Source: Halocatena salina (GTDB lineage Archaea > Halobacteriota > Halobacteria > Halobacteriales > Haloarculaceae). From it: a stretch of 64,000 nt of DNA. Positions 1-64,000 of the stretch are shown piece after piece (position 1 is the stretch's first letter; the number at the start of each line of letters is the position of its first letter). The stretch is taken from the NCBI RefSeq assembly GCF_023115355.1, contig NZ_CP096019.1:1488001-1552000 (forward strand), written 5' to 3'. The position numbers and the translations under genes were made by a program. The notes under the pieces are model-generated. The model had not been told where the DNA came from. It saw nothing but the letters and a program-made list of their open reading frames with translations, and made no database searches.

Positions 1-582
1 GAAGCTACTGTATTCGAGCACGAGCAGCTCGGTCAGATAGCCCGAGAAGCCCCGTGTTCTGAGATCGCTACCGTAGACACCGATCCCCCGCAGAAAGCCT
101 TTTGCGAGACGAACAGCTCCCGCGGTCTCGGGATCGAGACGAGCAGCGACGTATTCAGTGTGAAACGGCGTTCGATCGACCGCCGATTGGATCGCGCTAG
201 CGCTCTCGACAGCGAAACACGGCACGACGTCTACGCCAAATCCCGAGCGTTCGCCCGTCACGTACGGATGCTCTGCGAACTCCTCGCGGCCATCGGGAAG
301 CACATTCCACCCGACACGTAACCCGTATCGTTCGAGCTGCTCGCGCGAAAGATCGGGAGAAAATCGGACGAACACGTCGATGTCTCGGTCACCGCTGATC
401 CACGTGTTCCGCGCGGTCGAACCGACCTGTAACACGTCTGCCGAGACGGGTAGCTCCTCAACAGCCTCCTCCGCCCGCGCGGTGAGCGCCGCCGCGGTCT
501 CCGCAAGGCGTTCTCGTTCCGTCTGATCGGGGTCGACACGCGAACGAACCCGATCGGTGACCGCATCGAACGCATCGCACAT
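1..582 (-). CDS. cca: CCA-adding enzyme (tRNA nucleotidyltransferase), C-terminus cut by window edge
   Basis: Adds or repairs the 3' CCA of tRNAs. The 194 residues present are the N-terminal part of a class I archaeal enzyme. The nucleotidyltransferase signature GSTARNTW lies near residues 54-61, followed by GDRDIDVFVRF (about 64-74), whose two Asp residues should bind the catalytic metals. A later conserved block, RLAKGFLRGIGVYGSDLRTR, lies about 25-30 residues before the window edge. The ATG at 582 is the first in-frame start and fits the usual N-terminus. The archaeal enzyme is normally about 450 residues, so more than half lies outside the window. The tRNA-Asn gene is divergent on its 5' side. 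Confidence 0.95.
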   Translation of the reverse strand, partial: MCDAFDAVTDRVRSRVDPDQTERERLAETAAALTARAEEAVEELPVSADVLQVGSTARNTWISGDRDIDVFVRFSPDLSREQLERYGLRVGWNVLPDGREEFAEHPYVTGERSGFGVDVVPCFAVESASAIQSAVDRTPFHTEYVAARLDPETAGAVRLAKGFLRGIGVYGSDLRTRGFSGYLTELLVLEYSSF

Positions 583-617
583 AGCACGTCGGTAGATCCT
601 CTGGTGGTAAAGCGTGT

Positions 618-650
618 CGGACCGCGAAAGCGACCGGACCGCGAAAGCGA
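618..650. repeat. 17-bp tandem duplication in the cca/tRNA-Asn intergenic region
   Basis: The 16-base string CGGACCGCGAAAGCGA occurs at 618-633 and again at 635-650, one base apart. It lies between the cca start and tRNA-Asn and may be a simple slippage duplication. Confidence 0.8.
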
Positions 651-700
651 AAAGGATTTCAAGCGAATGCGACTACCATTTACCACGTGACAAACGACGG

Positions 701-773
701 GCCGCCATAGCTCAGCTGGTAGAGCACCTCGCTGTTAACGAGGTTGTCCCAGGTTCGAGCCCTGGTGGTGGCG
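701..773 (+). tRNA. tRNA-Asn (GTT)
   Basis: Full cloverleaf of 73 nt. The acceptor GCCGCCA (701-707) pairs with TGGTGGC (766-772), and the discriminator is G at 773. The anticodon stem CCTCG/CGAGG encloses loop CTGTTAA with anticodon GTT. The T arm is CCAGG-TTCGAGC-CCTGG. No intron, and CCA is not encoded. Confidence 0.97.
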
Positions 774-791
774 TTTTCTGACATCACACGG

Positions 792-1979
792 TCACCACGC
801 GTTTTCGAGAACGGCTTTGATCTCCGATTCCGTCGGATCGAGTCCGTTCGGCGTGTTTTCCATCAGTCCGTCAGTGACAACTGCATTTGCGACCGCTGAC
901 AGCTCTTCCCGTGAGAGATCCGGTACGGATCGGAGACGGGCAGGCAGACCGAGCGAATCACGGACGTCAGTGACCGCATCGATGACGGCCGTGGCTGGGT
1001 CGTCGCTCGCACCGACACCGAGCGCAGCAGCGATCTTCGCGCACCGACCGTCGACCCGATCGAACAACAGTTCAAGCGCGTGGGGTGCGATGATGGCATG
1101 GGCTGCACCCTGCTGGACATCGTAGCCACGGGAGATACCGTGACCGAACGCGTGAATCAGCGACAGCGTCGATCCAGTGTTCCGCGAAACGCCGTACTGT
1201 ACTAGTATCGTTCCCTCGATCGCGTCGTGAAGTGCGTTGTCGTGCGCACCGGAGCCGAGTCGCGGAAGGCCCTCGGCAAGCAACGTTAGCCCCCGCATCG
1301 CCGTCGCGTCCGTGATGGGCGTCCGGTTCGGTGCGTACAGCGATTCGATCCCTTTATCAAAGCCGTTCATCGCAGAGGCACACAGGATCTCATGGGGCGT
1401 CGTCTCGATCAACGCCGGATCGTACACGAGTGCCTCGGGCATGAGCCGCTCGTCGAACACGCCACCATGAACCGTCGGCCGGTCGTCGGGATCAGCAGTG
1501 ATTCCAGCAGCAATTGAGAGATCTGCACCGGCCAACGTGGTTGGTACCACGAACACGGGTAGCACGTCCGTTTCGGGATGAGAGATGAATCCCGATTCGA
1601 GAAACTCGGATCGGATCGTCTCTCGCGAGCGGTCGTCGGTCGCAAGCACGCTCATAACCGTCGCTACGTCGAGACTGCTTCCCCCGCCGAGACTCACCAC
1701 CGCGTCGGCATCACTCGTACGCAACCGCTCAACGCCATCGAGTACAGTGTTCAATCGCTTTTCGGGCGTCGTCTTTGCGAACACGCCAGCCAGCCGGTCG
1801 CCAACCCCTTCTCGAACCGGGTCTACGACGCTAGGGGTGTTCCCAACCGTGGAGCCGGTGACGAGGAGCGCGCGATCGACATCCCGACGAGCGAGCTCCT
1901 CACCCATCGTGGCAACACTCTCACGACCGTACACGATCGTTCCCGGTTCATACTCGAACCTGAACGAATCAGTCGTCAT
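792..1979 (-). CDS. Iron-alcohol-dehydrogenase-family protein with altered metal site
   Basis: A 395-residue protein of the Fe-ADH/dehydroquinate-synthase-like fold. The dinucleotide-binding SLGGGSSLD motif lies at about residues 96-104, and the C-terminal half is helical with HAFGH at 276-280. Family members normally bind Fe or Zn with Asp, His, His, His. Aligned by eye, those positions read Asn205, Lys209, His276 and Gln290, so three of four ligands are replaced. The protein may be metal-independent, may use another cofactor, or may have a different reaction. The ATG at 1979 is preferred over an upstream TTG at 2006. It lies 38 bp downstream of the symporter gene on the same strand, so co-transcription is likely. 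The substrate cannot be told from sequence. Confidence 0.85.
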   Translation of the reverse strand: MTTDSFRFEYEPGTIVYGRESVATMGEELARRDVDRALLVTGSTVGNTPSVVDPVREGVGDRLAGVFAKTTPEKRLNTVLDGVERLRTSDADAVVSLGGGSSLDVATVMSVLATDDRSRETIRSEFLESGFISHPETDVLPVFVVPTTLAGADLSIAAGITADPDDRPTVHGGVFDERLMPEALVYDPALIETTPHEILCASAMNGFDKGIESLYAPNRTPITDATAMRGLTLLAEGLPRLGSGAHDNALHDAIEGTILVQYGVSRNTGSTLSLIHAFGHGISRGYDVQQGAAHAIIAPHALELLFDRVDGRCAKIAAALGVGASDDPATAVIDAVTDVRDSLGLPARLRSVPDLSREELSAVANAVVTDGLMENTPNGLDPTESEIKAVLENAW

Positions 1980-2017
1980 ACACGACGGTTCGAGTGGGAT
2001 TAACAACGCTCTTTGGG

Positions 2018-3364
2018 TTACTCATCGGCCACAGCAGGGTTCGACGATCCCGGTTCGGTGGTGGTCCAGACGCCGTCTTGAAAATCGATCGCGTCTGTCC
2101 ACTTGGCAGCCAGCGTCGACACCGCAAGATCACCGGTGACGTTGTTCATCGTCGCTATCCGACCGAGCACCGGATCGACAGCGGCGACGAACCCGACAAC
2201 GGTCAGGGGAAGGCCCGCTTGTTGGAGCACGATCGTCAGCATGATCAACCCCGCACCGGGAACGCCAGCGGTACCGATACTGATCAACACCGTGACGAGG
2301 AGGATCGCCACCTGATCACCGAGTCCGAGTGGCTGTCCGACGACGTTGGCGGCAAAGACGACTGTCACCGCCTGTCGGATCGCCGCACCGTCCATGTTGG
2401 CCGTCGATCCAAACGGGAGCGAGAAACCATAGACGCTCTCGTCGATGCGCAACCGCTCTTCAGCATCGGTCATCGTCACGGGCAGCGTGGCGCTTGAGGA
2501 GCGAATGCTGAACGCCGTGATCATCGCGTTCTTCGTACCGCGTAGAAACGCCATCGGAGACTCTCCCAACAGTCCTCCAACGATGACGCCGAGATACGTA
2601 ACGGTAATGTGGATGAAGACGCCGACGAACACCACTGCGACGAGCGATCCGAGTGCGAGGATGGCACCAACGTCTTTGCCCGCCAGCTCGGAGGCGACGA
2701 GCGCAAAGACGCCGATCACACCGTATTCCATCACTCCCCACACGAGGATGAACATCGCCTCCATCCCGGTTTCGGCAAGCTTGAAGAACGTCTCGGCACC
2801 ATCACGGATCACCGTCTCGTCGGTACCATCACGAAGGGTACCCTCCTCGGCCCGATCTTGAGCGATGGCGAGTGCGATTCCGAAGACGATCACGAAGAAA
2901 ATGATGGAAAGGAGATCGCCGCTAGCCAGCGCATCGACCGGATTGTCCGGAACCACACCAAGGAGCACCTCACTGATGCTCGGGGGCTGGGCGGACTGCG
3001 CTTTACCGCCGGTAAAGGTGACACTTCGTCCCGGTTCGAGGAGGTTCGCAACTGCCAGCCCGATGCTCCCTGCAACGGCCGTCGTTACTGCATACAACCC
3101 GAGAACGATACCGCCGACGCGTCCCATCTGTCTCGGCGACAGCCGACGGACACCAGCGAGCAAACTGAACACGACGACCGGTACTACGATCATCTCCAAC
3201 AGCGTCAAAAAGAGATCACCCACTGGTGCGAGCCGTGTGGCTGGAGCACCGACCGTAAACGCGACCCCAACACCGAGAACGAATGAGATAGCGAGTCGAT
3301 AGACGATCGGCACCGAGCGATATCGATGCCACAGACGAATTACCAGGTGCTCAGCGTCCGACAT
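2018..3364 (-). CDS. DAACS-family dicarboxylate/amino acid:cation symporter
   Basis: A 448-residue membrane protein of the GltPh/GltT family, which couples uptake of acidic amino acids or C4-dicarboxylates to cations. Characteristic parts are visible: the serine-rich hairpin RSSSATLPVT, the NMDG sodium-site motif in FGSTANMDGAAI, the second hairpin SIGTAGVPGAG, and the transmembrane segment DPVLGRIATMNNVTGD. The ATG at 3364 is chosen; an in-frame TTG at 3421 would add 19 residues without membrane character. It probably forms a two-gene unit with the Fe-ADH-like gene. The substrate (glutamate, aspartate or a dicarboxylate) is not determined. Confidence 0.93.
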   Translation of the reverse strand: MSDAEHLVIRLWHRYRSVPIVYRLAISFVLGVGVAFTVGAPATRLAPVGDLFLTLLEMIVVPVVVFSLLAGVRRLSPRQMGRVGGIVLGLYAVTTAVAGSIGLAVANLLEPGRSVTFTGGKAQSAQPPSISEVLLGVVPDNPVDALASGDLLSIIFFVIVFGIALAIAQDRAEEGTLRDGTDETVIRDGAETFFKLAETGMEAMFILVWGVMEYGVIGVFALVASELAGKDVGAILALGSLVAVVFVGVFIHITVTYLGVIVGGLLGESPMAFLRGTKNAMITAFSIRSSSATLPVTMTDAEERLRIDESVYGFSLPFGSTANMDGAAIRQAVTVVFAANVVGQPLGLGDQVAILLVTVLISIGTAGVPGAGLIMLTIVLQQAGLPLTVVGFVAAVDPVLGRIATMNNVTGDLAVSTLAAKWTDAIDFQDGVWTTTEPGSSNPAVADE

Positions 3365-3586
3365 CGGTGCTCGGTAGTTGCTTGAAGTTGCTATGGCTGT
3401 CGGAGTCGACTCGCTGTGCAAACTGGTGTCGCAAAACCCGTATCAATACGTGACAATTCATTGTCTAGTCAATCTGGAACGTACTTGCTCTAAGCATGGG
3501 CAGCTGCACGAGAGACCGTCACGATCCGGCTACCGACCGCTCCGTCCAAAGTAGACGCTTGGCTCCAGTTATGAAAATTGAGTGGA

Positions 3587-3661
3587 AGCCAAGGGCCGGA
3601 TTTGAACCGGCGTAGAGTCGCTCTGCAGGCGACCGCGTCAACCGAACTCTGCCACCTTGGC
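3587..3661 (-). tRNA. tRNA-Cys (GCA), distal gene of the rRNA operon
   Basis: A 75-nt cloverleaf. Acceptor GCCAAGG (from 3661) pairs with CCTTGGC, and the discriminator is U at 3587, as expected for tRNA-Cys. The anticodon stem GTCGC/GCGAC encloses CTGCAGA with anticodon GCA. A Cys tRNA after 5S is the usual haloarchaeal rRNA operon ending. Confidence 0.97.
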
Positions 3662-3748
3662 GCTGGATGTCTCTATTCGGGCGAGACGAATAAGGATAGC
3701 GATCGTTAGCTGTCGCTATCCGAAATGAATGAAAGTAGTATGAATGGA

Positions 3749-3974
3749 AAGGCGGCGAACCACCAGTTACAGGTGTCGACAGTTTGGTCGCCAGGTCCAC
3801 CGGGACGAACCCTGCGTGTACTGTGGCTGGCAAACCTCGACCTGCACTTGGCCACCCTTGCGGGTCAGTTTTCCCAGAGGCTCTCGCACTCCAGTACTCG
3901 CTGGAACGCAGGCGGGCTTATCTGCCGTGTTCGGGATGGGTACGGGAGTTGCCCCGCCGCTGTGGCCGCCTCAA
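3749..3974 (-). rRNA. rrf: 5S ribosomal RNA with a large internal insertion
   Basis: The 5' part (from 3974) matches haloarchaeal 5S: GGCGGCCACAGC, CCCGTACCCATCCCGAACACG, GATAAGCCCGCC, GTACTGGAGTGCGAGAGCCTC. The conserved 3' end GGTTCGCCGCC is found at about 3751-3761, where it closes helix I with the 5' GGCGGC. Between them are about 102 extra nucleotides (3764-3865), giving a gene of about 226 nt instead of about 122. Halococcus morrhuae is known to have a 5S rRNA enlarged by about 108 nt in this way. End positions are accurate to a few bases. Confidence 0.93.
3764..3865 (-). other. 102-nt insertion inside 5S rRNA
   Basis: The extra segment is bounded by a direct repeat AACTG (3866-3870 and 3764-3768 on the minus strand). 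Removing one copy plus the insert restores a normal-length 5S (about 124 nt). The insert can fold back on itself: CAGG pairs with CCTG, TCGA with TCGA, GTTTG with CAAAC, and an inner CCAC with GTGG. It would then form a long arm projecting from the helix IV/V region. Whether it is retained in the ribosome cannot be seen from sequence; it is known to be retained in H. morrhuae. Confidence 0.85.
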
Positions 3975-4022
3975 TGCCGATCCACGGAATCGAACCGTAG
4001 TTACAGACCACGATCGGTGTAT

Positions 4023-4066
4023 CGTACGTGCGATCCAGTTTGCGCCTGGACCCGTTCATCGGGCCA
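4023..4066 (-). other. 23S processing stem, 3' arm
   Basis: This is the inverted partner of 7031-7076. TACGTGCGATCCAG and CTGGACCCGTTCATCG occur in both arms, so the precursor can form a long helix enclosing 23S. This is the usual substrate for the archaeal splicing endonuclease. Confidence 0.85.
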
Positions 4067-4075
4067 GTACGAATG

Positions 4076-6997
<2,922 letters not shown>

Positions 6998-7030
6998 CTG
7001 ATACCATACGGTATCATTGAATATAATGCT

Positions 7031-7076
7031 CTGGACCACGATGAACGGGTCCAGTGAGCGCCTGGATCGCACGTAC
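7031..7076 (-). other. 23S processing stem, 5' arm
   Basis: Complementary to 4023-4066 with internal bulges. It lies just upstream of 23S in the transcript, between tRNA-Ala and 23S. Confidence 0.85.
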
Positions 7077-7212
7077 ATACAGTCTCATCCGCCACTGTGC
7101 AGATAGTGGCTATCGACCCTTCCCATCCACGCTTGTCACGGGATGGTGCATCTGTCGTTACCGGAACGAACACCGTCTTCCACTTAAGGGACACGGTTTC
7201 GTCCGGTGAACA

Positions 7213-7284
7213 TGGACCCACTGGGATTCGAACCCAGGGCATCCTCCTTGCAAAGGAGGCACTCTCCCACTGAGCTATGGGCCC
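7213..7284 (-). tRNA. tRNA-Ala (TGC) in the 16S-23S spacer
   Basis: A 72-nt cloverleaf: acceptor GGGCCCA (from 7284) pairs with TGGGTCC, discriminator A at 7213. Anticodon stem CTCCT/AGGAG encloses loop TTGCA-type with anticodon TGC. T arm CTGGG-TTCGAAT-CCCAG. A single tRNA-Ala in this spacer is typical of haloarchaea. Confidence 0.97.
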
Positions 7285-7288
7285 TACC

Positions 7289-7340
7289 TGTTAGCCCTGA
7301 TAGTTCTAAGGTGCTCGGTCGGTCAATCGCACGAACCGAT
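7289..7340 (-). other. 16S processing stem, 3' arm
   Basis: Pairs with 8907-8964: TGTTAGCCCTG, CTCGGTCGGTC and CGCACGA occur in both arms in inverted order. This gives a long precursor helix around 16S. Confidence 0.85.
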
Positions 7341-7381
7341 CCGCGAAAGGTGGGCCAGGTCATCGACCTGGTCCCGGTCTG

Positions 7382-8853
<1,472 letters not shown>

Positions 8854-8906
8854 GTTCTCCCCGGAATGGGGAGGGTTAGGCGGAATGCATGTCAAATGCA
8901 CCAACT

Positions 8907-8964
8907 ATCGGTCGTGCGGTGATACATAGACCGACCGAGTATCACCGAACTACCAGGGCTAACA
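8907..8964 (-). other. 16S processing stem, 5' arm, in the rRNA leader
   Basis: Inverted complement of 7289-7340, with small bulges of bulge-helix-bulge type. The remaining leader (8965-9100) has no gene. Confidence 0.85.
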
Positions 8965-9097
8965 TCAGATCCCATCTTAACGGCGGACCGTAGGGGTGGA
9001 ATCCTCATGTCCTTCGGATCTGATCGTAGGCCATTGATGGGCTTAAACCCATCGAACGGCCCGTGCCGACCGATCCGAGCATAGGTCGGATCCAACG

Positions 9098-9153
9098 ACC
9101 CATGCTCCTTCGTATTTCATCCGAATGCCCTTACACACATAAGGGCTTCGGAT
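9098..9153 (-). promoter_or_regulatory. rRNA operon promoter, proximal (third of three)
   Basis: Minus-strand TATA element CTTATGTGTG at about 9134-9143. About 25 bases further on come GGATGAAATACG and GAGCATGGGTC around the expected start near 9110. It shares this architecture with the next two units upstream. Confidence 0.8.
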
Positions 9154-9174
9154 CGAGTATGGATCCGGGAAACA

Positions 9175-9232
9175 GACCCATGCTCGCTGCGTATTTCATC
9201 CGAATGCCCCCACATATATAAGGGCATCGGAC
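9175..9232 (-). promoter_or_regulatory. rRNA operon promoter, middle (second of three)
   Basis: The strongest TATA box of the three, CTTATATATG at 9213-9222. It is followed by GCATTCGGATGAAATACG and GAGCATGGGTC, nearly the same as in the proximal promoter. Confidence 0.85.
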
Positions 9233-9261
9233 CGTGGTTCACCACCCCCGTGGGGGGTGTG

Positions 9262-9318
9262 TCCCACGTCGCTCGCATTTCATTCGAATGGCAGCGACAC
9301 CTTAAGCCCGTCGAACCG
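9262..9318 (-). promoter_or_regulatory. rRNA operon promoter, distal (first of three)
   Basis: GGTTCGACGGGCTTAAGG (TATA-like CTTAAG at 9302-9307) followed by CATTCGAATGAAATGCGAGCG. This fits the known haloarchaeal rRNA promoter pattern, with the start near the TGCGA element (about 9272). The 247 bp from 9319 to 9565 show no further gene or promoter. Confidence 0.78.
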
Positions 9319-9565
9319 AAGCCGCTTCGTCATGCGTTTTCATGAAATGCAATCGCACGATACACGCGACTGTCCATGCGTGGCTATCGTCCCAGTAGTA
9401 TCGCACGGCTGGAGACCGGCGCGTCATCCCGCGCTCGCACGCTTGGTCTGGCCGAGTGAGAGCCGCGCACTCGACGATTCGATCCGGGATCATATGGATC
9501 TTTCAGAACGTGTGTAGCGACTACAGCAATAAGAGGCGAAAAATCGTAGAGACTGATCGCAGAGA

Positions 9566-9880
9566 TCAGATCTCCTCTAGGTGTTCGATACCTTGCTTCG
9601 AAACGTTGGCCTCTGTGATTCGGTCGGGCATCCAATCAGGTTTGTCGTCAGGAGCATCTTCTTCCCACGCCCAGCCTTCGTAGATATGAACCTTCTTCGT
9701 CCCCTTCTCTCGGAGCTCGATCTTCGTGCGTTGAGCCTCATCTTCCGACGATGCTGGCTCGAGTCGTCGAGCTGCCTTCAGTGCTGCCTGACGTGGCGTT
9801 CGACCGGAGAAAACGCTCGTCTCCTGGCCCCCCGACTCACGAAGGGCAAAGTTTCGTTTGTCATCCGTACTGCGTGCCAT
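9566..9880 (-). CDS. MC1-family non-histone chromosomal protein
   Basis: A 104-residue member of the MC1 family, small DNA-bending proteins that compact archaeal DNA. Recognisable blocks are RNFALRESGGQETSVFSG near the N-terminus, PRQAALKAARRL in the middle, and KIELREKGTKKVHIYEGW with the conserved Trp. The C-terminus is an acidic tail typical of halophiles. The ATG at 9880 is chosen because GGAGGTG (9891-9897) sits eight bases upstream; a GTG at 9889 would abut that site. TATA-like sequences lie at about 9916-9924 and 9960-9972. It is monocistronic, downstream of the rRNA promoter region. Confidence 0.92.
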   Translation of the reverse strand: MARSTDDKRNFALRESGGQETSVFSGRTPRQAALKAARRLEPASSEDEAQRTKIELREKGTKKVHIYEGWAWEEDAPDDKPDWMPDRITEANVSKQGIEHLEEI

Positions 9881-10059
9881 GATTTTCACACCTCCATGTC
9901 ACATCAGTACATACCGTCATATAACTGTATCCCCAAAATCGGGACCCAGCGCCCAGTACATTTATATAGATGGCCTCTATCGTGAAGATTCACTGACCAT
10001 ATCCCCGGCACGCCAGACTTATGTATAGCGTATATCGAAGATTGCAATACGATAGCGCG

Positions 10060-10260
10060 ATGGTGCGAAAGAAAACGCTCAGTCCGAGCGGTGCCAAGGA
10101 CGACAACGGCGAGTACCACAACGTACACTTGAACCTCCACGAGGACGAGCTGACGGTTGCGGGTATGGAGATCGGTGATGAGGTGTTCGTGCGGGTGCGG
10201 GACAATAAGATCATCATCCAGAAAGCGGACGATGATGAGGATCTCGAACACGAATTCTGA
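10060..10260 (+). CDS. Small AbrB/SpoVT-like protein coupled to pyrD
   Basis: A 66-residue acidic protein. The segment VHLNLHEDELTVAGMEIGDEVFVRVRDNKIIIQKA has the beta-rich swapped-hairpin pattern of AbrB/MazE DNA-binding domains. The ATG at 10060 is chosen because a TATA-like element TTATGTATA (10020-10028) predicts transcription starting about ten bases upstream; the ATG at 10021 lies inside that element. Its stop TGA overlaps the pyrD start by one base (TGATG), so the two are co-translated. It might regulate pyrD or be a general regulator; its target is unknown. Confidence 0.82.
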   Translation: MVRKKTLSPSGAKDDNGEYHNVHLNLHEDELTVAGMEIGDEVFVRVRDNKIIIQKADDDEDLEHEF

Positions 10261-11315
10261 TGCAGTTGTACGACGTCGCCAAGCCGGTTTTGTTTCAGCT
10301 TCCTCCAGAGACAGCTCACAGCGTCGTTCACTCCATGCTCGGAGTTGCCCAGAAAAGCGGAATCGACCGAACGCTGGTACAGCGCTACCGAGTGACCGAT
10401 CCACGTCTTTCCTCGACGGTGTTCGACATCGACGTACCGAATCCGGTCGGTGTCGCTGCAGGGTTCGACAAAAATGCTGAGGTTCCGTCGGCGCTTTCCG
10501 GTCTCGGCTTCGGACATGTCGAAGTCGGTGGAGTAACGGCCGAGCGCCAGTCGGGAAATCCAACGCCCCGTCTGTTCCGACTGGCAGAAGATCGGGCACT
10601 CATCAATCGGATGGGATTCAACAATCACGGCGCGGACGCAGTCGGTGCTCGTCTCGCGCGGACGCGCGTAGATGTTCCCGTCGGGGTGAATATTGGAAAG
10701 TCGAAATCGACGCCGCTGTCGGAGGCTGCCGAGGATTATCTCTACACCTACGGACGGGTCGAATCGAGTGGTGATTATTTCGTCGTCAATGTATCGAGTC
10801 CGAACACGCCAGGATTGCGCGAACTACAAAACCGCGATCACCTCGAGGAGATTCTCGGCACGCTCAAAGACGCCGGTGCGTCGCCGCTGCTCGTGAAGCT
10901 CTCGCCGGATCTCACCGACAAGGCAACCGAAGCGGCGTTGGCTGTTGTCGACGATCTGGAACTGGATGGGGTCATCACGACGAACACGACGACCGACCGG
11001 CCCGACTCCTTAGAAAGCATCCACCGAGCCGAGACCGGTGGATTGTCCGGCGATCCGATCGAAGAGCGCGCGACGCGCGCGGTCCGGTTCGTCGCGGAAC
11101 GGACCGATGTCCCCGTGATCGGCGTCGGCGGCGTGTCGGATGCAGCGGGAGCGTACGCGAAGATCCGGGCCGGTGCGTCGCTGGTCCAGTTGTACACCGG
11201 ACTCATCTACGAAGGACCGACGATCGCTCGTGACATCAACCGAGGACTACTGGAACTGTTAGAACGGGACGGTTTCGACTCGATCGAGGAGGCGGTTGGG
11301 GTAGATTTGGAGTAA
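10260..11315 (+). CDS. pyrD: Dihydroorotate dehydrogenase (quinone), class 2
   Basis: Oxidises dihydroorotate to orotate in pyrimidine synthesis, passing electrons through FMN to membrane quinone. Length 351 residues. The N-terminal helical stretch (about 1-40) is that of the membrane-associated class 2 enzymes. NPVGVAAGFDKNAE (FMN contact), NRMGFNNHGAD, VNVSSPNTPGLRELQ with the catalytic Ser, and GVGGVSDAAGAYAKIRAGASLVQLYTG (phosphate-binding C-terminal part) all occur in the expected order. The start overlaps the stop of the AbrB-like gene. No other pyr genes lie nearby. Confidence 0.95.
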   Translation: MQLYDVAKPVLFQLPPETAHSVVHSMLGVAQKSGIDRTLVQRYRVTDPRLSSTVFDIDVPNPVGVAAGFDKNAEVPSALSGLGFGHVEVGGVTAERQSGNPTPRLFRLAEDRALINRMGFNNHGADAVGARLARTRVDVPVGVNIGKSKSTPLSEAAEDYLYTYGRVESSGDYFVVNVSSPNTPGLRELQNRDHLEEILGTLKDAGASPLLVKLSPDLTDKATEAALAVVDDLELDGVITTNTTTDRPDSLESIHRAETGGLSGDPIEERATRAVRFVAERTDVPVIGVGGVSDAAGAYAKIRAGASLVQLYTGLIYEGPTIARDINRGLLELLERDGFDSIEEAVGVDLE

Positions 11316-11331
11316 AGCGAGAGCAAACAGA

Positions 11332-11745
11332 TCATTCCTCGTCCGGCGTCGGCTCCGGTGGAAGCCGCTCCAACCCTGCGGCGTCGTAGTCTCGTTCACT
11401 AGTCAGAACACTCTCACCCCTGGTAGCGACGATACCAGCGTGGAGCGCATCGAACGGGGGCAAGTGGTACTCATCGATGAAAGCTGCCCCAGCGAGAACG
11501 ACATCCTCATGCGCTTTTGGAGCAATCGGAACGAGTTCTAGAAGGTTGGAAATCGCTCGCGGAACGTCGACATCGTATGACGCTGTGGCACGATCGTAAA
11601 ACAATACAAGAACTTCGGCGTAGGCGAAAATCGATGTGTGAACGTTGTCGTGCTCTTTGAGGGCGCTGAGAGCCGGTTCACGGAGCCAATTCTCGTCATT
11701 TACCAACGAGAAGATCCGTTTCGACGTACGCAGCTCAGTCCTCAC
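11332..11745 (-). pseudogene. VapC-like PIN-domain toxin, N-terminus frameshifted
   Basis: The readable 137-codon frame (GTG at 11745) has a PIN-domain body: NDENWLREPAL, SIFAYAEVLVLF, DVVLAGAAF, LPPFDALHAG with the conserved Asp, and a C-terminal SERDYD. Its first 14 residues are not PIN-like and lack the first catalytic Asp. In another frame, at about 11711-11731, the DNA encodes AYVETDLL, the missing PIN start with its Asp. The two parts join if two bases are restored near 11707 (a GCG codon shortened to G). That other frame has no start codon after the antitoxin stop. The toxin is probably inactivated by deletion; a sequencing error would have the same appearance. Confidence 0.75.
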
Positions 11746-12001
11746 TATTCCGTGACCGACGATAGGTCTCTTCTTGTATCTCCTGTGTGACGGACGTTCG
11801 TGCGTCCGCTTTCAGTTCGTCCACGTCCATCCCTTCGAACGCGTCCCCAACAGCAGCGCGAATCCCTTCCAACGGATCATCGTCAACGGGAAAGAGTGCG
11901 ACGTGTCTGGGAAGTTCGGCGATGCGATACCGATCACCGAACCGCTCTCGGACGTCTTTCGGGAAGTAGAGTCGTCCACGTTCGTCCGTGGACTTCGACA
12001 T
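11735..12001 (-). CDS. AbrB-family antitoxin of a VapBC pair
   Basis: An 88-residue protein. The first 50 residues (STDERGRLYFPKDVRERFGDRYRIAEL, then VALFPVDDDPLEGIRAAVG) form an AbrB/MazE-type swapped-hairpin DNA-binding domain. The acidic C-terminal part (DVDELKADARTSVTQEIQEE) is a typical toxin-binding tail. Its end overlaps the toxin frame by 11 bases. A perfect 8-bp inverted repeat lies 21 bp upstream, suggesting the usual autorepression. The antitoxin looks intact although the toxin does not. Confidence 0.85.
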   Translation of the reverse strand: MSKSTDERGRLYFPKDVRERFGDRYRIAELPRHVALFPVDDDPLEGIRAAVGDAFEGMDVDELKADARTSVTQEIQEETYRRSRNSED

Positions 12002-12021
12002 GGGGTCTTTGAGTTAGACGT

Positions 12022-12049
12022 GAATATACCAAAGCTCTCCCGTATATTC
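12022..12049. promoter_or_regulatory. Inverted-repeat operator/promoter of the VapB gene
   Basis: GAATATAC at 12022-12029 and GTATATTC at 12042-12049 form a perfect 8-bp inverted repeat with a 12-bp spacer. The arms overlap TATA-like sequence upstream of the antitoxin start at 12001. This is where a dimeric AbrB-type repressor would be expected to bind. Confidence 0.65.
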
Positions 12050-12095
12050 ATCTGTATTCCCGTTCGAGCACTGCGACCCGGAACGCGCCTTCTTA

Positions 12096-13805
12096 TCACT
12101 CGATCGCTGCCAGATCGAACTCGAAGGCGGCGACGGGTAGTTCGAGATCGTGTTCGACGAGCACCGACGGATGGAGTTCTCCGATAACACCAGCGTGTTC
12201 CCCATCGAGCACCACCGAAGCGGTCCGTCCGTCGAGGAAGCTGGGATGGGCAGTCGGCGGCGTTTCGAGGGTCACACCGAGCGCGTCGGCGACCGATTGA
12301 AGGCGGGCTTTCGCGTCTTCGTAGCTGGCATCGGTGCGCGCGAGAACCGCCGCGACCGTCCGGCGTTCGTGGACCTTCGTCTCCTCACGTTCGTCGACGC
12401 GGGCGGACAGTCCGATCTCGGAGAGGTCCTGTGGATAGCTCCGGTGGGTGTTGTTTTCGAGTACCATCAGAAGCGATGGAAGCGCCCACGTTCGAACGAT
12501 GGTGTACTGCTCGCTGTACGGTTCAGTGATCATCGGCGGCCGATTGACACCGAACGCGTCGCTGTCGCCTGGATCGATCTCCACGTTCATCCGATCGAAA
12601 CATTCCTGTTCGCTTGAGAGGTGGAAGTTCAGCATGTCCTCGAAGCCCAGCCCGGCAAGCACGTCACGAACTGCGTCCTCTCGTCGTGTGCGGTCGTGAC
12701 AGCCGCCAATGGTGCTTACGTCGGGATAGCGTGGTTCGAGATCGTTGAAGCCGTAGGCCCGGCCGATGTCGTCGACGATGTCGATCGCGTGGAGCACATC
12801 GACCCGATAGGGCGGAACTGCGACCTCGTAGGTTCGATCGTCACCGATGTCGGCGTCGAGTCCAGCTCGTTCGAGGTAGTCGACCACGTTGTCCGTGCTG
12901 AGATCGATTCCGAGCACTGACTCGATGCGTTCGTGAGAGACGGTTTTGTGTGTAACCGAAAGGTCCGGACGGTCCAACTGTCGGTCGGGATAATCAACCG
13001 TAACGCGCTCGACACGACCACCACGCGCATCGAGTGCGTAGCAGATGATGGCACACATCTTGTCGATGGTCCATTGGTCGGTCCCGGTTAGTTCGATGAA
13101 CAGATCCCGGGAGTCGGTTGAGACCTCCGTCCGTCTGCCGTTGATAACCGGTGGGAACGAGAACAGCCCGATGTCGTCGTAGATCGCGGGATACCGCTCG
13201 TACTCCGTGACGAGTTCGGAATACGTCTGGCCGGTCGGATGATCCGAAAGCACGTCCGCAGGCGTGAGTTCGGCGTCGCTATCCAACGGAACGAATCGGT
13301 CGCCATCGGGTTCGACGCCTCGATACGTGATCGACTTCGCGCGACTGTCGCCGCCATGGTGTCCTTTGAGCATCGTGAGATCGTGAACCCCGATCGCTCC
13401 TTTCGCGCGTTGGCGACCCATCGTTGCGTGGAGTTTCTCCTGCAGTTGGATGAGAGACTGGAGTTCACCCTCGTGCATGTCGAGTCCACGGACGACCGCA
13501 CCGGTGACGTACGGGCGCTGTTCGGGAACGGATTCTTCGACTTCGATGACCCATTCGGAATCGTTGGTGGTCGGAACGTACACCCCTCGATCGTGGCCGT
13601 ACTGGTACCGGAGCGAACGCGCCACACCTTCGACGCTGAGACGGTCGAGTCGGTCGGGGGCGAACTCGAACTGGAGCTCACCCTCTTCAGTTTCTCCCTC
13701 GAACTCCAACCCCAACGCGAACAGATCGCGCTTTAACGCATCGTCATCTTTCTCGGTCGCGGCGAGCTGTCGGAGTTCGTCGGTGTCGATATCAACAACT
13801 GGCAT
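12096..13805 (-). CDS. pheT: Phenylalanine-tRNA ligase beta subunit
   Basis: A 569-residue subunit of the alpha2beta2 phenylalanyl-tRNA synthetase, archaeal/eukaryal type without the bacterial N-terminal extension. The order is N-terminal B1-like region, B3/B4-like domain (VTGAVVRGLDMHEGELQSLIQLQEKLHATMGRQR, about 80-115), B5 domain with DIDIVDDIGRAYGFNDLEP-like residues, and a C-terminal catalytic-like fold (EQYTIVRTWALPSLLMVLENN). Start and stop overlap with pheS as ATGA at 13803-13807, so they are translated together. No T-box-like leader is expected or seen. Confidence 0.95.
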   Translation of the reverse strand: MPVVDIDTDELRQLAATEKDDDALKRDLFALGLEFEGETEEGELQFEFAPDRLDRLSVEGVARSLRYQYGHDRGVYVPTTNDSEWVIEVEESVPEQRPYVTGAVVRGLDMHEGELQSLIQLQEKLHATMGRQRAKGAIGVHDLTMLKGHHGGDSRAKSITYRGVEPDGDRFVPLDSDAELTPADVLSDHPTGQTYSELVTEYERYPAIYDDIGLFSFPPVINGRRTEVSTDSRDLFIELTGTDQWTIDKMCAIICYALDARGGRVERVTVDYPDRQLDRPDLSVTHKTVSHERIESVLGIDLSTDNVVDYLERAGLDADIGDDRTYEVAVPPYRVDVLHAIDIVDDIGRAYGFNDLEPRYPDVSTIGGCHDRTRREDAVRDVLAGLGFEDMLNFHLSSEQECFDRMNVEIDPGDSDAFGVNRPPMITEPYSEQYTIVRTWALPSLLMVLENNTHRSYPQDLSEIGLSARVDEREETKVHERRTVAAVLARTDASYEDAKARLQSVADALGVTLETPPTAHPSFLDGRTASVVLDGEHAGVIGELHPSVLVEHDLELPVAAFEFDLAAIE

Positions 13806-15316
13806 CAGTAAGTCACCTCCGCAGTTCGCAGGAACTCAAGATCAGTGAGCGTCCCGTGGAGATCTCGGATGTCCTCAGCACCGGTGATGAGCATTGCGAG
13901 TCGTTCGAGCGCAAGTCCCCATGCCATCACATCACAGTCTACGCCAAGTGGTTCGAGTACTTCCGGGCGGAACAACCCACTATTGCCGATCTCGATGAGT
14001 TCACCCGTCGTCGGATGACGCCCGAACAGCTCGAAACTCGGCTCGGTGTAGGGGTTGTAGTGGGGTTTGAATCGGATGTCCGTGATCCCGAACTGCCGGT
14101 AGAACTCCGTGAACGTTCCCATCAGATCACGCACAGAAAGCTTCTCGGCCATCACCAATCCCTCGATCTGGAAGAACTCTAAGAGATGAGTCGCGTCGAG
14201 TGTGTCGTTTCGGTACGCCTTTTCGACGCTGAAATACCGCTGTGGTGGTTCGAAATCGCCAGCCGCTTCGCCAGCGAGATATCGCATCGATAGCGACGTT
14301 GTATGACCGCGCAGCGCGAGCTCTCGTGCGAAGTCCTCGTCCCACGGGGAATGATATCCCTCGCTCTCCTCGCCCACGCCGGTACGGTGGGCCGAACGGA
14401 CGCGATCGACAAGCTCATCTGGGAGATCATCGATGCGATCGGGATCCGAAAGCGCGAATCGACCCCAGTGGGTGCGTGCGGGGTGGTCTTGGGGCATGAA
14501 CAGCGCGTCGTTGATCCAGAAATCCGCGTCCACGTGCGGGCCGTCCATCTCGTTGAACCCCATTCCGACGAGTACACGCTTGACGCGGTTTGCGATCCGG
14601 CGTAGTACATGCGTTCGACCGCCGTGTATCGTCTCGGTGTCGGCCTCGACGTTGTACTCCGCAAAGTCGACATCCTGCCACTCCCCGCTCGCAAGCAGTT
14701 CCGGCGTGAGCTGGCCGACGGTGTCAGCCACCTCAATCCCCTCCATGAGCGCGGTCACCCCGTCGTCGGTGAGCGTGACCGATCTGGTGGTGGTTTCCTC
14801 GCGCACGAGCAGCTCTCGGCGTTCTAATGCTGCCAGTACGTCCGTCGAGATCCCGACGTCCGAATCCGAATCGATCGCCGATAACGCGGCGGCTTCGGCG
14901 TCCGAATCAGGGTCCTGATCGGGATCGACCGAAACGGAGCCGTTCTCGATCTCGCCGTATCCCTTGCGGGCGAAGTTCGACAGCGCGATCTCTACCGCCG
15001 AGCCGTCGAGATCCGCTGGATCAAGCAGTTCACCGATCGAAGTCGGCGTTTCTTCGGCACCGTGTTCGATGGCAGCCCGATAGAGCCGAACCTCGGGCAG
15101 TTTGTACTCGGCATACTGTTCGCCTTCCTCGGTCAGAGTGACGGATTCGGTCGTCTCCTCGGTCACATCGAGCAGACCCGCGTCAGCGAGTTCGAACGCT
15201 GCGCGAGTGATAGCCGTCTCGTTTTCGTCCGTTTCGACCGCGATCGCGGAGATCGACCGCGGTTCGGTCGCGCTCGCCGTTTCGAGTACGGCGACTTGGG
15301 TTCGTGGGAGTTTCAT
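13805..15316 (-). CDS. pheS: Phenylalanine-tRNA ligase alpha subunit
   Basis: The catalytic subunit, 503 residues, charging tRNA-Phe with phenylalanine. Residues 1 to about 200 hold winged-helix-like DNA/RNA-binding segments typical of archaeal PheS. The class II core follows: HPLSRVANRV-type region ILRRIANRVKRVLVGMGFNEMDGP (motif 1), PQRYFSVEKAYRNDTLDATHLLEFFQIEG (motif 2), and GLALERLAMLITG (motif 3). The ATG at 15316 (MKLPRTQVAVLE) is chosen; the frame remains open for 49 codons upstream but those residues are Arg-rich and not family-like. It is the first gene of the pheS-pheT operon. Confidence 0.95.
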   Translation of the reverse strand: MKLPRTQVAVLETASATEPRSISAIAVETDENETAITRAAFELADAGLLDVTEETTESVTLTEEGEQYAEYKLPEVRLYRAAIEHGAEETPTSIGELLDPADLDGSAVEIALSNFARKGYGEIENGSVSVDPDQDPDSDAEAAALSAIDSDSDVGISTDVLAALERRELLVREETTTRSVTLTDDGVTALMEGIEVADTVGQLTPELLASGEWQDVDFAEYNVEADTETIHGGRTHVLRRIANRVKRVLVGMGFNEMDGPHVDADFWINDALFMPQDHPARTHWGRFALSDPDRIDDLPDELVDRVRSAHRTGVGEESEGYHSPWDEDFARELALRGHTTSLSMRYLAGEAAGDFEPPQRYFSVEKAYRNDTLDATHLLEFFQIEGLVMAEKLSVRDLMGTFTEFYRQFGITDIRFKPHYNPYTEPSFELFGRHPTTGELIEIGNSGLFRPEVLEPLGVDCDVMAWGLALERLAMLITGAEDIRDLHGTLTDLEFLRTAEVTY

Positions 15317-15593
15317 GCGTTGTAGTGTCGTAGTCAGTGATTCGAAATCGGAATTGGTTTCGACCGCAATCCGCACAAGGCGTCGGTTTCGAGGTGTGTC
15401 GCATTTCCGCTCGACACCGCTCCACCGTCGCCTACGCGGAAAAAAAGCGACCCCCGAATCCAACGCGCGCTCGCCACCCGATAGCGGGATTCACTGGCAG
15501 GGGGTTCGATGCCATACGCGCCCTTGAACCACGAATACTGAAAAACGTTCTGGGTCGAAGCGACGGAACGCTCATACGGAGTACGAGTGAAAT

Positions 15594-16271
15594 CTATCCA
15601 TCATCAGAGAGCCATGTTTCAGGCATTTGGATGATGTAATGGCCGTTCTCCTGGAGGGCAATGATGTATTCCTCGCGGTCGTACAGTTCCATCAAGTTGA
15701 GTTCGTACTGTCCCGGTTCGAGGATTTTGATCGACTCGAACTGATCGTTGAGTTCCGCCCGAAGTTCCGCGAGATCTGGCTGTTCGCCGGTCGGCTCTCG
15801 AACGACACGACCGTTACTTGGTGGGGGATCAGAAGCGGGAGCCGATCGAGATGACTCTGATGAAGGGGTATCGGGTGTGTGAGGGGGAAGACTGTCGGAG
15901 GAAACGAACTCGGATCGAGCGGTCGCTTGGGCAGAATCCTCCGGTCCATCGGAAGGGTCCGGCTCGGTAGAATCGAGTACATCGGCGTCTCGCCCCTCGT
16001 CAGTACGCTCGGAGCGTACCTCGTCGGCCACCGGTGGATCCGACGAACCACTCGACATCAATCCACGGACGATCGAAGTCGCGCGACCGACACGCGTGCC
16101 GACAGCCCCTTCAGGCGGGTCCGGCGGCTCCTCGGCCACCGGAGCGTCCCCATCATCCACGTCGTCTGGTCGGAACTGAAACGTCGTTCCCCCACACTCT
16201 GGACAGCCCGAAAGCATCTCCTTCGAGCCATCCCCAAACACACAGCCGCAGTTAGTACACTGGTGTGGCAT
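15594..16271 (-). CDS. oapC: Origin-associated zinc-ribbon protein OapC
   Basis: A 225-residue protein. An N-terminal zinc ribbon has CTNCGC at about 5-10 and CPEC at about 23-26. A long low-complexity linker rich in Asp, Glu, Ser and Pro (about 40-165) follows, then a conserved C-terminal domain (AELNDQFESIKILEPGQYELNLMELY, ending in HYIIQMPE). In Haloferax volcanii the genes next to the major origin on the strand opposite orc1 are named oapA, oapB and oapC, and the order here matches. The biochemical role is unknown. The linker suggests a flexible tether between the metal-binding head and the C-terminal domain. Confidence 0.85.
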   Translation of the reverse strand: MPHQCTNCGCVFGDGSKEMLSGCPECGGTTFQFRPDDVDDGDAPVAEEPPDPPEGAVGTRVGRATSIVRGLMSSGSSDPPVADEVRSERTDEGRDADVLDSTEPDPSDGPEDSAQATARSEFVSSDSLPPHTPDTPSSESSRSAPASDPPPSNGRVVREPTGEQPDLAELRAELNDQFESIKILEPGQYELNLMELYDREEYIIALQENGHYIIQMPETWLSDDG

Positions 16272-16285
16272 TAGCGCTCGATTCG

Positions 16286-16660
16286 TTACTGTGTTACAAG
16301 GGCCTGGATCAAGTTTTCATCCTTGTGGAGCGTCTCGATACGGTTGGCCGGGCCAATAACGGTCAGTTTGTTCGGTGGATCACGACCAAAGAGCCGGCTG
16401 AAAAATCCAGGATTCGATTCTTGTTGTGGATAACTCTCGATTTCGATGCCGGTGAATTCATCGGGACTGATCTCGTTCATCGTCACCTCAATGAGCTTGG
16501 ATTCCTCGTCAGGCGAGAGCCCCTCTTCGAGAATAACAATGTTCCCCTCGCGGACGCCATCGAGAATGAGGCGGATCTTTTCCATGCTACGGAGACTTTG
16601 CATCCGCTCACGGCTAACGAGGTCGATCTGCACACCGTCTTCCGTCGTTATGTCAACCAT
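16286..16660 (-). CDS. oapB: Origin-associated DUF2073 protein OapB
   Basis: A 124-residue protein of the archaeal DUF2073 family: DGVQIDLVSRERM, MEKIRLILDGVREGNIVILEEGLSPDEESKLIEVTMNEI, and a C-terminal LTVIGPANRIETLHKDENLIQALV. The function is not established. It follows oapA closely: a GTG at 16669 would overlap the oapA stop (GTGA), but the ATG at 16660 is preferred because MVDITTEDGVQIDL fits the family N-terminus and GGTGA lies just upstream. Close packing with a GTPase suggests a partner or regulator of that GTPase. Confidence 0.85.
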   Translation of the reverse strand: MVDITTEDGVQIDLVSRERMQSLRSMEKIRLILDGVREGNIVILEEGLSPDEESKLIEVTMNEISPDEFTGIEIESYPQQESNPGFFSRLFGRDPPNKLTVIGPANRIETLHKDENLIQALVTQ

Positions 16661-16665
16661 CTGAT

Positions 16666-17916
16666 TCACCCGAAATGGTCCGCGATTTTGTCGTAGACTT
16701 CTTCCATATTGTCCCCTTCGAGAGCGGATAGAGGTACCACCTCGTGCTGTGGGAACGCGTTGACGATGCGCTGGACGCTCGCGTCGTCCAGATCGATCTT
16801 GTTGGCGAAGATCAACACCGGTAGATCTCGGCTCTCGATAATCCCGACGAGCATCGTATTGACCTGTGTGAACGGGTCCGTCGTGCTGTCGAGCACGTAG
16901 ACGACGCCGTCAACGTCCTCTCGAAGCCAGTGCATGGCTTCTGCAACGCCTTCGGTTGCCTCTCGAGACCGGCGTACGGCGTCCTCTTTGGTCATATCGT
17001 GTTCGAGGAATTCGTTGTAATCGACCTTCGTGGTCACCCCCGGTGTGTCGACGATATCGATGGTAACAGCCGATCCATTGCGTTCGATCTCGACGTTCTC
17101 CTTTCGGCGGGCTCGACGGGTTTCGTGAGGAACGTGGCTTTCGGGACCGACCGCGTCGCCCGTCCAATCCCGCGCAACGCGGTTCGCAAGCGTCGTGTTG
17201 TGAACGACAAGTCCATCAGACGTCGTGAACGTATGGTGTTCGGGAACGGTAAGATCGTAAATGGCACCGTCGTACTCCACCGTGTCGATCGAAACGACCG
17301 GCTCCCACACGATGTTCTCGCCGTGAGAGGTATCGACCGTCGACGAAACGGCCGTGTGTACACCACCGTCAGTCATAAACCGACTGCTAGTATCGGTTCC
17401 CCCACTGGACGACCAGCGATCGGAAGTGGTGAGGGGAGAGACAGTAGGGAAACGAGCGATGGGGGTTCCTACCGAAAGGGCTTGTGCCTGCTGTTGGGTC
17501 ACGTCGCCGTCCGATCGGACGATAAACGGATGTTCGGGGCTAACGACGACTGAACTTCCCGAACTAGTCCGGACGCGGTACATCTCACCTCGATATCGCT
17601 GACGAAACACGTGCGAGACGGTCGCCGGAACGATCGACAGCTCCCCGGTCAGCGCCGGTACACGGATCCCTGCTTCCGAACATTCGATCCATCGCTCGTG
17701 CGGTAAATCACTCACGTCAGGCGCGTCCGGACACGCCGTCCGCGCAGACGAGTAGATATCGTCGATCGATCGACGGGTACCGTCCCAAAGCAGTACCTCT
17801 TCGTCTGCCGCAAGACATTTTCCAGCGTTTGGCGGCCCGTAAATACCTATCCGCTTCGGTTCACTTCCCGAGAACAGCTTTGAAATGCTGTCTTTGATGC
17901 TCGCTATCAGACCCAT
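16666..17916 (-). CDS. oapA: Origin-associated Era-like GTPase OapA, interrupted by an intein
   Basis: The 416-codon frame encodes a 209-residue Era/Obg-type GTPase split by a 207-residue intein. Host part: N-terminal amphipathic start, then G1 P-loop GPPNAGK|TT split exactly after the Lys, G3 DTPG, G4 NKID in IFANKIDLDD, and G5-like SALEG near the C-terminus. The intein occupies residues 34-240. Before splicing the P-loop is disrupted, so GTP binding should depend on splicing. The ATG at 17916 has a TATA-like CTTAAGTA at about 17972-17980 upstream. It is the first gene of the oapA-oapB-oapC unit, diverging from the replication origin. Confidence 0.93.
   Translation of the reverse strand: MGLIASIKDSISKLFSGSEPKRIGIYGPPNAGKCLAADEEVLLWDGTRRSIDDIYSSARTACPDAPDVSDLPHERWIECSEAGIRVPALTGELSIVPATVSHVFRQRYRGEMYRVRTSSGSSVVVSPEHPFIVRSDGDVTQQQAQALSVGTPIARFPTVSPLTTSDRWSSSGGTDTSSRFMTDGGVHTAVSSTVDTSHGENIVWEPVVSIDTVEYDGAIYDLTVPEHHTFTTSDGLVVHNTTLANRVARDWTGDAVGPESHVPHETRRARRKENVEIERNGSAVTIDIVDTPGVTTKVDYNEFLEHDMTKEDAVRRSREATEGVAEAMHWLREDVDGVVYVLDSTTDPFTQVNTMLVGIIESRDLPVLIFANKIDLDDASVQRIVNAFPQHEVVPLSALEGDNMEEVYDKIADHFG
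17197..17817 (-). other. Mini-intein in the OapA P-loop
   Basis: 207 residues starting with Cys1 and ending with His-Asn, followed by Thr as the +1 nucleophile. Block A is CLAADEEVLLWDG. Block B is YRVRTSSGSSVVVSPEHPF, with the TxxH-like region reading SPEH. Blocks F/G are YDGAIYDLTVPEHHTFTTSDG then LVVHN. The centre (about 100-170 of the intein) is short, Ser/Thr-rich and lacks LAGLIDADG or HNH motifs, so no homing endonuclease remains. All splice-critical end residues are present, so it is predicted to splice. Confidence 0.93.
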
Positions 17917-18176
17917 CCTAACGCGCTCCTCCCACGGCCGTCGGCCGCGTATACCCGCAACTCTCCATCCGATGTACTTAAGCGTGCGTCAGACAACCAT
18001 ATCTTTGTTTTGGTATTATTTTTGCAACATCTCATAGTAGTATATTTTGGTTGGAGAGAACGCTATTAACTTGAGAGATGAAGTTGTCTTGACAAGTCGG
18101 GATCGACAGTATTGTTTGAGGTCACGGTTTGTTTTCTAATAGATACTCGATCGTTAAATGGTCGGGGGTCCCACTA

Positions 18177-18207
18177 ACCCCCCCCACCCCTTCGTTTCAA
18201 CTGGAAC
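18177..18207 (-). repeat. Origin recognition box ORB1
   Basis: On the minus strand, GTTCCAGTTGAAACGAAGGG followed by a run of G. This is the haloarchaeal ORB consensus with its G-string, bound by Orc1/Cdc6. It is identical in its first 20-plus bases to ORB2 but in the opposite orientation. Confidence 0.9.
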
Positions 18208-18478
18208 GCCTAGAAGGGTGGGTACCCTCTAGAAATAACGAATTTATAATGTCATCAAAAAATTAATTACTGTAGTTGGTACTGTATAACACAAAGAACT
18301 AGAACTAGATAGCGGAACTAGCAAACAAACTACCTAGAAACAAGCTAGTAACAGTAAAAACAGAATAAGTAGTTTCTTTTCTTATCCTACGGATGCATTT
18401 CTCAGGCCTTCCTATTAAAACTTCCGCTATACTAGTACTCGCTCCACGGTTCTCATTTCCGCCCTAGGCCTTGTACGG
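18208..18478. other. Replication origin: AT-rich DNA unwinding element
   Basis: About 270 bp, distinctly AT-rich and without genes, lying exactly between the inverted ORB1 and ORB2. It holds runs such as AAAAAATTAATTA (about 18257-18268), three AACTAG repeats (18297-18302, 18303-18308, 18316-18321) and several other CTAG tetramers. Inverted ORBs around an AT-rich core next to orc1/cdc6 is the established arrangement of haloarchaeal oriC. Confidence 0.9.
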
Positions 18479-18509
18479 GTTCCAGTTGAAACGAAGGGGT
18501 GGGGGGGTT
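18479..18509 (+). repeat. Origin recognition box ORB2
   Basis: GTTCCAGTTGAAACGAAGGG plus a G run, the plus-strand counterpart of ORB1. The two G-strings point away from the AT-rich core. Confidence 0.9.
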
Positions 18510-18540
18510 TGACGTGATATTCCGACACGATGTTCCGTAA

Positions 18541-18694
18541 TATCCCAACGTCACATCGTAGTATCCCAACGTCATATTCTCGTACGTCATGTTCTAGCTC
18601 ACATCCTCCACCGTGATCATCCATCAATCAGCGTGATCATCAGGCACCCCAGAGACTAGATCACCTACAGCTATATCTGGCTATATCACCTACA
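18541..18694. repeat. Short direct repeats between ORB2 and cdc6
   Basis: TATCCCAACGTCA occurs at 18541-18553 and 18562-18574 (21-bp period), with a degenerate third copy ending in TACGTCA at about 18590. CGTGATCATC occurs at 18612-18621 and 18632-18641 (20-bp period). ATCACCTACA occurs at 18660-18669 and 18685-18694. No gene lies here. They may be protein-binding sites of the origin. The remainder to 19,050 is AT-rich and gene-free. Confidence 0.75.
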
Positions 18695-18975
18695 ACTCAT
18701 TATACCTAGGATAGCTCCGACAGAAATCGATTTACCTTATGTATCCAATGTACCTTATATCACTGCCGAACCCTATCGAATCTCTAGGGGAAAATCAATA
18801 TCATCGTCTGTAAACCTGACCGTCTTTACAACTAGTAGTAGATAGAGTGAGATAATAGGAATACAGCGCGCACTGCATCTAGAAATACGACAATAGATAA
18901 CATGAAACGTTACGATTACCACAGCATGTTACACTACCTCATCCGTCCGAACCGCAACGTTTAATGGGAATCTCA

Positions 18976-19010
18976 CCCTCGTGTTCCCCTGCATCAGGTG
19001 GACACGAGGG
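18976..19010. repeat. Inverted repeat with ORB-like arms
   Basis: CCCTCGTGT at 18976-18984 and ACACGAGGG at 19002-19010 are perfect 9-bp complements. The arm ACACGAGGGG resembles the AAACGAAGGGG core of an ORB, so this could be a mini-ORB pair or a cruciform. It is 70 bp upstream of the third ORB. Confidence 0.5.
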
Positions 19011-19055
19011 GCAGCCTCCCCCCCTCGATAAACAGCGTTAGACACTCGAAATCGA

Positions 19056-19101
19056 TTATTATAACGAATGCGCGGATCGGTTCCACTTGAAATGGAGGGG
19101 T
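19056..19101 (+). promoter_or_regulatory. cdc6 promoter with overlapping ORB3
   Basis: The TATA-like TTATTATAAC lies at 19056-19065. GGTTCCACTTGAAATGGAGG (ORB-like, 19079-19101) covers the predicted transcription start and ends 10 bp before the cdc6 ATG. Binding of Orc1/Cdc6 here would be expected to repress its own gene. Confidence 0.75.
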
Positions 19102-19111
19102 GAACGAAGGA

Positions 19112-20605
19112 ATGCCAGACACAAGCAGGGACGGAGATTCGGACACCATATTCGACGAGGAGCCAGTCGACACCGACGGTCAAAACGCGTTGTTCGATGG
19201 ACTCCCCGGGGATGAGGAGGCTTCTCGGGGACTGTTCGATGATCTTCTCAATAGCGAGCCGATTTTCGAGAACAAAGAGGTTCTACGGCCGTCGTACACC
19301 CCACGCCGTCTTCCACACCGCGAAGAGCAGATCAACAACATGGCCACGATCCTCGTGACGGCACTTCGTGGCGACACGCCATCGAACATCCTCATTTACG
19401 GAAAAACTGGAACCGGAAAAACCGCTTCAGCGAAGTTCGTCAGCGAAGAACTCGAAAGCACTTCCGAGAAGTATGAAGTTCCGTGTGAGGTGCAGTACAT
19501 CAACTGCGAGGTCACAGACACTCAATATCGCGTCCTCGCTCAGCTCGCAAACACGTTCATCGACCAGAACGAGCAGTACATCGATCAGCAACTGTCCGAG
19601 CTGAACGATCTCAAAGCACGCGCAAACGAGTCCGTCTCCGTACTTTCGGAGACGGAGTTCGACTCGATCACGGCGATCGACGACCGAATCGAGACGTTGA
19701 CGGACGACCGCGAACAGTTCGAATCCGTTCCGATGACGGGATGGCCGACCGATCGGGTGTACTCCACCTTTTTCGAGGCCGTCGAATACGCCGAGCGCGT
19801 GGTAGTTATCATGCTTGACGAGATCGACAAACTCGTCGAGAAGAGCGGTGACGACACGCTGTACAACCTCTCACGGATGAACTCCGAGCTCGAAAATTCG
19901 CGCGTCTCCATCATCGGTATTTCGAACGATCTGAAGTTCACGGACTTCCTCGATCCACGCGTCAAATCGAGCCTCGGTGAAGAGGAGATCGTCTTTCCAC
20001 CCTACGACGCAACACAGCTCAAAGACATCCTCCAACACCGATCGGAGGTAGCGTTCAAATCGGGAGCACTCTCCGACGACGTAATCCCGCTGTGTGCGGC
20101 GTTTGCAGCCCAAGAACACGGTGATGCTCGTCGGGCGCTGGATCTCCTTCGGACCGCGGGAGAGCTTGCAGAACGCGATCGAACGGATTTCATCGAGGAA
20201 GAACACGTCCGTCAAGCCCAAGAGAAGATCGAACTCGACCGCGTAGTCGAAGTCGTCAGAACGCTCCCGACACAATCAAAACTCGTTCTATACGCCATTA
20301 TTCTCCTCGAACGCCACGGTGTTCGCAACATCAACACCGGCGAGGTGTTCAACATTTACAAACAACTCTGCACCGAAATCGGTGTGGACGTGTTGACACA
20401 GCGTCGTGTAACCGATCTCATCAGCGAGCTAGACATGCTCGGGATCGTGAACGCTGTCGTGGTCAGCAAAGGACGGTACGGACGAACCAAAGAGATGAGT
20501 CTCTCCGTCCCTCTTGAGGACACCGAAACGATCCTGTTGAGCGACTCTCGGCTCGCAGACGTAGAAGAAGCACAACCGTTCGTCCAAGCTAGATTCGACG
20601 AGTAA
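19112..20605 (+). CDS. orc1: Orc1/Cdc6 replication initiator
   Basis: A 497-residue AAA+ initiator that binds ORBs, opens the origin and loads MCM. It has an acidic N-terminal extension (about 1-50), the YTPRRLPHREEQI entry block, Walker A GKTGTGKT, Walker B VVIMLDEIDKL, sensor-1 region SIIGISNDLKFTDFLDPRVKSSL, sensor-2 region GDARRALDLLRTAGELA, and a C-terminal winged helix (about 400-490). A roughly 60-residue insertion after Walker A (ELNDLKARANESVSVL and following) is typical of haloarchaeal paralogues. The ATG at 19112, preceded by GAAGGA, is preferred over the GTG at 19100, which lies inside ORB3. Its place beside the ORB-flanked core marks it as the cognate initiator. Confidence 0.95.
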   Translation: MPDTSRDGDSDTIFDEEPVDTDGQNALFDGLPGDEEASRGLFDDLLNSEPIFENKEVLRPSYTPRRLPHREEQINNMATILVTALRGDTPSNILIYGKTGTGKTASAKFVSEELESTSEKYEVPCEVQYINCEVTDTQYRVLAQLANTFIDQNEQYIDQQLSELNDLKARANESVSVLSETEFDSITAIDDRIETLTDDREQFESVPMTGWPTDRVYSTFFEAVEYAERVVVIMLDEIDKLVEKSGDDTLYNLSRMNSELENSRVSIIGISNDLKFTDFLDPRVKSSLGEEEIVFPPYDATQLKDILQHRSEVAFKSGALSDDVIPLCAAFAAQEHGDARRALDLLRTAGELAERDRTDFIEEEHVRQAQEKIELDRVVEVVRTLPTQSKLVLYAIILLERHGVRNINTGEVFNIYKQLCTEIGVDVLTQRRVTDLISELDMLGIVNAVVVSKGRYGRTKEMSLSVPLEDTETILLSDSRLADVEEAQPFVQARFDE

Positions 20606-20676
20606 CGTTCCACACGGTTGCGTAAGCCGTTTCCTCGGACTGTGAAAATATCACCCTGTTTTCACTGGGGCGTAGA

Positions 20677-21444
20677 CTACGATCGAGCGTGGTCCATCAC
20701 GATCGCTCCACCCAGCATCCCCGTACCGAGGAGTCCTCCATACATTCCGGCTGCGCTGGCTACGTGCCCGCTGATCATCCCCATCAGCAACCGAATAGAG
20801 CCGAGGTACGGGATGCGGAATACGGCCGTTCCGATGATCCACGTGGGTTTGACAGGCTCACTCAGTCCCACGACTTGATCGTACTGACCATTTTTCTCTT
20901 TGTTGTCACCTTTCGTGATGAATCCACTGTGTTCCGCTGGGCAGTTGGATAGCTCCTCACAGTTTTCTGCGTTCCCGATGTGGTCTGGGTTTGCCTTGTC
21001 GTACCAGTTTTCACCCTCTTCCACCCAGAACCGTGCCCGGTGAATGATCGGTGTTTGTCGTTCTGACCCGTCCGGCTTGTATATAATCACGTCCCCGTAC
21101 GTACCGAACTTCTTATGATCCGTCTGTTGTGCTTGCTGATAGGGAATGACCCCGGTGCTCTTCCCGTTGTGATTGATGGCCGCTTCTCCCGAAAAGCGGT
21201 GTTCATCCATGACGAACACGAGATCACCCTTCTGAATATGAGGCTCCATACTAGGACTTTCGATCGCCACCATTGGCGGCCAAACCCCACTTATTCCAAA
21301 CAGTAGTCCCCCGACGAGAAGTACTATCAGTATAGATCCTGCGACCTCCCTGAGGAAGGCGATGAGTCCGTTCTCCGTCGTCCACAACCACTTGAGCCAT
21401 CCAACCGGCCCTGCCGGACTGTCCTTATCGCCGGGGTTTGTCAT
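20677..21444 (-). CDS. sec11: Type I signal peptidase (Sec11-like)
   Basis: A membrane protease that removes signal peptides from Sec- and Tat-exported proteins; 255 residues. One transmembrane segment lies near the N-terminus (about 30-55, GSILIVLLVGGLLFGISGVW). Catalytic Ser is in ESPSMEPH (about 78-85), His in IIHRA and the GDN Asp box in ITKGDNKEKN, which is the Ser-His-Asp arrangement of archaeal/eukaryal enzymes. A second hydrophobic region occupies the C-terminus. The gene converges on orc1. Minus-strand TATA-like sequence lies at about 21530. Confidence 0.93.
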   Translation of the reverse strand: MTNPGDKDSPAGPVGWLKWLWTTENGLIAFLREVAGSILIVLLVGGLLFGISGVWPPMVAIESPSMEPHIQKGDLVFVMDEHRFSGEAAINHNGKSTGVIPYQQAQQTDHKKFGTYGDVIIYKPDGSERQTPIIHRARFWVEEGENWYDKANPDHIGNAENCEELSNCPAEHSGFITKGDNKEKNGQYDQVVGLSEPVKPTWIIGTAVFRIPYLGSIRLLMGMISGHVASAAGMYGGLLGTGMLGGAIVMDHARS

Positions 21445-21492
21445 TAGGACTCATTGCTGCTCATCTCGTTTGAACCTTCTGGGTTCTGGTGA

Positions 21493-21521
21493 GTGTTCTA
21501 CAGGGTAGGAACACATTTTTT
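21493..21521 (+). terminator. Hairpin followed by a T run
   Basis: GTGTTC (21493-21498) and GAACAC (21509-21514) form a perfect 6-bp stem with a 10-nt loop, followed directly by ATTTTTT on the plus strand. It resembles an intrinsic terminator, yet no plus-strand gene ends just before it. On the other strand it lies in the sec11 leader. Confidence 0.4.
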
Positions 21522-21602
21522 CTATGTATATTTATATGATAACCGCTAGTCTGATCTCTATAAACGCCACGGGATTACACCCCACCGGTATCGATACCGA
21601 TT

Positions 21603-21627
21603 CACACCCCCCGTTTCGACTGGAGGC
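21603..21627 (-). repeat. Origin recognition box ORB4, distal
   Basis: Minus strand CCTCCAGTCGAAACGGGGGG then TGTGA, an ORB with G-string. It lies 1 kb beyond the end of orc1 and points towards it, so ORB3 and ORB4 bracket orc1 and sec11. Confidence 0.75.
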
Positions 21628-21826
21628 TATCGTATCGTATTGACAAGAAATCCCGGGGGAAGCCCGCTATGGATTCGAACAATCCACTCGAAACCAAGGG
21701 GTCGAAGAGCTGAATTCCTTCTCACTGGCTGTGTTCGTTTTAGCTCTCGGTTCCGAACACGCAGCCATCGGTCGGCCGGATGTGGTGACCGATTCGATTA
21801 CACATACGCAAAACGATACGACCATT

Positions 21827-22210
21827 TCAGGATTCCAACCGATATTTGAGTGTTCGTGTCCCTTCGAACGTCGGACCGTTCCCGTCCCGTTCGAATGCAG
21901 CGTTTTCGACGGCTTCTTTGGTTTGTTTGTCGGATGCAGGAACGAGTAGTTCGACGTCCATCTCTTCTTTGTGTGCGAACCGAATCGGTTCATCAAGTAG
22001 TCGTTCACAGATCTCTTCCGTTCCTTCCAACTGCGTGATGTGAACGGTGTTACGGCGGGCGTCGAAACTGATGAAGCCCCGAACGGTGTCATCGTCGACG
22101 GCGACACGCACCGTTCGGTCGTGAACGAGGTTACGCATCACGTCACGCGGCGCCCCTGTTTGGGCTGCCAGTTCTTCAGCGTCCGCCTCGGTCGCATCCC
22201 GAATGTGCAT
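21827..22210 (-). CDS. GNAT-like small protein
   Basis: A 127-residue protein starting MHIRDATEADAEELAA, the usual opening of GNAT acetyltransferases, followed by a beta-strand pair (TVRVAVDDDTVRGFISFDARRNTVHITQL) and a helical part. The typical acetyl-CoA loop (Q/RxxGxG/A) is not obvious: ICERLLDEPIRFAHKE stands at that place. It may be a GNAT-fold protein without acetyltransferase activity. It is divergent from lysC. Confidence 0.65.
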   Translation of the reverse strand: MHIRDATEADAEELAAQTGAPRDVMRNLVHDRTVRVAVDDDTVRGFISFDARRNTVHITQLEGTEEICERLLDEPIRFAHKEEMDVELLVPASDKQTKEAVENAAFERDGNGPTFEGTRTLKYRLES

Positions 22211-22279
22211 ATCCGTTGTAGGGTTCCCTACGAGTATAAAGCCTCATCGGTAGTGACACCGGAACGGCAAGGCTTCGCG

Positions 22280-22285
22280 TTATAC
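22280..22285 (+). promoter_or_regulatory. TATA box upstream of lysC
   Basis: TTATAC predicts a transcript start near 22310, about 45 nt before the lysC ATG and about 10 nt before a short upstream reading frame. Confidence 0.55.
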
Positions 22286-22320
22286 TGCCGTTTATGGCTG
22301 CTCAGAAGAGACATACGACA

Positions 22321-22365
22321 ATGAGTTACATGGATCCGTTCGGAGGGGAACGACGATGCGGGTAG
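22321..22365 (+). CDS. Possible 14-codon upstream reading frame overlapping the lysC start
   Basis: ATG at 22321 opens MSYMDPFGGERRCG and stops at 22363-22365, ten bases into lysC in another frame. It is the first ATG after the predicted transcript start. It contains no run of Lys, Thr or Met codons, so classical attenuation is unlikely; translational coupling is possible. It may be chance. Confidence 0.3.
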   Translation: MSYMDPFGGERRCG

Positions 22366-23540
22366 TCTCGAAGTTCGGGGGAACCAGCCTTGGCAACGGC
22401 AATCGTGTCAATCGGGCTGCTGACTCTATTGCGGCAGTGGTTGAGGACGGTCACGAGATCGCCGTAGTGGCGAGCGCCATGGGTTCGACGACCGATTACC
22501 TTCTCGATTCCATCACGTTCGACGCGGACGAATCCGACCGTGCTGAGATCGTCAGTATGGGCGAGCGGACCAGCGTTCGGATGCTCAAAGCGGCGCTGGC
22601 AGCACGCGGTATCGACGCGTTCTTTCTGGAACCCGGTGCTGATGACTGGCCGATCGTCACGAACGCCCGCGGTGAAGTCGACGTCGACGAGACCGAGCAG
22701 CGCGCGAAGGTGCTCGCGGATCGACTCGACGGACAGGTACCGATCATTACGGGCTTTCTGGCCCAAGACCATGCCGGCACCGTAACCACGCTCGGCCGTG
22801 GCGGGAGCGACAGCACGGCTGTCATGCTCGGCAACTACATGAACGCCGACGAGGTCGTCATCGTCACCGACGTCGAAGGCGTCATGACCGGCGATCCGCA
22901 CGTCGTCGAGGGTGCGCGCAACGTTGGTCAGATCACCGTCGATGAGCTTCGAAACCTCTCGTTTCGGGGGGCGGAAGTCATCGCACCCAGCGCGCTCGGG
23001 TACAAAACCGACGACTTCGGTGTTCGCGTCGTTCATTACCAACACGGTGATCTCCTCTCGGGCGGCACGACGATCGAGGGACAGTTCGAGAGTCTCATCG
23101 ATCTCCGTGATGAGCCGTTGGCGTGTATCACCCTCGCTGGCCGCTCTGTGAGAAATCAGGAGGGCGTTCTCTCTCAACTTTCGGGTTCGCTCGCCGACCA
23201 AGGGATCAACATCGATGCTGTCGCAAGCGGGATGGATTCGATCACGTTCTACGTGGACCAGACGCTTACCGAACGCGTTGAGACCCTCCTACACGACGTC
23301 GTTATCGATGACGAACGACTGTCGAGCATCACCGTCGAGGACGAGATCGCCGTGGTTCGCGTCACCGGTGGAGAGCTTCCCAATCAACCCGGCGTGATCA
23401 GTGACATCGTCAATCCGCTTGCTGACGCCCACATCAACATTCACGACATCATCACGAGCGCCACCAGTGTGGCGATCTTCGTCGACTGGGACGACGGTGA
23501 AGAGACGCTCGAAATCGTTCAAGCGGAGTTCTCTCAATAA
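22356..23540 (+). CDS. lysC: Aspartate kinase
   Basis: Phosphorylates aspartate, the first step to lysine, threonine and methionine; 394 residues. The kinase domain starts VVSKFGGTSLGN (KFGG motif, about 5-9), with TLGRGGSDSTAVMLGNYMNADEV and the FRGAEVIAPSAL substrate region. Two ACT domains follow from about 255 (ITLAGRSVRNQEGVLSQLSGSLADQGINIDAV, then VRVTGGELPNQPGVISDIVNPLADAHINI). ACT domains in this family usually bind end-product amino acids. ATG at 22356 with GGAGG at 22342-22346. Confidence 0.96.
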   Translation: MRVVSKFGGTSLGNGNRVNRAADSIAAVVEDGHEIAVVASAMGSTTDYLLDSITFDADESDRAEIVSMGERTSVRMLKAALAARGIDAFFLEPGADDWPIVTNARGEVDVDETEQRAKVLADRLDGQVPIITGFLAQDHAGTVTTLGRGGSDSTAVMLGNYMNADEVVIVTDVEGVMTGDPHVVEGARNVGQITVDELRNLSFRGAEVIAPSALGYKTDDFGVRVVHYQHGDLLSGGTTIEGQFESLIDLRDEPLACITLAGRSVRNQEGVLSQLSGSLADQGINIDAVASGMDSITFYVDQTLTERVETLLHDVVIDDERLSSITVEDEIAVVRVTGGELPNQPGVISDIVNPLADAHINIHDIITSATSVAIFVDWDDGEETLEIVQAEFSQ

Positions 23541-23590
23541 CTGTCGACAGCGGGGAATAATTCATTGTAATCCCACAGTAATTGGGTTGC

Positions 23591-25426
23591 ATGGCGTCAG
23601 AACACACGCGACGAGAGACGCTCAAACTGCTGTCTGCCCTCGGGGCAGCCGGTATCGTCGGAAGCGGATCCGTGATGGCTGTTCCCTCACACGGTCACGA
23701 GGGAGTCGGTGCGACGTTGAACCGATTTGCGACGACGGTCGCCGGTGCTGAAATTACGGGCGTGTTCGTCACCCAGGACGGACAGCTCTTTTTCAACGTC
23801 CAGCATCCGTCGGAAACCGCCCAAGAGCGCTATCAACCGGGGGCGATCGGTGCCGTCGCTGGCGTGGACATGCATCGCCTGCCCGCTGATTTCGAAAGCG
23901 TCCAACCGCCGGAAAGTCCCGCAGAATACGTTACGACCGCAGCCGGGGAATACCAAATCCTCGCGACCAGCAACGACGAAACCGAAAGCGGACAGCGGCT
24001 CGGAATGCCGTATTCCCCAGACGGCGAGCCACTGACCGACGGAAATGATCCGGATTTCAACGGATTCATATCTTCTGACAAAACGACCGACGAGGGATAT
24101 CTGTTCACGAACTGGGAGGATGTTCCGGGCATGATGAGTCGGCTTCACCTTCGGCAGTCACGCTCCACCGGTCGGTGGTCGGTGTTGGAACGCACGAACG
24201 TCGATTTCCGCGAGGTGGAAGGCACGTGGAACAACTGTTTCGGAACGGTGACCCCTTGGAACACTCCCTTGACTTCCGAGGAGTACGAACCCGACGCACG
24301 GGCGTGGTTCCACGAAGACGAGCAAACCTACAACAACCAAGAGGCGAAGATCGAGTCGTATCTCGGACGGTTCGGAAACGCCTACCGCTACGGATACATC
24401 GTCGAGATCGAAGAGCCACGATCGGACGATCCTGCGCCGACCAAACACTACACGATGGGTCGGTTCTCTCATGAGAACGCCGTGGTGATGCCGGATGCCC
24501 AGACAGTGTACATGAGCGACGACGGAACCGGCACGGTCTTTTTCAAGTTCGTTGCAGACGTGCCCGGTGATCTCTCCGCTGGAACGTTGTACGCCGCAGC
24601 GGCCAAACAGCAAGGAGGTAGCACTGATCCACGGGACGTATCGTTCAAACTGGAGTGGATCGAGCTGGCCCACGCCACTGACGAGGCGGTCGAATCGTGG
24701 ATCGCCGACTACGACGACCAAGATCCGTCTTCAGATCCGACCTACATCACTGACGAGCAGATCCAGACATGGGCGAACGGCAACGCAGACGACGATCGCG
24801 CGGCGTTTCTCGAATCCCGAAAGGCTGCCGCCGCTAAGGGCGCAACCAATGAGTTCCGAAAGATGGAAGGCGTCAACGTTCGCCCGAACGCGACGCCCGG
24901 CGACCATCTGTATCTTGCGATGTCTGAACTCAACGAAACGATGCGCTCGAACGACGATACCGACGAGTTCGGCGATCCACAAGACGACGTTCGCCTCGAT
25001 CGAGAGGATTCCGGAGCGGTGTATCGTCTCCGGCTCGATGGAAACTACGACGTTCATCGGATGGAGCCGGCTGTCGTTGGTGGTGACCACGCCACCATCT
25101 GTGGTGGCTGTCCTTACGACGCCCGCCCCAACTCGAACGCCACCGTCTGTCAGGACTGTGCGTACAATCCGTCTTCTGCCACCGAAACGTCCTCCTCGAC
25201 CACCCCGGATCCGAAGGGCATCAACAAGGTGACTGAAGGAGCGACATCACTTCTGGGACGTGGACTAGCGTCGTTAACGCGATCCACGTCGGTCGATCCG
25301 GAACACACCATCGCAAACCCGGACAACATCGTGGTCTTACCGGACGGCCGCGTGATCATCGGAGAAGATAGCACCATCCACAAACCGAACATGCTGTGGG
25401 TGTACGATCCCGGCCATTCCGCGTGA
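23591..25426 (+). CDS. phoX: PhoX-type secreted alkaline phosphatase (DUF839)
   Basis: A 611-residue secreted phosphatase-like protein. The N-terminus has a twin-arginine signal, TRRETLKLLSALGAAG, followed by GSVMA. The body matches PhoX/DUF839: GVDMHRLPADFES, FNGFISSDKTTDEGYLFTNWED, a WNNCFGTVTPWNTPLTSEE block, GRFSHENAVVMPDAQTVYMSDDGT, YLAMSELNETM, and near the end NPDNIVVLPDGRVIIGED. PhoX enzymes release phosphate from organic esters outside the cell. A CGGC-x12-CQDC cluster (Cys504, 507, 520, 523) could bind zinc. ATG 23591 is chosen over a TTG at 23582. It is followed by the pst genes, so a phosphate-starvation role is likely. Confidence 0.9.
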   Translation: MASEHTRRETLKLLSALGAAGIVGSGSVMAVPSHGHEGVGATLNRFATTVAGAEITGVFVTQDGQLFFNVQHPSETAQERYQPGAIGAVAGVDMHRLPADFESVQPPESPAEYVTTAAGEYQILATSNDETESGQRLGMPYSPDGEPLTDGNDPDFNGFISSDKTTDEGYLFTNWEDVPGMMSRLHLRQSRSTGRWSVLERTNVDFREVEGTWNNCFGTVTPWNTPLTSEEYEPDARAWFHEDEQTYNNQEAKIESYLGRFGNAYRYGYIVEIEEPRSDDPAPTKHYTMGRFSHENAVVMPDAQTVYMSDDGTGTVFFKFVADVPGDLSAGTLYAAAAKQQGGSTDPRDVSFKLEWIELAHATDEAVESWIADYDDQDPSSDPTYITDEQIQTWANGNADDDRAAFLESRKAAAAKGATNEFRKMEGVNVRPNATPGDHLYLAMSELNETMRSNDDTDEFGDPQDDVRLDREDSGAVYRLRLDGNYDVHRMEPAVVGGDHATICGGCPYDARPNSNATVCQDCAYNPSSATETSSSTTPDPKGINKVTEGATSLLGRGLASLTRSTSVDPEHTIANPDNIVVLPDGRVIIGEDSTIHKPNMLWVYDPGHSA

Positions 25427-25497
25427 GCCGCTGACGATCTCGTCTTTTTTCCCACCGCTATCAGCGTTCGACACGTCGGATCTCAGTATGACAACAG

Positions 25498-25534
25498 TTA
25501 TCGATATATCGTTATCGCATAGTATATATAGAAA
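25498..25534 (+). promoter_or_regulatory. pst promoter with a palindromic element
   Basis: TTATCGATATATCGTTATCG at 25498-25517 has a 10-bp palindrome CGATATATCG and two direct TTATCG copies. The TATA box AGTATATATA follows at 25521-25530, about 65 bp before the pstS start. A site just upstream of TATA is a normal position for an archaeal activator, possibly the phosphate-starvation signal. Confidence 0.55.
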
Positions 25535-25594
25535 CGTAGGAACTACATACAAAATCCGCAAGTCTCATAATCCGTTCCGGGGCAAATACGTGTA

Positions 25595-26605
25595 ATGGCA
25601 GCGGAAAGGCCTATGACACGGCGTCGATTCGTCGCGGGGGTTGGATTGGCCGGTATTGGTGCCATGGCAGGGTGTACAGCGAACCCGAATCTGGGCAACA
25701 CGAACGGTGGCGTTGCCGATGGTGGATCATCCGAAACACTCTCAGGACGCATCGACATCGCCGGGAGTTCGACGGTGTTTCCGCTTGCAAAAGCGATCGG
25801 GGTAGCGTTTCAAAAGCAGCATCCGGATGTGGAGGTGTCACTGAGCAGTACGGGTACTGGCGGAGGCTTCGAGAATTTCTTCTGCCAGGGAAAAACCGAT
25901 CTCAATAATGCTAGCAGATCGATCGGGGATGACGAGCGCAATCGGTGTTTGGACAGCGGTATCGAACCGTTGGAACTTCGCGTCGCCACGGATGCGGTCA
26001 CTGTCATCGTGAACAACGATGCCGATTGGGTCGACTGTATGACCGTCGAGGAGTTGCGACAAATCTGGGAGCCAAACGGCGCAGAACAATGGAGCGACGT
26101 TCGTTCGGAGTGGCCGGACGAATCGATCAACCTGTTCGGTGCAGCAGACACCTCCGGAACGTTCGACTACTTCACTGAGTCTATCGTCGGTGAGGAAGGC
26201 AAACAGCGAGATGACTACCAGGCAACCGAGAAGGACAACACCATCATTCAGGGCGTTTCGGGCGATCGATACGCCCTAGGCTACCTGGGGTTTGCGTACT
26301 ACCAATCGAATCAGAACGCGGTGAAGGCGGTCGCTATCGATGACGGAAATGGGTGTGTAGCTCCTTCGATCGACACGGCAAAAACGGGAGACTACCAGCC
26401 ACTGTCTCGCCCGCTGTTCACATACGTTTCGAAGGCCTCGCTCACGAAGCCACAGGTCGCTTCGTTCGCCCGGTTTTTCGTCGAAAAGAGCACGAGCGAT
26501 CGAATCGTCACTGAACGAGTCGGTTACGTCCCAAACACCGATCAACGGATGAACGAACAACTAACGGAGCTTGAACGAGCGATCGAGAGCGTCCAAAAAC
26601 AATGA
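25595..26605 (+). CDS. pstS: Phosphate ABC transporter substrate-binding lipoprotein
   Basis: A 336-residue phosphate-binding protein. It has an N-terminal twin-arginine signal MTRRRFVAGVGLAGIGAMAGC with a lipobox, so it is anchored outside the membrane by a lipidated Cys near residue 28. Phosphate-contact motifs are IDIAGSSTVFPL, SLSSTGTGGGFENF, NNASRSI and AADTSGTFDYF. The long Asp/Ser linker after the Cys is typical of haloarchaeal lipoproteins. It is the first gene of pstSCAB; pstC follows 31 bp later. Confidence 0.95.
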   Translation: MAAERPMTRRRFVAGVGLAGIGAMAGCTANPNLGNTNGGVADGGSSETLSGRIDIAGSSTVFPLAKAIGVAFQKQHPDVEVSLSSTGTGGGFENFFCQGKTDLNNASRSIGDDERNRCLDSGIEPLELRVATDAVTVIVNNDADWVDCMTVEELRQIWEPNGAEQWSDVRSEWPDESINLFGAADTSGTFDYFTESIVGEEGKQRDDYQATEKDNTIIQGVSGDRYALGYLGFAYYQSNQNAVKAVAIDDGNGCVAPSIDTAKTGDYQPLSRPLFTYVSKASLTKPQVASFARFFVEKSTSDRIVTERVGYVPNTDQRMNEQLTELERAIESVQKQ

Positions 26606-26636
26606 TGAGACAGTGTACGCTCACAGGAGGGGATCG

Positions 26637-27602
26637 ATGAGCGACGAACTGGGAGTGACACGACAAACCAACACCGCTCCACGCGAGCGGATCGCGCGGT
26701 GGTTCTTTTTCACCTGTGCATCGGTATCGGTCGTCGTAACCCTCGGGATCGTGGTGGTGTTAGTGCTCGGTGCGGTGGAGTTCTTCCGAGCTACGGCGGT
26801 ACCTCTCGGCAGCGCGCCCGAACAGACCGTACGATTCACGGAGTATCTGTTGGGAACGACGTGGTCGCCGGGTGGCTCACCCCAGTCGTTCGGCTTGCTT
26901 GCACCGTTGTCCGCGACGGTCATGCTCACGATCGGCTCCGCTCTCATCGCGCTGCCGCTCGGACTTGCGACTGCCATCTACCTGAGCGAATACGCCAGCG
27001 AGCGTAAACGCGCCGTTTTAAAGCCCGCACTGGAAATCTTGGCAGGAGTTCCGACGGTCGTGTACGGCTACTTCGCGCTCGTGTATATCACGCCCGCGAT
27101 CAACGCTGTCGTCCCGTTCGATCTCGCCACGTTCAACCTCCTGTCTGCGTGCATCGTCGTCGGGATCATGATCATCCCGATGGTGTCCTCGATCAGTGAG
27201 GACGCGATGAGCGCAGTGCCCGACGCGCTCCGGCAGGCCGGTTACGGTCTGGGTGCGACGAAGTTCGATGTCTCGACGAGTATCGTCGTTCCGTCGGCGA
27301 TCTCCGGCATCGTTTCAGCGTTCATCCTCGCGCTTTCGCGAGCGATCGGTGAGACGATGGCCGTTGCGATCGCCTCCGGGAGTCGTTCCGTGCTCCAGAA
27401 CCCGTTGGATCCGACGGCGTACATCGGTCCGAACTCGCCGATCACGGCCCAGATGATCAACCTCGCGCTCGGTGATATCTCCGCTCGCGGACCGGCGTAC
27501 CACGCCATGTTCGCGCTCGGACTGACGCTGTTCGTCGTCACACTGCTCATGAATCTCATCAGCGATCGGATCGCCCAACGGTACAGGGAGGTGTATCAGT
27601 GA
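26637..27602 (+). CDS. pstC: Phosphate ABC transporter permease PstC
   Basis: A 321-residue inner-membrane permease with six predicted membrane segments. The ABC-permease EAA-type loop is at DALRQAGYGLGATKFDVSTSIVVPSAISGI, followed by SRAIGETMAVAIASGS, a PstC hallmark. The ATG at 26637 follows AGGAGGGG; an upstream in-frame TTG at 26571 would lie within pstS. Its stop overlaps the pstA ATG by one base. Confidence 0.95.
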   Translation: MSDELGVTRQTNTAPRERIARWFFFTCASVSVVVTLGIVVVLVLGAVEFFRATAVPLGSAPEQTVRFTEYLLGTTWSPGGSPQSFGLLAPLSATVMLTIGSALIALPLGLATAIYLSEYASERKRAVLKPALEILAGVPTVVYGYFALVYITPAINAVVPFDLATFNLLSACIVVGIMIIPMVSSISEDAMSAVPDALRQAGYGLGATKFDVSTSIVVPSAISGIVSAFILALSRAIGETMAVAIASGSRSVLQNPLDPTAYIGPNSPITAQMINLALGDISARGPAYHAMFALGLTLFVVTLLMNLISDRIAQRYREVYQ

Positions 27603-29329
27603 TGGCGGCCGAAACCGAAAACTCGCCGGGGTTCGGCCGAGTGAGCCGGACTCGTGGTGTAGTGTTCAGATACGTGTTGTTGGTCTCGACGCTTTCGGGA
27701 CTCGTGTCGTTGGGTGTGCTTCTCACCAACGTGGCGGTCGACGCAATCCGCCCGTTCAGTGCGGATCTCGGCTGGTATACCACGTATCTCGTGGCGTTTC
27801 TGTGTCCAAGCGCGCTCGTTGGGCTGTTTCTCTACTCCAAGGATCGGGACACATTGGCTGTCGGAATCGAAGGGCTGTTCGTCCCGATTGCCGGACTGTT
27901 CGGTGCTGGGACCCTGCTTTTGCTGTTCGAAGCGATCGTGTTTTACGTCTGGTTCGCGTGGATCGCCGCGATCGCGGTGCCGGTTATCGTGTACGTCGGC
28001 TGTCGAGCGATGGAGCTGTCCCTTCGTAGGCGAACGATCGCAGTGCTTGCCACCGGGTGGATCGCGCTGTTCGGCGTTCCTGTCTCTCGGTTCATTGCTG
28101 TGCCCGATGCCCTCCCGCTGACGATCGAGTCGATCCCATCTCACGTACTGACCCTGTTGGCGCTCGGGATCCCGGAGTACGTCCAGTTCCACGTGTTGAC
28201 CATCCCGAATCAGTATCTGTCGTATCTGTTCACGCTCACGCCTCCGGTGGCTATCTACGTCGGTCGTCGTGTGCACCACAATGAAAGTCGACGTCTCGGC
28301 CGACTCGCTGGCGGTCTCGTCGTGGTTGGGGCGCTGTCGGTCGTCTTTCAGAAGGTGCTCGATCCCGGAACGGCGCTCATACTCATGATGACGGTCGCCG
28401 TTCCGACCGTCTACTACGTGGTAATGACGATCAGGCACCGGACTGACGTCCGCATCGGGTTACTCTTTCCGGCGGTCGTCGTTGGCGGTGCGTTCCTCGG
28501 CCGTGTGCTCGTCTGGGCGCTCGGAATGGAAGGCCCGGCCGCGTGGCTCGACATGGCGTTTCTCACGGACACTCCAACGGGGATGCCAGAAACGACGGGG
28601 CTCAATCCCGCACTCGTCGGATCGTTGTTGTTGATGGTCGTCGTGATCGCGTCGTCGTTTCCGCTCGGCGTCGGTGCAGCGGTGTATCTCGAAGAGTATG
28701 CGCCTGATACCTGGTACACGCGGTTCATCCAGCTCAACATCTCGAATCTCGCTGGCGTTCCGTCGGTCGTGTACGGCCTGCTCGGACTCGGACTGTTCAT
28801 CGACCTCGGTGGCTTTAGCGGACAGACGGTGTCGATCGCTGGTACGACCATCACGCTGTCGGGGCTGCCAGCAGGATCGCTGCTTGCAGGTGGTCTTGCG
28901 ATCTCTTTGCTCATCCTTCCTATCGTCATCATCTCTTCGCAGGAGGCGATCCGGTCGGTGCCTGACTCGCTCAGACAGGCCTCGTTCGGGATGGGCGCGA
29001 CCCAGTGGCAGACGATCAAAAACGTGGTGTTGCCGCGTTCGATTCCCGGCGTTCTGACCGGGACGATCCTCGCGGTCGGGCGTGCAGTCGGCGAGACCGC
29101 ACCGCTGATCATGGTGTTGGCGGCGGACTTCAAAGTGACCCCTCCGACGAGCCTCTTCGATAAGACGAGCGCGTTACCGTTGCAGGTGTACAACTGGGCG
29201 TTTCTGCCAGACGAAGCGTTTCGTCACGGCGTGCTCGCAGCTGGTGTCGTGACGATGATCGTGGTGTTACTGTCGATCAATTCGATCGCGATCGTCGTTC
29301 GTAACAAGTACGAAACTGAACAACAATGA
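27602..29329 (+). CDS. pstA: Phosphate ABC transporter permease PstA, long form
   Basis: 575 residues, about twice the bacterial length. The C-terminal half (about 320-575) is the permease core: [85 protein letters not shown]. The N-terminal half adds about eight hydrophobic segments of unknown role, a form I believe is usual in haloarchaea. A GTG at 27599 is an alternative start. The end overlaps pstB as ATGA. Confidence 0.92.
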
Positions 29330-30255
29330 CCGACGAGACCGTAACAACTGATGAACCGGTATCGACCGAAAGCGAAATCACTCCCGAAATCGATCCAGAT
29401 CCGGCGTCGAATTCGGATTCAAACCCGGGATCGGAGTCACGGACTACCGATCGTGACGGGACAACCGAATCTGGTGGCTTCGACACGACGGAGTCGACTG
29501 TCGGGGAGCCGATCATCGAAGCACGCGATATCAACGTCTGGTACGACGATGTCCAAGCGCTCACCGACATCACCATGGATGTTCCCGAACACGGCGTGAC
29601 GGCGATGATCGGCCCGTCCGGGTGTGGGAAGTCGACGTTCCTCCGGTGTATCAACCGGATGAACGACCTCATCGACGCTGCGCGGGTCGAAGGGGAACTC
29701 AGTCTTGCTGGGAAGAACGTGTACGATCCCGACGTTGACCCGGTTGCGCTGCGTCGCCGTGTCGGGATGGTGTTCCAAAAACCCAACCCGTTTCCAAAGA
29801 GCATCTACGATAACGTCGCTTATGGATTAAAGATTCAGAACATCGACGGCGATCACGACGAGATCGTCGAAAACGCACTCCGGAAAGCGGCGTTGTTCGA
29901 GGAGGTGTCTGATCGATTGGATGAGAGTGGTCTCGAACTTTCCGGCGGTCAACAACAGCGGCTCTGCATCGCACGGGCGATCGCGCCCGATCCGGAAGTT
30001 CTCCTGATGGACGAACCGGCGAGCGCGCTCGATCCCGTTGCGACATCGCAGATCGAGGATCTCATAGATTCGTTAGCGGAGGAGTACACCGTCGTCATCG
30101 TTACCCACAACATGCAACAGGCCGCGCGAATCTCCGATAAGACGGCCGTGTTTCTCACGGGAGGAGAACTCGTGGAGTTCGACGACACTCAGAAGATCTT
30201 CGAAAACCCGGACAATCAACGCGTCGAGGACTACATCACCGGAAAATTCGGGTGA
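29326..30255 (+). CDS. pstB: Phosphate ABC transporter ATPase PstB
   Basis: A 309-residue ATPase energising PstCA. A 60-residue Asp/Glu/Ser/Thr-rich N-terminal extension precedes the ABC domain. Walker [10 protein letters not shown] is at 96-104, the PstB-specific [12 protein letters not shown] follows, and then the Q-loop [18 protein letters not shown], signature LSGGQQQR, Walker [12 protein letters not shown] and switch His in [13 protein letters not shown]. It ends the operon. No phoU follows; the next gene is a cupin on the other strand. Confidence 0.96.
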
Positions 30256-30270
30256 TCGGTTGGGTCGAGA

Positions 30271-30591
30271 TCAGGGCGCACCCGCGAGAACGAACGTGCT
30301 TTCGGTGTCACCGTTTCGGATCTGGCGCGTCGTATCGGGTGAGAGACGGAGCGCATCTCCAGCTTCGAGCGAGATCTCCTCGCCGTCGGCCACGACGGTC
30401 GCGCTACCGTCGAGAAGCAGATACACTTCTTCTTCACCCTGTTCGCTGTGATCGTGTTCCTTTCCTGTCCACCCCGGCTCACACTCGACAACAGTCAACC
30501 CGAGCTGCTCGCAGCTCAGCGGCTCTCTGAGAAAGTGCATCGCGTTCCCGACCTGGTCCACATCGTGGTAGTTGACTTTGTCTACCGACAT
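30271..30591 (-). CDS. Cupin-domain protein
   Basis: A 106-residue single-domain cupin. Motif 1 is seen as PGWTGKEHDHSEQGEEEVYLLLDG (metal ligands His, His, Glu) and motif 2 as GDALRLSPDTTRQIRNGD, where the usual His is replaced. The ATG at 30591 gives the family-like MSVDKVNYHDVD. A GTG at 30654 would add 21 residues and sits about 25 bp from a TATA-like GTATAGAG (30675-30681), so a leaderless longer form cannot be excluded. The ligand is unknown. It is convergent with pstB. Confidence 0.85.
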   Translation of the reverse strand: MSVDKVNYHDVDQVGNAMHFLREPLSCEQLGLTVVECEPGWTGKEHDHSEQGEEEVYLLLDGSATVVADGEEISLEAGDALRLSPDTTRQIRNGDTESTFVLAGAP

Positions 30592-30900
30592 ACGGGGCGG
30601 TTTCGTCTGCAGGTCCAAAAACACACACCCCTGAATGCCCTGCCGATCGACCACTCCTGAGCTGACAATAGTCCTCTATACTGCTCTTAGCGAGAGTTAC
30701 ATAGCCCCCACGACAACAGTCAGTTGGCGCGTGCAACCGGCCGATTCGACCCATTGGAGCTTCGTCCGTTCAGTCATTCCCCCTCGGATTGCCGTGTCAC
30801 CACGCTCCCTGTGGTCCATTCGGTGCACTCTCCCCTGTACGCATGTCCACCCGCGTGTGGATCCACGGTTTCGGATCGGAGACTGGTCTCCACGCGCCAG
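30592..30900. other. Gene-free stretch between cupin and purO
   Basis: About 310 bp. The only feature I can support is a minus-strand TATA-like GTATAGAG at 30675-30681 for the cupin gene. Short open frames here have no protein-family character, and no known RNA fold was recognised. Confidence 0.5.
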
Positions 30901-31470
30901 TTAGTCGTTCACAACAGCTGTTTCGATAGTCTCATCGACGGTGACACCGGCTGCACAGACGGGGTGCTCGAACTCGTGGAAATACACCTCACGAGCCGCC
31001 TCGGAGGCTGTTTCAGCATCGAACGCGAACGGCTCGGGAGTGTCTCGTTCGTAGGTTGCGACGAGCGTTGGTGTGGTGACCTCGTGTACGAGGAGTGCGT
31101 CAGTTCGGACCGTTCCGACGTACGCTGATTCCGATCCAACGATGCCGGCAATACGTGGCGTGTCGTAGTCGTCTTTCTCATAATCGAGCGCCAGTAGCGC
31201 CTCGGCCATCCCATCGCGGACGGGATACCCCCGATCGAGCTTCTCAGCGATGGGATCGACGTGAGAACCGTTCCCGAGGACGACCGTATCGTCGACCTGC
31301 CGCAGGCAGTTGTACGCGATGTACGGATTGTCCGTTTCCGGTGCGTCCGTCGTGGGACCGACGGTCAACGTTCCGTCCCGGTCGGTTATCGCCCGATGGG
31401 GAAATGAACGAGACGAGACGCGGTACGCACCGATACCAGGAGCGACGACGATGAAACGTCCGACGTACAT
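30901..31470 (-). CDS. purO: IMP cyclohydrolase, archaeal type
   Basis: A 189-residue enzyme for the last step of purine synthesis (FAICAR to IMP), the archaeal PurO family unrelated to bacterial PurH. It starts [12 protein letters not shown] at 31470; the motif [10 protein letters not shown] follows. [24 protein letters not shown] and [14 protein letters not shown] are further family-like blocks. Upstream in-frame codons exist to 31602 but overlap the tRNA-Gln gene region and are not family-like. Confidence 0.92.
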
Positions 31471-31580
31471 GCTCGCCTGTCGCTTGCTGGCGGGCATATA
31501 GCTGGCGATACCCCTCTGACAAACCGGTTTGTCTTCGCAACACTCATTAGGATGTATCGAATACCACTGCATGACGAAAC

Positions 31581-31653
31581 AGTCCCATGGGGTAGTGGCC
31601 AATCCTTCCGCCTTCTGGGGGCCGAGACCCAGGTTCGAATCCTGGTGGGACTA
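31581..31653 (+). tRNA. tRNA-Gln (CTG)
   Basis: 73 nt: acceptor AGTCCCA pairs with TGGGACT, discriminator A at 31653. The loop TTCTGGG gives anticodon CTG. T arm CCAGG-TTCGAAT-CCTGG. The body GGGGTAGTGGCCAATCC matches haloarchaeal tRNA-Gln. The anticodon stem CCGCC/GGCCG contains one C-C mismatch. Confidence 0.9.
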
Positions 31654-31675
31654 TTCTCTTTCGAGGCTGAATTCT

Positions 31676-32587
31676 TTAGATTTTCAGCTGCCGAACGATA
31701 GCCTCCCGAACTGACATCGGCAATCCATCGGTCCCATGGGCCGTTACGACGGTACAATTGGCTTTTTCACTGATAGTCTCGGGAAGTGATCCGAAAATAG
31801 CCCGGGCTACCGGTCCAGACCGTGGTGCCCCAATACAGATCGTATCGTACTCGCTGGCGTGTGTAAGGATCGCTTGTTCGATATCCGCTGTTACTGCAAC
31901 CGAGCGCTCGATACACAGCTCCTCGGCATTTTTGACGAACGTTTCCATGACGCCTGTCTCCGCAATGAGTGTCTCGATGATGTCCCCTCTTCGTCCCTCC
32001 GGAGAGTGGTTGTCATCCGTGTGATCTGGCTCTTGAACGTTGAGAAATCCGAGTTTTCCCTTTGTTGCGAACTCTGCGCCCCGCCGAGCAGCGATCGGCG
32101 TGTGTGGCCCTTGCCCTACGAGCACCAAGACGGAATCACTCCAGTCGCCTTCAGGGCCGAACGTTACCAGTGTCACGTCACAGGAAGCTCGCCCAACGAC
32201 AGGATCGATGGATGAGCCGAGCACGTAGTTTCGTACGCTGCGGGTACCATTCCAGTGTAAAAGCACGTGATCGACATTTTCTTCTTTGATTATCTTGAGA
32301 ACGGCCGATCCGGCGTTTCGGCCGACGATCTCCCGCGTTCGTAATCCGACGTTGAACTCCGACACTATATCGCGGGCCGACGACAGCAGTGCCCGTCGTT
32401 GTTTGATGTGTTCCGCTTCAAATTCTGGCTCCCGGGAGAGGATCGTCTGCTGTGTCACTTTGATTACGTTCACTGCCATGACCTCAGCATTCTCATCTTC
32501 ATGTGCGTGCGCACTCGCGGCGGCCATACGGATGAGATCGCTTCCTGTCTCGGGGTCCACAACGGGGACCATGATTCGATGGGACAT
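31676..32587 (-). CDS. Tandem universal stress protein
   Basis: 303 residues with two UspA domains (about 1-145 and 150-290). The first begins RIMVPVVDPETGSDLIRMAAA and ends with VDHVLLHWNGTRSVRNYVLGSSIDPVVGRASCDVTLV. The second ends YDTICIGAPRSGPVARAIFGSLPETISEKANCTVVTA, an ATP-binding G-x2-G-x9-G-like loop. In some haloarchaea such tandem domains are fused to amino-acid transporters; here it stands alone. TATA at about 32616-32626. Confidence 0.9.
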   Translation of the reverse strand: MSHRIMVPVVDPETGSDLIRMAAASAHAHEDENAEVMAVNVIKVTQQTILSREPEFEAEHIKQRRALLSSARDIVSEFNVGLRTREIVGRNAGSAVLKIIKEENVDHVLLHWNGTRSVRNYVLGSSIDPVVGRASCDVTLVTFGPEGDWSDSVLVLVGQGPHTPIAARRGAEFATKGKLGFLNVQEPDHTDDNHSPEGRRGDIIETLIAETGVMETFVKNAEELCIERSVAVTADIEQAILTHASEYDTICIGAPRSGPVARAIFGSLPETISEKANCTVVTAHGTDGLPMSVREAIVRQLKI

Positions 32588-32615
32588 GGCTCCTATCGTA
32601 GTGAAACAAATGATT

Positions 32616-32626
32616 CTATATAAATA
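32616..32626 (-). promoter_or_regulatory. TATA box of the universal stress protein gene
   Basis: Minus strand TATTTATATAG about 29 to 39 bp upstream of the ATG at 32587, implying a very short leader. Confidence 0.7.
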
Positions 32627-32844
32627 CTAGTAGATGTATTATTTGACTGTAATAGTTCCGGCAGTCGCCGAACCATTGTTCGATGTCGGTAGCGAGAAGC
32701 TCCTGAGAATTACTGTCGGATACTGTCAATACACATCATGCATCATCCTTATCGTATTCTACAATTGCATACTTATCCTTTTCCGAGGACTGATCATATC
32801 CGTGCTACCGTACAGTTGAAAACCCCAGATGACATGGTGGGGGT

Positions 32845-34353
32845 ATGTCCACACCGGATCTCGCGGATCGTGTTGCCGAGTTGCTGTCGGTAGACCACGA
32901 CGAGTTCATGGCCCGTGTTGAACGGGAAACCGAGTGGTTGAAAGCGGAGATACGGGACGGGACCTTCGATAATCCACAGGGAATCGTCGGTCTCGAATAC
33001 GAGTTTTACGGTGTCGACGACGAAACTGACGCGTTGAAGCGAGTCCCACGCCGGTTGCTCGAATACATCGGATTCGAAAAGGAGTTGGGACTCCACAACG
33101 CGGAGATGCAAACCACGCCACAGCCGCTGTCGACGTACGGACTTGCCGCTCAGGAGGCGGAAGTTCAGGCCCGACTGGATGCTGCGCTGCGCGAGACGAA
33201 ATCGTCCGGGATCCGCCTCGTGAGCGATGGGATGTGGACGATCCCCCCGGTCGGAGAAAGCGCGACGGGGTATCTCACGGGGAGCGTCCTCGACAATGAC
33301 ATTCGCATTGCGACGAATATGAGCGGTTCCGAACGCTACCACGCGATGGCGAACGTGGAGTTCGGTGCGGAGTTGTCCCTGGACGCCCCTCACGTCACGC
33401 TGTCAGCCGACACCGTGATGTCTGAAAGTCTTATCACTTCAGTTCAACCGCACTACCAGGTCTCTCACGCGCCTGACCTTCCGACGTACTTCCAGTACGC
33501 GCTTCGGATCGCTGGGCCGTTGCTTGCGCTCGGTGTGAACTCGCCGTTTTTCCCACCAGAGCTGTACAACGACGATGTCGATGTCCAAACCATTCTAGAC
33601 GACGGATGGATGGAAAACCGGATCGCCGTTTTCGAGTCGATTCTGAACCCCCCACAACAGCCCAAAGTGTGCTTTCCCGAGGACATCGATTCCGTCGAGA
33701 TGGCGATCGATCGGATCGTAGACGACCGTACTGTCGTTCCGATGTTGTTCGACGGATCGGATCGCTTTGGCGATCAGTTCGCCCACTTTCGCCACAAACA
33801 CGGCACGTACTGGCGGTGGGTTCGTCCCGTCTTTGATGGACCGACGAAATCACACGCAAACGCCCGAATCGAGTTCCGTCCGCTTCCCGGACAGCCGACG
33901 GTTCGAGACGTGATCTGTCTACAGGCGATGTACGCGGGCCTACTCGAAAGCCTCGCAAAGCGTGAACATCCCGTCAAACAACTACCGTGGGATGCGAGCG
34001 AAGAGAACTTCTATACTGCCGCTCGGAACGGTCTTTCGGGATCGTTCCAGTGGCTCACTGCCGATGGTGTCGAGACGACGGACAAAGCGACCATCTACGA
34101 AGAACTGTTCGACTATGCTCGGGATGGACTGTCGTTGCGAGGGTTGACACGTCGAGAGATCGATCGGTACATCGCACCGCTAGAAGAACGGTATCAAAAG
34201 GGTGTCACGCCCGCTCGGTGGAAACACGACCGGGTCAGAAACGCGGTCGATTCGGGAACGCCGTTCGTCGAGGCTGTGTGGGAGATGCAGACCGAGTACA
34301 TCGAACGACAAGAACAGACGCTCATTGAGGGCCGCTTTGTGGACTGGCTGTAG
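32845..34353 (+). CDS. GCS2-like carboxylate-amine ligase family protein
   Basis: 502 residues. GLEYEFYGVD at about 49-58 corresponds to the GxExEF glutamate/ATP site of glutamate-cysteine ligase 2 enzymes. Other conserved-looking blocks are GLHNAEMQTTPQPLSTYGL, NVEFGAELSLDAPHV, QFAHFRHKHGTYWRWVRP and ANARIEFRPLPGQPTVRDV. It is clearly longer than the usual GCS2 of about 370 residues. Family-level assignment only; the amino acid joined is unknown. The ATG follows GGTGGGGG. It begins a three-gene rightward set with an unknown protein and a FilR1-type regulator. Confidence 0.75.
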   Translation: MSTPDLADRVAELLSVDHDEFMARVERETEWLKAEIRDGTFDNPQGIVGLEYEFYGVDDETDALKRVPRRLLEYIGFEKELGLHNAEMQTTPQPLSTYGLAAQEAEVQARLDAALRETKSSGIRLVSDGMWTIPPVGESATGYLTGSVLDNDIRIATNMSGSERYHAMANVEFGAELSLDAPHVTLSADTVMSESLITSVQPHYQVSHAPDLPTYFQYALRIAGPLLALGVNSPFFPPELYNDDVDVQTILDDGWMENRIAVFESILNPPQQPKVCFPEDIDSVEMAIDRIVDDRTVVPMLFDGSDRFGDQFAHFRHKHGTYWRWVRPVFDGPTKSHANARIEFRPLPGQPTVRDVICLQAMYAGLLESLAKREHPVKQLPWDASEENFYTAARNGLSGSFQWLTADGVETTDKATIYEELFDYARDGLSLRGLTRREIDRYIAPLEERYQKGVTPARWKHDRVRNAVDSGTPFVEAVWEMQTEYIERQEQTLIEGRFVDWL

Positions 34354-34509
34354 CACGCGGGCGCTGCTCATCCATTGAGTAATTTGCTCACTACGTGATC
34401 GATTTGGTCATCCAGTAATTATTTCTGTGAAACGGTACACGAATGGGTAATGGATGCTGGACGTTTTCGACCAGCGAGATAATAAGATTCTCACGAATAT
34501 CGGGTGACA

Positions 34510-35112
34510 ATGACAGCGCCTCCCGGTCCAACTGATGGACGTACCGACGACCGACTCGACCAGTTCGATGACGATCGATCACACGTCCTCATCGAAAGCG
34601 GCTGTCTTCGTGAACTCGCAGCCAACGTTCTGGACCGGTCGGAGAATGCGGTGTCGAACGCGGCGATTGACGTTCGTCAGACGGCGTTCGAACCCCTGCA
34701 AACCACCGAAATCGTCAGACGGCTCCCTGACTACGAGCAACTCGTCGCGGTTATCGGGAAACGTGGCGACTGTCGATTGACGGTACCTCAGTGTACGCTG
34801 ACTGCTGTCGCCGATGTCGCCAAACGAACGTGGGAACTCCTCGCGTTCGAGATCACGTATCCTCACCAAAACACCGTGTATTCGATCTTCGGCCGCACGA
34901 TCGATCGATCGTCCGATTCCGTAGTGACCATCGTCGATCCGCAACCGAACGCGATGCAAGCCGACACGGCAGTTCTCTATGACATTACTACTGACCGACT
35001 CGATCCGATCCAGATCTCTCTCGATACACCTCTCTCTCCTTCTGATCGGCCTTCCGAACGACGCTCTACCGACGTGGGTTATCACGTCGCCATCGACTGG
35101 TTCCTTTCGTAA
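34510..35112 (+). CDS. Uncharacterised 200-residue protein
   Basis: I do not recognise this protein. It has an acidic N-terminus (DGRTDDRLDQFDDDRSH), no signal peptide or membrane segment, and a central mixed helix/strand part (SGCLRELAANVLDRSENAVSN, VAVIGKRGDCRLTVPQCTLTAVADVAKRTWELL). It ends YHVAIDWFLS. Codon use looks like its neighbours. The ATG at 34510 is preferred to GTG at 34504. The 156 bp upstream contains no gene. Confidence 0.7.
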   Translation: MTAPPGPTDGRTDDRLDQFDDDRSHVLIESGCLRELAANVLDRSENAVSNAAIDVRQTAFEPLQTTEIVRRLPDYEQLVAVIGKRGDCRLTVPQCTLTAVADVAKRTWELLAFEITYPHQNTVYSIFGRTIDRSSDSVVTIVDPQPNAMQADTAVLYDITTDRLDPIQISLDTPLSPSDRPSERRSTDVGYHVAIDWFLS

Positions 35113-35332
35113 CCATCGACTCGTTCGTACGTGCGCTGTGGAGACTCCGTATATCTTCCAAACTTATATCTAATAATATTATATCATAAATATATGAAAG
35201 TATATATTTATAACATGCTACAAGTATTAGCTGAATGATTGTTATGTGGTTGTATAGTTCCTTTATCAATTTGTCGATTGGATGTGGTCATATATCAATA
35301 AATTTTTTGTTGCTTGCTCAAAGAGCCTTCGT

Positions 35333-36145
35333 ATGCCATCCACCTCAGAGGTCGCTGAAATACTACGGAAAAGATATGAGTGGCTTCCATACTTGGCAGA
35401 GTCCGAACTCACAAAGCCGGAACTGTGTGATCGGATAGATGTCTCCCGTTCGACCGTCGATAGAGGAGTGTCTGAGTTGGAATCGGCTGAAATCGTCGAT
35501 CGAACTGCTAACGGCTACCAACTAACGGCGTTCGGTGATCTCCTCTGCCAGCTCCGAAAATCGTATTTACGTTCATTGGAGACGATCTATCGCGCTCAAG
35601 GGATGCAGACGCCTCTCCCGACCGATCAGTACGGGGAACAGATCTTGTTTGACGGCGGTGACGTGGTTCTTCCGGAGCCACACCTCCCGGAAAAACCCAC
35701 ACGACGGATCCTCTCATTGATCACAGACTCCCGTGCGGTGTACGGCCTTACTCCGGTTATGCACGATCAGTACGTCTCTACTAGCTACGAACAGGTGATG
35801 ATGCACGATTTGGAGTTCGAGTTTCTCATCACGTCTCAGATCTTCGATGGACTCGTTTCCTTGTATTCCGAATGGCTCATCAACGCGTTCCAACGGGATG
35901 CGTTCGTGATTTACGAATGCCAACAGCTCCCACCCTTCGGATTAGCCATCTTTGAACGGAAATCGGACGGCTCTCACACGGTCGTATTGGCTCTGTACGC
36001 CGACAACGGACTGAGTGGAATCATCGAGAACGACACCAGAAAAGCCGTCGGCTGGGCAAAGCAACTGTATCGTGATTATCGGGAGGCTGCCACACACATC
36101 GATACCGACTACGTCAGGAAAACGTTGAACCAGGAGCGACCATGA
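35333..36145 (+). CDS. Winged-helix regulator with FilR1-type sensory domain
   Basis: 270 residues. The N-terminal winged helix (about 8-75) shows LTKPELCDRIDVSRSTVDRGVSELESAEIVDR followed by NGYQLTAFGDLL. The middle and C-terminal region (SLITDSRAVYGLTPVMHDQYVSTS, then FGLAIFERKSDGSHTVVLALYADNGLSGIIENDT) matches the FilR1 middle domain common in archaeal regulators. The ligand is unknown. ATG 35333 is used; an ATG at 35282 would add 17 atypical residues. The upstream 35113-35330 is very AT-rich and holds its promoter. Confidence 0.85.
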   Translation: MPSTSEVAEILRKRYEWLPYLAESELTKPELCDRIDVSRSTVDRGVSELESAEIVDRTANGYQLTAFGDLLCQLRKSYLRSLETIYRAQGMQTPLPTDQYGEQILFDGGDVVLPEPHLPEKPTRRILSLITDSRAVYGLTPVMHDQYVSTSYEQVMMHDLEFEFLITSQIFDGLVSLYSEWLINAFQRDAFVIYECQQLPPFGLAIFERKSDGSHTVVLALYADNGLSGIIENDTRKAVGWAKQLYRDYREAATHIDTDYVRKTLNQERP

Positions 36146-36208
36146 CTTCCCGAACGCGTCCATGGATAACGAAAAAGATTAACGGACGGTCAAACTACAC
36201 TCATACGA

Positions 36209-36289
36209 GCCGGGATGGCCGAGTGGTAAGGCGCACGCCTGGAAAGCGTGTTCCCTCTGGGATCCAGGGTTCAAATCCCTGTCCCGGCG
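36209..36289 (+). tRNA. tRNA-Ser (GGA)
   Basis: 81 nt with a long variable arm. Acceptor GCCGGGA pairs with TCCCGGC; discriminator G at 36289. Anticodon loop CTGGAAA gives GGA. T arm CAGGG-TTCAAAT-CCCTG. Confidence 0.97.
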
Positions 36290-36496
36290 TTTTCATTTCG
36301 TCTCGTCGACACCTGATCAACGATTCGTCGGTTTTCCATGTCGACCATATAAATCTTCTACCGAACTGGACTCTCCATTGCTGTAACCGATCTCAGCCGG
36401 CCGCATTGGAGTGGCTGTGTGCTCGTTGTCTCCCGTGGTTTGGGTGGGCTTACTTCCATGCCGTGTGTTACCCTGTTGCTTCCTGAACCACATACA

Positions 36497-36505
36497 TTTA
36501 TATAG
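36497..36505 (+). promoter_or_regulatory. TATA box of the thermosome gene
   Basis: TTTATATAG centred about 30 bp before the ATG at 36531, implying a leaderless or nearly leaderless transcript. Confidence 0.8.
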
Positions 36506-36530
36506 AATCGCAAACAACGACTGACTGATC

Positions 36531-38198
36531 ATGAGTCAGCAAATGGGTCAGCCGATGGTTATCCTCGGTGACGATGCTCAGCGGGTCAAAGACCGCGATG
36601 CACAGTCACACAACATCGCTGCCGCGCGAGCGGTGGCTGAAGCCGTTCGGTCCACACTCGGACCGAAAGGGATGGACAAGATGCTCGTCTCCTCGATGGG
36701 CGATGTGACCGTCACGAACGACGGCGTGACGATCCTACAGGAGATGGACATCGACAACCCGACGGCGGAGATGATCATCGAGGTGGCCGAAACCCAAGAG
36801 GACGAGGCGGGTGACGGCACGACGACGGCGGTAGCGATCGCGGGCGAACTGTTGAAACAGGCCGAGGATCTGCTCGAACAGGACATTCATCCGACGGCAG
36901 TGATCCGCGGGTTCAACATGGCGAGCGAACACGCTCGCGCGGAGATCGACGAGATCGCGACGGACGTCGACGCCTCCGATGAGGAACTGTTGCGGAAGGT
37001 GGCCGAGACGTCGATGACCGGCAAGGGCGCAGAGCTCAACAAGGAACTGCTCAGTCAGCTCATCGTCGACGCCGTCAGTGCCGTGACGGTCGAGAGCGAC
37101 GGCGAGAGCATCGTCGATCTCGATTACGTGAACATTGAGACCCAGACTGGCAGCTCCGCGAGCGCCTCCGAGTTGCTGGATGGGGCCGTTATCAGCAAGG
37201 ATCCGGTTCATCCCGACATGCCGAGCGACGTCGAGGACGCGGACATCCTGCTCATCGACGAACCGATCGAGATCGATGAGGCCGATGTCGACACCCAGCT
37301 CAGCGTCGACAGCCCCGACCAGCTCCAGCAGTTCCTTGATAAGGAGGAAGCCCAGCTCAAAGAAAAGGTCGAGCAGATCGTCGATTCGGGCGCAAACGTC
37401 GTCTTCTGTCAGAAAGGCATCGACGACATGGCCCAACACTACCTTGCCAAAGAGGGAATCCTTGCAGCACGCCGCGTCAAGAAGTCCGATATCGGCTTCC
37501 TCAAGGAACTCACGGGTGCGCGAATCGTGAGCAACCTCGATACCGCCAACGAAGCGGATCTCGGCTCGGCATCGATCCGGCGTGACGACGACGAAGAGCT
37601 GTTCTACGTCGAGGGCAACAACGAAGAGTCTCACGGCGTGACGCTGTTGCTGCGCGGTTCGACCGAGCACGTCGTCGACGAACTCGAACGTGGACTCACC
37701 GACGCGCTCGATGTCGTCTCCCAGACTGTCGCCGACGGGCGGGTGCTCGCTGGCGGCGGCGCGATCGAGGTCGAGCTCGCAAGTCGCCTCCGCGACTACG
37801 CCGACAGCGTCAGCGGGCGCGAACAGCTCGCTGTCGAGGCGTTCGCGGATTCGATCGAACTCATCCCGCGAGTGCTCGCTGAGAACGCCGGTATCGATCC
37901 CATCGACACGCTGGTCGATCTCCGCTCGGTCCACGAGGACGGCGACGCTAACACCGGACTGAACGTCTTCGGTGGCGATATCGAGGACACGTTCGAGGGT
38001 GGCGTCGTCGAACCGGCCCACGCCAAAGAACAGGCCCTAGCGAGCGCCTCCGAAGCCGCCAACCTCGTGCTCAAGATCGACGACATCATTTCCGCTGGCG
38101 ACCTCTCCACCGAGGGCGAAGAGGACGGCGGGCCCGGCGGTCCCGGTGGTGCCCCCGGCGGCATGGGCGGCATGGGTGGCATGGGCGGCGCGATGTAG
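36531..38198 (+). CDS. ths: Thermosome subunit (group II chaperonin)
   Basis: A 555-residue subunit of the double-ring chaperonin that folds proteins in an ATP-driven cage. The equatorial ATP site shows [14 protein letters not shown] and [12 protein letters not shown], then [15 protein letters not shown]. The apical domain follows (about 210-370), and the second equatorial part has [17 protein letters not shown]. The tail ends in a Gly/Met-rich repeat ([13 protein letters not shown]). It is likely heat-induced and essential. Haloarchaea usually have several paralogues; which one this is cannot be told. Confidence 0.97.
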
Positions 38199-38215
38199 AA
38201 CGCTCGCGGCTCCCT

Positions 38216-39052
38216 CTACGCCTCTGTTTCCTGCTCAGCGTTTCTCGTTGCGTTTTCCGCTTTATCCACCCACGCTGGTTGCTCCGGTGGCGTCGCGTTC
38301 ACGTGAAACTGCACGTCGGTCCTAACACGAGCGATCGTGGTGTCGTTTCGCTGCCGCCGCTCGTATTCGTACTCACGGATGAATCCGTTTTCGTCGATCA
38401 CTGCGGACAGATTACCTTCCTGTATCGTCATATTGGTACTGGAGAATCCTGATTGCTCATCTCTCTGCTGTGTCCCCTGAAGCAGATACCGATCCGGCGA
38501 TCCGTCGTCCGATATCGGTTCGACCGACACGTTCGACGCCTTCTGCAGCAGCGATTTGATGCCCATCGACAGCCGACTGTCGGATCGCTCTTGGGGCAAA
38601 CTCTCTCGTGTCGCGTTGTAGTGACGATATGTATCCGTCCCGTTCTGCGTGCCTTTCGAGTAGAAACCCGTTTCGTTCGTCCACGTCTCGCGTGTCGCAT
38701 TGGATGGAGTGTGCTTCGATACGGTGGAGACGGCCGTTCGATCCGCAGCGACGCGAATGGTGGTGTTCGACTCTCCTACTGTCCGATCGTCCACAGCGAT
38801 CCGATACGTCGAGTTGATCGCGACCGACCGGTTCGCCAGCGCCTCCCGGTGGGCGTCGATCAGCGTTTGAACACTGCTGATCCCGCTTTCCGTAACGCCC
38901 GGCGGCATCCCCTTCTCTCCATCGGTCGGCACTTGTGCGGGCGTGACGGTCACGGGATCCGAGTCCGTTCCGATCACCGGAAACCCGCTACACCCCGACA
39001 AAACGAGCAAAAGGGCGAGTACGACTGGTGTGAGTGTTCGCATACCGTTCAT
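38216..39052 (-). CDS. Secreted lipoprotein of unknown function
   Basis: 278 residues with a signal peptide (RTLTPVVLALLLVLSGC, lipobox LSGC) giving a lipidated Cys near residue 21. The rest is Thr/Asn-rich, with many N-x-S/T sites (NRSVAINST, SNTTI, SNATR, NGTDTYRHYNATR), consistent with a glycosylated surface protein. The general pattern fits haloarchaeal lipoproteins that carry a DUF of LolA/LppX-like shape, but I cannot assign a function. It converges with ths. Confidence 0.8.
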   Translation of the reverse strand: MNGMRTLTPVVLALLLVLSGCSGFPVIGTDSDPVTVTPAQVPTDGEKGMPPGVTESGISSVQTLIDAHREALANRSVAINSTYRIAVDDRTVGESNTTIRVAADRTAVSTVSKHTPSNATRETWTNETGFYSKGTQNGTDTYRHYNATRESLPQERSDSRLSMGIKSLLQKASNVSVEPISDDGSPDRYLLQGTQQRDEQSGFSSTNMTIQEGNLSAVIDENGFIREYEYERRQRNDTTIARVRTDVQFHVNATPPEQPAWVDKAENATRNAEQETEA

Positions 39053-39142
39053 TCATACAAAGTTAAAATAAGTCTTTTGTGACATCAGTTGCGCTTCTTT
39101 CGATTCAGGTAGGTTTAGTATGTCCGCGCAAAACTTGCCGTC

Positions 39143-40138
39143 ATGGAGACGCTACTCTTGGACCACGAGGCCGTCGAGGCGAACGCCCCGATGGCGGACG
39201 TGATCAGCGCGGTATCGGATGCATTCGCTGCCTACGAGCGGGGCAACGCCCAGATGCCCGCGAAATCCTACATCGAGTTAGACCGGTACAACGGTGATTT
39301 TCGATCGATGCCCGCGTATCTGGACGCCGGAGAGTGGGACGCAGCCGGTATCAAATGGGTGAACGTCCACCCCGAGAACGCCCAGAAGTACGATCTGCCG
39401 ACCGTGTTGGGGACGATGATCTACTCCGATCCGACAAACGCGTTTCCGTTAGCGATCATGGACGGCACGGCGCTGACGCGGCTCCGGACCGGTGCGGCGG
39501 CCGCGGTCGCTACCGATCACCTCGCTGTCGAGGACGCCACCAGCCTCGGGATCGTCGGCGCGGGGGTCCAATCGTACACCCAGTTGGAGGCCATCGCCGC
39601 GGTACGGCCGATCGAGGAAGTCGTGATCAGCGATCTCGATGAGGAACGTGTCGAACGGTTCGTCGACCGGTACAGCGATGCGTTCGAGATCACGGCCGGT
39701 TCCGTCGCAGACGCTGCCGCCTGTGACGTGCTTTCAACGGTCACCCCAGTGACTGAACCGATCGTCGATCGATCGATGGTGAGCGACCATACCCATATCA
39801 ACGCGATCGGCGCTGACGCTCCCGGCAAACACGAACTCGAGGACCAACTGCTCACGGAGTCGACGCTCGTCATCGACGATTTCGAACAGACTACCCACTC
39901 CGGGGAGATCAACGTTCCGTGGAGCGTGGGCGCGTTGACCGACGAGGATATTCACGCGGCTCTCGGCGAGATCGTCGTCGGCGACATCACCGGACGGACG
40001 GCAGACACGGGGCTTACCGTCTTCGACAGTACGGGGCTGGCCATTCAGGACGTCGCCGCCGCACACGTGGTTTACGGACGTGCACAGGCGGAGGAAAACG
40101 GTAGGCCTGTCTCTCTCGTCGACACCACGGTTCGGTGA
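39143..40138 (+). CDS. Ornithine cyclodeaminase/alanine dehydrogenase family protein
   Basis: 331 residues of the mu-crystallin/OCD family, NAD(P)-dependent. Substrate-site residues are seen in GIKWVNVHPENA (conserved Lys) and TALTRLRTGAAAAVAT. The Rossmann motif is LGIVGAGVQSYTQLEAI at about 131-147. HINAIGADAPGKHELE and VFDSTGLAIQDVAAAHVVY complete the family pattern. Archaeal members include an alanine dehydrogenase; the substrate here could be alanine, ornithine or another imino-acid pair. Confidence 0.88.
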   Translation: METLLLDHEAVEANAPMADVISAVSDAFAAYERGNAQMPAKSYIELDRYNGDFRSMPAYLDAGEWDAAGIKWVNVHPENAQKYDLPTVLGTMIYSDPTNAFPLAIMDGTALTRLRTGAAAAVATDHLAVEDATSLGIVGAGVQSYTQLEAIAAVRPIEEVVISDLDEERVERFVDRYSDAFEITAGSVADAAACDVLSTVTPVTEPIVDRSMVSDHTHINAIGADAPGKHELEDQLLTESTLVIDDFEQTTHSGEINVPWSVGALTDEDIHAALGEIVVGDITGRTADTGLTVFDSTGLAIQDVAAAHVVYGRAQAEENGRPVSLVDTTVR

Positions 40139-40154
40139 GTGTCCTTCTTCTGGG

Positions 40155-40352
40155 TCACTCGCGGCTGGTCGCGCGGTTCATGAGTCGACCGACAACCCAG
40201 ATGAGAATCAAAAACGGTGACAACGGGACGAGCAACACGATCAGCCCGAGAAAGATTATCCAGCCGATCACGTCCATCTCTCGATCTGGGCGGCCGAAAT
40301 ACTCCGGGGTCACGGTAGGAACGCTCGTTTGATTTTCCTCGTCGGTGCTCAT
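40155..40352 (-). CDS. Small haloarchaeal membrane protein
   Basis: 65 residues. A soluble N-terminus (STDEENQTSVPTVTPEYFGRPDREM) is followed by one long or two tightly packed hydrophobic segments (DVIGWIIFLGLIVLLVPLSP, FLILIWVVGRLM) and a basic tail. It has no known function. The ATG at 40352 is preferred over codons up to 40424. It is convergent with the dehydrogenase gene and downstream of leuS. Confidence 0.75.
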   Translation of the reverse strand: MSTDEENQTSVPTVTPEYFGRPDREMDVIGWIIFLGLIVLLVPLSPFLILIWVVGRLMNRATSRE

Positions 40353-40451
40353 GGTTGTAACTAGTACGCCAACAGATAAAACGTTCCCCGAATCGTCAGT
40401 ACGCGGGCTGGATACTTTGACCACGGACGTGTACGCTGGGATCGAGCGTGT

Positions 40452-43292
40452 TCAGTCCAGATGGACGGCTGGACGGAACGGCACCGCATCGCTGGCTTGT
40501 TCGCGTTCGTCGTCTCCGGCGTCGGTTTCGTTTTTGACGACGATTTCGGCACCGAACTCTTGGGCGAAGAACGCCTCTGCCTGTTCGTACACTGCCTGCT
40601 CTTCGATCTCGGTCATCGTCGAGAGCGTCTCATCGTCGCGGCCACGAACGTGTCCGACGAGATCACCGACGAGTTGGTTCACCTCTTCACCCCGCTTGCG
40701 GAGTTCGGGTTGCTCCATCACCTCACTCATCACGGCTCCGACGTCGGGGCCGGTTTCCGTGACCTGTTCGAACACGTCGCGTTTCCAGTCAGCGGCCGTG
40801 TAGACAGCGATCCGTTCCGGATCCGTGCCCGTGACGTTGACGATGTCGTTGATGTCTTCGGTGAGCTGTTCTACCAGCGACTCCTTGATCTCGATGGTTT
40901 GGTCGGTGAACGCCGGATCGACGCTCGGCCATCTCGTCGCCGGCTCACCGGTCAACTGTTCGTGAAGCTCGTTCGTGAGGAACGGAACGAACGGCGCGAG
41001 CAGCTCTAGCCGGGTTCGGAGCACTTCTTGGAGCGTCCAGCCCGCGCCAGCGCGATCCCGGTCGGTTCGGCGTCGATACCACCGAAGATGTTCCTCGAAG
41101 TCATAGAAGGCGGCCTGACTGGCCTTTCGGGTTTCGAACGCTTCGAGTGCGTCAGTGCTCGCCTCGACCGTCGCTTGCAGTTTGGCAAGCAGCCACCGGT
41201 CGATCGGTTCGAGAGCGGGCTGCTCGTCGGGAACGTCTCGCTCGATGAGTTCGCTCGCCCGGTTGTAAAATCGTTCGAGCTGATCGCGGGTGTCTTCGAC
41301 CCGGTCGTTGCGCCAGTCGAAATCTTGCCACGGTTCGGCGCTGTTGAGCAGGAAAAACCGCACCGTGTCCGCACCGTACTCCTCGATCGCCTCGGCTGGG
41401 AGCACGACGTGGCCTTTCGAGGAGGACATCTTCTCTCCCTCGAGCAGCCCCATCCCCATGCTGGTGATTCCTTGGGGCCACTGTGGCTTCTCAAACAGCT
41501 CCGCGTGGTGATAGAGGTAAAACGTCAGATGATTCGAGATGAGATCGTTCGCCGAGCAGCGGAAGTCGACCGGATACCAGTACTCCCATTCCTCGTGGAG
41601 TTCGAGCGCCGTCTCGTCCGGCTCCTCGACGGCGTCTGCCCCATAAAACAGCGTGTCGAAGAACTCGGGAGTGAGCTGCTCGACCGGGACGTCCTGGAGC
41701 CGGTGAGCGATGGTGTAATACGACATGTAGATCGTCGAATCCGACAGCGGCTCGATGATGAAATCCTCGTCCATCGGGAGCGGCGTACCCAGCCCGTAGT
41801 TGCGGATACACGGCCACTCTTCGAGCCAGTCGATCGTGTGAGTGTACTGTTCCCGGGTGGTTTCGGGGATCGCCGTCATCGATTCGACGGCGTCGTGGGC
41901 TTTTTCCGTCCAGTCGGTATCGTTGTACCGGAGGAACCAGGTTTCCTGTTCCGAAACGATCACCTTCCCCCCTGACCGGGAGATGACCGTCTCCGCGAAG
42001 TCGTACATCGCATCGAACGCCCCCAGCTGTTGGTACTCCTGTTTGATCTCTTCGCGCACGTTGCTGATGATTTGCCCGGCGTACTCGCCATACATCTCCT
42101 TCAGCCGACCGCTGTGGAACTCGTTGTTGTACAGCTCCTGCCGGACGGTTTCGAGTTCCGGATCGGTCGTCGACTCGACCTCGGCGAATTCGACGGCATC
42201 GCGCGCAGGGACTTCGCCGTACCCCTCGACGTCCGCGATGGGACGCGCATCGATCGCCTGAACCGCCTCAGGGTCGATGCCGTGTTCACGGAGACGTTCC
42301 TCATCCTCTTTTGCTTCCTGGAGAGCGATCCAATCGTCGGGGCTGTGGGCGGGCACGCTCATCACCACGCCCGTCGCGTTGTCCGGATCCACGAACCCCG
42401 CGGGCAGTACGAGCACTGACTCCTCGGTGACCGGATTCGTGACCTGCTCGCCCACGAGACTATCCCCCGTGAACGTATCAAGGATCTCGACGTCGCGGGC
42501 CTGGTAGTCGAGTTTCTCGACACCGTCAGTCGAAACGATCCACTCTTCGTCGTCTACCCGTGCTCGGACGTACTCGGCGTCGGGATTGATGTAGGCGTTG
42601 GTCACGCCGTGGATCGTTTCGGGACGCAGCGTTGCCATCGGGACGGTCGTTCCGTCCCAGTCGAATTTCACGAGCGTGTACTCCTGGAACTCCTCCTCTT
42701 CACCCTCTAGGATGTCGTGGGTCGTAACGGCGTTTTCTTGTTCGAGATCGTATTTGACGGGGTGAAGTCTCTTCTCTAACAGCCCACGATCGTTCAGCCG
42801 TTTGTACTGCCACGTGATGAACCGCTTGTAACGTTCGTCGTTGGTAGTGAACTCACGACGCCAGTCGACAGACAAACCTAGCGCCTTCATGTTCTTTTTG
42901 TAGTGCTCTTCGATGAAATATCGAGCAAAACCCATCGGTGTTTCCAGCTCCGAGAGCGTGTCACTGGGAACGTTGTAGGTGTTTTGGAGCACGTCGAGCT
43001 GTTTCTCTTCTCCTTTTTTCAGTCGCTCGACAGCGCCGATGATCGGCGTTCCGGTGACGTGCCACCCGATCGGAAACAGAACGGAGTCTCCCTGTAACCG
43101 TCGGTATCGGGCGTACACGTCGGGAACGGTGTAGGTTCGAGCGTGGCCGATGTGCATCCCTCCACTGGGGTACGGATACGGCACTGTGATGAACGTCGCT
43201 TCGTCGTCGTCGGGATCCGCTTGGTAACGTTCCGTCTCGGTCCATCGATCGTACCACCTCGATTCGATACTGTTGGGATCGTAGTCGGTCAT
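40452..43292 (-). CDS. leuS: Leucine-tRNA ligase, archaeal/eukaryal type
   Basis: A 946-residue class I synthetase. HIGH appears in YPYPSGGMHIGHARTYTVPD (about 38-57). The CP1 editing domain contains ATLRPETIHGVTNAYINPDAEY and SVPAHSPDDW. The KMSKS loop is EGEKMSSSKGH. An anticodon-binding helical domain and a C-terminal extension follow. The ATG at 43292 (MTDYDPNSIESRWYDRW) is preferred over upstream codons to 43331. The position of CP1 and overall length fit archaeal LeuRS. Single-gene unit. Confidence 0.97.
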   Translation of the reverse strand: MTDYDPNSIESRWYDRWTETERYQADPDDDEATFITVPYPYPSGGMHIGHARTYTVPDVYARYRRLQGDSVLFPIGWHVTGTPIIGAVERLKKGEEKQLDVLQNTYNVPSDTLSELETPMGFARYFIEEHYKKNMKALGLSVDWRREFTTNDERYKRFITWQYKRLNDRGLLEKRLHPVKYDLEQENAVTTHDILEGEEEEFQEYTLVKFDWDGTTVPMATLRPETIHGVTNAYINPDAEYVRARVDDEEWIVSTDGVEKLDYQARDVEILDTFTGDSLVGEQVTNPVTEESVLVLPAGFVDPDNATGVVMSVPAHSPDDWIALQEAKEDEERLREHGIDPEAVQAIDARPIADVEGYGEVPARDAVEFAEVESTTDPELETVRQELYNNEFHSGRLKEMYGEYAGQIISNVREEIKQEYQQLGAFDAMYDFAETVISRSGGKVIVSEQETWFLRYNDTDWTEKAHDAVESMTAIPETTREQYTHTIDWLEEWPCIRNYGLGTPLPMDEDFIIEPLSDSTIYMSYYTIAHRLQDVPVEQLTPEFFDTLFYGADAVEEPDETALELHEEWEYWYPVDFRCSANDLISNHLTFYLYHHAELFEKPQWPQGITSMGMGLLEGEKMSSSKGHVVLPAEAIEEYGADTVRFFLLNSAEPWQDFDWRNDRVEDTRDQLERFYNRASELIERDVPDEQPALEPIDRWLLAKLQATVEASTDALEAFETRKASQAAFYDFEEHLRWYRRRTDRDRAGAGWTLQEVLRTRLELLAPFVPFLTNELHEQLTGEPATRWPSVDPAFTDQTIEIKESLVEQLTEDINDIVNVTGTDPERIAVYTAADWKRDVFEQVTETGPDVGAVMSEVMEQPELRKRGEEVNQLVGDLVGHVRGRDDETLSTMTEIEEQAVYEQAEAFFAQEFGAEIVVKNETDAGDDEREQASDAVPFRPAVHLD

Positions 43293-43369
43293 GAAGCTAC
43301 GAATGGGAGGGCTGCCTAAAGAAGTATACATCTCGTCTCGCCGGTTTCTGTTCGACCGTTGAGTGTTGC

Positions 43370-43780
43370 TTATTCGATCGGGATCGATTTTCCATCGTCG
43401 CTGTGCGATTCCTTCGACAGCGTAATGGTGAGTACCCCGTTTTTGTAGCTCGCGTCGGTTTCGTCTTCCACGACCGATTCCGGCAGCCGAACCGAACGGC
43501 TGACGGATTCACGGCTGCGCTCGCGTCGAACGAACTCTCCTTCACTGGATTCGGTTTCCACGTCCCGTTCGGCGCTGATCTTCAGCGTCGATCGCGAGAG
43601 CCGTACTTCGATGTCGTCTTTGTCGTACCCGGGGAGGTCAGCTGTGACGTTGTAGGTGTCACCCTCATCGACGAGATCAAGCGGGATACCCTGAGTGAGG
43701 TTCGCGTCGAACGATCGGAGCCCCTTGTCCATCTGTTCGAACATGCGCTCGATCTCTTCGAACGGGTTACGCGACGTCAT
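43370..43780 (-). CDS. Hsp20-family small heat-shock protein
   Basis: 136 residues. An N-terminal NPFEEIERMFEQMDKG is followed by the alpha-crystallin domain (about 35-125): YNVTADLPGYDKDDIEVRLS, FVRRERSRESVSRSVRLPE and YKNGVLTITLSK with the conserved GVL. The C-terminal anchoring I-x-I is present as IPI. It is an ATP-independent holdase. It lies between leuS and pheA, same strand, with gaps of 60-80 bp. Confidence 0.93.
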   Translation of the reverse strand: MTSRNPFEEIERMFEQMDKGLRSFDANLTQGIPLDLVDEGDTYNVTADLPGYDKDDIEVRLSRSTLKISAERDVETESSEGEFVRRERSRESVSRSVRLPESVVEDETDASYKNGVLTITLSKESHSDDGKSIPIE

Positions 43781-43847
43781 ATCGATAGATACGATCTCAT
43801 ACTGAATAAATCTAGCACCCGAATAGCTCTCGACTCAGTCGAGCAGC

Positions 43848-44654
43848 TCACTCTATCACGTGTTTGGTGTCGTACGATCCGAGCCGTCGGACCCACCCCG
43901 ACTGTACGACGGTTTGGATCTCGTCGAGCGCTCGTTGGGTGCGTTCCTCGTACAGGCCGGCGTTGATGTCGATGTGGAACTGGTAGTCGCCGAGACGATC
44001 GCCGCTCGGTCGTGACTCGATCCGCGAGAGGTTGATGTCCCGCTTTGCGAACGGGTCGAGGAGATCGAGCAGCAGCCCCGGATGATCGGCGTCGGGATAG
44101 ATGATGAGCGACGTTTTCCCACCCGCGACCGACCGCTCGTCTGGGGGTGCGAGCACGACAAACCGGGTGGCGTTCGAACTGCGATCCTGAATGTCTTCGG
44201 CGAGCACGTCGAGTTGCTCTCCGCTGTTGTCGGGTCGGGCGATCGCCGCCACCGTCGGATCGTTCCGTGCTCGTTCGACCCCGCGGGCCGTGCTTGATAC
44301 GGGTTCCAGCACAACGTCGGGGTAGGTCGATTCGAGATACGTCCGACACTGTGCGAGCGCCTGGGCGTGGCTCGCGACGACTTCGAACTCCGGTTTCTGT
44401 GCGAGCAGCGCGTGTCGGATGGGTGTGACGATCTCCGTGACGACCGCAACCTCATACTCGACCAACGCGTCGAGGGACTCCGTCACCGATCCCTCGATGC
44501 TGTTCTCGATCGGGATCACCCCGCGCTCGATCTCCTCGCTTGCGACGCGTTCGACGATGCCCGTCACCGATTCGGCGAACTCGATCTCCTCGGCGACTGC
44601 CCGGGCCGCGCGGTGGGAGTACGTGCCTGACGGTCCCAGCGTGATGGCTCTCAT
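43848..44654 (-). CDS. pheA: Prephenate dehydratase
   Basis: Converts prephenate to phenylpyruvate for phenylalanine; 268 residues. It starts MRAITLGPSGTYSHRAA at 44654. The catalytic domain has VIPIENSIEGSVTESLDAL and SSNATRFVVLAP (TRF motif). A C-terminal ACT domain has SLIIYPDADHPGLLLDLLDPFAKRDINLSRIESRPS, the phenylalanine-sensing ESRP motif. Monofunctional, no fused chorismate mutase. Upstream in-frame codons to 44786 are not family-like. Confidence 0.95.
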   Translation of the reverse strand: MRAITLGPSGTYSHRAARAVAEEIEFAESVTGIVERVASEEIERGVIPIENSIEGSVTESLDALVEYEVAVVTEIVTPIRHALLAQKPEFEVVASHAQALAQCRTYLESTYPDVVLEPVSSTARGVERARNDPTVAAIARPDNSGEQLDVLAEDIQDRSSNATRFVVLAPPDERSVAGGKTSLIIYPDADHPGLLLDLLDPFAKRDINLSRIESRPSGDRLGDYQFHIDINAGLYEERTQRALDEIQTVVQSGWVRRLGSYDTKHVIE

Positions 44655-44756
44655 TACACGGCGTTTCCCCGGTCGCGTGAAAAACACGTCGGACTCTGTG
44701 GAGTGTTCGGGGTCGGATTGCTTGCAAACTCCTGAAACGCACAATCTATTCGAGCG

Positions 44757-44774
44757 TACACAGTGTACTGTGTA
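44757..44774. promoter_or_regulatory. Palindrome upstream of the decayed vapB
   Basis: TACACAGT (44757-44764) and ACTGTGTA (44767-44774) are complementary arms with a 2-bp spacer, ending six bases before the vapB ATG. It is a probable former operator of the VapBC operon. Confidence 0.6.
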
Positions 44775-44779
44775 ACAAT

Positions 44780-44982
44780 ATGGCACAAAGACTATTCAAC
44801 TCGATGAGGAAGCCTACGAACTCCTCAGCGGGCGCAAGCGTGAGGGTGAAAGCTTCAGCGATGTGGTCAAACGTCTCTCCGGTGAGCGTTCTTGGAAAGT
44901 GGTCGCCGGAATCTGGGCGGGTGATACTAACGATCTAGCGGCCGCTATCGAGGAGTCGGGAACGATCTCCGCGGCGTCGTGA
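44780..44982 (+). pseudogene. vapB-type antitoxin, frameshifted at its start
   Basis: From 44784 onward the DNA encodes TKTIQLDEEAYELLSGRKREGESFSDVVKRLSGERSW-like antitoxin sequence, a VapB family (DUF217 type), then VVAGIWAGDTNDLAAAIEESG and a TGA at 44980-44982. The only ATG (44780) is one base out of this frame: ATGGCACAAAG where ATGGGCACAAAG would read MGTKTIQLDEE. No other start exists before an upstream TAA. A single G loss from a GGG run explains it, so the antitoxin is probably not made. Confidence 0.8.
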
Positions 44983-45130
44983 CCGGATTGATAAGAGACT
45001 TCACCGCGAATGATCTAATATATTATTATTATTATTATTATTCATTGGTGTTCTCGACTCGAAACCGCTCGTGACAGCCACTACGGAGCACTTCGATCGG
45101 GTTCCCGACCTCGAAATCCGTAGTTACTGA
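44979..45130 (+). pseudogene. vapC-type toxin remnant with internal deletion
   Basis: A GTG at 44979 overlaps the vapB stop (GTGA), the usual vapC start position, but only about 13 codons follow before a TAT/ATT repeat. After it, another frame encodes LDSKPLVTATTEHFDRVPDLEIRSY and stops at 45128-45130. This is the C-terminal end of a VapC PIN protein (LVT, HFDRVPDL and a final SY are typical). The roughly 80 middle residues with the catalytic Asp residues are absent. Dead gene. Confidence 0.8.
45021..45042. repeat. Trinucleotide microsatellite (TAT)7
   Basis: Seven perfect TAT units plus one T, preceded by TAATA. It sits at the junction where the middle of vapC is missing. Such a repeat is out of character for this GC-rich genome. 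Confidence 0.9.
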
Positions 45131-45161
45131 TCATCCCCTCCGTTCGAGTCGGTTGAGTCGG

Positions 45162-46586
45162 TCACCGATTCAGCGTGTGGATCGCCTTGCCGGTCGCGTT
45201 CTCGGCGGCTTCCATGACGGCTTCAGAGAGAGTGGGGTGGGTGTGGATTGTCGCGCCCACGTCTTCGAGGGTTGCGCCCATCTCGATGGCAAGACCCAAC
45301 TCGCCGATCAGCTCGGAGGCTTCGGGGGCGACGACTTGGGCACCGAGGAGGAATCCGCTGGGTTCGTCGGCGACGACGCGCACGAACCCATCCGTCTCTT
45401 CGAGCGTGAGCGCGCGTCCGCTCGCGCGCATCGGCATCTGGCCGACGACCGGTTCGAACCCTTCTTCTTTTGCTTCGGTCTCGGTCAGCCCGACGGTTCC
45501 GATCTCGGGATCGGTGAACACCGCTGCCGGGATGGCTTGGTAGTCCAGTGCCGCCGGCTCGCCCGCGATCACTTCGGCCGCGACTTCTCCTTCCTTCATT
45601 CCTTTGTGGGCGAGCATCGGATCGCCAGCCACGTCGCCGACAGCGTACACGTGATCGAGGGTCGTCCGTGTGCGGTCGTCGGTCGGGATGAATCCCCGAT
45701 CGTCAGTGTCGAGATCGATCGCATCGAGATTCAGCGTGTCCGTGATAGGCGTGCGTCCGACAGCGACGAGTACTTTCTCTGCGCCGTATTCGTCGATTTC
45801 TCCCTCTTCGGTCTCTGTGTGTACGGTGATTCCACCGTCCATTTCCTCCCAGTCCTGTGCGGACTCACCGAACTGGAAGTCGATGCCGAGCTGCTGGGCG
45901 CGCTCTTTGACGACGCTCGATACGTCGGACTCGTAGGTCGGCAACACGTCATCGAGCATCTCGACGACCGTTACGTCCGTCCCGAGTTTGGCGAACACTG
46001 TCGACAGCTCCATCCCGATGTAGCCCGCGCCGACCACGAGGAGACTCTCGGGGATCGATTCCAGTGCGAGCGCGTGGCGCGAGGAGAGGATCCGATCGCC
46101 GTCGAACGCGAACCCCGGAATCTCGATGGGTCGACTTCCGGTTGCGATGATGGCGTCTTGGAACTCGACCGATTCGCTGCCTTGGCCTTCTCCGTCGTGG
46201 ATGACGCGGACCGTGTTCTCGTCGGCGAATTCGGCTCGACCCTCCAAGAGATTCACGCCGTTTGCCTTACAGAGCTTCTCGACACCGCCCGTGAGCTGGT
46301 CGACGACGTCGTCTTTCCACGCCACCATCTCTCCGAGATCGACACTGGGATCGGCATGGATCCCCAACTCCTCGGCGGTGGCGGCTTCATGAGCGGTGTT
46401 TGCACCGGTCACTAACGCTTTCGATGGGATACAGCCGTGATTGAGGCATGTCCCGCCGAGGGCGTTCGTTTCAGCGAGCGTGACATCGAGATCGAACTGT
46501 GCAGCCCGGATGGCTGCGGTGTAGCCGGCCGGACCGCCGCCGATAACCACGACGTCGGTTCCGGTTGCGATATCTCCAACGACCAT
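45162..46586 (-). CDS. lpdA: Dihydrolipoyl dehydrogenase (E3)
   Basis: 474 residues; reoxidises the lipoyl groups of E2 using FAD and NAD. FAD motif VVVIGGGPAGYTAAIRAAQ is near residue 12. The redox disulphide is in GGTCLNHGCIPSKAL (CxxxxC). The NAD site is SLLVVGAGYIGMELSTVFAKLG; YAVGDVAGDPMLAHKGMKEGEVAAE is the second FAD contact. The C-terminal HTHPTLSEAV supplies the catalytic His-Glu. It is the last gene of the pdhA-pdhB-pdhC-lpdA unit, 4 bp after pdhC. Confidence 0.97.
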   Translation of the reverse strand: MVVGDIATGTDVVVIGGGPAGYTAAIRAAQFDLDVTLAETNALGGTCLNHGCIPSKALVTGANTAHEAATAEELGIHADPSVDLGEMVAWKDDVVDQLTGGVEKLCKANGVNLLEGRAEFADENTVRVIHDGEGQGSESVEFQDAIIATGSRPIEIPGFAFDGDRILSSRHALALESIPESLLVVGAGYIGMELSTVFAKLGTDVTVVEMLDDVLPTYESDVSSVVKERAQQLGIDFQFGESAQDWEEMDGGITVHTETEEGEIDEYGAEKVLVAVGRTPITDTLNLDAIDLDTDDRGFIPTDDRTRTTLDHVYAVGDVAGDPMLAHKGMKEGEVAAEVIAGEPAALDYQAIPAAVFTDPEIGTVGLTETEAKEEGFEPVVGQMPMRASGRALTLEETDGFVRVVADEPSGFLLGAQVVAPEASELIGELGLAIEMGATLEDVGATIHTHPTLSEAVMEAAENATGKAIHTLNR

Positions 46587-46590
46587 GTTC

Positions 46591-48033
46591 TTATAGTAAT
46601 AACAGCGCTGGATTGTTCAAATATTGCTTCACCGTATTCGTGAACGACCCGGCGACCGCTCCGTCGATGATGCGGTGATCGATCGACAGAGAGAGCGTCA
46701 TCACCTTCCGTGGGACGATTTCGCCGTCTATCACGCGGGGTTTTTCCTTGATCTCACCCAGTCCGAGGATCGCGGATTCGGGGTGGTTGATGATCGGTGT
46801 GGCGTACTCGCCACCGACGGCACCGAAGTTGGTGATCGTGAACGTCCCACCTTGCATCTCCTCGCGGGCGATTTCACGCTCGCGGGCTTTCGTTACGAGT
46901 TCGTTCATCTCGGAGCTGAGCTGGAGCAGCCCCTTCCGGTTGACGTCGTCGATCACCGGTACCATCAGCCCCGCATCGGTTGCGACGGCGATCCCAACGT
47001 TGTAGTAGTTTTTGAGCACGATCTCCTCGGTAGATTCATCCAGCGAGGCGTTGAGATACGGATGGTCTTTCAGCGCGGCAACGACGGCTTTCATCACGAA
47101 GGGCATGTACGTGAGCGAGACGCCCCGCTCTTTTGCGACCTGTTTGAGATCGTCGCGCGTTTCGACCAGTTCGGTCACGTCAACCTCGTCGTGGTGGGTG
47201 ACGTGGGGCGCAGTGAACTTCGAACGTTCCATCTGCTGGCCGATCGTGCGCCGGATCCCCTTGTAGGGAACGCGCTCTTCGCGTTCTCCGGTCTGTAGTG
47301 CTCTGGTATCAGCTGCCTGAGCAGCCTGTTGGCGCTCCGTATACGCTTCGATCTGCTCGGCCGTAACGAACGGCTCGCCGTCGTGTTCGCTGTCTGTCGG
47401 CACGGCGTCAATGTCTACTCCTTCCTCGTCGGCGAGCTTCCGGGTGGCGGGCACGGCGAGGGTTCTATCGCGGTCGGCTCCCTCGCTCGCCGGGGTGAAT
47501 GTGTCCCCTTCGCTTTCGTCGGCCGGCTGGACGGCCGATTCGACGCCGTCGCTGGCCTCTGCCCGGGTTTCTTCAGCGTGGGCACGCACGTCCTCCGCAG
47601 TGATGCGGCCGCTCGGATCGGATCCCTCGACGGCACTGATATCCACTCCACGCTCGCGCGCGAGGCGGCGCGCACTGGGTGCGGCGAAAACGCGATCCGT
47701 GGCTTCCGCCTCGACGTCCGTCGTCGACGCCGGTTCGGCTTCGGCTTCGGATTCGGCTTCTGTTTCGGTCTCGGTCTCGGTTGCTTTTCCATCTCCGTCG
47801 GTGTCGAAGACGATGATAACGTCACCGACGGGCACTATCTCGCCCGCTTTGGCCCGTCGCTCAGCGACCGTCCCATCTACTGGCGAGGGGACTTCGACGA
47901 CGGCTTTGTCCGTCTCGACCTCCACCACTGGCTGGTCTTCCTCGACAGGGTCGCCGGTTTCGACGAGCCAGTTGACGATCTCACCTTCTGCGACACCTTC
48001 TCCAACGTCCGGAAGTTCGAATTCGTGTGTCAT
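46591..48033 (-). CDS. pdhC: 2-oxoacid dehydrogenase E2, dihydrolipoyl acyltransferase
   Basis: 480 residues. An N-terminal lipoyl domain (about 1-77) has the modified Lys in VEVETDKAVVEVPS. An acidic Glu/Thr/Ala linker follows, then two peripheral-subunit-binding domains: APSARRLARERGVDISAVEGS near 120-150 and VPATRKLADEEGVDIDAVPT near 200-240. The C-terminal catalytic domain has the active-site LSIDHRIIDGA. Two binding domains in one E2 are unusual; most have one. It accepts the acyl group from E1 and transfers it to CoA. Confidence 0.95.
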   Translation of the reverse strand: MTHEFELPDVGEGVAEGEIVNWLVETGDPVEEDQPVVEVETDKAVVEVPSPVDGTVAERRAKAGEIVPVGDVIIVFDTDGDGKATETETETEAESEAEAEPASTTDVEAEATDRVFAAPSARRLARERGVDISAVEGSDPSGRITAEDVRAHAEETRAEASDGVESAVQPADESEGDTFTPASEGADRDRTLAVPATRKLADEEGVDIDAVPTDSEHDGEPFVTAEQIEAYTERQQAAQAADTRALQTGEREERVPYKGIRRTIGQQMERSKFTAPHVTHHDEVDVTELVETRDDLKQVAKERGVSLTYMPFVMKAVVAALKDHPYLNASLDESTEEIVLKNYYNVGIAVATDAGLMVPVIDDVNRKGLLQLSSEMNELVTKAREREIAREEMQGGTFTITNFGAVGGEYATPIINHPESAILGLGEIKEKPRVIDGEIVPRKVMTLSLSIDHRIIDGAVAGSFTNTVKQYLNNPALLLL

Positions 48034-48049
48034 CGTTCGATATCTGTAC

Positions 48050-49051
48050 TCAGAAGTTCACAACGTCTCGAATCCCATCGGCGATCCGCGTCGGTTCCGG
48101 GAGATAGTAATCTTCGAGCGCGTACAGCGGGAACGGCGTGTCGAACCCGGTGATACGCTTGATCGGTGCCTCTTGGTAGAGCAGTGCCTCCTCTTGGATG
48201 GTGGCGGTGATTTCGCCCGCAAGCCCACCGGTCTTGGGCGCTTCGTGAACGACGGCTCCCCGTCCCGTCTTCTTGAACGACTCCACGATGGTGTCCGTAT
48301 CCAGTGGCGATAGGGTTCGGAGATCGACGACTTCCACGTCGATCTCGCCGGCGAGTTCCTCGGCAGCTTCGAGCGTCCGGTAGGCCATCGCGCCCCACGT
48401 GAACACCGATACATCCGATCCTTCCCGACGGATCGCTGCCTCACCGAGCGGCGTGGTGTAGGTGTCTTCTGCCACCTCCTCGCGGAACGCCCGGTAGATG
48501 AGCTTCGGTTCGAGAAACACGACTGGATCCGGATCGCGGATCGCCGACGCGAGCAATCCCTTCGCGTCCGTCGGTGTGCTCGGTACGACGACTTTCAAAC
48601 CGGGTTCGTGGACGAAAAAGGCCTCTTTGGATTCGGAGTGGTGTTCGGGCGCGCGGATCCCACCGCCGTAGGGCGCGCGCACCACCATCGGACAGGAGAA
48701 TCGTCCTCGTGATCGGGTGCGAATCCGCGCGGCGTGGGAGACGATCTGATCGAATGCGGGGTAGATGAACCCCATGAACTGGATTTCGGGGACTGGACGC
48801 AGCCCATAGGCTGCCATCCCGATCGCGGTGCCGACGATGCCCGATTCGGCCAGCGGCGTGTCGATAACGCGATCTCCCCCGAACTCATCGTACAGTCCCT
48901 CGGTTGCGCGGAAGACGCCACCATTTTTCCCGACGTCTTCGCCCATGACGATGACGTCCTCGCTCCGTTCCATCTCGCCGTACAGACCGTCTCGGACCGC
49001 CTGTACGAGCGTGAGATCTTCTGTGGTCGATTGCTGGTTTTGTGTGCTCAT
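48050..49051 (-). CDS. pdhB: 2-oxoacid dehydrogenase E1 component, beta subunit
   Basis: 333 residues. VIVMGEDVGKNGGVFRATEGL lies near residue 35, with the Glu that activates thiamine diphosphate (MGEDV). VIDTPLAESGIVGTAIGMAAYGLRPVPEIQF and APYGGGIRAPEHHSES are further family blocks. The C-terminal transketolase-like domain contains VVDLRTLSPLDTDTI. It pairs with pdhA, which overlaps it by four bases. Confidence 0.96.
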   Translation of the reverse strand: MSTQNQQSTTEDLTLVQAVRDGLYGEMERSEDVIVMGEDVGKNGGVFRATEGLYDEFGGDRVIDTPLAESGIVGTAIGMAAYGLRPVPEIQFMGFIYPAFDQIVSHAARIRTRSRGRFSCPMVVRAPYGGGIRAPEHHSESKEAFFVHEPGLKVVVPSTPTDAKGLLASAIRDPDPVVFLEPKLIYRAFREEVAEDTYTTPLGEAAIRREGSDVSVFTWGAMAYRTLEAAEELAGEIDVEVVDLRTLSPLDTDTIVESFKKTGRGAVVHEAPKTGGLAGEITATIQEEALLYQEAPIKRITGFDTPFPLYALEDYYLPEPTRIADGIRDVVNF

Positions 49052-50151
49052 TCCAGTAGCTCCTCGTCGCCGTGTCTGTCACGAAGTCGTTCGAACGCCT
49101 CGCGCTGATCTGCCACCCGATCCGGCGTTTTCGAATGAACGTGTTCGAACATCTCTGATGGATCGGGTCGATCGGTTGATTCGGCCGCGTCGATCGCGTC
49201 GTCGACCTCCGCTTCGATCTCGGTCGTGATCGCGTCGATGCGTTCCTCATCGAGGAGTCCCTCGTTCTGGAGATACGCCTCGAACCGCGGGATCGGATCG
49301 CGGCGCTTCCACTGTTCGACTTCGTCGTCGTCGCGGTAGACGCTCGGATCGTCCGCCGTCGTGTGCGCACCGAATCGATACTGAACGGCTTCGATCAGCG
49401 TCGGCCGCCTGTCGTCTCCGTCCGGTTCTCGGGCTTTTTCGACGGCCGCTTCGGTCACCTGGTACACCGCGAGCGGATCCATCCCATCGACTTGAACGCC
49501 CTCGAATCCGTACGCAGTGGCCTTTTGCGCGATGGTTTGGCTAGCCGTTTGGCGCTCTCGTGGGACGGAGATCGCCCACTGGTTGTTGTTGCAGAAAAAG
49601 ACCGTAGGGGTATCGAACACCCCTGCGAAGTTCAATCCCTCGTGAAAGTCACCTTCGCTCGTCGCACCGTCTCCGAAATAACACATGAACACGCGGTCTT
49701 CTCCCTTGAGCTTCGACGCCCACGCCATTCCCGTGGCGTGTGGTATCTGGGTTGCGATCGGGACGGTCGACGGGAAGACGGGCTGGTCATCCATCTTGTT
49801 GCCGCGCTCGTCACCCATCCAGTACCGAAGTGTCTCCGACAGATTGACGTCAGAGCTATAGACAGCCGCGTGTTCGCGGTAGGAGGGTATCAGCCAGTCG
49901 TCTTTTGCCAACGCGTGAACGCTCCCTACTTGGGCTCCTTCCTGTCCCGACATCGGCGGAAACGTGCCCATCCGTCCCTGTCGCTGGAGACTCACCGCAC
50001 GCTGGTCGAAGTGACGTCCGATCTTCATCTCTCGATACATCTCGATGAGTTCGTCCTCCTCGAGTTCCGGTACCGTGGCCCCATCGTAGACGCGTCCCTC
50101 TTCGTCGAGAACCTGAACGCGCTTATCGGGGTCGCGTTGTAGCGTACTCAT
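49048..50151 (-). CDS. pdhA: 2-oxoacid dehydrogenase E1 component, alpha subunit
   Basis: 367 residues binding thiamine diphosphate through YFGDGATSEGDFHEGLNFAGV ending in the NNNQWAIS part (GDG...NN motif). HATGMAWASKLKG and YRFGAHTTADDPSVYR are typical E1-alpha blocks. ATG at 50151 is preferred over codons to 50307. Minus-strand TATA candidates are at about 50189-50214. The true substrate of haloarchaeal complexes of this type (pyruvate, branched-chain or other 2-oxoacid) is not certain, because pyruvate is mainly oxidised by ferredoxin enzymes in this group. Confidence 0.94.
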   Translation of the reverse strand: MSTLQRDPDKRVQVLDEEGRVYDGATVPELEEDELIEMYREMKIGRHFDQRAVSLQRQGRMGTFPPMSGQEGAQVGSVHALAKDDWLIPSYREHAAVYSSDVNLSETLRYWMGDERGNKMDDQPVFPSTVPIATQIPHATGMAWASKLKGEDRVFMCYFGDGATSEGDFHEGLNFAGVFDTPTVFFCNNNQWAISVPRERQTASQTIAQKATAYGFEGVQVDGMDPLAVYQVTEAAVEKAREPDGDDRRPTLIEAVQYRFGAHTTADDPSVYRDDDEVEQWKRRDPIPRFEAYLQNEGLLDEERIDAITTEIEAEVDDAIDAAESTDRPDPSEMFEHVHSKTPDRVADQREAFERLRDRHGDEELLE

Positions 50152-50341
50152 ACTTCCCTCTGCAGCATATACGAAACTTTCCCGCTGTCCGTATAGTGTT
50201 TTCGTAAATATCTTTCTCTCGTTGCTAATCTTGCCATGCAAACGCCGTATGGGGCGTTTGCGATCACTGTACCGATGAGAGACGTTGCCAAGTTGACTCC
50301 AAGACAAAATAATTATCTATGCCGGAAGTCACTGAGAAGTC

Positions 50342-51943
50342 ATGAGTTATACAGTAGTGCGAAACTCACTACTCTCATTTTTCTCCGATCCGCCCGGTAC
50401 TGTTACCGAGCGTGGTATGCTTCTCTCTGCGCTCTCACTTACGGTTCTTCTCGTGGGTGTCGTTCCTCTCGTAACGCTTATAACTGGTTTCCCACTCCTC
50501 GCGGTGGTGGCCATCGCTGGCGTCGTTTATGCTGGTTGGGCAGTTCTCACGGACAACTTCCTTGAAGGGCTGTGTAGCGGGGTCATCGTCCTCTGTACGT
50601 TCCAGGCTGAGATTCCAATCGCTGGAATCAGTCGCGGTGGTCAGCTCGGAGCGTACACGTTAGAGATCATGCTGGTTGACGTCGCGGCAGTGCCGCTTGC
50701 TGTCCTGTTGTTGGTGTGGACCTCAGCACGGTTCAGACTACCAACCGATCGTAGCGCGCGGATCGCCGGGTACGCACTCGCCGGCCTCGTCGTTTGGGCA
50801 ACCATCGCTGCCGTCATGGGCGACGGCCCATCGACGATGATGGGGCTTTTCTTCTCGGTGGCTCAGCTTCGACATCTGCTGTTGTTCGGCATCGCAATGG
50901 TCATTGGACGGTACGTTGGACTCCGAACCGTCACGTATTCGCTGCTCATCGCAGTGGGTGGACACGTGCTGTTTGCGATCGCCGAAGTGTTCAACCGAGG
51001 CTCATTCGGTCTCAGCTATCTCGGCGAAGCAAGCGGCTACGGCTTTGAAACCTTCTATATCGGACCCATCGCAGTCACGGCCTCGACGTACGCCGGTGGG
51101 TTCGCTGGTATCGCTCGGATTTTGACCGCGCTGTTGTTACTCGTGATTCCGATCGCGGTAGAGCGCGTCATCAGGGGCTCAAACTGGCAGCAAGTGCTCT
51201 CTCTCGGATTTATCACCGGCGGCGTCTTTCTCCTTCGGGTCAGCGCAACCGACTCCGGTTGGGCCGCGTTTTTGCTTACCGTCCCGCTGATGATCGGTTC
51301 GGTGGCGTACATCCACCGCACGGCCGAGGAAGATGGACTCGGGCTGTACGATTACGCTCGTGGATACGCCACTACTGTCGGTGCGGGCCTGTTGAGCTGC
51401 CTCCTGTTTTTCTCACGAACCGCCAGTCAGGAAGCGCCGGAGCCGGAGCCGGCTCCGGAACCAGTGGACGGCTCCGGAATGTTGTCTCGAATCGATTCCG
51501 AGATAATCATATCGATGTTGGACGCCGTTCCGTTGATAAACACGGGGAACCTCTCGATACGAGTCCAGCAGTACGTCGCGGCGCTGGAAATCGGCATCAC
51601 CAATCCCCTGTTCGGGATCGGTGGGATGAACTTTTCGCTCGTCGCACAGAGCTACGGCGTCTCGCGTGCGATCTCGATGCACAACGTGTACCTGTCCTTT
51701 CTGGTTGGAACCGGGATACCGGGCATACTCCTGTTCGTCACCAGCCTTCTCGCAGTTCTCGTCGTAGCGGTCAAAAACGCTGTGACGGCGATCGACGAGG
51801 ACCGGCTGCTCTGGGCGATGATCGCCTGTGGCATGCTCGGTTTCCACGCCATCAACTTCTGGATCGCCGCGGGCGAAATCGGGAAGGTCGCGTACATGAC
51901 GTTCTGGATGCTCGCCGGCGCGGTCGTCGGGTCCACGAAATAA
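50342..51943 (+). CDS. Wzy/O-antigen-ligase-like membrane protein
   Basis: 533 residues with about 11-12 hydrophobic segments. A large hydrophilic loop (about 355-435) has a PEPEPAPEP stretch followed by NTGNLSIRVQQYVAALEIGITNPLFGIGGMNFSL and MHNVYLSFLVGTGIPG, the conserved loop of O-antigen polymerase/ligase proteins. It is expected to polymerise or transfer lipid-linked glycans on the outer face of the membrane. TATA-like TAATTATC at about 50308-50316. It begins the surface-polysaccharide cluster. Confidence 0.82.
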   Translation: MSYTVVRNSLLSFFSDPPGTVTERGMLLSALSLTVLLVGVVPLVTLITGFPLLAVVAIAGVVYAGWAVLTDNFLEGLCSGVIVLCTFQAEIPIAGISRGGQLGAYTLEIMLVDVAAVPLAVLLLVWTSARFRLPTDRSARIAGYALAGLVVWATIAAVMGDGPSTMMGLFFSVAQLRHLLLFGIAMVIGRYVGLRTVTYSLLIAVGGHVLFAIAEVFNRGSFGLSYLGEASGYGFETFYIGPIAVTASTYAGGFAGIARILTALLLLVIPIAVERVIRGSNWQQVLSLGFITGGVFLLRVSATDSGWAAFLLTVPLMIGSVAYIHRTAEEDGLGLYDYARGYATTVGAGLLSCLLFFSRTASQEAPEPEPAPEPVDGSGMLSRIDSEIIISMLDAVPLINTGNLSIRVQQYVAALEIGITNPLFGIGGMNFSLVAQSYGVSRAISMHNVYLSFLVGTGIPGILLFVTSLLAVLVVAVKNAVTAIDEDRLLWAMIACGMLGFHAINFWIAAGEIGKVAYMTFWMLAGAVVGSTK

Positions 51944-52084
51944 CTAATACACAACAACAGAATTATACCCGACTCCTGAACTGTGTTGTAGTATGCGAAC
52001 CTCTTATCGGCTCTTTCACGCCACCGATGCGATCCGCCTTGCCCTCGAAACGATCGATAAAACGATGACGTCGGTTATCAGTAA

Positions 52085-53080
52085 ATGACACGCGTTGGGC
52101 TATTGTATCAAAAAGAGCAGTACGCTCATGCACTCGCGCAGACACTCGACCAGCTTCCGGTCGACTACACGGCTGACGTTCTAACCCTGTCCGATCTCGC
52201 ATACGCGAAACGGTACGATTTGCTCCAAACCGACGAACTGCTTCGGTACGGGGTGAGTGCCGTTGGCGCTGGCACCCTCGCAGACGTTCCGGTCACGACG
52301 CATCTACAGGGATGGGACGATTATGCGAACACTCACGGTCAGTACACCCGGCGTATGCACGCGCTGATCCGGACTCTCAGTATCATCTCACGCCAGAATA
52401 TCGCGGGCGTTCTGTACGTCACACAGATAACAAAAGATCGGTTTCCGCTCTCGTTCGACCGGTATGGGTATTCGATGCCGGTGTTCGACGTCGACAGCTA
52501 CAAATCCGATATACAGGATACCGATGTTTCGACTACTGACGCCCGTGAGCTACTGACGGTGACGAACCTTCGGTATCAGGAGAAGCTGCGGGGCGTTCAA
52601 ACCGTTCTCGACGGATTACAACCGTTGTTTGCGACCCACGACGATCTCCGATATCGGATCGCAGGAGGGGGCAAGCAACTCGATGAGCTTCGAGAGATCG
52701 TTTCGGACTACCCCTACGCTGACCGCGTTAGCGTGCTCGGCTTCCGCGATGACGTTCCCGACCTACTCGCATCGGCGGATCTGTTCGTGTACGTCAGTTA
52801 CCTCGATTCGCTCGCCATGACGGTTCTCGAAGCGGAGGCTGCTGGCCTGCCGGTCGTTGCCGGTGACTGTGGTGGTGTTCCCGAAGCGGTGGGTGATGCG
52901 GGAATCGTCTGTCCGTCCACTGCGGAGGGCGTTTCGAACGCCGTTCGGACGCTCGTTCGAAACGACGACCTACGTGCATCGTTCGCAACGGCTGGTCGTG
53001 AACGGATGACCACACACAACCGGCGGCAGGCACACCGACACATCGCATTCTGGGAGAACGTCCTTGAGGACTGGAGTTGA
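52085..53080 (+). CDS. Glycosyltransferase family 4 (GT-B fold)
   Basis: 331 residues. The C-terminal nucleotide-sugar domain shows YRIAGGGKQLDELREIV, VSVLGFRDDVPDLLASADLFVYVSYLDSLAMTVLEAEAAGLPVVAGDCGGVPEAVGDAG. The ExxxxxxxE motif reads D(S)LAMTVLE, with Asp replacing the first Glu. No signal peptide or membrane segment, so cytoplasmic. Sugar donor unknown. A TATA-like ATTATACC lies at about 51962-51969. Converges with the phosphotransferase gene. Confidence 0.88.
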   Translation: MTRVGLLYQKEQYAHALAQTLDQLPVDYTADVLTLSDLAYAKRYDLLQTDELLRYGVSAVGAGTLADVPVTTHLQGWDDYANTHGQYTRRMHALIRTLSIISRQNIAGVLYVTQITKDRFPLSFDRYGYSMPVFDVDSYKSDIQDTDVSTTDARELLTVTNLRYQEKLRGVQTVLDGLQPLFATHDDLRYRIAGGGKQLDELREIVSDYPYADRVSVLGFRDDVPDLLASADLFVYVSYLDSLAMTVLEAEAAGLPVVAGDCGGVPEAVGDAGIVCPSTAEGVSNAVRTLVRNDDLRASFATAGRERMTTHNRRQAHRHIAFWENVLEDWS

Positions 53081-53109
53081 CAGCGATCACGCCCCCACTG
53101 ATCGATCGT

Positions 53110-54306
53110 TCACTCCCGGGCGGGATCGAACCGATCACAAACGGCCTCACACCGATTCGTCCCTGGTGGTTGGAGGAACTCCTCTCGGACCGCGTCTCGT
53201 TCGGCCGCGAACTCGTCGGTTTCGAGTACCGACTCGATGCTGACCAGTAGCTCGTCGAATTCCGTCGCAACCGGACCGGGCGTCGCCTCGTCGTAGTCCA
53301 GATTGAACCCTCGTGTCTCGCGGTACCGCTCTCGATCGAACGGATAAAAGACGACAGGTCTATCGAGCAACAGGTAATCGAAATACAACGAGGAGTAATC
53401 CGTGATCAGGGCGTCGATTGACGGCAACAGCGGGTACACGTCCAGCGCGGACGGCATCGAGATGATCCGCGAACATTCAGCTCGATCGACGTCTATCCGG
53501 TCTCGCGGGTGGGGTTTGACGATGAGGTACGCATCAATCTCGGTGAGCTTTGCGTCAAGCTTCGACAGATCGAGATGTTCCCCGACGTGCTGGCCCGTTT
53601 CCTCATGAAAGGTGGGCGCATACAGGAACACGTCGCTTTCCTCGTGGCGTTTGGCCGCCGTCTCGTAGATGTCCGCCTCGGTTTCGGTTCGTCCGTCCGG
53701 AAACGTTCCATCGAGAAGGTCGTTTCTCGGATACCCCGTGACGACGACCTGTGATGGATCCATATTCCGGCCGGACGCGAACGGTTCGACCATCGCCTCG
53801 CTCGTCACGGTCAGCCAGTCGAACTGTTTGAAGAGGGCGTATTTGCCCCGCTCGATCGGTCCAACGATGGGGTGATCGATCTGTCGATGAGCATCCCATT
53901 CGACCTGCTTCAGCATGATGCCGTGCCACAGCCCGACGATCGTCGTGCCACCGGCACACCATACGTTCACGTCCTGTGTACCGTGGCTCACGAACGCGAC
54001 ACTCGCCCGGAGGCTCGCGTACGTCCCACGGAACGAGTCAGCATGGTACGCTTCGTACCCTCGTGATTGCAGCGTCTCGACCACGGTCTCGTTTCTTGAC
54101 AGCCACACCGCCCGTACATTCGGACGCTCTTCGGCCGTGTGAAGATACAGATACTTCGAATTGTCGACGAACGCTGAACCTTCCTTGGCACCGAACACCC
54201 ACAGCGTTTCGTCTTTCGGCCAGACGAACGAAAGAACGTACAGCAACCCGAGCCAGAGGTACGATAGACCAGCACTCACACGAGAAACAACTCCGTTAAA
54301 ATCCAT
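53110..54306 (-). CDS. CDP-glycerol/CDP-alcohol polyol-phosphate transferase (TagB/TagF family)
   Basis: 398 residues. An N-terminal hydrophobic segment (about 10-30) suggests membrane association. Family motifs are VGLWHGIMLKQVEWDAH, VTGYPRNDLL, FLYAPTFHEETG, LIVKPHPRD and LITDYSSLYFDYLLLDRPVVFYPFD. In Gram-positive bacteria these enzymes transfer glycerol- or ribitol-phosphate from CDP carriers to build teichoic acids. Here the acceptor is unknown. It follows the nucleotidyltransferase gene by 12 bp, so the two are almost certainly co-transcribed. Confidence 0.9.
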   Translation of the reverse strand: MDFNGVVSRVSAGLSYLWLGLLYVLSFVWPKDETLWVFGAKEGSAFVDNSKYLYLHTAEERPNVRAVWLSRNETVVETLQSRGYEAYHADSFRGTYASLRASVAFVSHGTQDVNVWCAGGTTIVGLWHGIMLKQVEWDAHRQIDHPIVGPIERGKYALFKQFDWLTVTSEAMVEPFASGRNMDPSQVVVTGYPRNDLLDGTFPDGRTETEADIYETAAKRHEESDVFLYAPTFHEETGQHVGEHLDLSKLDAKLTEIDAYLIVKPHPRDRIDVDRAECSRIISMPSALDVYPLLPSIDALITDYSSLYFDYLLLDRPVVFYPFDRERYRETRGFNLDYDEATPGPVATEFDELLVSIESVLETDEFAAERDAVREEFLQPPGTNRCEAVCDRFDPARE

Positions 54307-54318
54307 ATCGTTTCTCCG

Positions 54319-55071
54319 TCACTCGACTGTGATCCGTCCGTAGATCCCTCTTGCTTCTGATAGGTCTTCTTCGGTGTCGATCTCGATCCACGGACCGTCA
54401 GTTTCCACGAACCCGACGCTCACGTCGTCGAACAGGCGATCGAACGCTCCTTCGTACCATCCGTTGACCTCCTCCTGTTCGATGAAATCCCCGATGTGCT
54501 CGAACAGCACGCTCGCGTCTTCGGCGGTGAACTTCGAGAGACCAATGTACTCGGCGGCCCCACCACTGAGATCCTTTCCGATAGCTTCGATGTCGTCACC
54601 GTCGAACGCCACCACCATCTCCTCGCCCGTTTGTTCGGTTTCTGGGTCGACAAGGAGGGCGCTCCCATCGTTTTGCTGTAGCTTCGAGAGGCTCGATGCT
54701 GGAAACAAAGTGTCAGAGTTTATTAGCGTGAATCCATCTAGGGCGTAGTCCCGTGCCAGCCACAACGAATAGATGTTGTTGGTCGAGTCGAACCGCTCGC
54801 TGTGAACGAACTCGATCTCCAGCGATTCTCGGGAGCGACAGTGGTCTCTGATCTGCTCGCTTTCGAACCCCGTCACGATGACGACTCGCTCATATCCGTT
54901 CGTTTCGAGTGCTTGGAGGATATGTTCGAGGATAGCCTGCTCACCGACGTCCAGTAGCGTCTTGGGTGTGTCGTCGGTTAACGGTTGGAGTCGCCGTCCT
55001 TGACCGGCGGCGAGAATGATCGCTTGCGTACTCGGATCCCCACCGAGACCATCTGCACGATGGCTATTCAT
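54319..55071 (-). CDS. Nucleotidyltransferase (LicC/sugar-nucleotidyltransferase-like)
   Basis: 250 residues. The N-terminal AIILAAGQGRRLQPLTDDTPKTLLDVGEQAILEHIL is the nucleotide-binding signature with the conserved Arg and Lys. LINSDTLFPA is the metal-binding Asp region, and GPWIEIDTEEDLSEA the C-terminal one. Size and motifs resemble cytidylyltransferases of the LicC type, but sugar-1-phosphate enzymes share them. ATG at 55071 (MNSHRADGLGG) is used; an upstream open frame to 55296 is not family-like. Its partner gene makes a CDP-activated alcohol phosphate the most attractive product (inference). Confidence 0.85.
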   Translation of the reverse strand: MNSHRADGLGGDPSTQAIILAAGQGRRLQPLTDDTPKTLLDVGEQAILEHILQALETNGYERVVIVTGFESEQIRDHCRSRESLEIEFVHSERFDSTNNIYSLWLARDYALDGFTLINSDTLFPASSLSKLQQNDGSALLVDPETEQTGEEMVVAFDGDDIEAIGKDLSGGAAEYIGLSKFTAEDASVLFEHIGDFIEQEEVNGWYEGAFDRLFDDVSVGFVETDGPWIEIDTEEDLSEARGIYGRITVE

Positions 55072-55296
55072 GGATGGATTTGTATCAACGGTACATATTA
55101 ACGCTTGGATTCTATTACAGGGAAATTCTAGATGTTTAGCGCTTAAAACCATCTTGAGAGGGTTTGATAATAGGTGGAAAGTCTCGTCACTATCGTTTTT
55201 CCTCATTGTCGCGACCAAGACGTGTATCGGTGGCTCAGTATCCACTGACAGTGGAATAACGAAACGGTATTGTACTTCAGTCATCAGCATTACCAC

Positions 55297-56250
55297 GTGT
55301 CTCCCTCACTGACGAATTGGCTCCGAAGACGGATCCGATACGGCTACGAAGAGTGGCAGAAGAACGGACTTGCGGGGGCTCGAGAGGGAGCAGTGACCAC
55401 GTGGAGGGCGGTGTTCCACGAACTAAACGAACAGTACATTCGTCGGATCGGCAATCCCGGCCATTCGATTTACGAACGCGAGTGGGACGTCCTCGTCGTC
55501 TTGGATGCGTGCCGGGTCGATCTCCTTCGGGAGGTCGCCGACGAATACGAATTTCTCGGGGAGATAGAGACGTTCTATTCGATCGCAAGTAAATCATCGA
55601 CGTGGATGGAGCGCAATTTCGACGGCGAATACGCGGACGAGACGGCCAGTACCGCCTACGTGACTGGCAATCCGTTTTCGAGAATGTTCTCGGGATCGGA
55701 GTTCGCGTATTTCGATGAGGTCTGGCGGTATGCGTGGGACGACGACCTCCATACGATCCCAGCACGGCCGCTGACCGATTCGGCGATCGACGTCTGGCGC
55801 AACGAATCCGTGGATCGAATGATCGTCCACTACATGCAACCCCACGTGCCGTTCGTGACCGAACCGGATCTGGGTTCGTACAAGGGCCCGGAGGATTTCG
55901 GCGATGGGTTCAACGACCTCTGGGATCAGGCCGGATACACGCTCTCCGCGGATCGTGTGTGGGACGCTTACCGGGACAACCTCCGATACGCGCTTGATGA
56001 CGTCGAGTTGCTCTTGGAAAACCTCGATGCGAATCGAGTCGTGATCTCTGCCGATCACGCCAACGCTTTCGGGGAGTTCGGATTTTGGGGCCATCCCTCT
56101 CACATGCTGCTTCCCTCTATCAGACGTGTTCCATGGAGCGTAACGACCGGTGTGGACGATGGCGAGTACGAGCCAACGCTCGACCGCAGCGAAGGGATCG
56201 ATGACGACGACACGGTAACCGATCGACTGCGGGATCTCGGATACGTGTGA
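55297..56250 (+). CDS. Alkaline-phosphatase-superfamily (sulfatase-like) protein
   Basis: 317 residues. Metal/nucleophile elements are VLVVLDACRVDLL (about 60-72), SIASKSSTWMERNF with a Ser at the nucleophile place, VHYMQPHVPF, and VVISADHANAFGEFGFWGHPSH with the His/Asp ligands. Sulfatases need Cys or Ser in a C/S-x-P-x-R motif, which is not evident, so phosphatase or phosphotransferase activity is as likely. No signal peptide is visible. The GTG at 55297 is used; a TTG at 55270 would extend it. Divergent from the nucleotidyltransferase gene. Confidence 0.8.
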   Translation: MSPSLTNWLRRRIRYGYEEWQKNGLAGAREGAVTTWRAVFHELNEQYIRRIGNPGHSIYEREWDVLVVLDACRVDLLREVADEYEFLGEIETFYSIASKSSTWMERNFDGEYADETASTAYVTGNPFSRMFSGSEFAYFDEVWRYAWDDDLHTIPARPLTDSAIDVWRNESVDRMIVHYMQPHVPFVTEPDLGSYKGPEDFGDGFNDLWDQAGYTLSADRVWDAYRDNLRYALDDVELLLENLDANRVVISADHANAFGEFGFWGHPSHMLLPSIRRVPWSVTTGVDDGEYEPTLDRSEGIDDDDTVTDRLRDLGYV

Positions 56251-56337
56251 GTCGCACACGATGGCACTCCGGTGGTTGCGCCGTCGAGATCGAAACGAAA
56301 AGGATAATCAACAGATCTCGCCCACGTCCATGTACAG

Positions 56338-57849
56338 ATGCCGTCTCGATCTGATTCGGGTCTCTATTCCTCACTTCGATCCGTTACGCGTGGTGCGTCG
56401 GTGTTCGCTATCGGGACTGGTCTCAGCAAGGCGCTGGGGTTCGTGTTTCAGGTGTTGCTAACCCGTGGATTGGGAGCCGAACTGTACGGTATCTACACAT
56501 ACGGGTTTACGCTCGCCATGTTCGTCGTCAACTTCGCCGATCTCGGGACGAGCAAGGCGATTCTGAAGTTCATCCCCCAATACGAGGACGATCTTCTCCA
56601 GCAGAATCGACTGCTCGGGCTCGCGTATCTAACGTCGTTCGGTGGGAGTCTCCTGTTGGGCGGCAGCCTGTATGTCTTTGCTCCCACGATAACCGAGTTG
56701 ACGCTGAACGATCCGCTGCTCGCCGACGTTTTGCGCATCTTTGCCGTCTTCATCGTCTTCTACACACTCACGAGAACCGTCAGCAGCGTGTTTCAGAGCG
56801 TCGAGCGACAGGCGTACAAGATGCTCTTGGAGAACGTAACCACACAGACGCTCCGGATTCTCTCCGCCGGAACCGCGCTCGTCGTCGGGGCGTCCGTCGT
56901 CGGCGTTACGGCTGCCATCATCGTCGGTACCGTCCTGACGTTCGGGATCGCGGCCGCGGTGTTTCTCTCCCGTACCTCGTTTCGCCCGACGCTTGGAGGG
57001 TCGCGCGGAGACGTTCGGGAGTTTTACGACGTCTCACTCCCACTGACGTTTTTGGACGCAGGACGGCTGTTGTACCGGCGGATCGACGTGTTGATGGTCG
57101 GGTTTTTGCTCTCTGCGAGCAGTGGCGTCGGCGTCTACAACATCGCAACCGTGCTCGCAAGCTTGCTTCGACTACCACTCACCGGCTTCAACCAGCTGTT
57201 TCCGCCGATCGCCTCTCGCCTGTATTCGAACGGAGAGATCGAGGAACTCCAATCGATGTACACGATGGTAACTCGGTGGACGTTCACGATTTCGTTGCTT
57301 CCCGCGGCTGCCACGCTCGTCTACGCGGAGGAACTGCTCGGGATATTCGGGACCGCGTTCACGACCGGTGTTACCGTGCTCTTGCTGTTCGTCCTCGGAG
57401 AGCTGATGAACGCCCTCGCCGGTCCGAGTAATTACATGCTGATCATGACCGACCACCAGTACGTATCGATGGTCAACGAGTGGGTGCTCGGGGTGCTCAA
57501 CGTCGTTCTCAACTACCTGTTCATCAGCTGGTTCGGTCTCGTCGGTGCTGCGCTTGCGACAGTGAGCGTCCTATCGGTGATCAATTTCGTTCGGGTGGTC
57601 GAGGTGTGGTATCTCGAAGGATTGGTGCCGTACTCGCTGAAATTCTTCAAACCGATCTTTGCTGGCGTCGGGGCTGGTGCTGTGATGTTCGGCCTGAAAA
57701 CGTTCCTCTCGGGGTATCTCTTGCTCGTCATCGGTGGAGCCGTCGGTGCACTCGTCTTTGCGCTCGGGCTGTTCGCTCTCGGAATCGAACAGGAGGACAA
57801 GGAGTTTTTCGTCGAGTCGGTCCCTGCGCTCGAATCCGTGCTGTCCTGA
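56338..57849 (+). CDS. Polysaccharide flippase (Wzx/MVF-type)
   Basis: 503 residues with 12-14 hydrophobic segments. The start SVTRGASVFAIGTGLSKALGFVFQVLLTRGLGAELYGIYTYGF is the conserved opening of RfbX/Wzx lipid-linked oligosaccharide flippases. The later LPLTGFNQLFPPIASRLYSNGE and FGTAFTTGVTVL agree. It should move lipid-linked glycans outward for the Wzy-like protein. The stop is 3 bp from the stop of lipA on the other strand. Confidence 0.93.
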   Translation: MPSRSDSGLYSSLRSVTRGASVFAIGTGLSKALGFVFQVLLTRGLGAELYGIYTYGFTLAMFVVNFADLGTSKAILKFIPQYEDDLLQQNRLLGLAYLTSFGGSLLLGGSLYVFAPTITELTLNDPLLADVLRIFAVFIVFYTLTRTVSSVFQSVERQAYKMLLENVTTQTLRILSAGTALVVGASVVGVTAAIIVGTVLTFGIAAAVFLSRTSFRPTLGGSRGDVREFYDVSLPLTFLDAGRLLYRRIDVLMVGFLLSASSGVGVYNIATVLASLLRLPLTGFNQLFPPIASRLYSNGEIEELQSMYTMVTRWTFTISLLPAAATLVYAEELLGIFGTAFTTGVTVLLLFVLGELMNALAGPSNYMLIMTDHQYVSMVNEWVLGVLNVVLNYLFISWFGLVGAALATVSVLSVINFVRVVEVWYLEGLVPYSLKFFKPIFAGVGAGAVMFGLKTFLSGYLLLVIGGAVGALVFALGLFALGIEQEDKEFFVESVPALESVLS

Positions 57850-57852
57850 GCG

Positions 57853-58785
57853 TTATCGGGCGTCGACATCAGCGGCCTGTCTGGCCGCTTCGACAGACTC
57901 CCCCTCGCGGAGAACGGCTTCGACGAACAGCTCTCCAGCGCGATAGGAAGAACGCACGAGCGGACCGCTTGCACAGTAGAGAAAGCCGAACTCCTCGTGA
58001 GCAACCTGTCGCCACGTGGAGAATTTGGCCGGATGGACGTGGTTGCTCACTTCGAGGTGGCTCCGAGACGGTTGGAGATACTGACCGAACGTCACGATGT
58101 CGACATCGATCTCCGAGAGATCGCTCATCGTCTGGTATATCTCGTGGTCGTACTCCCCGATACCGAGCATCAGTGACGTCTTGGTGTGGATCTCGGACGT
58201 TTCGCTCACCTGTTCGAGCACGGACAACGACTGCTCGTAGCCCGCCCGCCGATCCCGAACCGGCCACTGAAGTCGTTCGACCGTCTCGACGTTGTGGGCG
58301 ATCACGTCCGGCTCGGCATCGATGATCTTCTCGATGCAGTCGGATTCTCCCCGGAAATCGGGAACGAGCACTTCGACCAACGTCTCGGGGTGTCGGGTTT
58401 TGATCTCCTCGATCGTCCGAGCGAAATGTCCAGCTCCTTGATCGGGAAGATCGTCCCGGTCGACGGAGGTGAGTACGACGTACTCCAATCCGATCTCCGC
58501 GATCGCGCTGGCGACGTTCACCGGCTCCTCTGGATCGAGCGGCTCCATCCCACCGGTCTTCACGTCACAAAAGTTACATCCGCGTGAGCACCGATCGCCC
58601 ATGAGCATGATCGTCGCGGTCCCTGGTCCCTCACGACCGCTCCAACACTCACCCAGATTCGGGCAGTTTGCCTCCTCACACACCGTGTGGAGATCGTGAT
58701 CCCGGAGCACCTCCTTGATCTCGGTGAAGCGCCGACCCGACGGTGGATGCATCTTCAACCAATCGGGCTTGCGCGCGCGGCTCAT
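57853..58785 (-). CDS. lipA: Lipoyl synthase
   Basis: A 310-residue radical-SAM enzyme that inserts sulphur into octanoyl groups to form lipoate, needed by the E2 protein of this window. The auxiliary cluster motif CEEANCPNLGECW and the radical-SAM CSRGCNFC are both present. Also seen are TSVDRDDLPDQGAGHFARTI, HNVETVERLQ and SSYRAGEL near the C-terminus (RSSY motif). The ATG at 58785 (MSRARKPDW) is preferred over 58797. It is not in the dehydrogenase operon; 7.7 kb separate them. Confidence 0.96.
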   Translation of the reverse strand: MSRARKPDWLKMHPPSGRRFTEIKEVLRDHDLHTVCEEANCPNLGECWSGREGPGTATIMLMGDRCSRGCNFCDVKTGGMEPLDPEEPVNVASAIAEIGLEYVVLTSVDRDDLPDQGAGHFARTIEEIKTRHPETLVEVLVPDFRGESDCIEKIIDAEPDVIAHNVETVERLQWPVRDRRAGYEQSLSVLEQVSETSEIHTKTSLMLGIGEYDHEIYQTMSDLSEIDVDIVTFGQYLQPSRSHLEVSNHVHPAKFSTWRQVAHEEFGFLYCASGPLVRSSYRAGELFVEAVLREGESVEAARQAADVDAR

Positions 58786-58872
58786 ACCCGAAAGCACGAC
58801 CTTCCACGATTAAAACCTGTGGTTCATATCTTTCATAACAATTAAATTACATAAATATTATCAATGTATTAG

Positions 58873-60363
58873 ATGAACACTATTTTAATGTTCAATATCA
58901 ACACTGAAGATATAACGCAAGGATCGTTGGTACGGGGGTTGTTGGTGTTGTCAGCCCCGTTGTTGGTCCAGAACGTAGTGCAAGTGATCCAGCAGGTGGT
59001 CGATCTGTTTTGGGTCGGACGGTTGAGCAGCGATGCGGTGGCGGCGATCGGCTTTACGATGCCGCTCATCTCGATCGTTTCCTCTGTGGTGTTGGTCATG
59101 CCGTTCGTCGGAACGCAGGTGCTGGTTTCACAACGCGTCGGCAGCGAGCGCTTGTCCGGTGCTCGTCGGGGACTGTTCACGGGAATGGTCGTTTCGGTCG
59201 TTACCGGACTCGTACTCGGCGTGATCGCGTTCGCCGGAGCGCGTCCGTTCTTCGAACTGCTCATGAGTGTTCGTCCCAGTTCCGTTTCGTCTCAGGTCGT
59301 CGATCTCGCGGTGACGTATTTCGGTGTCTTCGCCATCGGTGTGTGGATCGCTGGCATCTCTGATACGACAGAAGCCGCGTTCATCGGGTGGGGTGATTCT
59401 CGGGCGGCGCTGTACATGAACGTCATTGCCCTCTCGGTGAACATCGTTCTCGATCCGATCATGATATTCGGATTTCACGACAATCCGCTGTTCGTGGGAC
59501 TCGGGTTGGGTGGTCTCCAGTCCGTGTTGTCGTCGATGACGCAGTTCAGTGGCGTCGGCATCGCGGGCGCTGCGCTGTCGACGCTCATCGGATACGGGGT
59601 CGGTGGGGTGGTTGGATTGACGTTGATCGCGCGCGGTCGCAACGACGGGATGCTTTCGTGGGCTGCTGTCGGTATCGATACGAACACGATTCGAGAACTC
59701 ATAGACATCGGTATCCCGGCTGGTGGTCAGTCCATCTTGAAGCAGGGCGTAGAGTTGGCATTAATTCTGGTCGTCTTCCGTGCGGCTGGAAGCGCCGGGC
59801 TTGCGGCCTACATCGTCGGCTACCGGGTTGCAAGCATCGCCGTCATCCCCTCGAGAAGCCTCCAACAGGCCGCCCAGAGCATCATCGGGCAGAATCTCGG
59901 TGCGGGATCGACTGATCGCGCGCGTCGAACGACGTGGATCGGCGTCGGAATCGCTGGCGGCACGCTCACCCTCATCGGCCTCGCTCAACTGATGGTTCCC
60001 GAAACGATCGCCACCCTGTTCGTTCCCTCACTGTCGTCGACGGCAACGCACCTCGCCGTCGAGTATCTCGCTATACTCGCGTACGGCTATCCAGCGATTG
60101 GTGCTATGTATCTCTTTCAAGCCGGGTTCAACGGAGCGCGACGTACTCAAACGAGCTTCGCGGCAAGCTTCTTCCAGTATTGGTGTGTGCGACTTCCGAT
60201 CGCCGTCGTCGGTGGGATCGTCCTCTCGTTGCAGGCTTCGGGGGTTTTCTGGGCTGTTACGATCTCGAACGTCGTCGCCGCCGTCGGATTGGCTGGCTAC
60301 TACCGGTATTCGATCACGGATGGAATGCTCGATCGAGCGGCCCACGCCGCAGCCGCGGACTGA
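58873..60363 (+). CDS. MATE-family multidrug/cation antiporter
   Basis: 496 residues, 12 predicted membrane segments in two related halves. GSLVRGLLVLSAPLLVQNVVQVIQQVVDLFWVGRLSSDAVAAIGF is the classical MATE N-terminus. The second half repeats it as DIGIPAGGQSILKQGVELALILVVFRAAGSAGLAAYIVG. NorM/DinF-like subgroup; substrates unknown. The upstream 70 bp is AT-rich and holds the promoter. Confidence 0.93.
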   Translation: MNTILMFNINTEDITQGSLVRGLLVLSAPLLVQNVVQVIQQVVDLFWVGRLSSDAVAAIGFTMPLISIVSSVVLVMPFVGTQVLVSQRVGSERLSGARRGLFTGMVVSVVTGLVLGVIAFAGARPFFELLMSVRPSSVSSQVVDLAVTYFGVFAIGVWIAGISDTTEAAFIGWGDSRAALYMNVIALSVNIVLDPIMIFGFHDNPLFVGLGLGGLQSVLSSMTQFSGVGIAGAALSTLIGYGVGGVVGLTLIARGRNDGMLSWAAVGIDTNTIRELIDIGIPAGGQSILKQGVELALILVVFRAAGSAGLAAYIVGYRVASIAVIPSRSLQQAAQSIIGQNLGAGSTDRARRTTWIGVGIAGGTLTLIGLAQLMVPETIATLFVPSLSSTATHLAVEYLAILAYGYPAIGAMYLFQAGFNGARRTQTSFAASFFQYWCVRLPIAVVGGIVLSLQASGVFWAVTISNVVAAVGLAGYYRYSITDGMLDRAAHAAAAD

Positions 60364-60454
60364 CTGTACGGTCTCTCTCTCTTGTGTGTTCTCAGTCATC
60401 TCTCACTGTAGTAACGACACAAAGCTTATCATTTACAGACATTCCTTTCAGATA

Positions 60455-61420
60455 ATGAGGAGAAGGCGGTTCATTGTTGGAATGATTTCACTCTCGACGG
60501 TTTCATCCGGTTGCCTCTGGCTCGATAGCTCTGAGGTGTCTGATGATTCATCGACCACGCGGACGCCGAACGGTTCAAAGTCGACACAGCTGAACGTCTT
60601 GCGTGTCGAACAACGCACCCCTGTTTCAGACGGTTCGTTCACCGAAACCGAGCGCTCGACACCGCTCGAAGCAAACGCGTTCATCAGTATGTACGAGGAG
60701 ATTTTGCGGTCAAAGGATCTTCAGGTAGAGTGGGCGTCCAACGTTCGCGAAGAAACGATCGAGGTGTTGTATCCGGCGGATGACTCCAATCACGAACAGC
60801 TGATGAACGTATTTGCCGATGCGTTCATCGAGTTGACCCGCCGGACGGGTGGGTCCGGCTGGGATATGCGTTTTGTCGTTGGAACGTCCGGAAACGTCTG
60901 GTACAAATGGGAACTCACTGACGACATCGCCCGCGAGTATCTCCATGGACAGCTCTCACACGAGGCGTTACTCGAAACGATCGACAAACCGGACGAAACG
61001 ACGGGAAGACCCCAATCCGAAACGGAACCGGGGACTAGAGGGTCGAATGCAGATACAGATGAGAGCGAGGACGGAGCTGATCGAGACGACGGGATGGATG
61101 AGGGAAGCGACGGAGAGGGTGAGGGGAACGGTGATTCCGACTCAGGCTCAGTAGCGTCCGGCTTTGCGGTTCGGATTCGATACGAACGGGAATGGAGCGG
61201 TGTCGTTGGTGGTGACGAGCAAACCAAGTCTGTAGACGGGACTGGGATGGAGACGATCGCTATCGAGGACGATCACCCGGTCGTGATCTCCGCGAACGCA
61301 CAGAAACTTGACGACAGCTCTGAGACGCTCACGGTTCAGATTCTAGAGGACGGCGAGGTCCGCAAGGATGTCTCGACCGACGCGGAGTACGGCGTTGCAT
61401 CGGTCAGCTACACCCCATAG
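60455..61420 (+). CDS. Haloarchaeal lipoprotein with acidic hinge
   Basis: 321 residues. The N-terminal RRRRFIVGMISLSTVSSGC is a twin-arginine-like signal with lipobox (Cys near residue 20). A first domain (about 50-190) contains TPLEANAFISMYEEILRSKDLQVEW and DMRFVVGTSGNVWYKWELTDDIAREYLHG. A very acidic Asp/Glu/Gly/Ser hinge follows (about 200-235). A small beta domain (VRIRYEREWSGVVGGDEQTKSVDGTGMETI) ends the protein. The frame stays open upstream inside the MATE gene, but the ATG at 60455 gives the signal peptide. Function unknown. Confidence 0.82.
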   Translation: MRRRRFIVGMISLSTVSSGCLWLDSSEVSDDSSTTRTPNGSKSTQLNVLRVEQRTPVSDGSFTETERSTPLEANAFISMYEEILRSKDLQVEWASNVREETIEVLYPADDSNHEQLMNVFADAFIELTRRTGGSGWDMRFVVGTSGNVWYKWELTDDIAREYLHGQLSHEALLETIDKPDETTGRPQSETEPGTRGSNADTDESEDGADRDDGMDEGSDGEGEGNGDSDSGSVASGFAVRIRYEREWSGVVGGDEQTKSVDGTGMETIAIEDDHPVVISANAQKLDDSSETLTVQILEDGEVRKDVSTDAEYGVASVSYTP

Positions 61421-61493
61421 CAGTGGAACGACGGGGTTCCGTCCGCCAGACAGAGAAAGAAATCCATTTGGTCCGTCGGATCCGTCCTTCGCT

Positions 61494-63827
61494 GTGAACG
61501 TCGCAGAGCGGATCCCGGAGTTCGCCGACGCCTTCCCCTTCGATTCGTTCAATCGGATGCAGACGGAGGCGCTGCCGGCGATTTTAGAACGCGAGGAGAA
61601 CGTCGTCGTCAGTGCCCCGACGGCGTCGGGAAAGACCGCGTTGGCTGAGCTCGCCATCTGCAAGACGCTCAAAACGGGGGGTACGGCGTTGTTTCTTGCT
61701 CCGCTTCGTGCGCTCACCAACGAGAAAGAACGCGAATGGGAACGGTTCGAAGATCTCGGCTATTCGGTGTACGTCGTCACGGGCGAGCGTGATTTCAATT
61801 CTCGGAAAGCCGAGCGCGCTGATATCCTCGTGATGACGCCGGAAAAGGCCGATTCTGCCACCCGGAAACACGATTCATCCAGATACCAGTTCGTCCGGAA
61901 CGTCGACTGTTGTGTCATCGACGAGGTGCATCTGCTCGATTCGGACCGGCGGGGCAGCGTCCTCGAAGTGACGGTGGCACGCCTTCGCCGGCTCTGTGAG
62001 CCGCGCATCGTCGCCCTCTCGGCCACGATGCCGAACATCGACGACGTGGCTGGCTGGCTCGACGCCGTCCCGGAAACGACGCTCCAGTTCGGTCAGGACT
62101 ACCGGCCGATCCCCCTCTCTGCGGAGGTTCGAACGTACACACACGGTGACAATCCGTTCGCCGACAAGTATCGTCGACTGTACCGCGCGCTCGATCTGGC
62201 CGAGCCACACATCCGCGACGGCGGACAAGCGCTCGTGTTCGTCGCTTCTCGGCAAGACACGCGTCAAGCCGCGGAGAAAGCCCGAGACGAACTGGCGTCT
62301 CGGGACGTTCCGATCGGCGCACGCGGCGAGTACGACTTTCACACCGAAACCAAAACCCTCTCGAATGAGACCCTTCGAAAGTCCGTACTCGACGGCGTCG
62401 CGTTTCACCACGCCGGGCTGTCCCGCGAGGACAAAACCCACGTCGAGAAGTGGTTTCGGCGGGGCGATATACAGCTGTTGTTCTCGACCTCGACACTCGC
62501 ATGGGGCGTAAATCTCCCGGCTCGCTGTGTCGTCATTCGGGACACGAAGCTCCACGATCCCCTCGAAGGCGAGGTCGACATGAGTCCGCTCGACGTGCTC
62601 CAGATGCTTGGGCGTGCGGGCAGGCCGGGTTACGACGACGCCGGCTACGCCTACGTGGTCTGTGACCGAGCGGACGCCGAGAGCTATCGTACGCTGCTGC
62701 AGGACGGAACGCCGATCGAATCCCGACTGGCGGACGATCTCGCATCTCATCTCAACGCTGAAATCGCGCTGGGCACGATCGGCGATCTCGACGACGTGAT
62801 GGAGTGGCTCGAAACCACGTTTTACTTCGTGCGCGCCGAGCGCGCATCGGCGTATGATTCGGGAGAGCAACTGCGGGACACCGCACGCGAGACGCTGTCT
62901 GTACTCGTCGCTGATGGGTTCGTGGAGACCGACGAGCGTCACGTCGAACCCACGCCGCTGGGGCAGCTCACTTCCCGCTACTACCTCCGGCTCGACACCG
63001 CAGCCCGGTTTGACGCGCTCTGTGAGCGCGACACGGTGACCGAAGCCGACGTGCTAGAGACGGTCGCTGGCGCAACGGAGTTCGACAGCGTCAGTGCCCG
63101 ACAGAGCGAGCGAGAGGCAATCTCTGCTGTTGTGTCGGGACGCACGTCGCTTTCGGAACCCAGCCATCGGAAGGTGTTGGCAATCCTCAAATCGAGCACG
63201 ACCGGCTCGACGCCATCGGAACTACAGAGCGACGCGTGGGTGATCCGCCACAATGCGCTCCGGCTGTTGGGGGCGCTTCGGACGTTTCTCGATCGGTTCG
63301 CCGATCCGCCTGCGGCGAACGTGGCGCGTCGTGTTGAGGCACGCGTCGAGAACGCGATCAGCACCGAGGCCGTCGGGTTGACCGCGATCGACGGCGTCGG
63401 GTCCGGACGGGCCAAGACCCTCGCGCGGGCAGGGCTGTCGACACCAGCGGATGTCGTCGAGATGGGTGTCGATGGACTCGTCGACGCCGGACTCTCGGAG
63501 GGGGTTGCGAAACGAGTCCTCGACAGCGCCCGCGAGCTTCCTGCTGTCGTCATCGAGTGGGGTGCGTTTCCTGACGCCATCCCGGCCGGTGAGAACGACG
63601 TTCGTGAGGTCACCGTCAAGACGACCGCCGGAACCGCCCGGGCGACCGTCGCGGTCACCGTCAACGGCGTGTCGATGATGGATACGAACACGTATCTCGG
63701 GGAAACCTCCGTTCCTGTCGGGGTGTTCGGCGGCGACGCGGACGAACTGGAGTACACTATCACCGTGGCGTTTCCCGAGTTGCCCCTCGTTCCGATCACG
63801 GAATCGAAAACGGTGCGTGTCGTGTGA
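61494..63827 (+). CDS. Ski2-family DEAD/DEAH helicase (Hel308-like)
   Basis: 777 residues. Motif I APTASGKTALAELA, Ia FLAPLRALTNEK, II DEVHLLDSDRRG, III ALSATMPN, IV region VFVASRQDT, V STSTLAWGVNLPA and VI QMLGRAGRPGYDDAGYA. These are followed by a winged-helix/ratchet part and a C-terminal helix-hairpin-helix (LTAIDGVGSGRAKTLARAG). It probably unwinds DNA at stalled forks or in repair. GTG at 61494 (reading MNVAERIPEFADAFPF) is chosen because upstream codons to 61368 lie inside the preceding lipoprotein gene. A carboxy-terminal beta domain of about 90 residues (DVREVTVKTTAGTARATVAVTVNG) is an extra, possibly substrate-contacting part. Confidence 0.88.
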   Translation: MNVAERIPEFADAFPFDSFNRMQTEALPAILEREENVVVSAPTASGKTALAELAICKTLKTGGTALFLAPLRALTNEKEREWERFEDLGYSVYVVTGERDFNSRKAERADILVMTPEKADSATRKHDSSRYQFVRNVDCCVIDEVHLLDSDRRGSVLEVTVARLRRLCEPRIVALSATMPNIDDVAGWLDAVPETTLQFGQDYRPIPLSAEVRTYTHGDNPFADKYRRLYRALDLAEPHIRDGGQALVFVASRQDTRQAAEKARDELASRDVPIGARGEYDFHTETKTLSNETLRKSVLDGVAFHHAGLSREDKTHVEKWFRRGDIQLLFSTSTLAWGVNLPARCVVIRDTKLHDPLEGEVDMSPLDVLQMLGRAGRPGYDDAGYAYVVCDRADAESYRTLLQDGTPIESRLADDLASHLNAEIALGTIGDLDDVMEWLETTFYFVRAERASAYDSGEQLRDTARETLSVLVADGFVETDERHVEPTPLGQLTSRYYLRLDTAARFDALCERDTVTEADVLETVAGATEFDSVSARQSEREAISAVVSGRTSLSEPSHRKVLAILKSSTTGSTPSELQSDAWVIRHNALRLLGALRTFLDRFADPPAANVARRVEARVENAISTEAVGLTAIDGVGSGRAKTLARAGLSTPADVVEMGVDGLVDAGLSEGVAKRVLDSARELPAVVIEWGAFPDAIPAGENDVREVTVKTTAGTARATVAVTVNGVSMMDTNTYLGETSVPVGVFGGDADELEYTITVAFPELPLVPITESKTVRVV

Positions 63828-63842
63828 GCACTCCGGATGTGA

Positions 63843-64000
63843 CTACCCCGTCCGGATCCAGTTTCCTGCACCGTCGGCCCGAAACGCGGTCCACGGCATC
63901 GTATTCGTGTTCCACACTGTGGCACCCATCGCGCTGGCGTAGCCGCCGTGTCCGTTCCATTCGCCCGTCGACCGAGGATCACCCGCGTTCGTCCCTTGTC
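63843..64000 (-). CDS. C-terminal end of an unrecognised gene, cut by the window edge
   Basis: About 52 codons entering from the right edge and stopping with TAG at 63843-63845. The residues are rich in Gly, Trp, Asn and Thr (GGYASAMGATVWNTNTMPW, then TAFRADGAGNWIRTG), a composition common in secreted or beta-rich surface proteins. This frame was chosen over its neighbours by residue composition only. I cannot assign a family. Confidence 0.5.
   Translation of the reverse strand, partial: QGTNAGDPRSTGEWNGHGGYASAMGATVWNTNTMPWTAFRADGAGNWIRTG

Follow-up and report, generated by a model that had tools for sequence, protein, structure and literature searches.

A predicted mini-intein in the P-loop of the haloarchaeal vesicle GTPase OapA/ArvA

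The oapA (arvA) gene of Halocatena salina is interrupted in its P-loop by a 207-aa insert that, judged from its sequence, is a class 1 mini-intein for which splicing is predicted. With a probability of roughly 85%, it is a degenerated homing intein—fixed, devoid of its endonuclease, and inherited within the genus Halocatena/Actinarchaeum—that is retained because ArvA depends on its splicing. A literature search found no published intein for OapA/ArvA or for any small vesicle-type GTPase, and oapA is absent from the 13 host genes and 24 sites of the 2014 survey of halobacterial inteins (PMC4071816). The oapA intein appears to be a new allele in a new host gene; its mechanism and evolution are ordinary, neither being new. 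The oapA P-loop offers a natural series of empty, full-length, intermediate, and mini states at a single site, and, with a measurable host output (vesicles) and a deletion that is viable in Haloferax, regulation of a host by its intein could be tested here without lethality.

The Insert in oapA

The window (the whole 64,000-nt stretch of H. salina DNA analyzed) contains the features listed in Table 1. The intein extends from C34 (minus-strand codon 17815-17817) to N240 (17197-17199) and separates K33 from T241 in the G1/P-loop, giving the arrangement GPPNAGK/C...HN/TT; these codons agree exactly with the mini-intein limits given in a preliminary description of this DNA. Read without the insert, the gene encodes an intact 209-aa GTPase with GPPNAGKT, DTPG, and NKID. 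That the insert is beyond chance follows from the 19 other oapA genes sharing the codon boundary and from most orthologues being empty there.

Table 1. Features of the oapA intein and its surroundings, in window coordinates
Feature	Coordinates	Strand	Description
oapC (arvC)	15594..16271	minus	PF09845 7.8e-27; after oapB
oapB (arvB)	16286..16669	minus	PF09846 6.3e-42; overlaps oapA stop
oapA/arvA precursor ORF	16666..17916	minus	416 aa, 209 aa after predicted splicing; Pfam GTPase families; orthologues 64-89% identical
C-extein of OapA	16666..17196	minus	176 aa plus stop, begins TTLANR; DTPG, NKID, SAL intact
Mini-intein in OapA	17197..17817	minus	207 aa, Cys1 to Asn207
C-terminal splicing domain	17197..17319	minus	blocks F and G, YDLTVPEHHTF...VVHN; TIGR01443, invariant columns
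Linker at endonuclease position	17320..17451	minus	intein residues 123-166; alignment gap against 466-482-aa inteins
N-terminal splicing domain	17452..17817	minus	intein residues 1-122, Cys1; alignment, pLDDT above 85
Block B SPEH	17530-17541	minus	inside N-terminal splicing domain
N-extein of OapA	17818..17916	minus	33 aa, C-terminal end is P-loop GPPNAGK; against empty orthologues
Inverted repeat, left arm	18176-18217	plus	42 nt, origin-recognition-box-like
Inverted repeat, right arm	18469-18510	plus	42 nt, partner of the 18176-18217 arm
orc1/cdc6 replication initiator gene	19100..20605	plus	NF001625 7.3e-196; divergent from oapA

The insert matches the Pfam Intein_splicing profile (5.9e-18) and the NCBIfam profiles for the intein N-terminus (1.8e-12) and C-terminus (4.9e-07), and its phmmer matches in the PDB are the Pyrococcus CDC21, M. 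jannaschii KlbA (MJ0781), and RadA inteins. An AlphaFold2 model has a mean pLDDT of 83.9, with the splicing domain at high confidence and only residues 127-166—unstructured, and at the position that the endonuclease occupies in full-length relatives—below 50. The solved structures most similar to this model in Foldseek are inteins (4e-13 to 6rpq), led by the Pyrococcus CDC21-1 and RadA inteins, and the modeled fold is that of a Hint domain. The window intein gave no LAGLIDADG match in the profile search, but LAGLIDADG_3 (Pfam) matched two of the eight full-length same-site inteins (4e-25 and 3e-20) and the core could be aligned in the rest; the endonuclease core is thus missing, as had been proposed.

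The splice residues named earlier (Cys1, His-Asn, and Thr at +1) are all present in the alignment, with Cys1 and VVHN/TT found in 20/20 same-site inteins. Block B reads SPEH rather than the canonical TxxH: its His is kept but Thr is replaced by Ser, and SPxH is invariant in 20/20 inteins, full-length relatives included. The residues expected to carry out class 1 chemistry are Cys1, the His of block B, the Asp of block F, His206-Asn207, and Thr+1. A second intact oapA copy was looked for in the genome, and the gene proved to be single copy.

According to the proposed explanation, a homing intein carrying a LAGLIDADG endonuclease would have entered the conserved P-loop codons of haloarchaeal oapA/arvA; in the Halocatena/Actinarchaeum lineage it would then have become fixed, lost the endonuclease, and been inherited vertically as a mini-intein. 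The precursor would be translated with a broken G1 loop (K33 joined to Cys1) and is predicted not to bind GTP. Cys1 would attack, Thr241 would act as the second nucleophile, and Asn207 would cyclize, freeing the 209-aa ArvA with GPPNAGKTT. The need for ArvA would hold splicing functional; the intein itself is not known to have a function. Because the Walker A Lys and the next Thr are 207 residues apart before splicing, GTP binding by the unspliced precursor is very unlikely, as predicted from established knowledge of P-loop GTPases. The structure model of the precursor has low confidence in the extein and is unusable for the pre-splicing GTPase state.

Gene Neighborhood and Function of ArvA

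The identity of the host protein as OapA/ArvA is given by the G motifs present after splicing and by the operon with oapB and oapC. Its description as an "origin-associated GTPase" is correct as to location, with orc1 and the 42-nt inverted repeat (arms 90 percent complementary, between oapA and orc1) adjoining the gene; the label is dated, though, the protein now being known as ArvA. OapA is not known to act in replication. Two pairs of short tandem repeats (21 and 20 nt) also lie near the origin-like inverted repeat, at 18536-18577 and 18602-18641.

OapA (HVO_3014) has been renamed ArvA, the extracellular-vesicle GTPase of Haloferax volcanii, in which a knockout is viable, with strongly reduced extracellular vesicles and slightly faster growth, and overexpression raises vesicle output 3.5-fold (PMC10927574). 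By analogy, a vesicle role would be expected of ArvA in H. salina.

Distribution and History

The survey covered 391 haloarchaeal genomes, all of which matched the OapA query, one of them (G314) weakly (oapA may be missing from that assembly). Homologues with the same insertion and with empty sites were both found: 14/391 genomes (the window genome and 13 others) carry an insert at the site and 377/391 have no intein of the oapA family there, with 33 distinct empty sites read directly. Eight of the inserts are full-length (466-482 aa, with the LAGLIDADG core and a C-terminal helix-turn-helix-like segment) and six are shortened (183-275 aa). Scanning of a second genome collection yielded further oapA inteins, including two more minis (L071 and L074). 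Named carriers are Halocatena pleomorpha, Halocatena marina, Actinarchaeum halophilum, Halomarina halobia, Natronosalvus hydrolyticus, and Natronomonas aquatica, along with several MAGs. Outside the haloarchaea, no oapA insert occurs among the phylum matches listed. A viral carrier was also considered and rejected, no relative being found in IMG/VR, as was a large insert in one oapA gene (G002, L083; 670-aa frame), where the frame merely stays open upstream and the site is empty.

An endonuclease-less oapA intein is found in 7/7 Halocatena/Actinarchaeum genomes, although in two of them (G391 and G277) one and the same locus seems to have been sampled. These two assemblies are identical in coordinates and sequence at a number of loci; the larger one, G391, has 9 percent contamination and may be a mixture that contains G277.

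On the splicing-domain tree, the minis are scattered and a single mini clade is rejected (AU p 0.00025), which requires at least two losses of the endonuclease, three or four being probable. The intein of Halocatena marina (L006; 275 aa) has lost the LAGLIDADG core and kept a decayed helix-turn-helix segment. That of the MAG SW_7_65_23 (L071) equals the QS_4_66_20 intein (L011) minus 801 bp in frame; apart from this deletion, the two differ by five synonymous and no nonsynonymous changes, compared with 3 percent of bases between their exteins. Intein presence is patchy, requiring at least eight state changes on the extein tree (41 sequences). For QS_4_66_20/SW_7_65_23 (0.034 vs. 0.124) and TcBr11_E2g14/G046 (0.33 vs. 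0.66), the intein has about one-quarter to one-half the dS of the extein, as recent movement predicts, and the intein DNA of the former pair being more alike than the flanking extein suggests just such movement. In close Halocatena/Actinarchaeum pairs, by comparison, the dS of the intein lies close to or above that of the extein, in line with vertical descent. The history fits the usual homing cycle of invasion, endonuclease loss, and vertical persistence.

Splicing as a Possible Switch

The preliminary description had proposed that splicing acts as a switch, for example under salt, redox, or temperature change. In its present form, this alternative holds that the intein gates ArvA in response to salt, temperature, redox, or a partner or delays its activation and thereby sets vesicle output or cell shape, the archaea concerned being pleomorphic. 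The P-loop site makes activity depend on splicing, and conditional splicing is known for other P-loop inteins (RadA, DnaB) and for a halophile intein (PMC5790916, PMC6195587, PMC10663303); ArvA dose sets vesiculation in Haloferax, where loss of the protein alters cell shape (PMC10927574). The intein is also retained genus-wide. However, fixation in the genus is shared by the MCM-d and PolII inteins—the MCM-d mini-intein was read directly in 6/7 genomes, with an intein-domain match in an equally long frame in the seventh, and PolII inteins recur across the genus—which weakens the case for domestication from presence throughout the genus, and the linker evolves fast. Nor does retention of the splice residues after endonuclease loss imply a switch, since any intein in a needed protein must keep them. 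No positive sign of conditional splicing emerged, and we regard a switch as unlikely.

With respect to redox, the best-known mechanism, a disulfide trap between Cys1 and an N-extein cysteine, is excluded, because all 41 OapA exteins lack cysteine. Two cysteines of the intein itself, Cys29 and Cys46, are shared by 6/6 Halocatena/Actinarchaeum inteins examined and could matter. Temperature, redox, and salt cases of conditional splicing have been reviewed (PMC10663303), among them a Halobacterium salinarum intein with salt-dependent splicing, as cited in that review; a salt need of splicing in a haloarchaeon may simply reflect protein folding.

The genus Halocatena/Actinarchaeum includes hypha- and spore-forming haloarchaea (PMC10067837), which would suit a form of the switch in which splicing gates ArvA, its rate governs vesicle release or cell-shape change, and this role accounts for retention of the mini-intein. 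This version is less probable still: a vesicle/shape GTPase that needs splicing in every member and the hypha/spore habit are linked by association only.

Selection on Splicing

Selection for splicing, by contrast with the switch, is borne out by substitution rates. Between the window and H. pleomorpha, the intein as a whole has a dN/dS of 0.115, its splicing domains being at 0.071 and its linker at 0.318, and the extein has a dN/dS of 0.014; the intein and extein values in the Actinarchaeum pair are 0.188 and 0.025, respectively. Across genus pairs, the splicing domains give ~0.07-0.18, the linker 0.32-0.50, and the extein 0.014-0.045, all as simple NG86 counts from few pairs with high dS. 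Splicing domains well below 1 indicate that splicing is under purifying selection, and, with no stop codon or frameshift in 20 oapA inteins, both ArvA and its splicing are maintained, although Haloferax can do without oapA under laboratory conditions. Purifying selection cannot separate an intein that must splice from one whose splicing is regulated.

These data leave it hardly credible that the intein is dead, with splicing lost or inefficient and oapA a de facto null: the viable, slightly faster-growing Haloferax deletion (PMC10927574) and the block B Ser would fit such a state, but the open frames, the constraint on exteins and splicing domains within the genus, and the equally invariant SPxH of the full-length relatives all argue against it.

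Related Inteins in Other Hosts

By sequence comparison, the nearest relative of the oapA intein in another host is the MCM-a (CDC21-a) intein. The haloarchaeal MCM-a and Pyrococcus CDC21-1 (6rpq, 6rpp) inteins lie, like that of oapA, directly after the Walker A lysine; MCM-a matches the oapA intein over its full length, through splicing domain, endonuclease, and helix-turn-helix (E down to 4e-51), and CDC21-1 is the best fold match. Unlike OapA, a GTPase with Thr at +1, the MCM-a host is an AAA+ helicase with Ser at that position. The full-length similarity and shared P-loop position suggest that the oapA intein may be derived by a jump from MCM-a. In the tree, the two form separate, well-supported clades, a joint clade being neither shown nor rejected (AU p 0.144), and their consensus target DNAs share 19/42 bases (from four empty MCM sites only).

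The Pyrococcus IF-2 intein (NF011418, an HMM of P-loop plus intein) interrupts a translational GTPase at the point of the G1 loop that is also used in oapA, but its host belongs to another GTPase family and is far larger. The P-loop mini-intein of Pyrococcus horikoshii RadA (4e2t, 2lqm) has the same fold, but resides in a RecA-type ATPase and is held back by its extein, with no such sign for oapA. The genus-wide MCM-d and PolII inteins, the former endonuclease-less at 182-183 aa, differ in lying outside the P-loop and in being already-listed halobacterial alleles (PMC4071816, PMC10643990).

Full-length P-loop inteins also occur in EF-2 of two haloarchaea (L118 in G389, 526 aa; L119 in G218, 533 aa), at a site, AHVDHGK/C...HN/TTL, that is the same G1 position as in oapA; the halobacterial alleles catalogued in PMC4071816 do not include them. 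Outside the window, the H. salina genome (G000:C1) carries inteins at 602510, 810013, and 1238846, in MCM-d (182 aa, mini), the DNA polymerase II large subunit (473 aa), and RNA polymerase A'' (493 aa), respectively.
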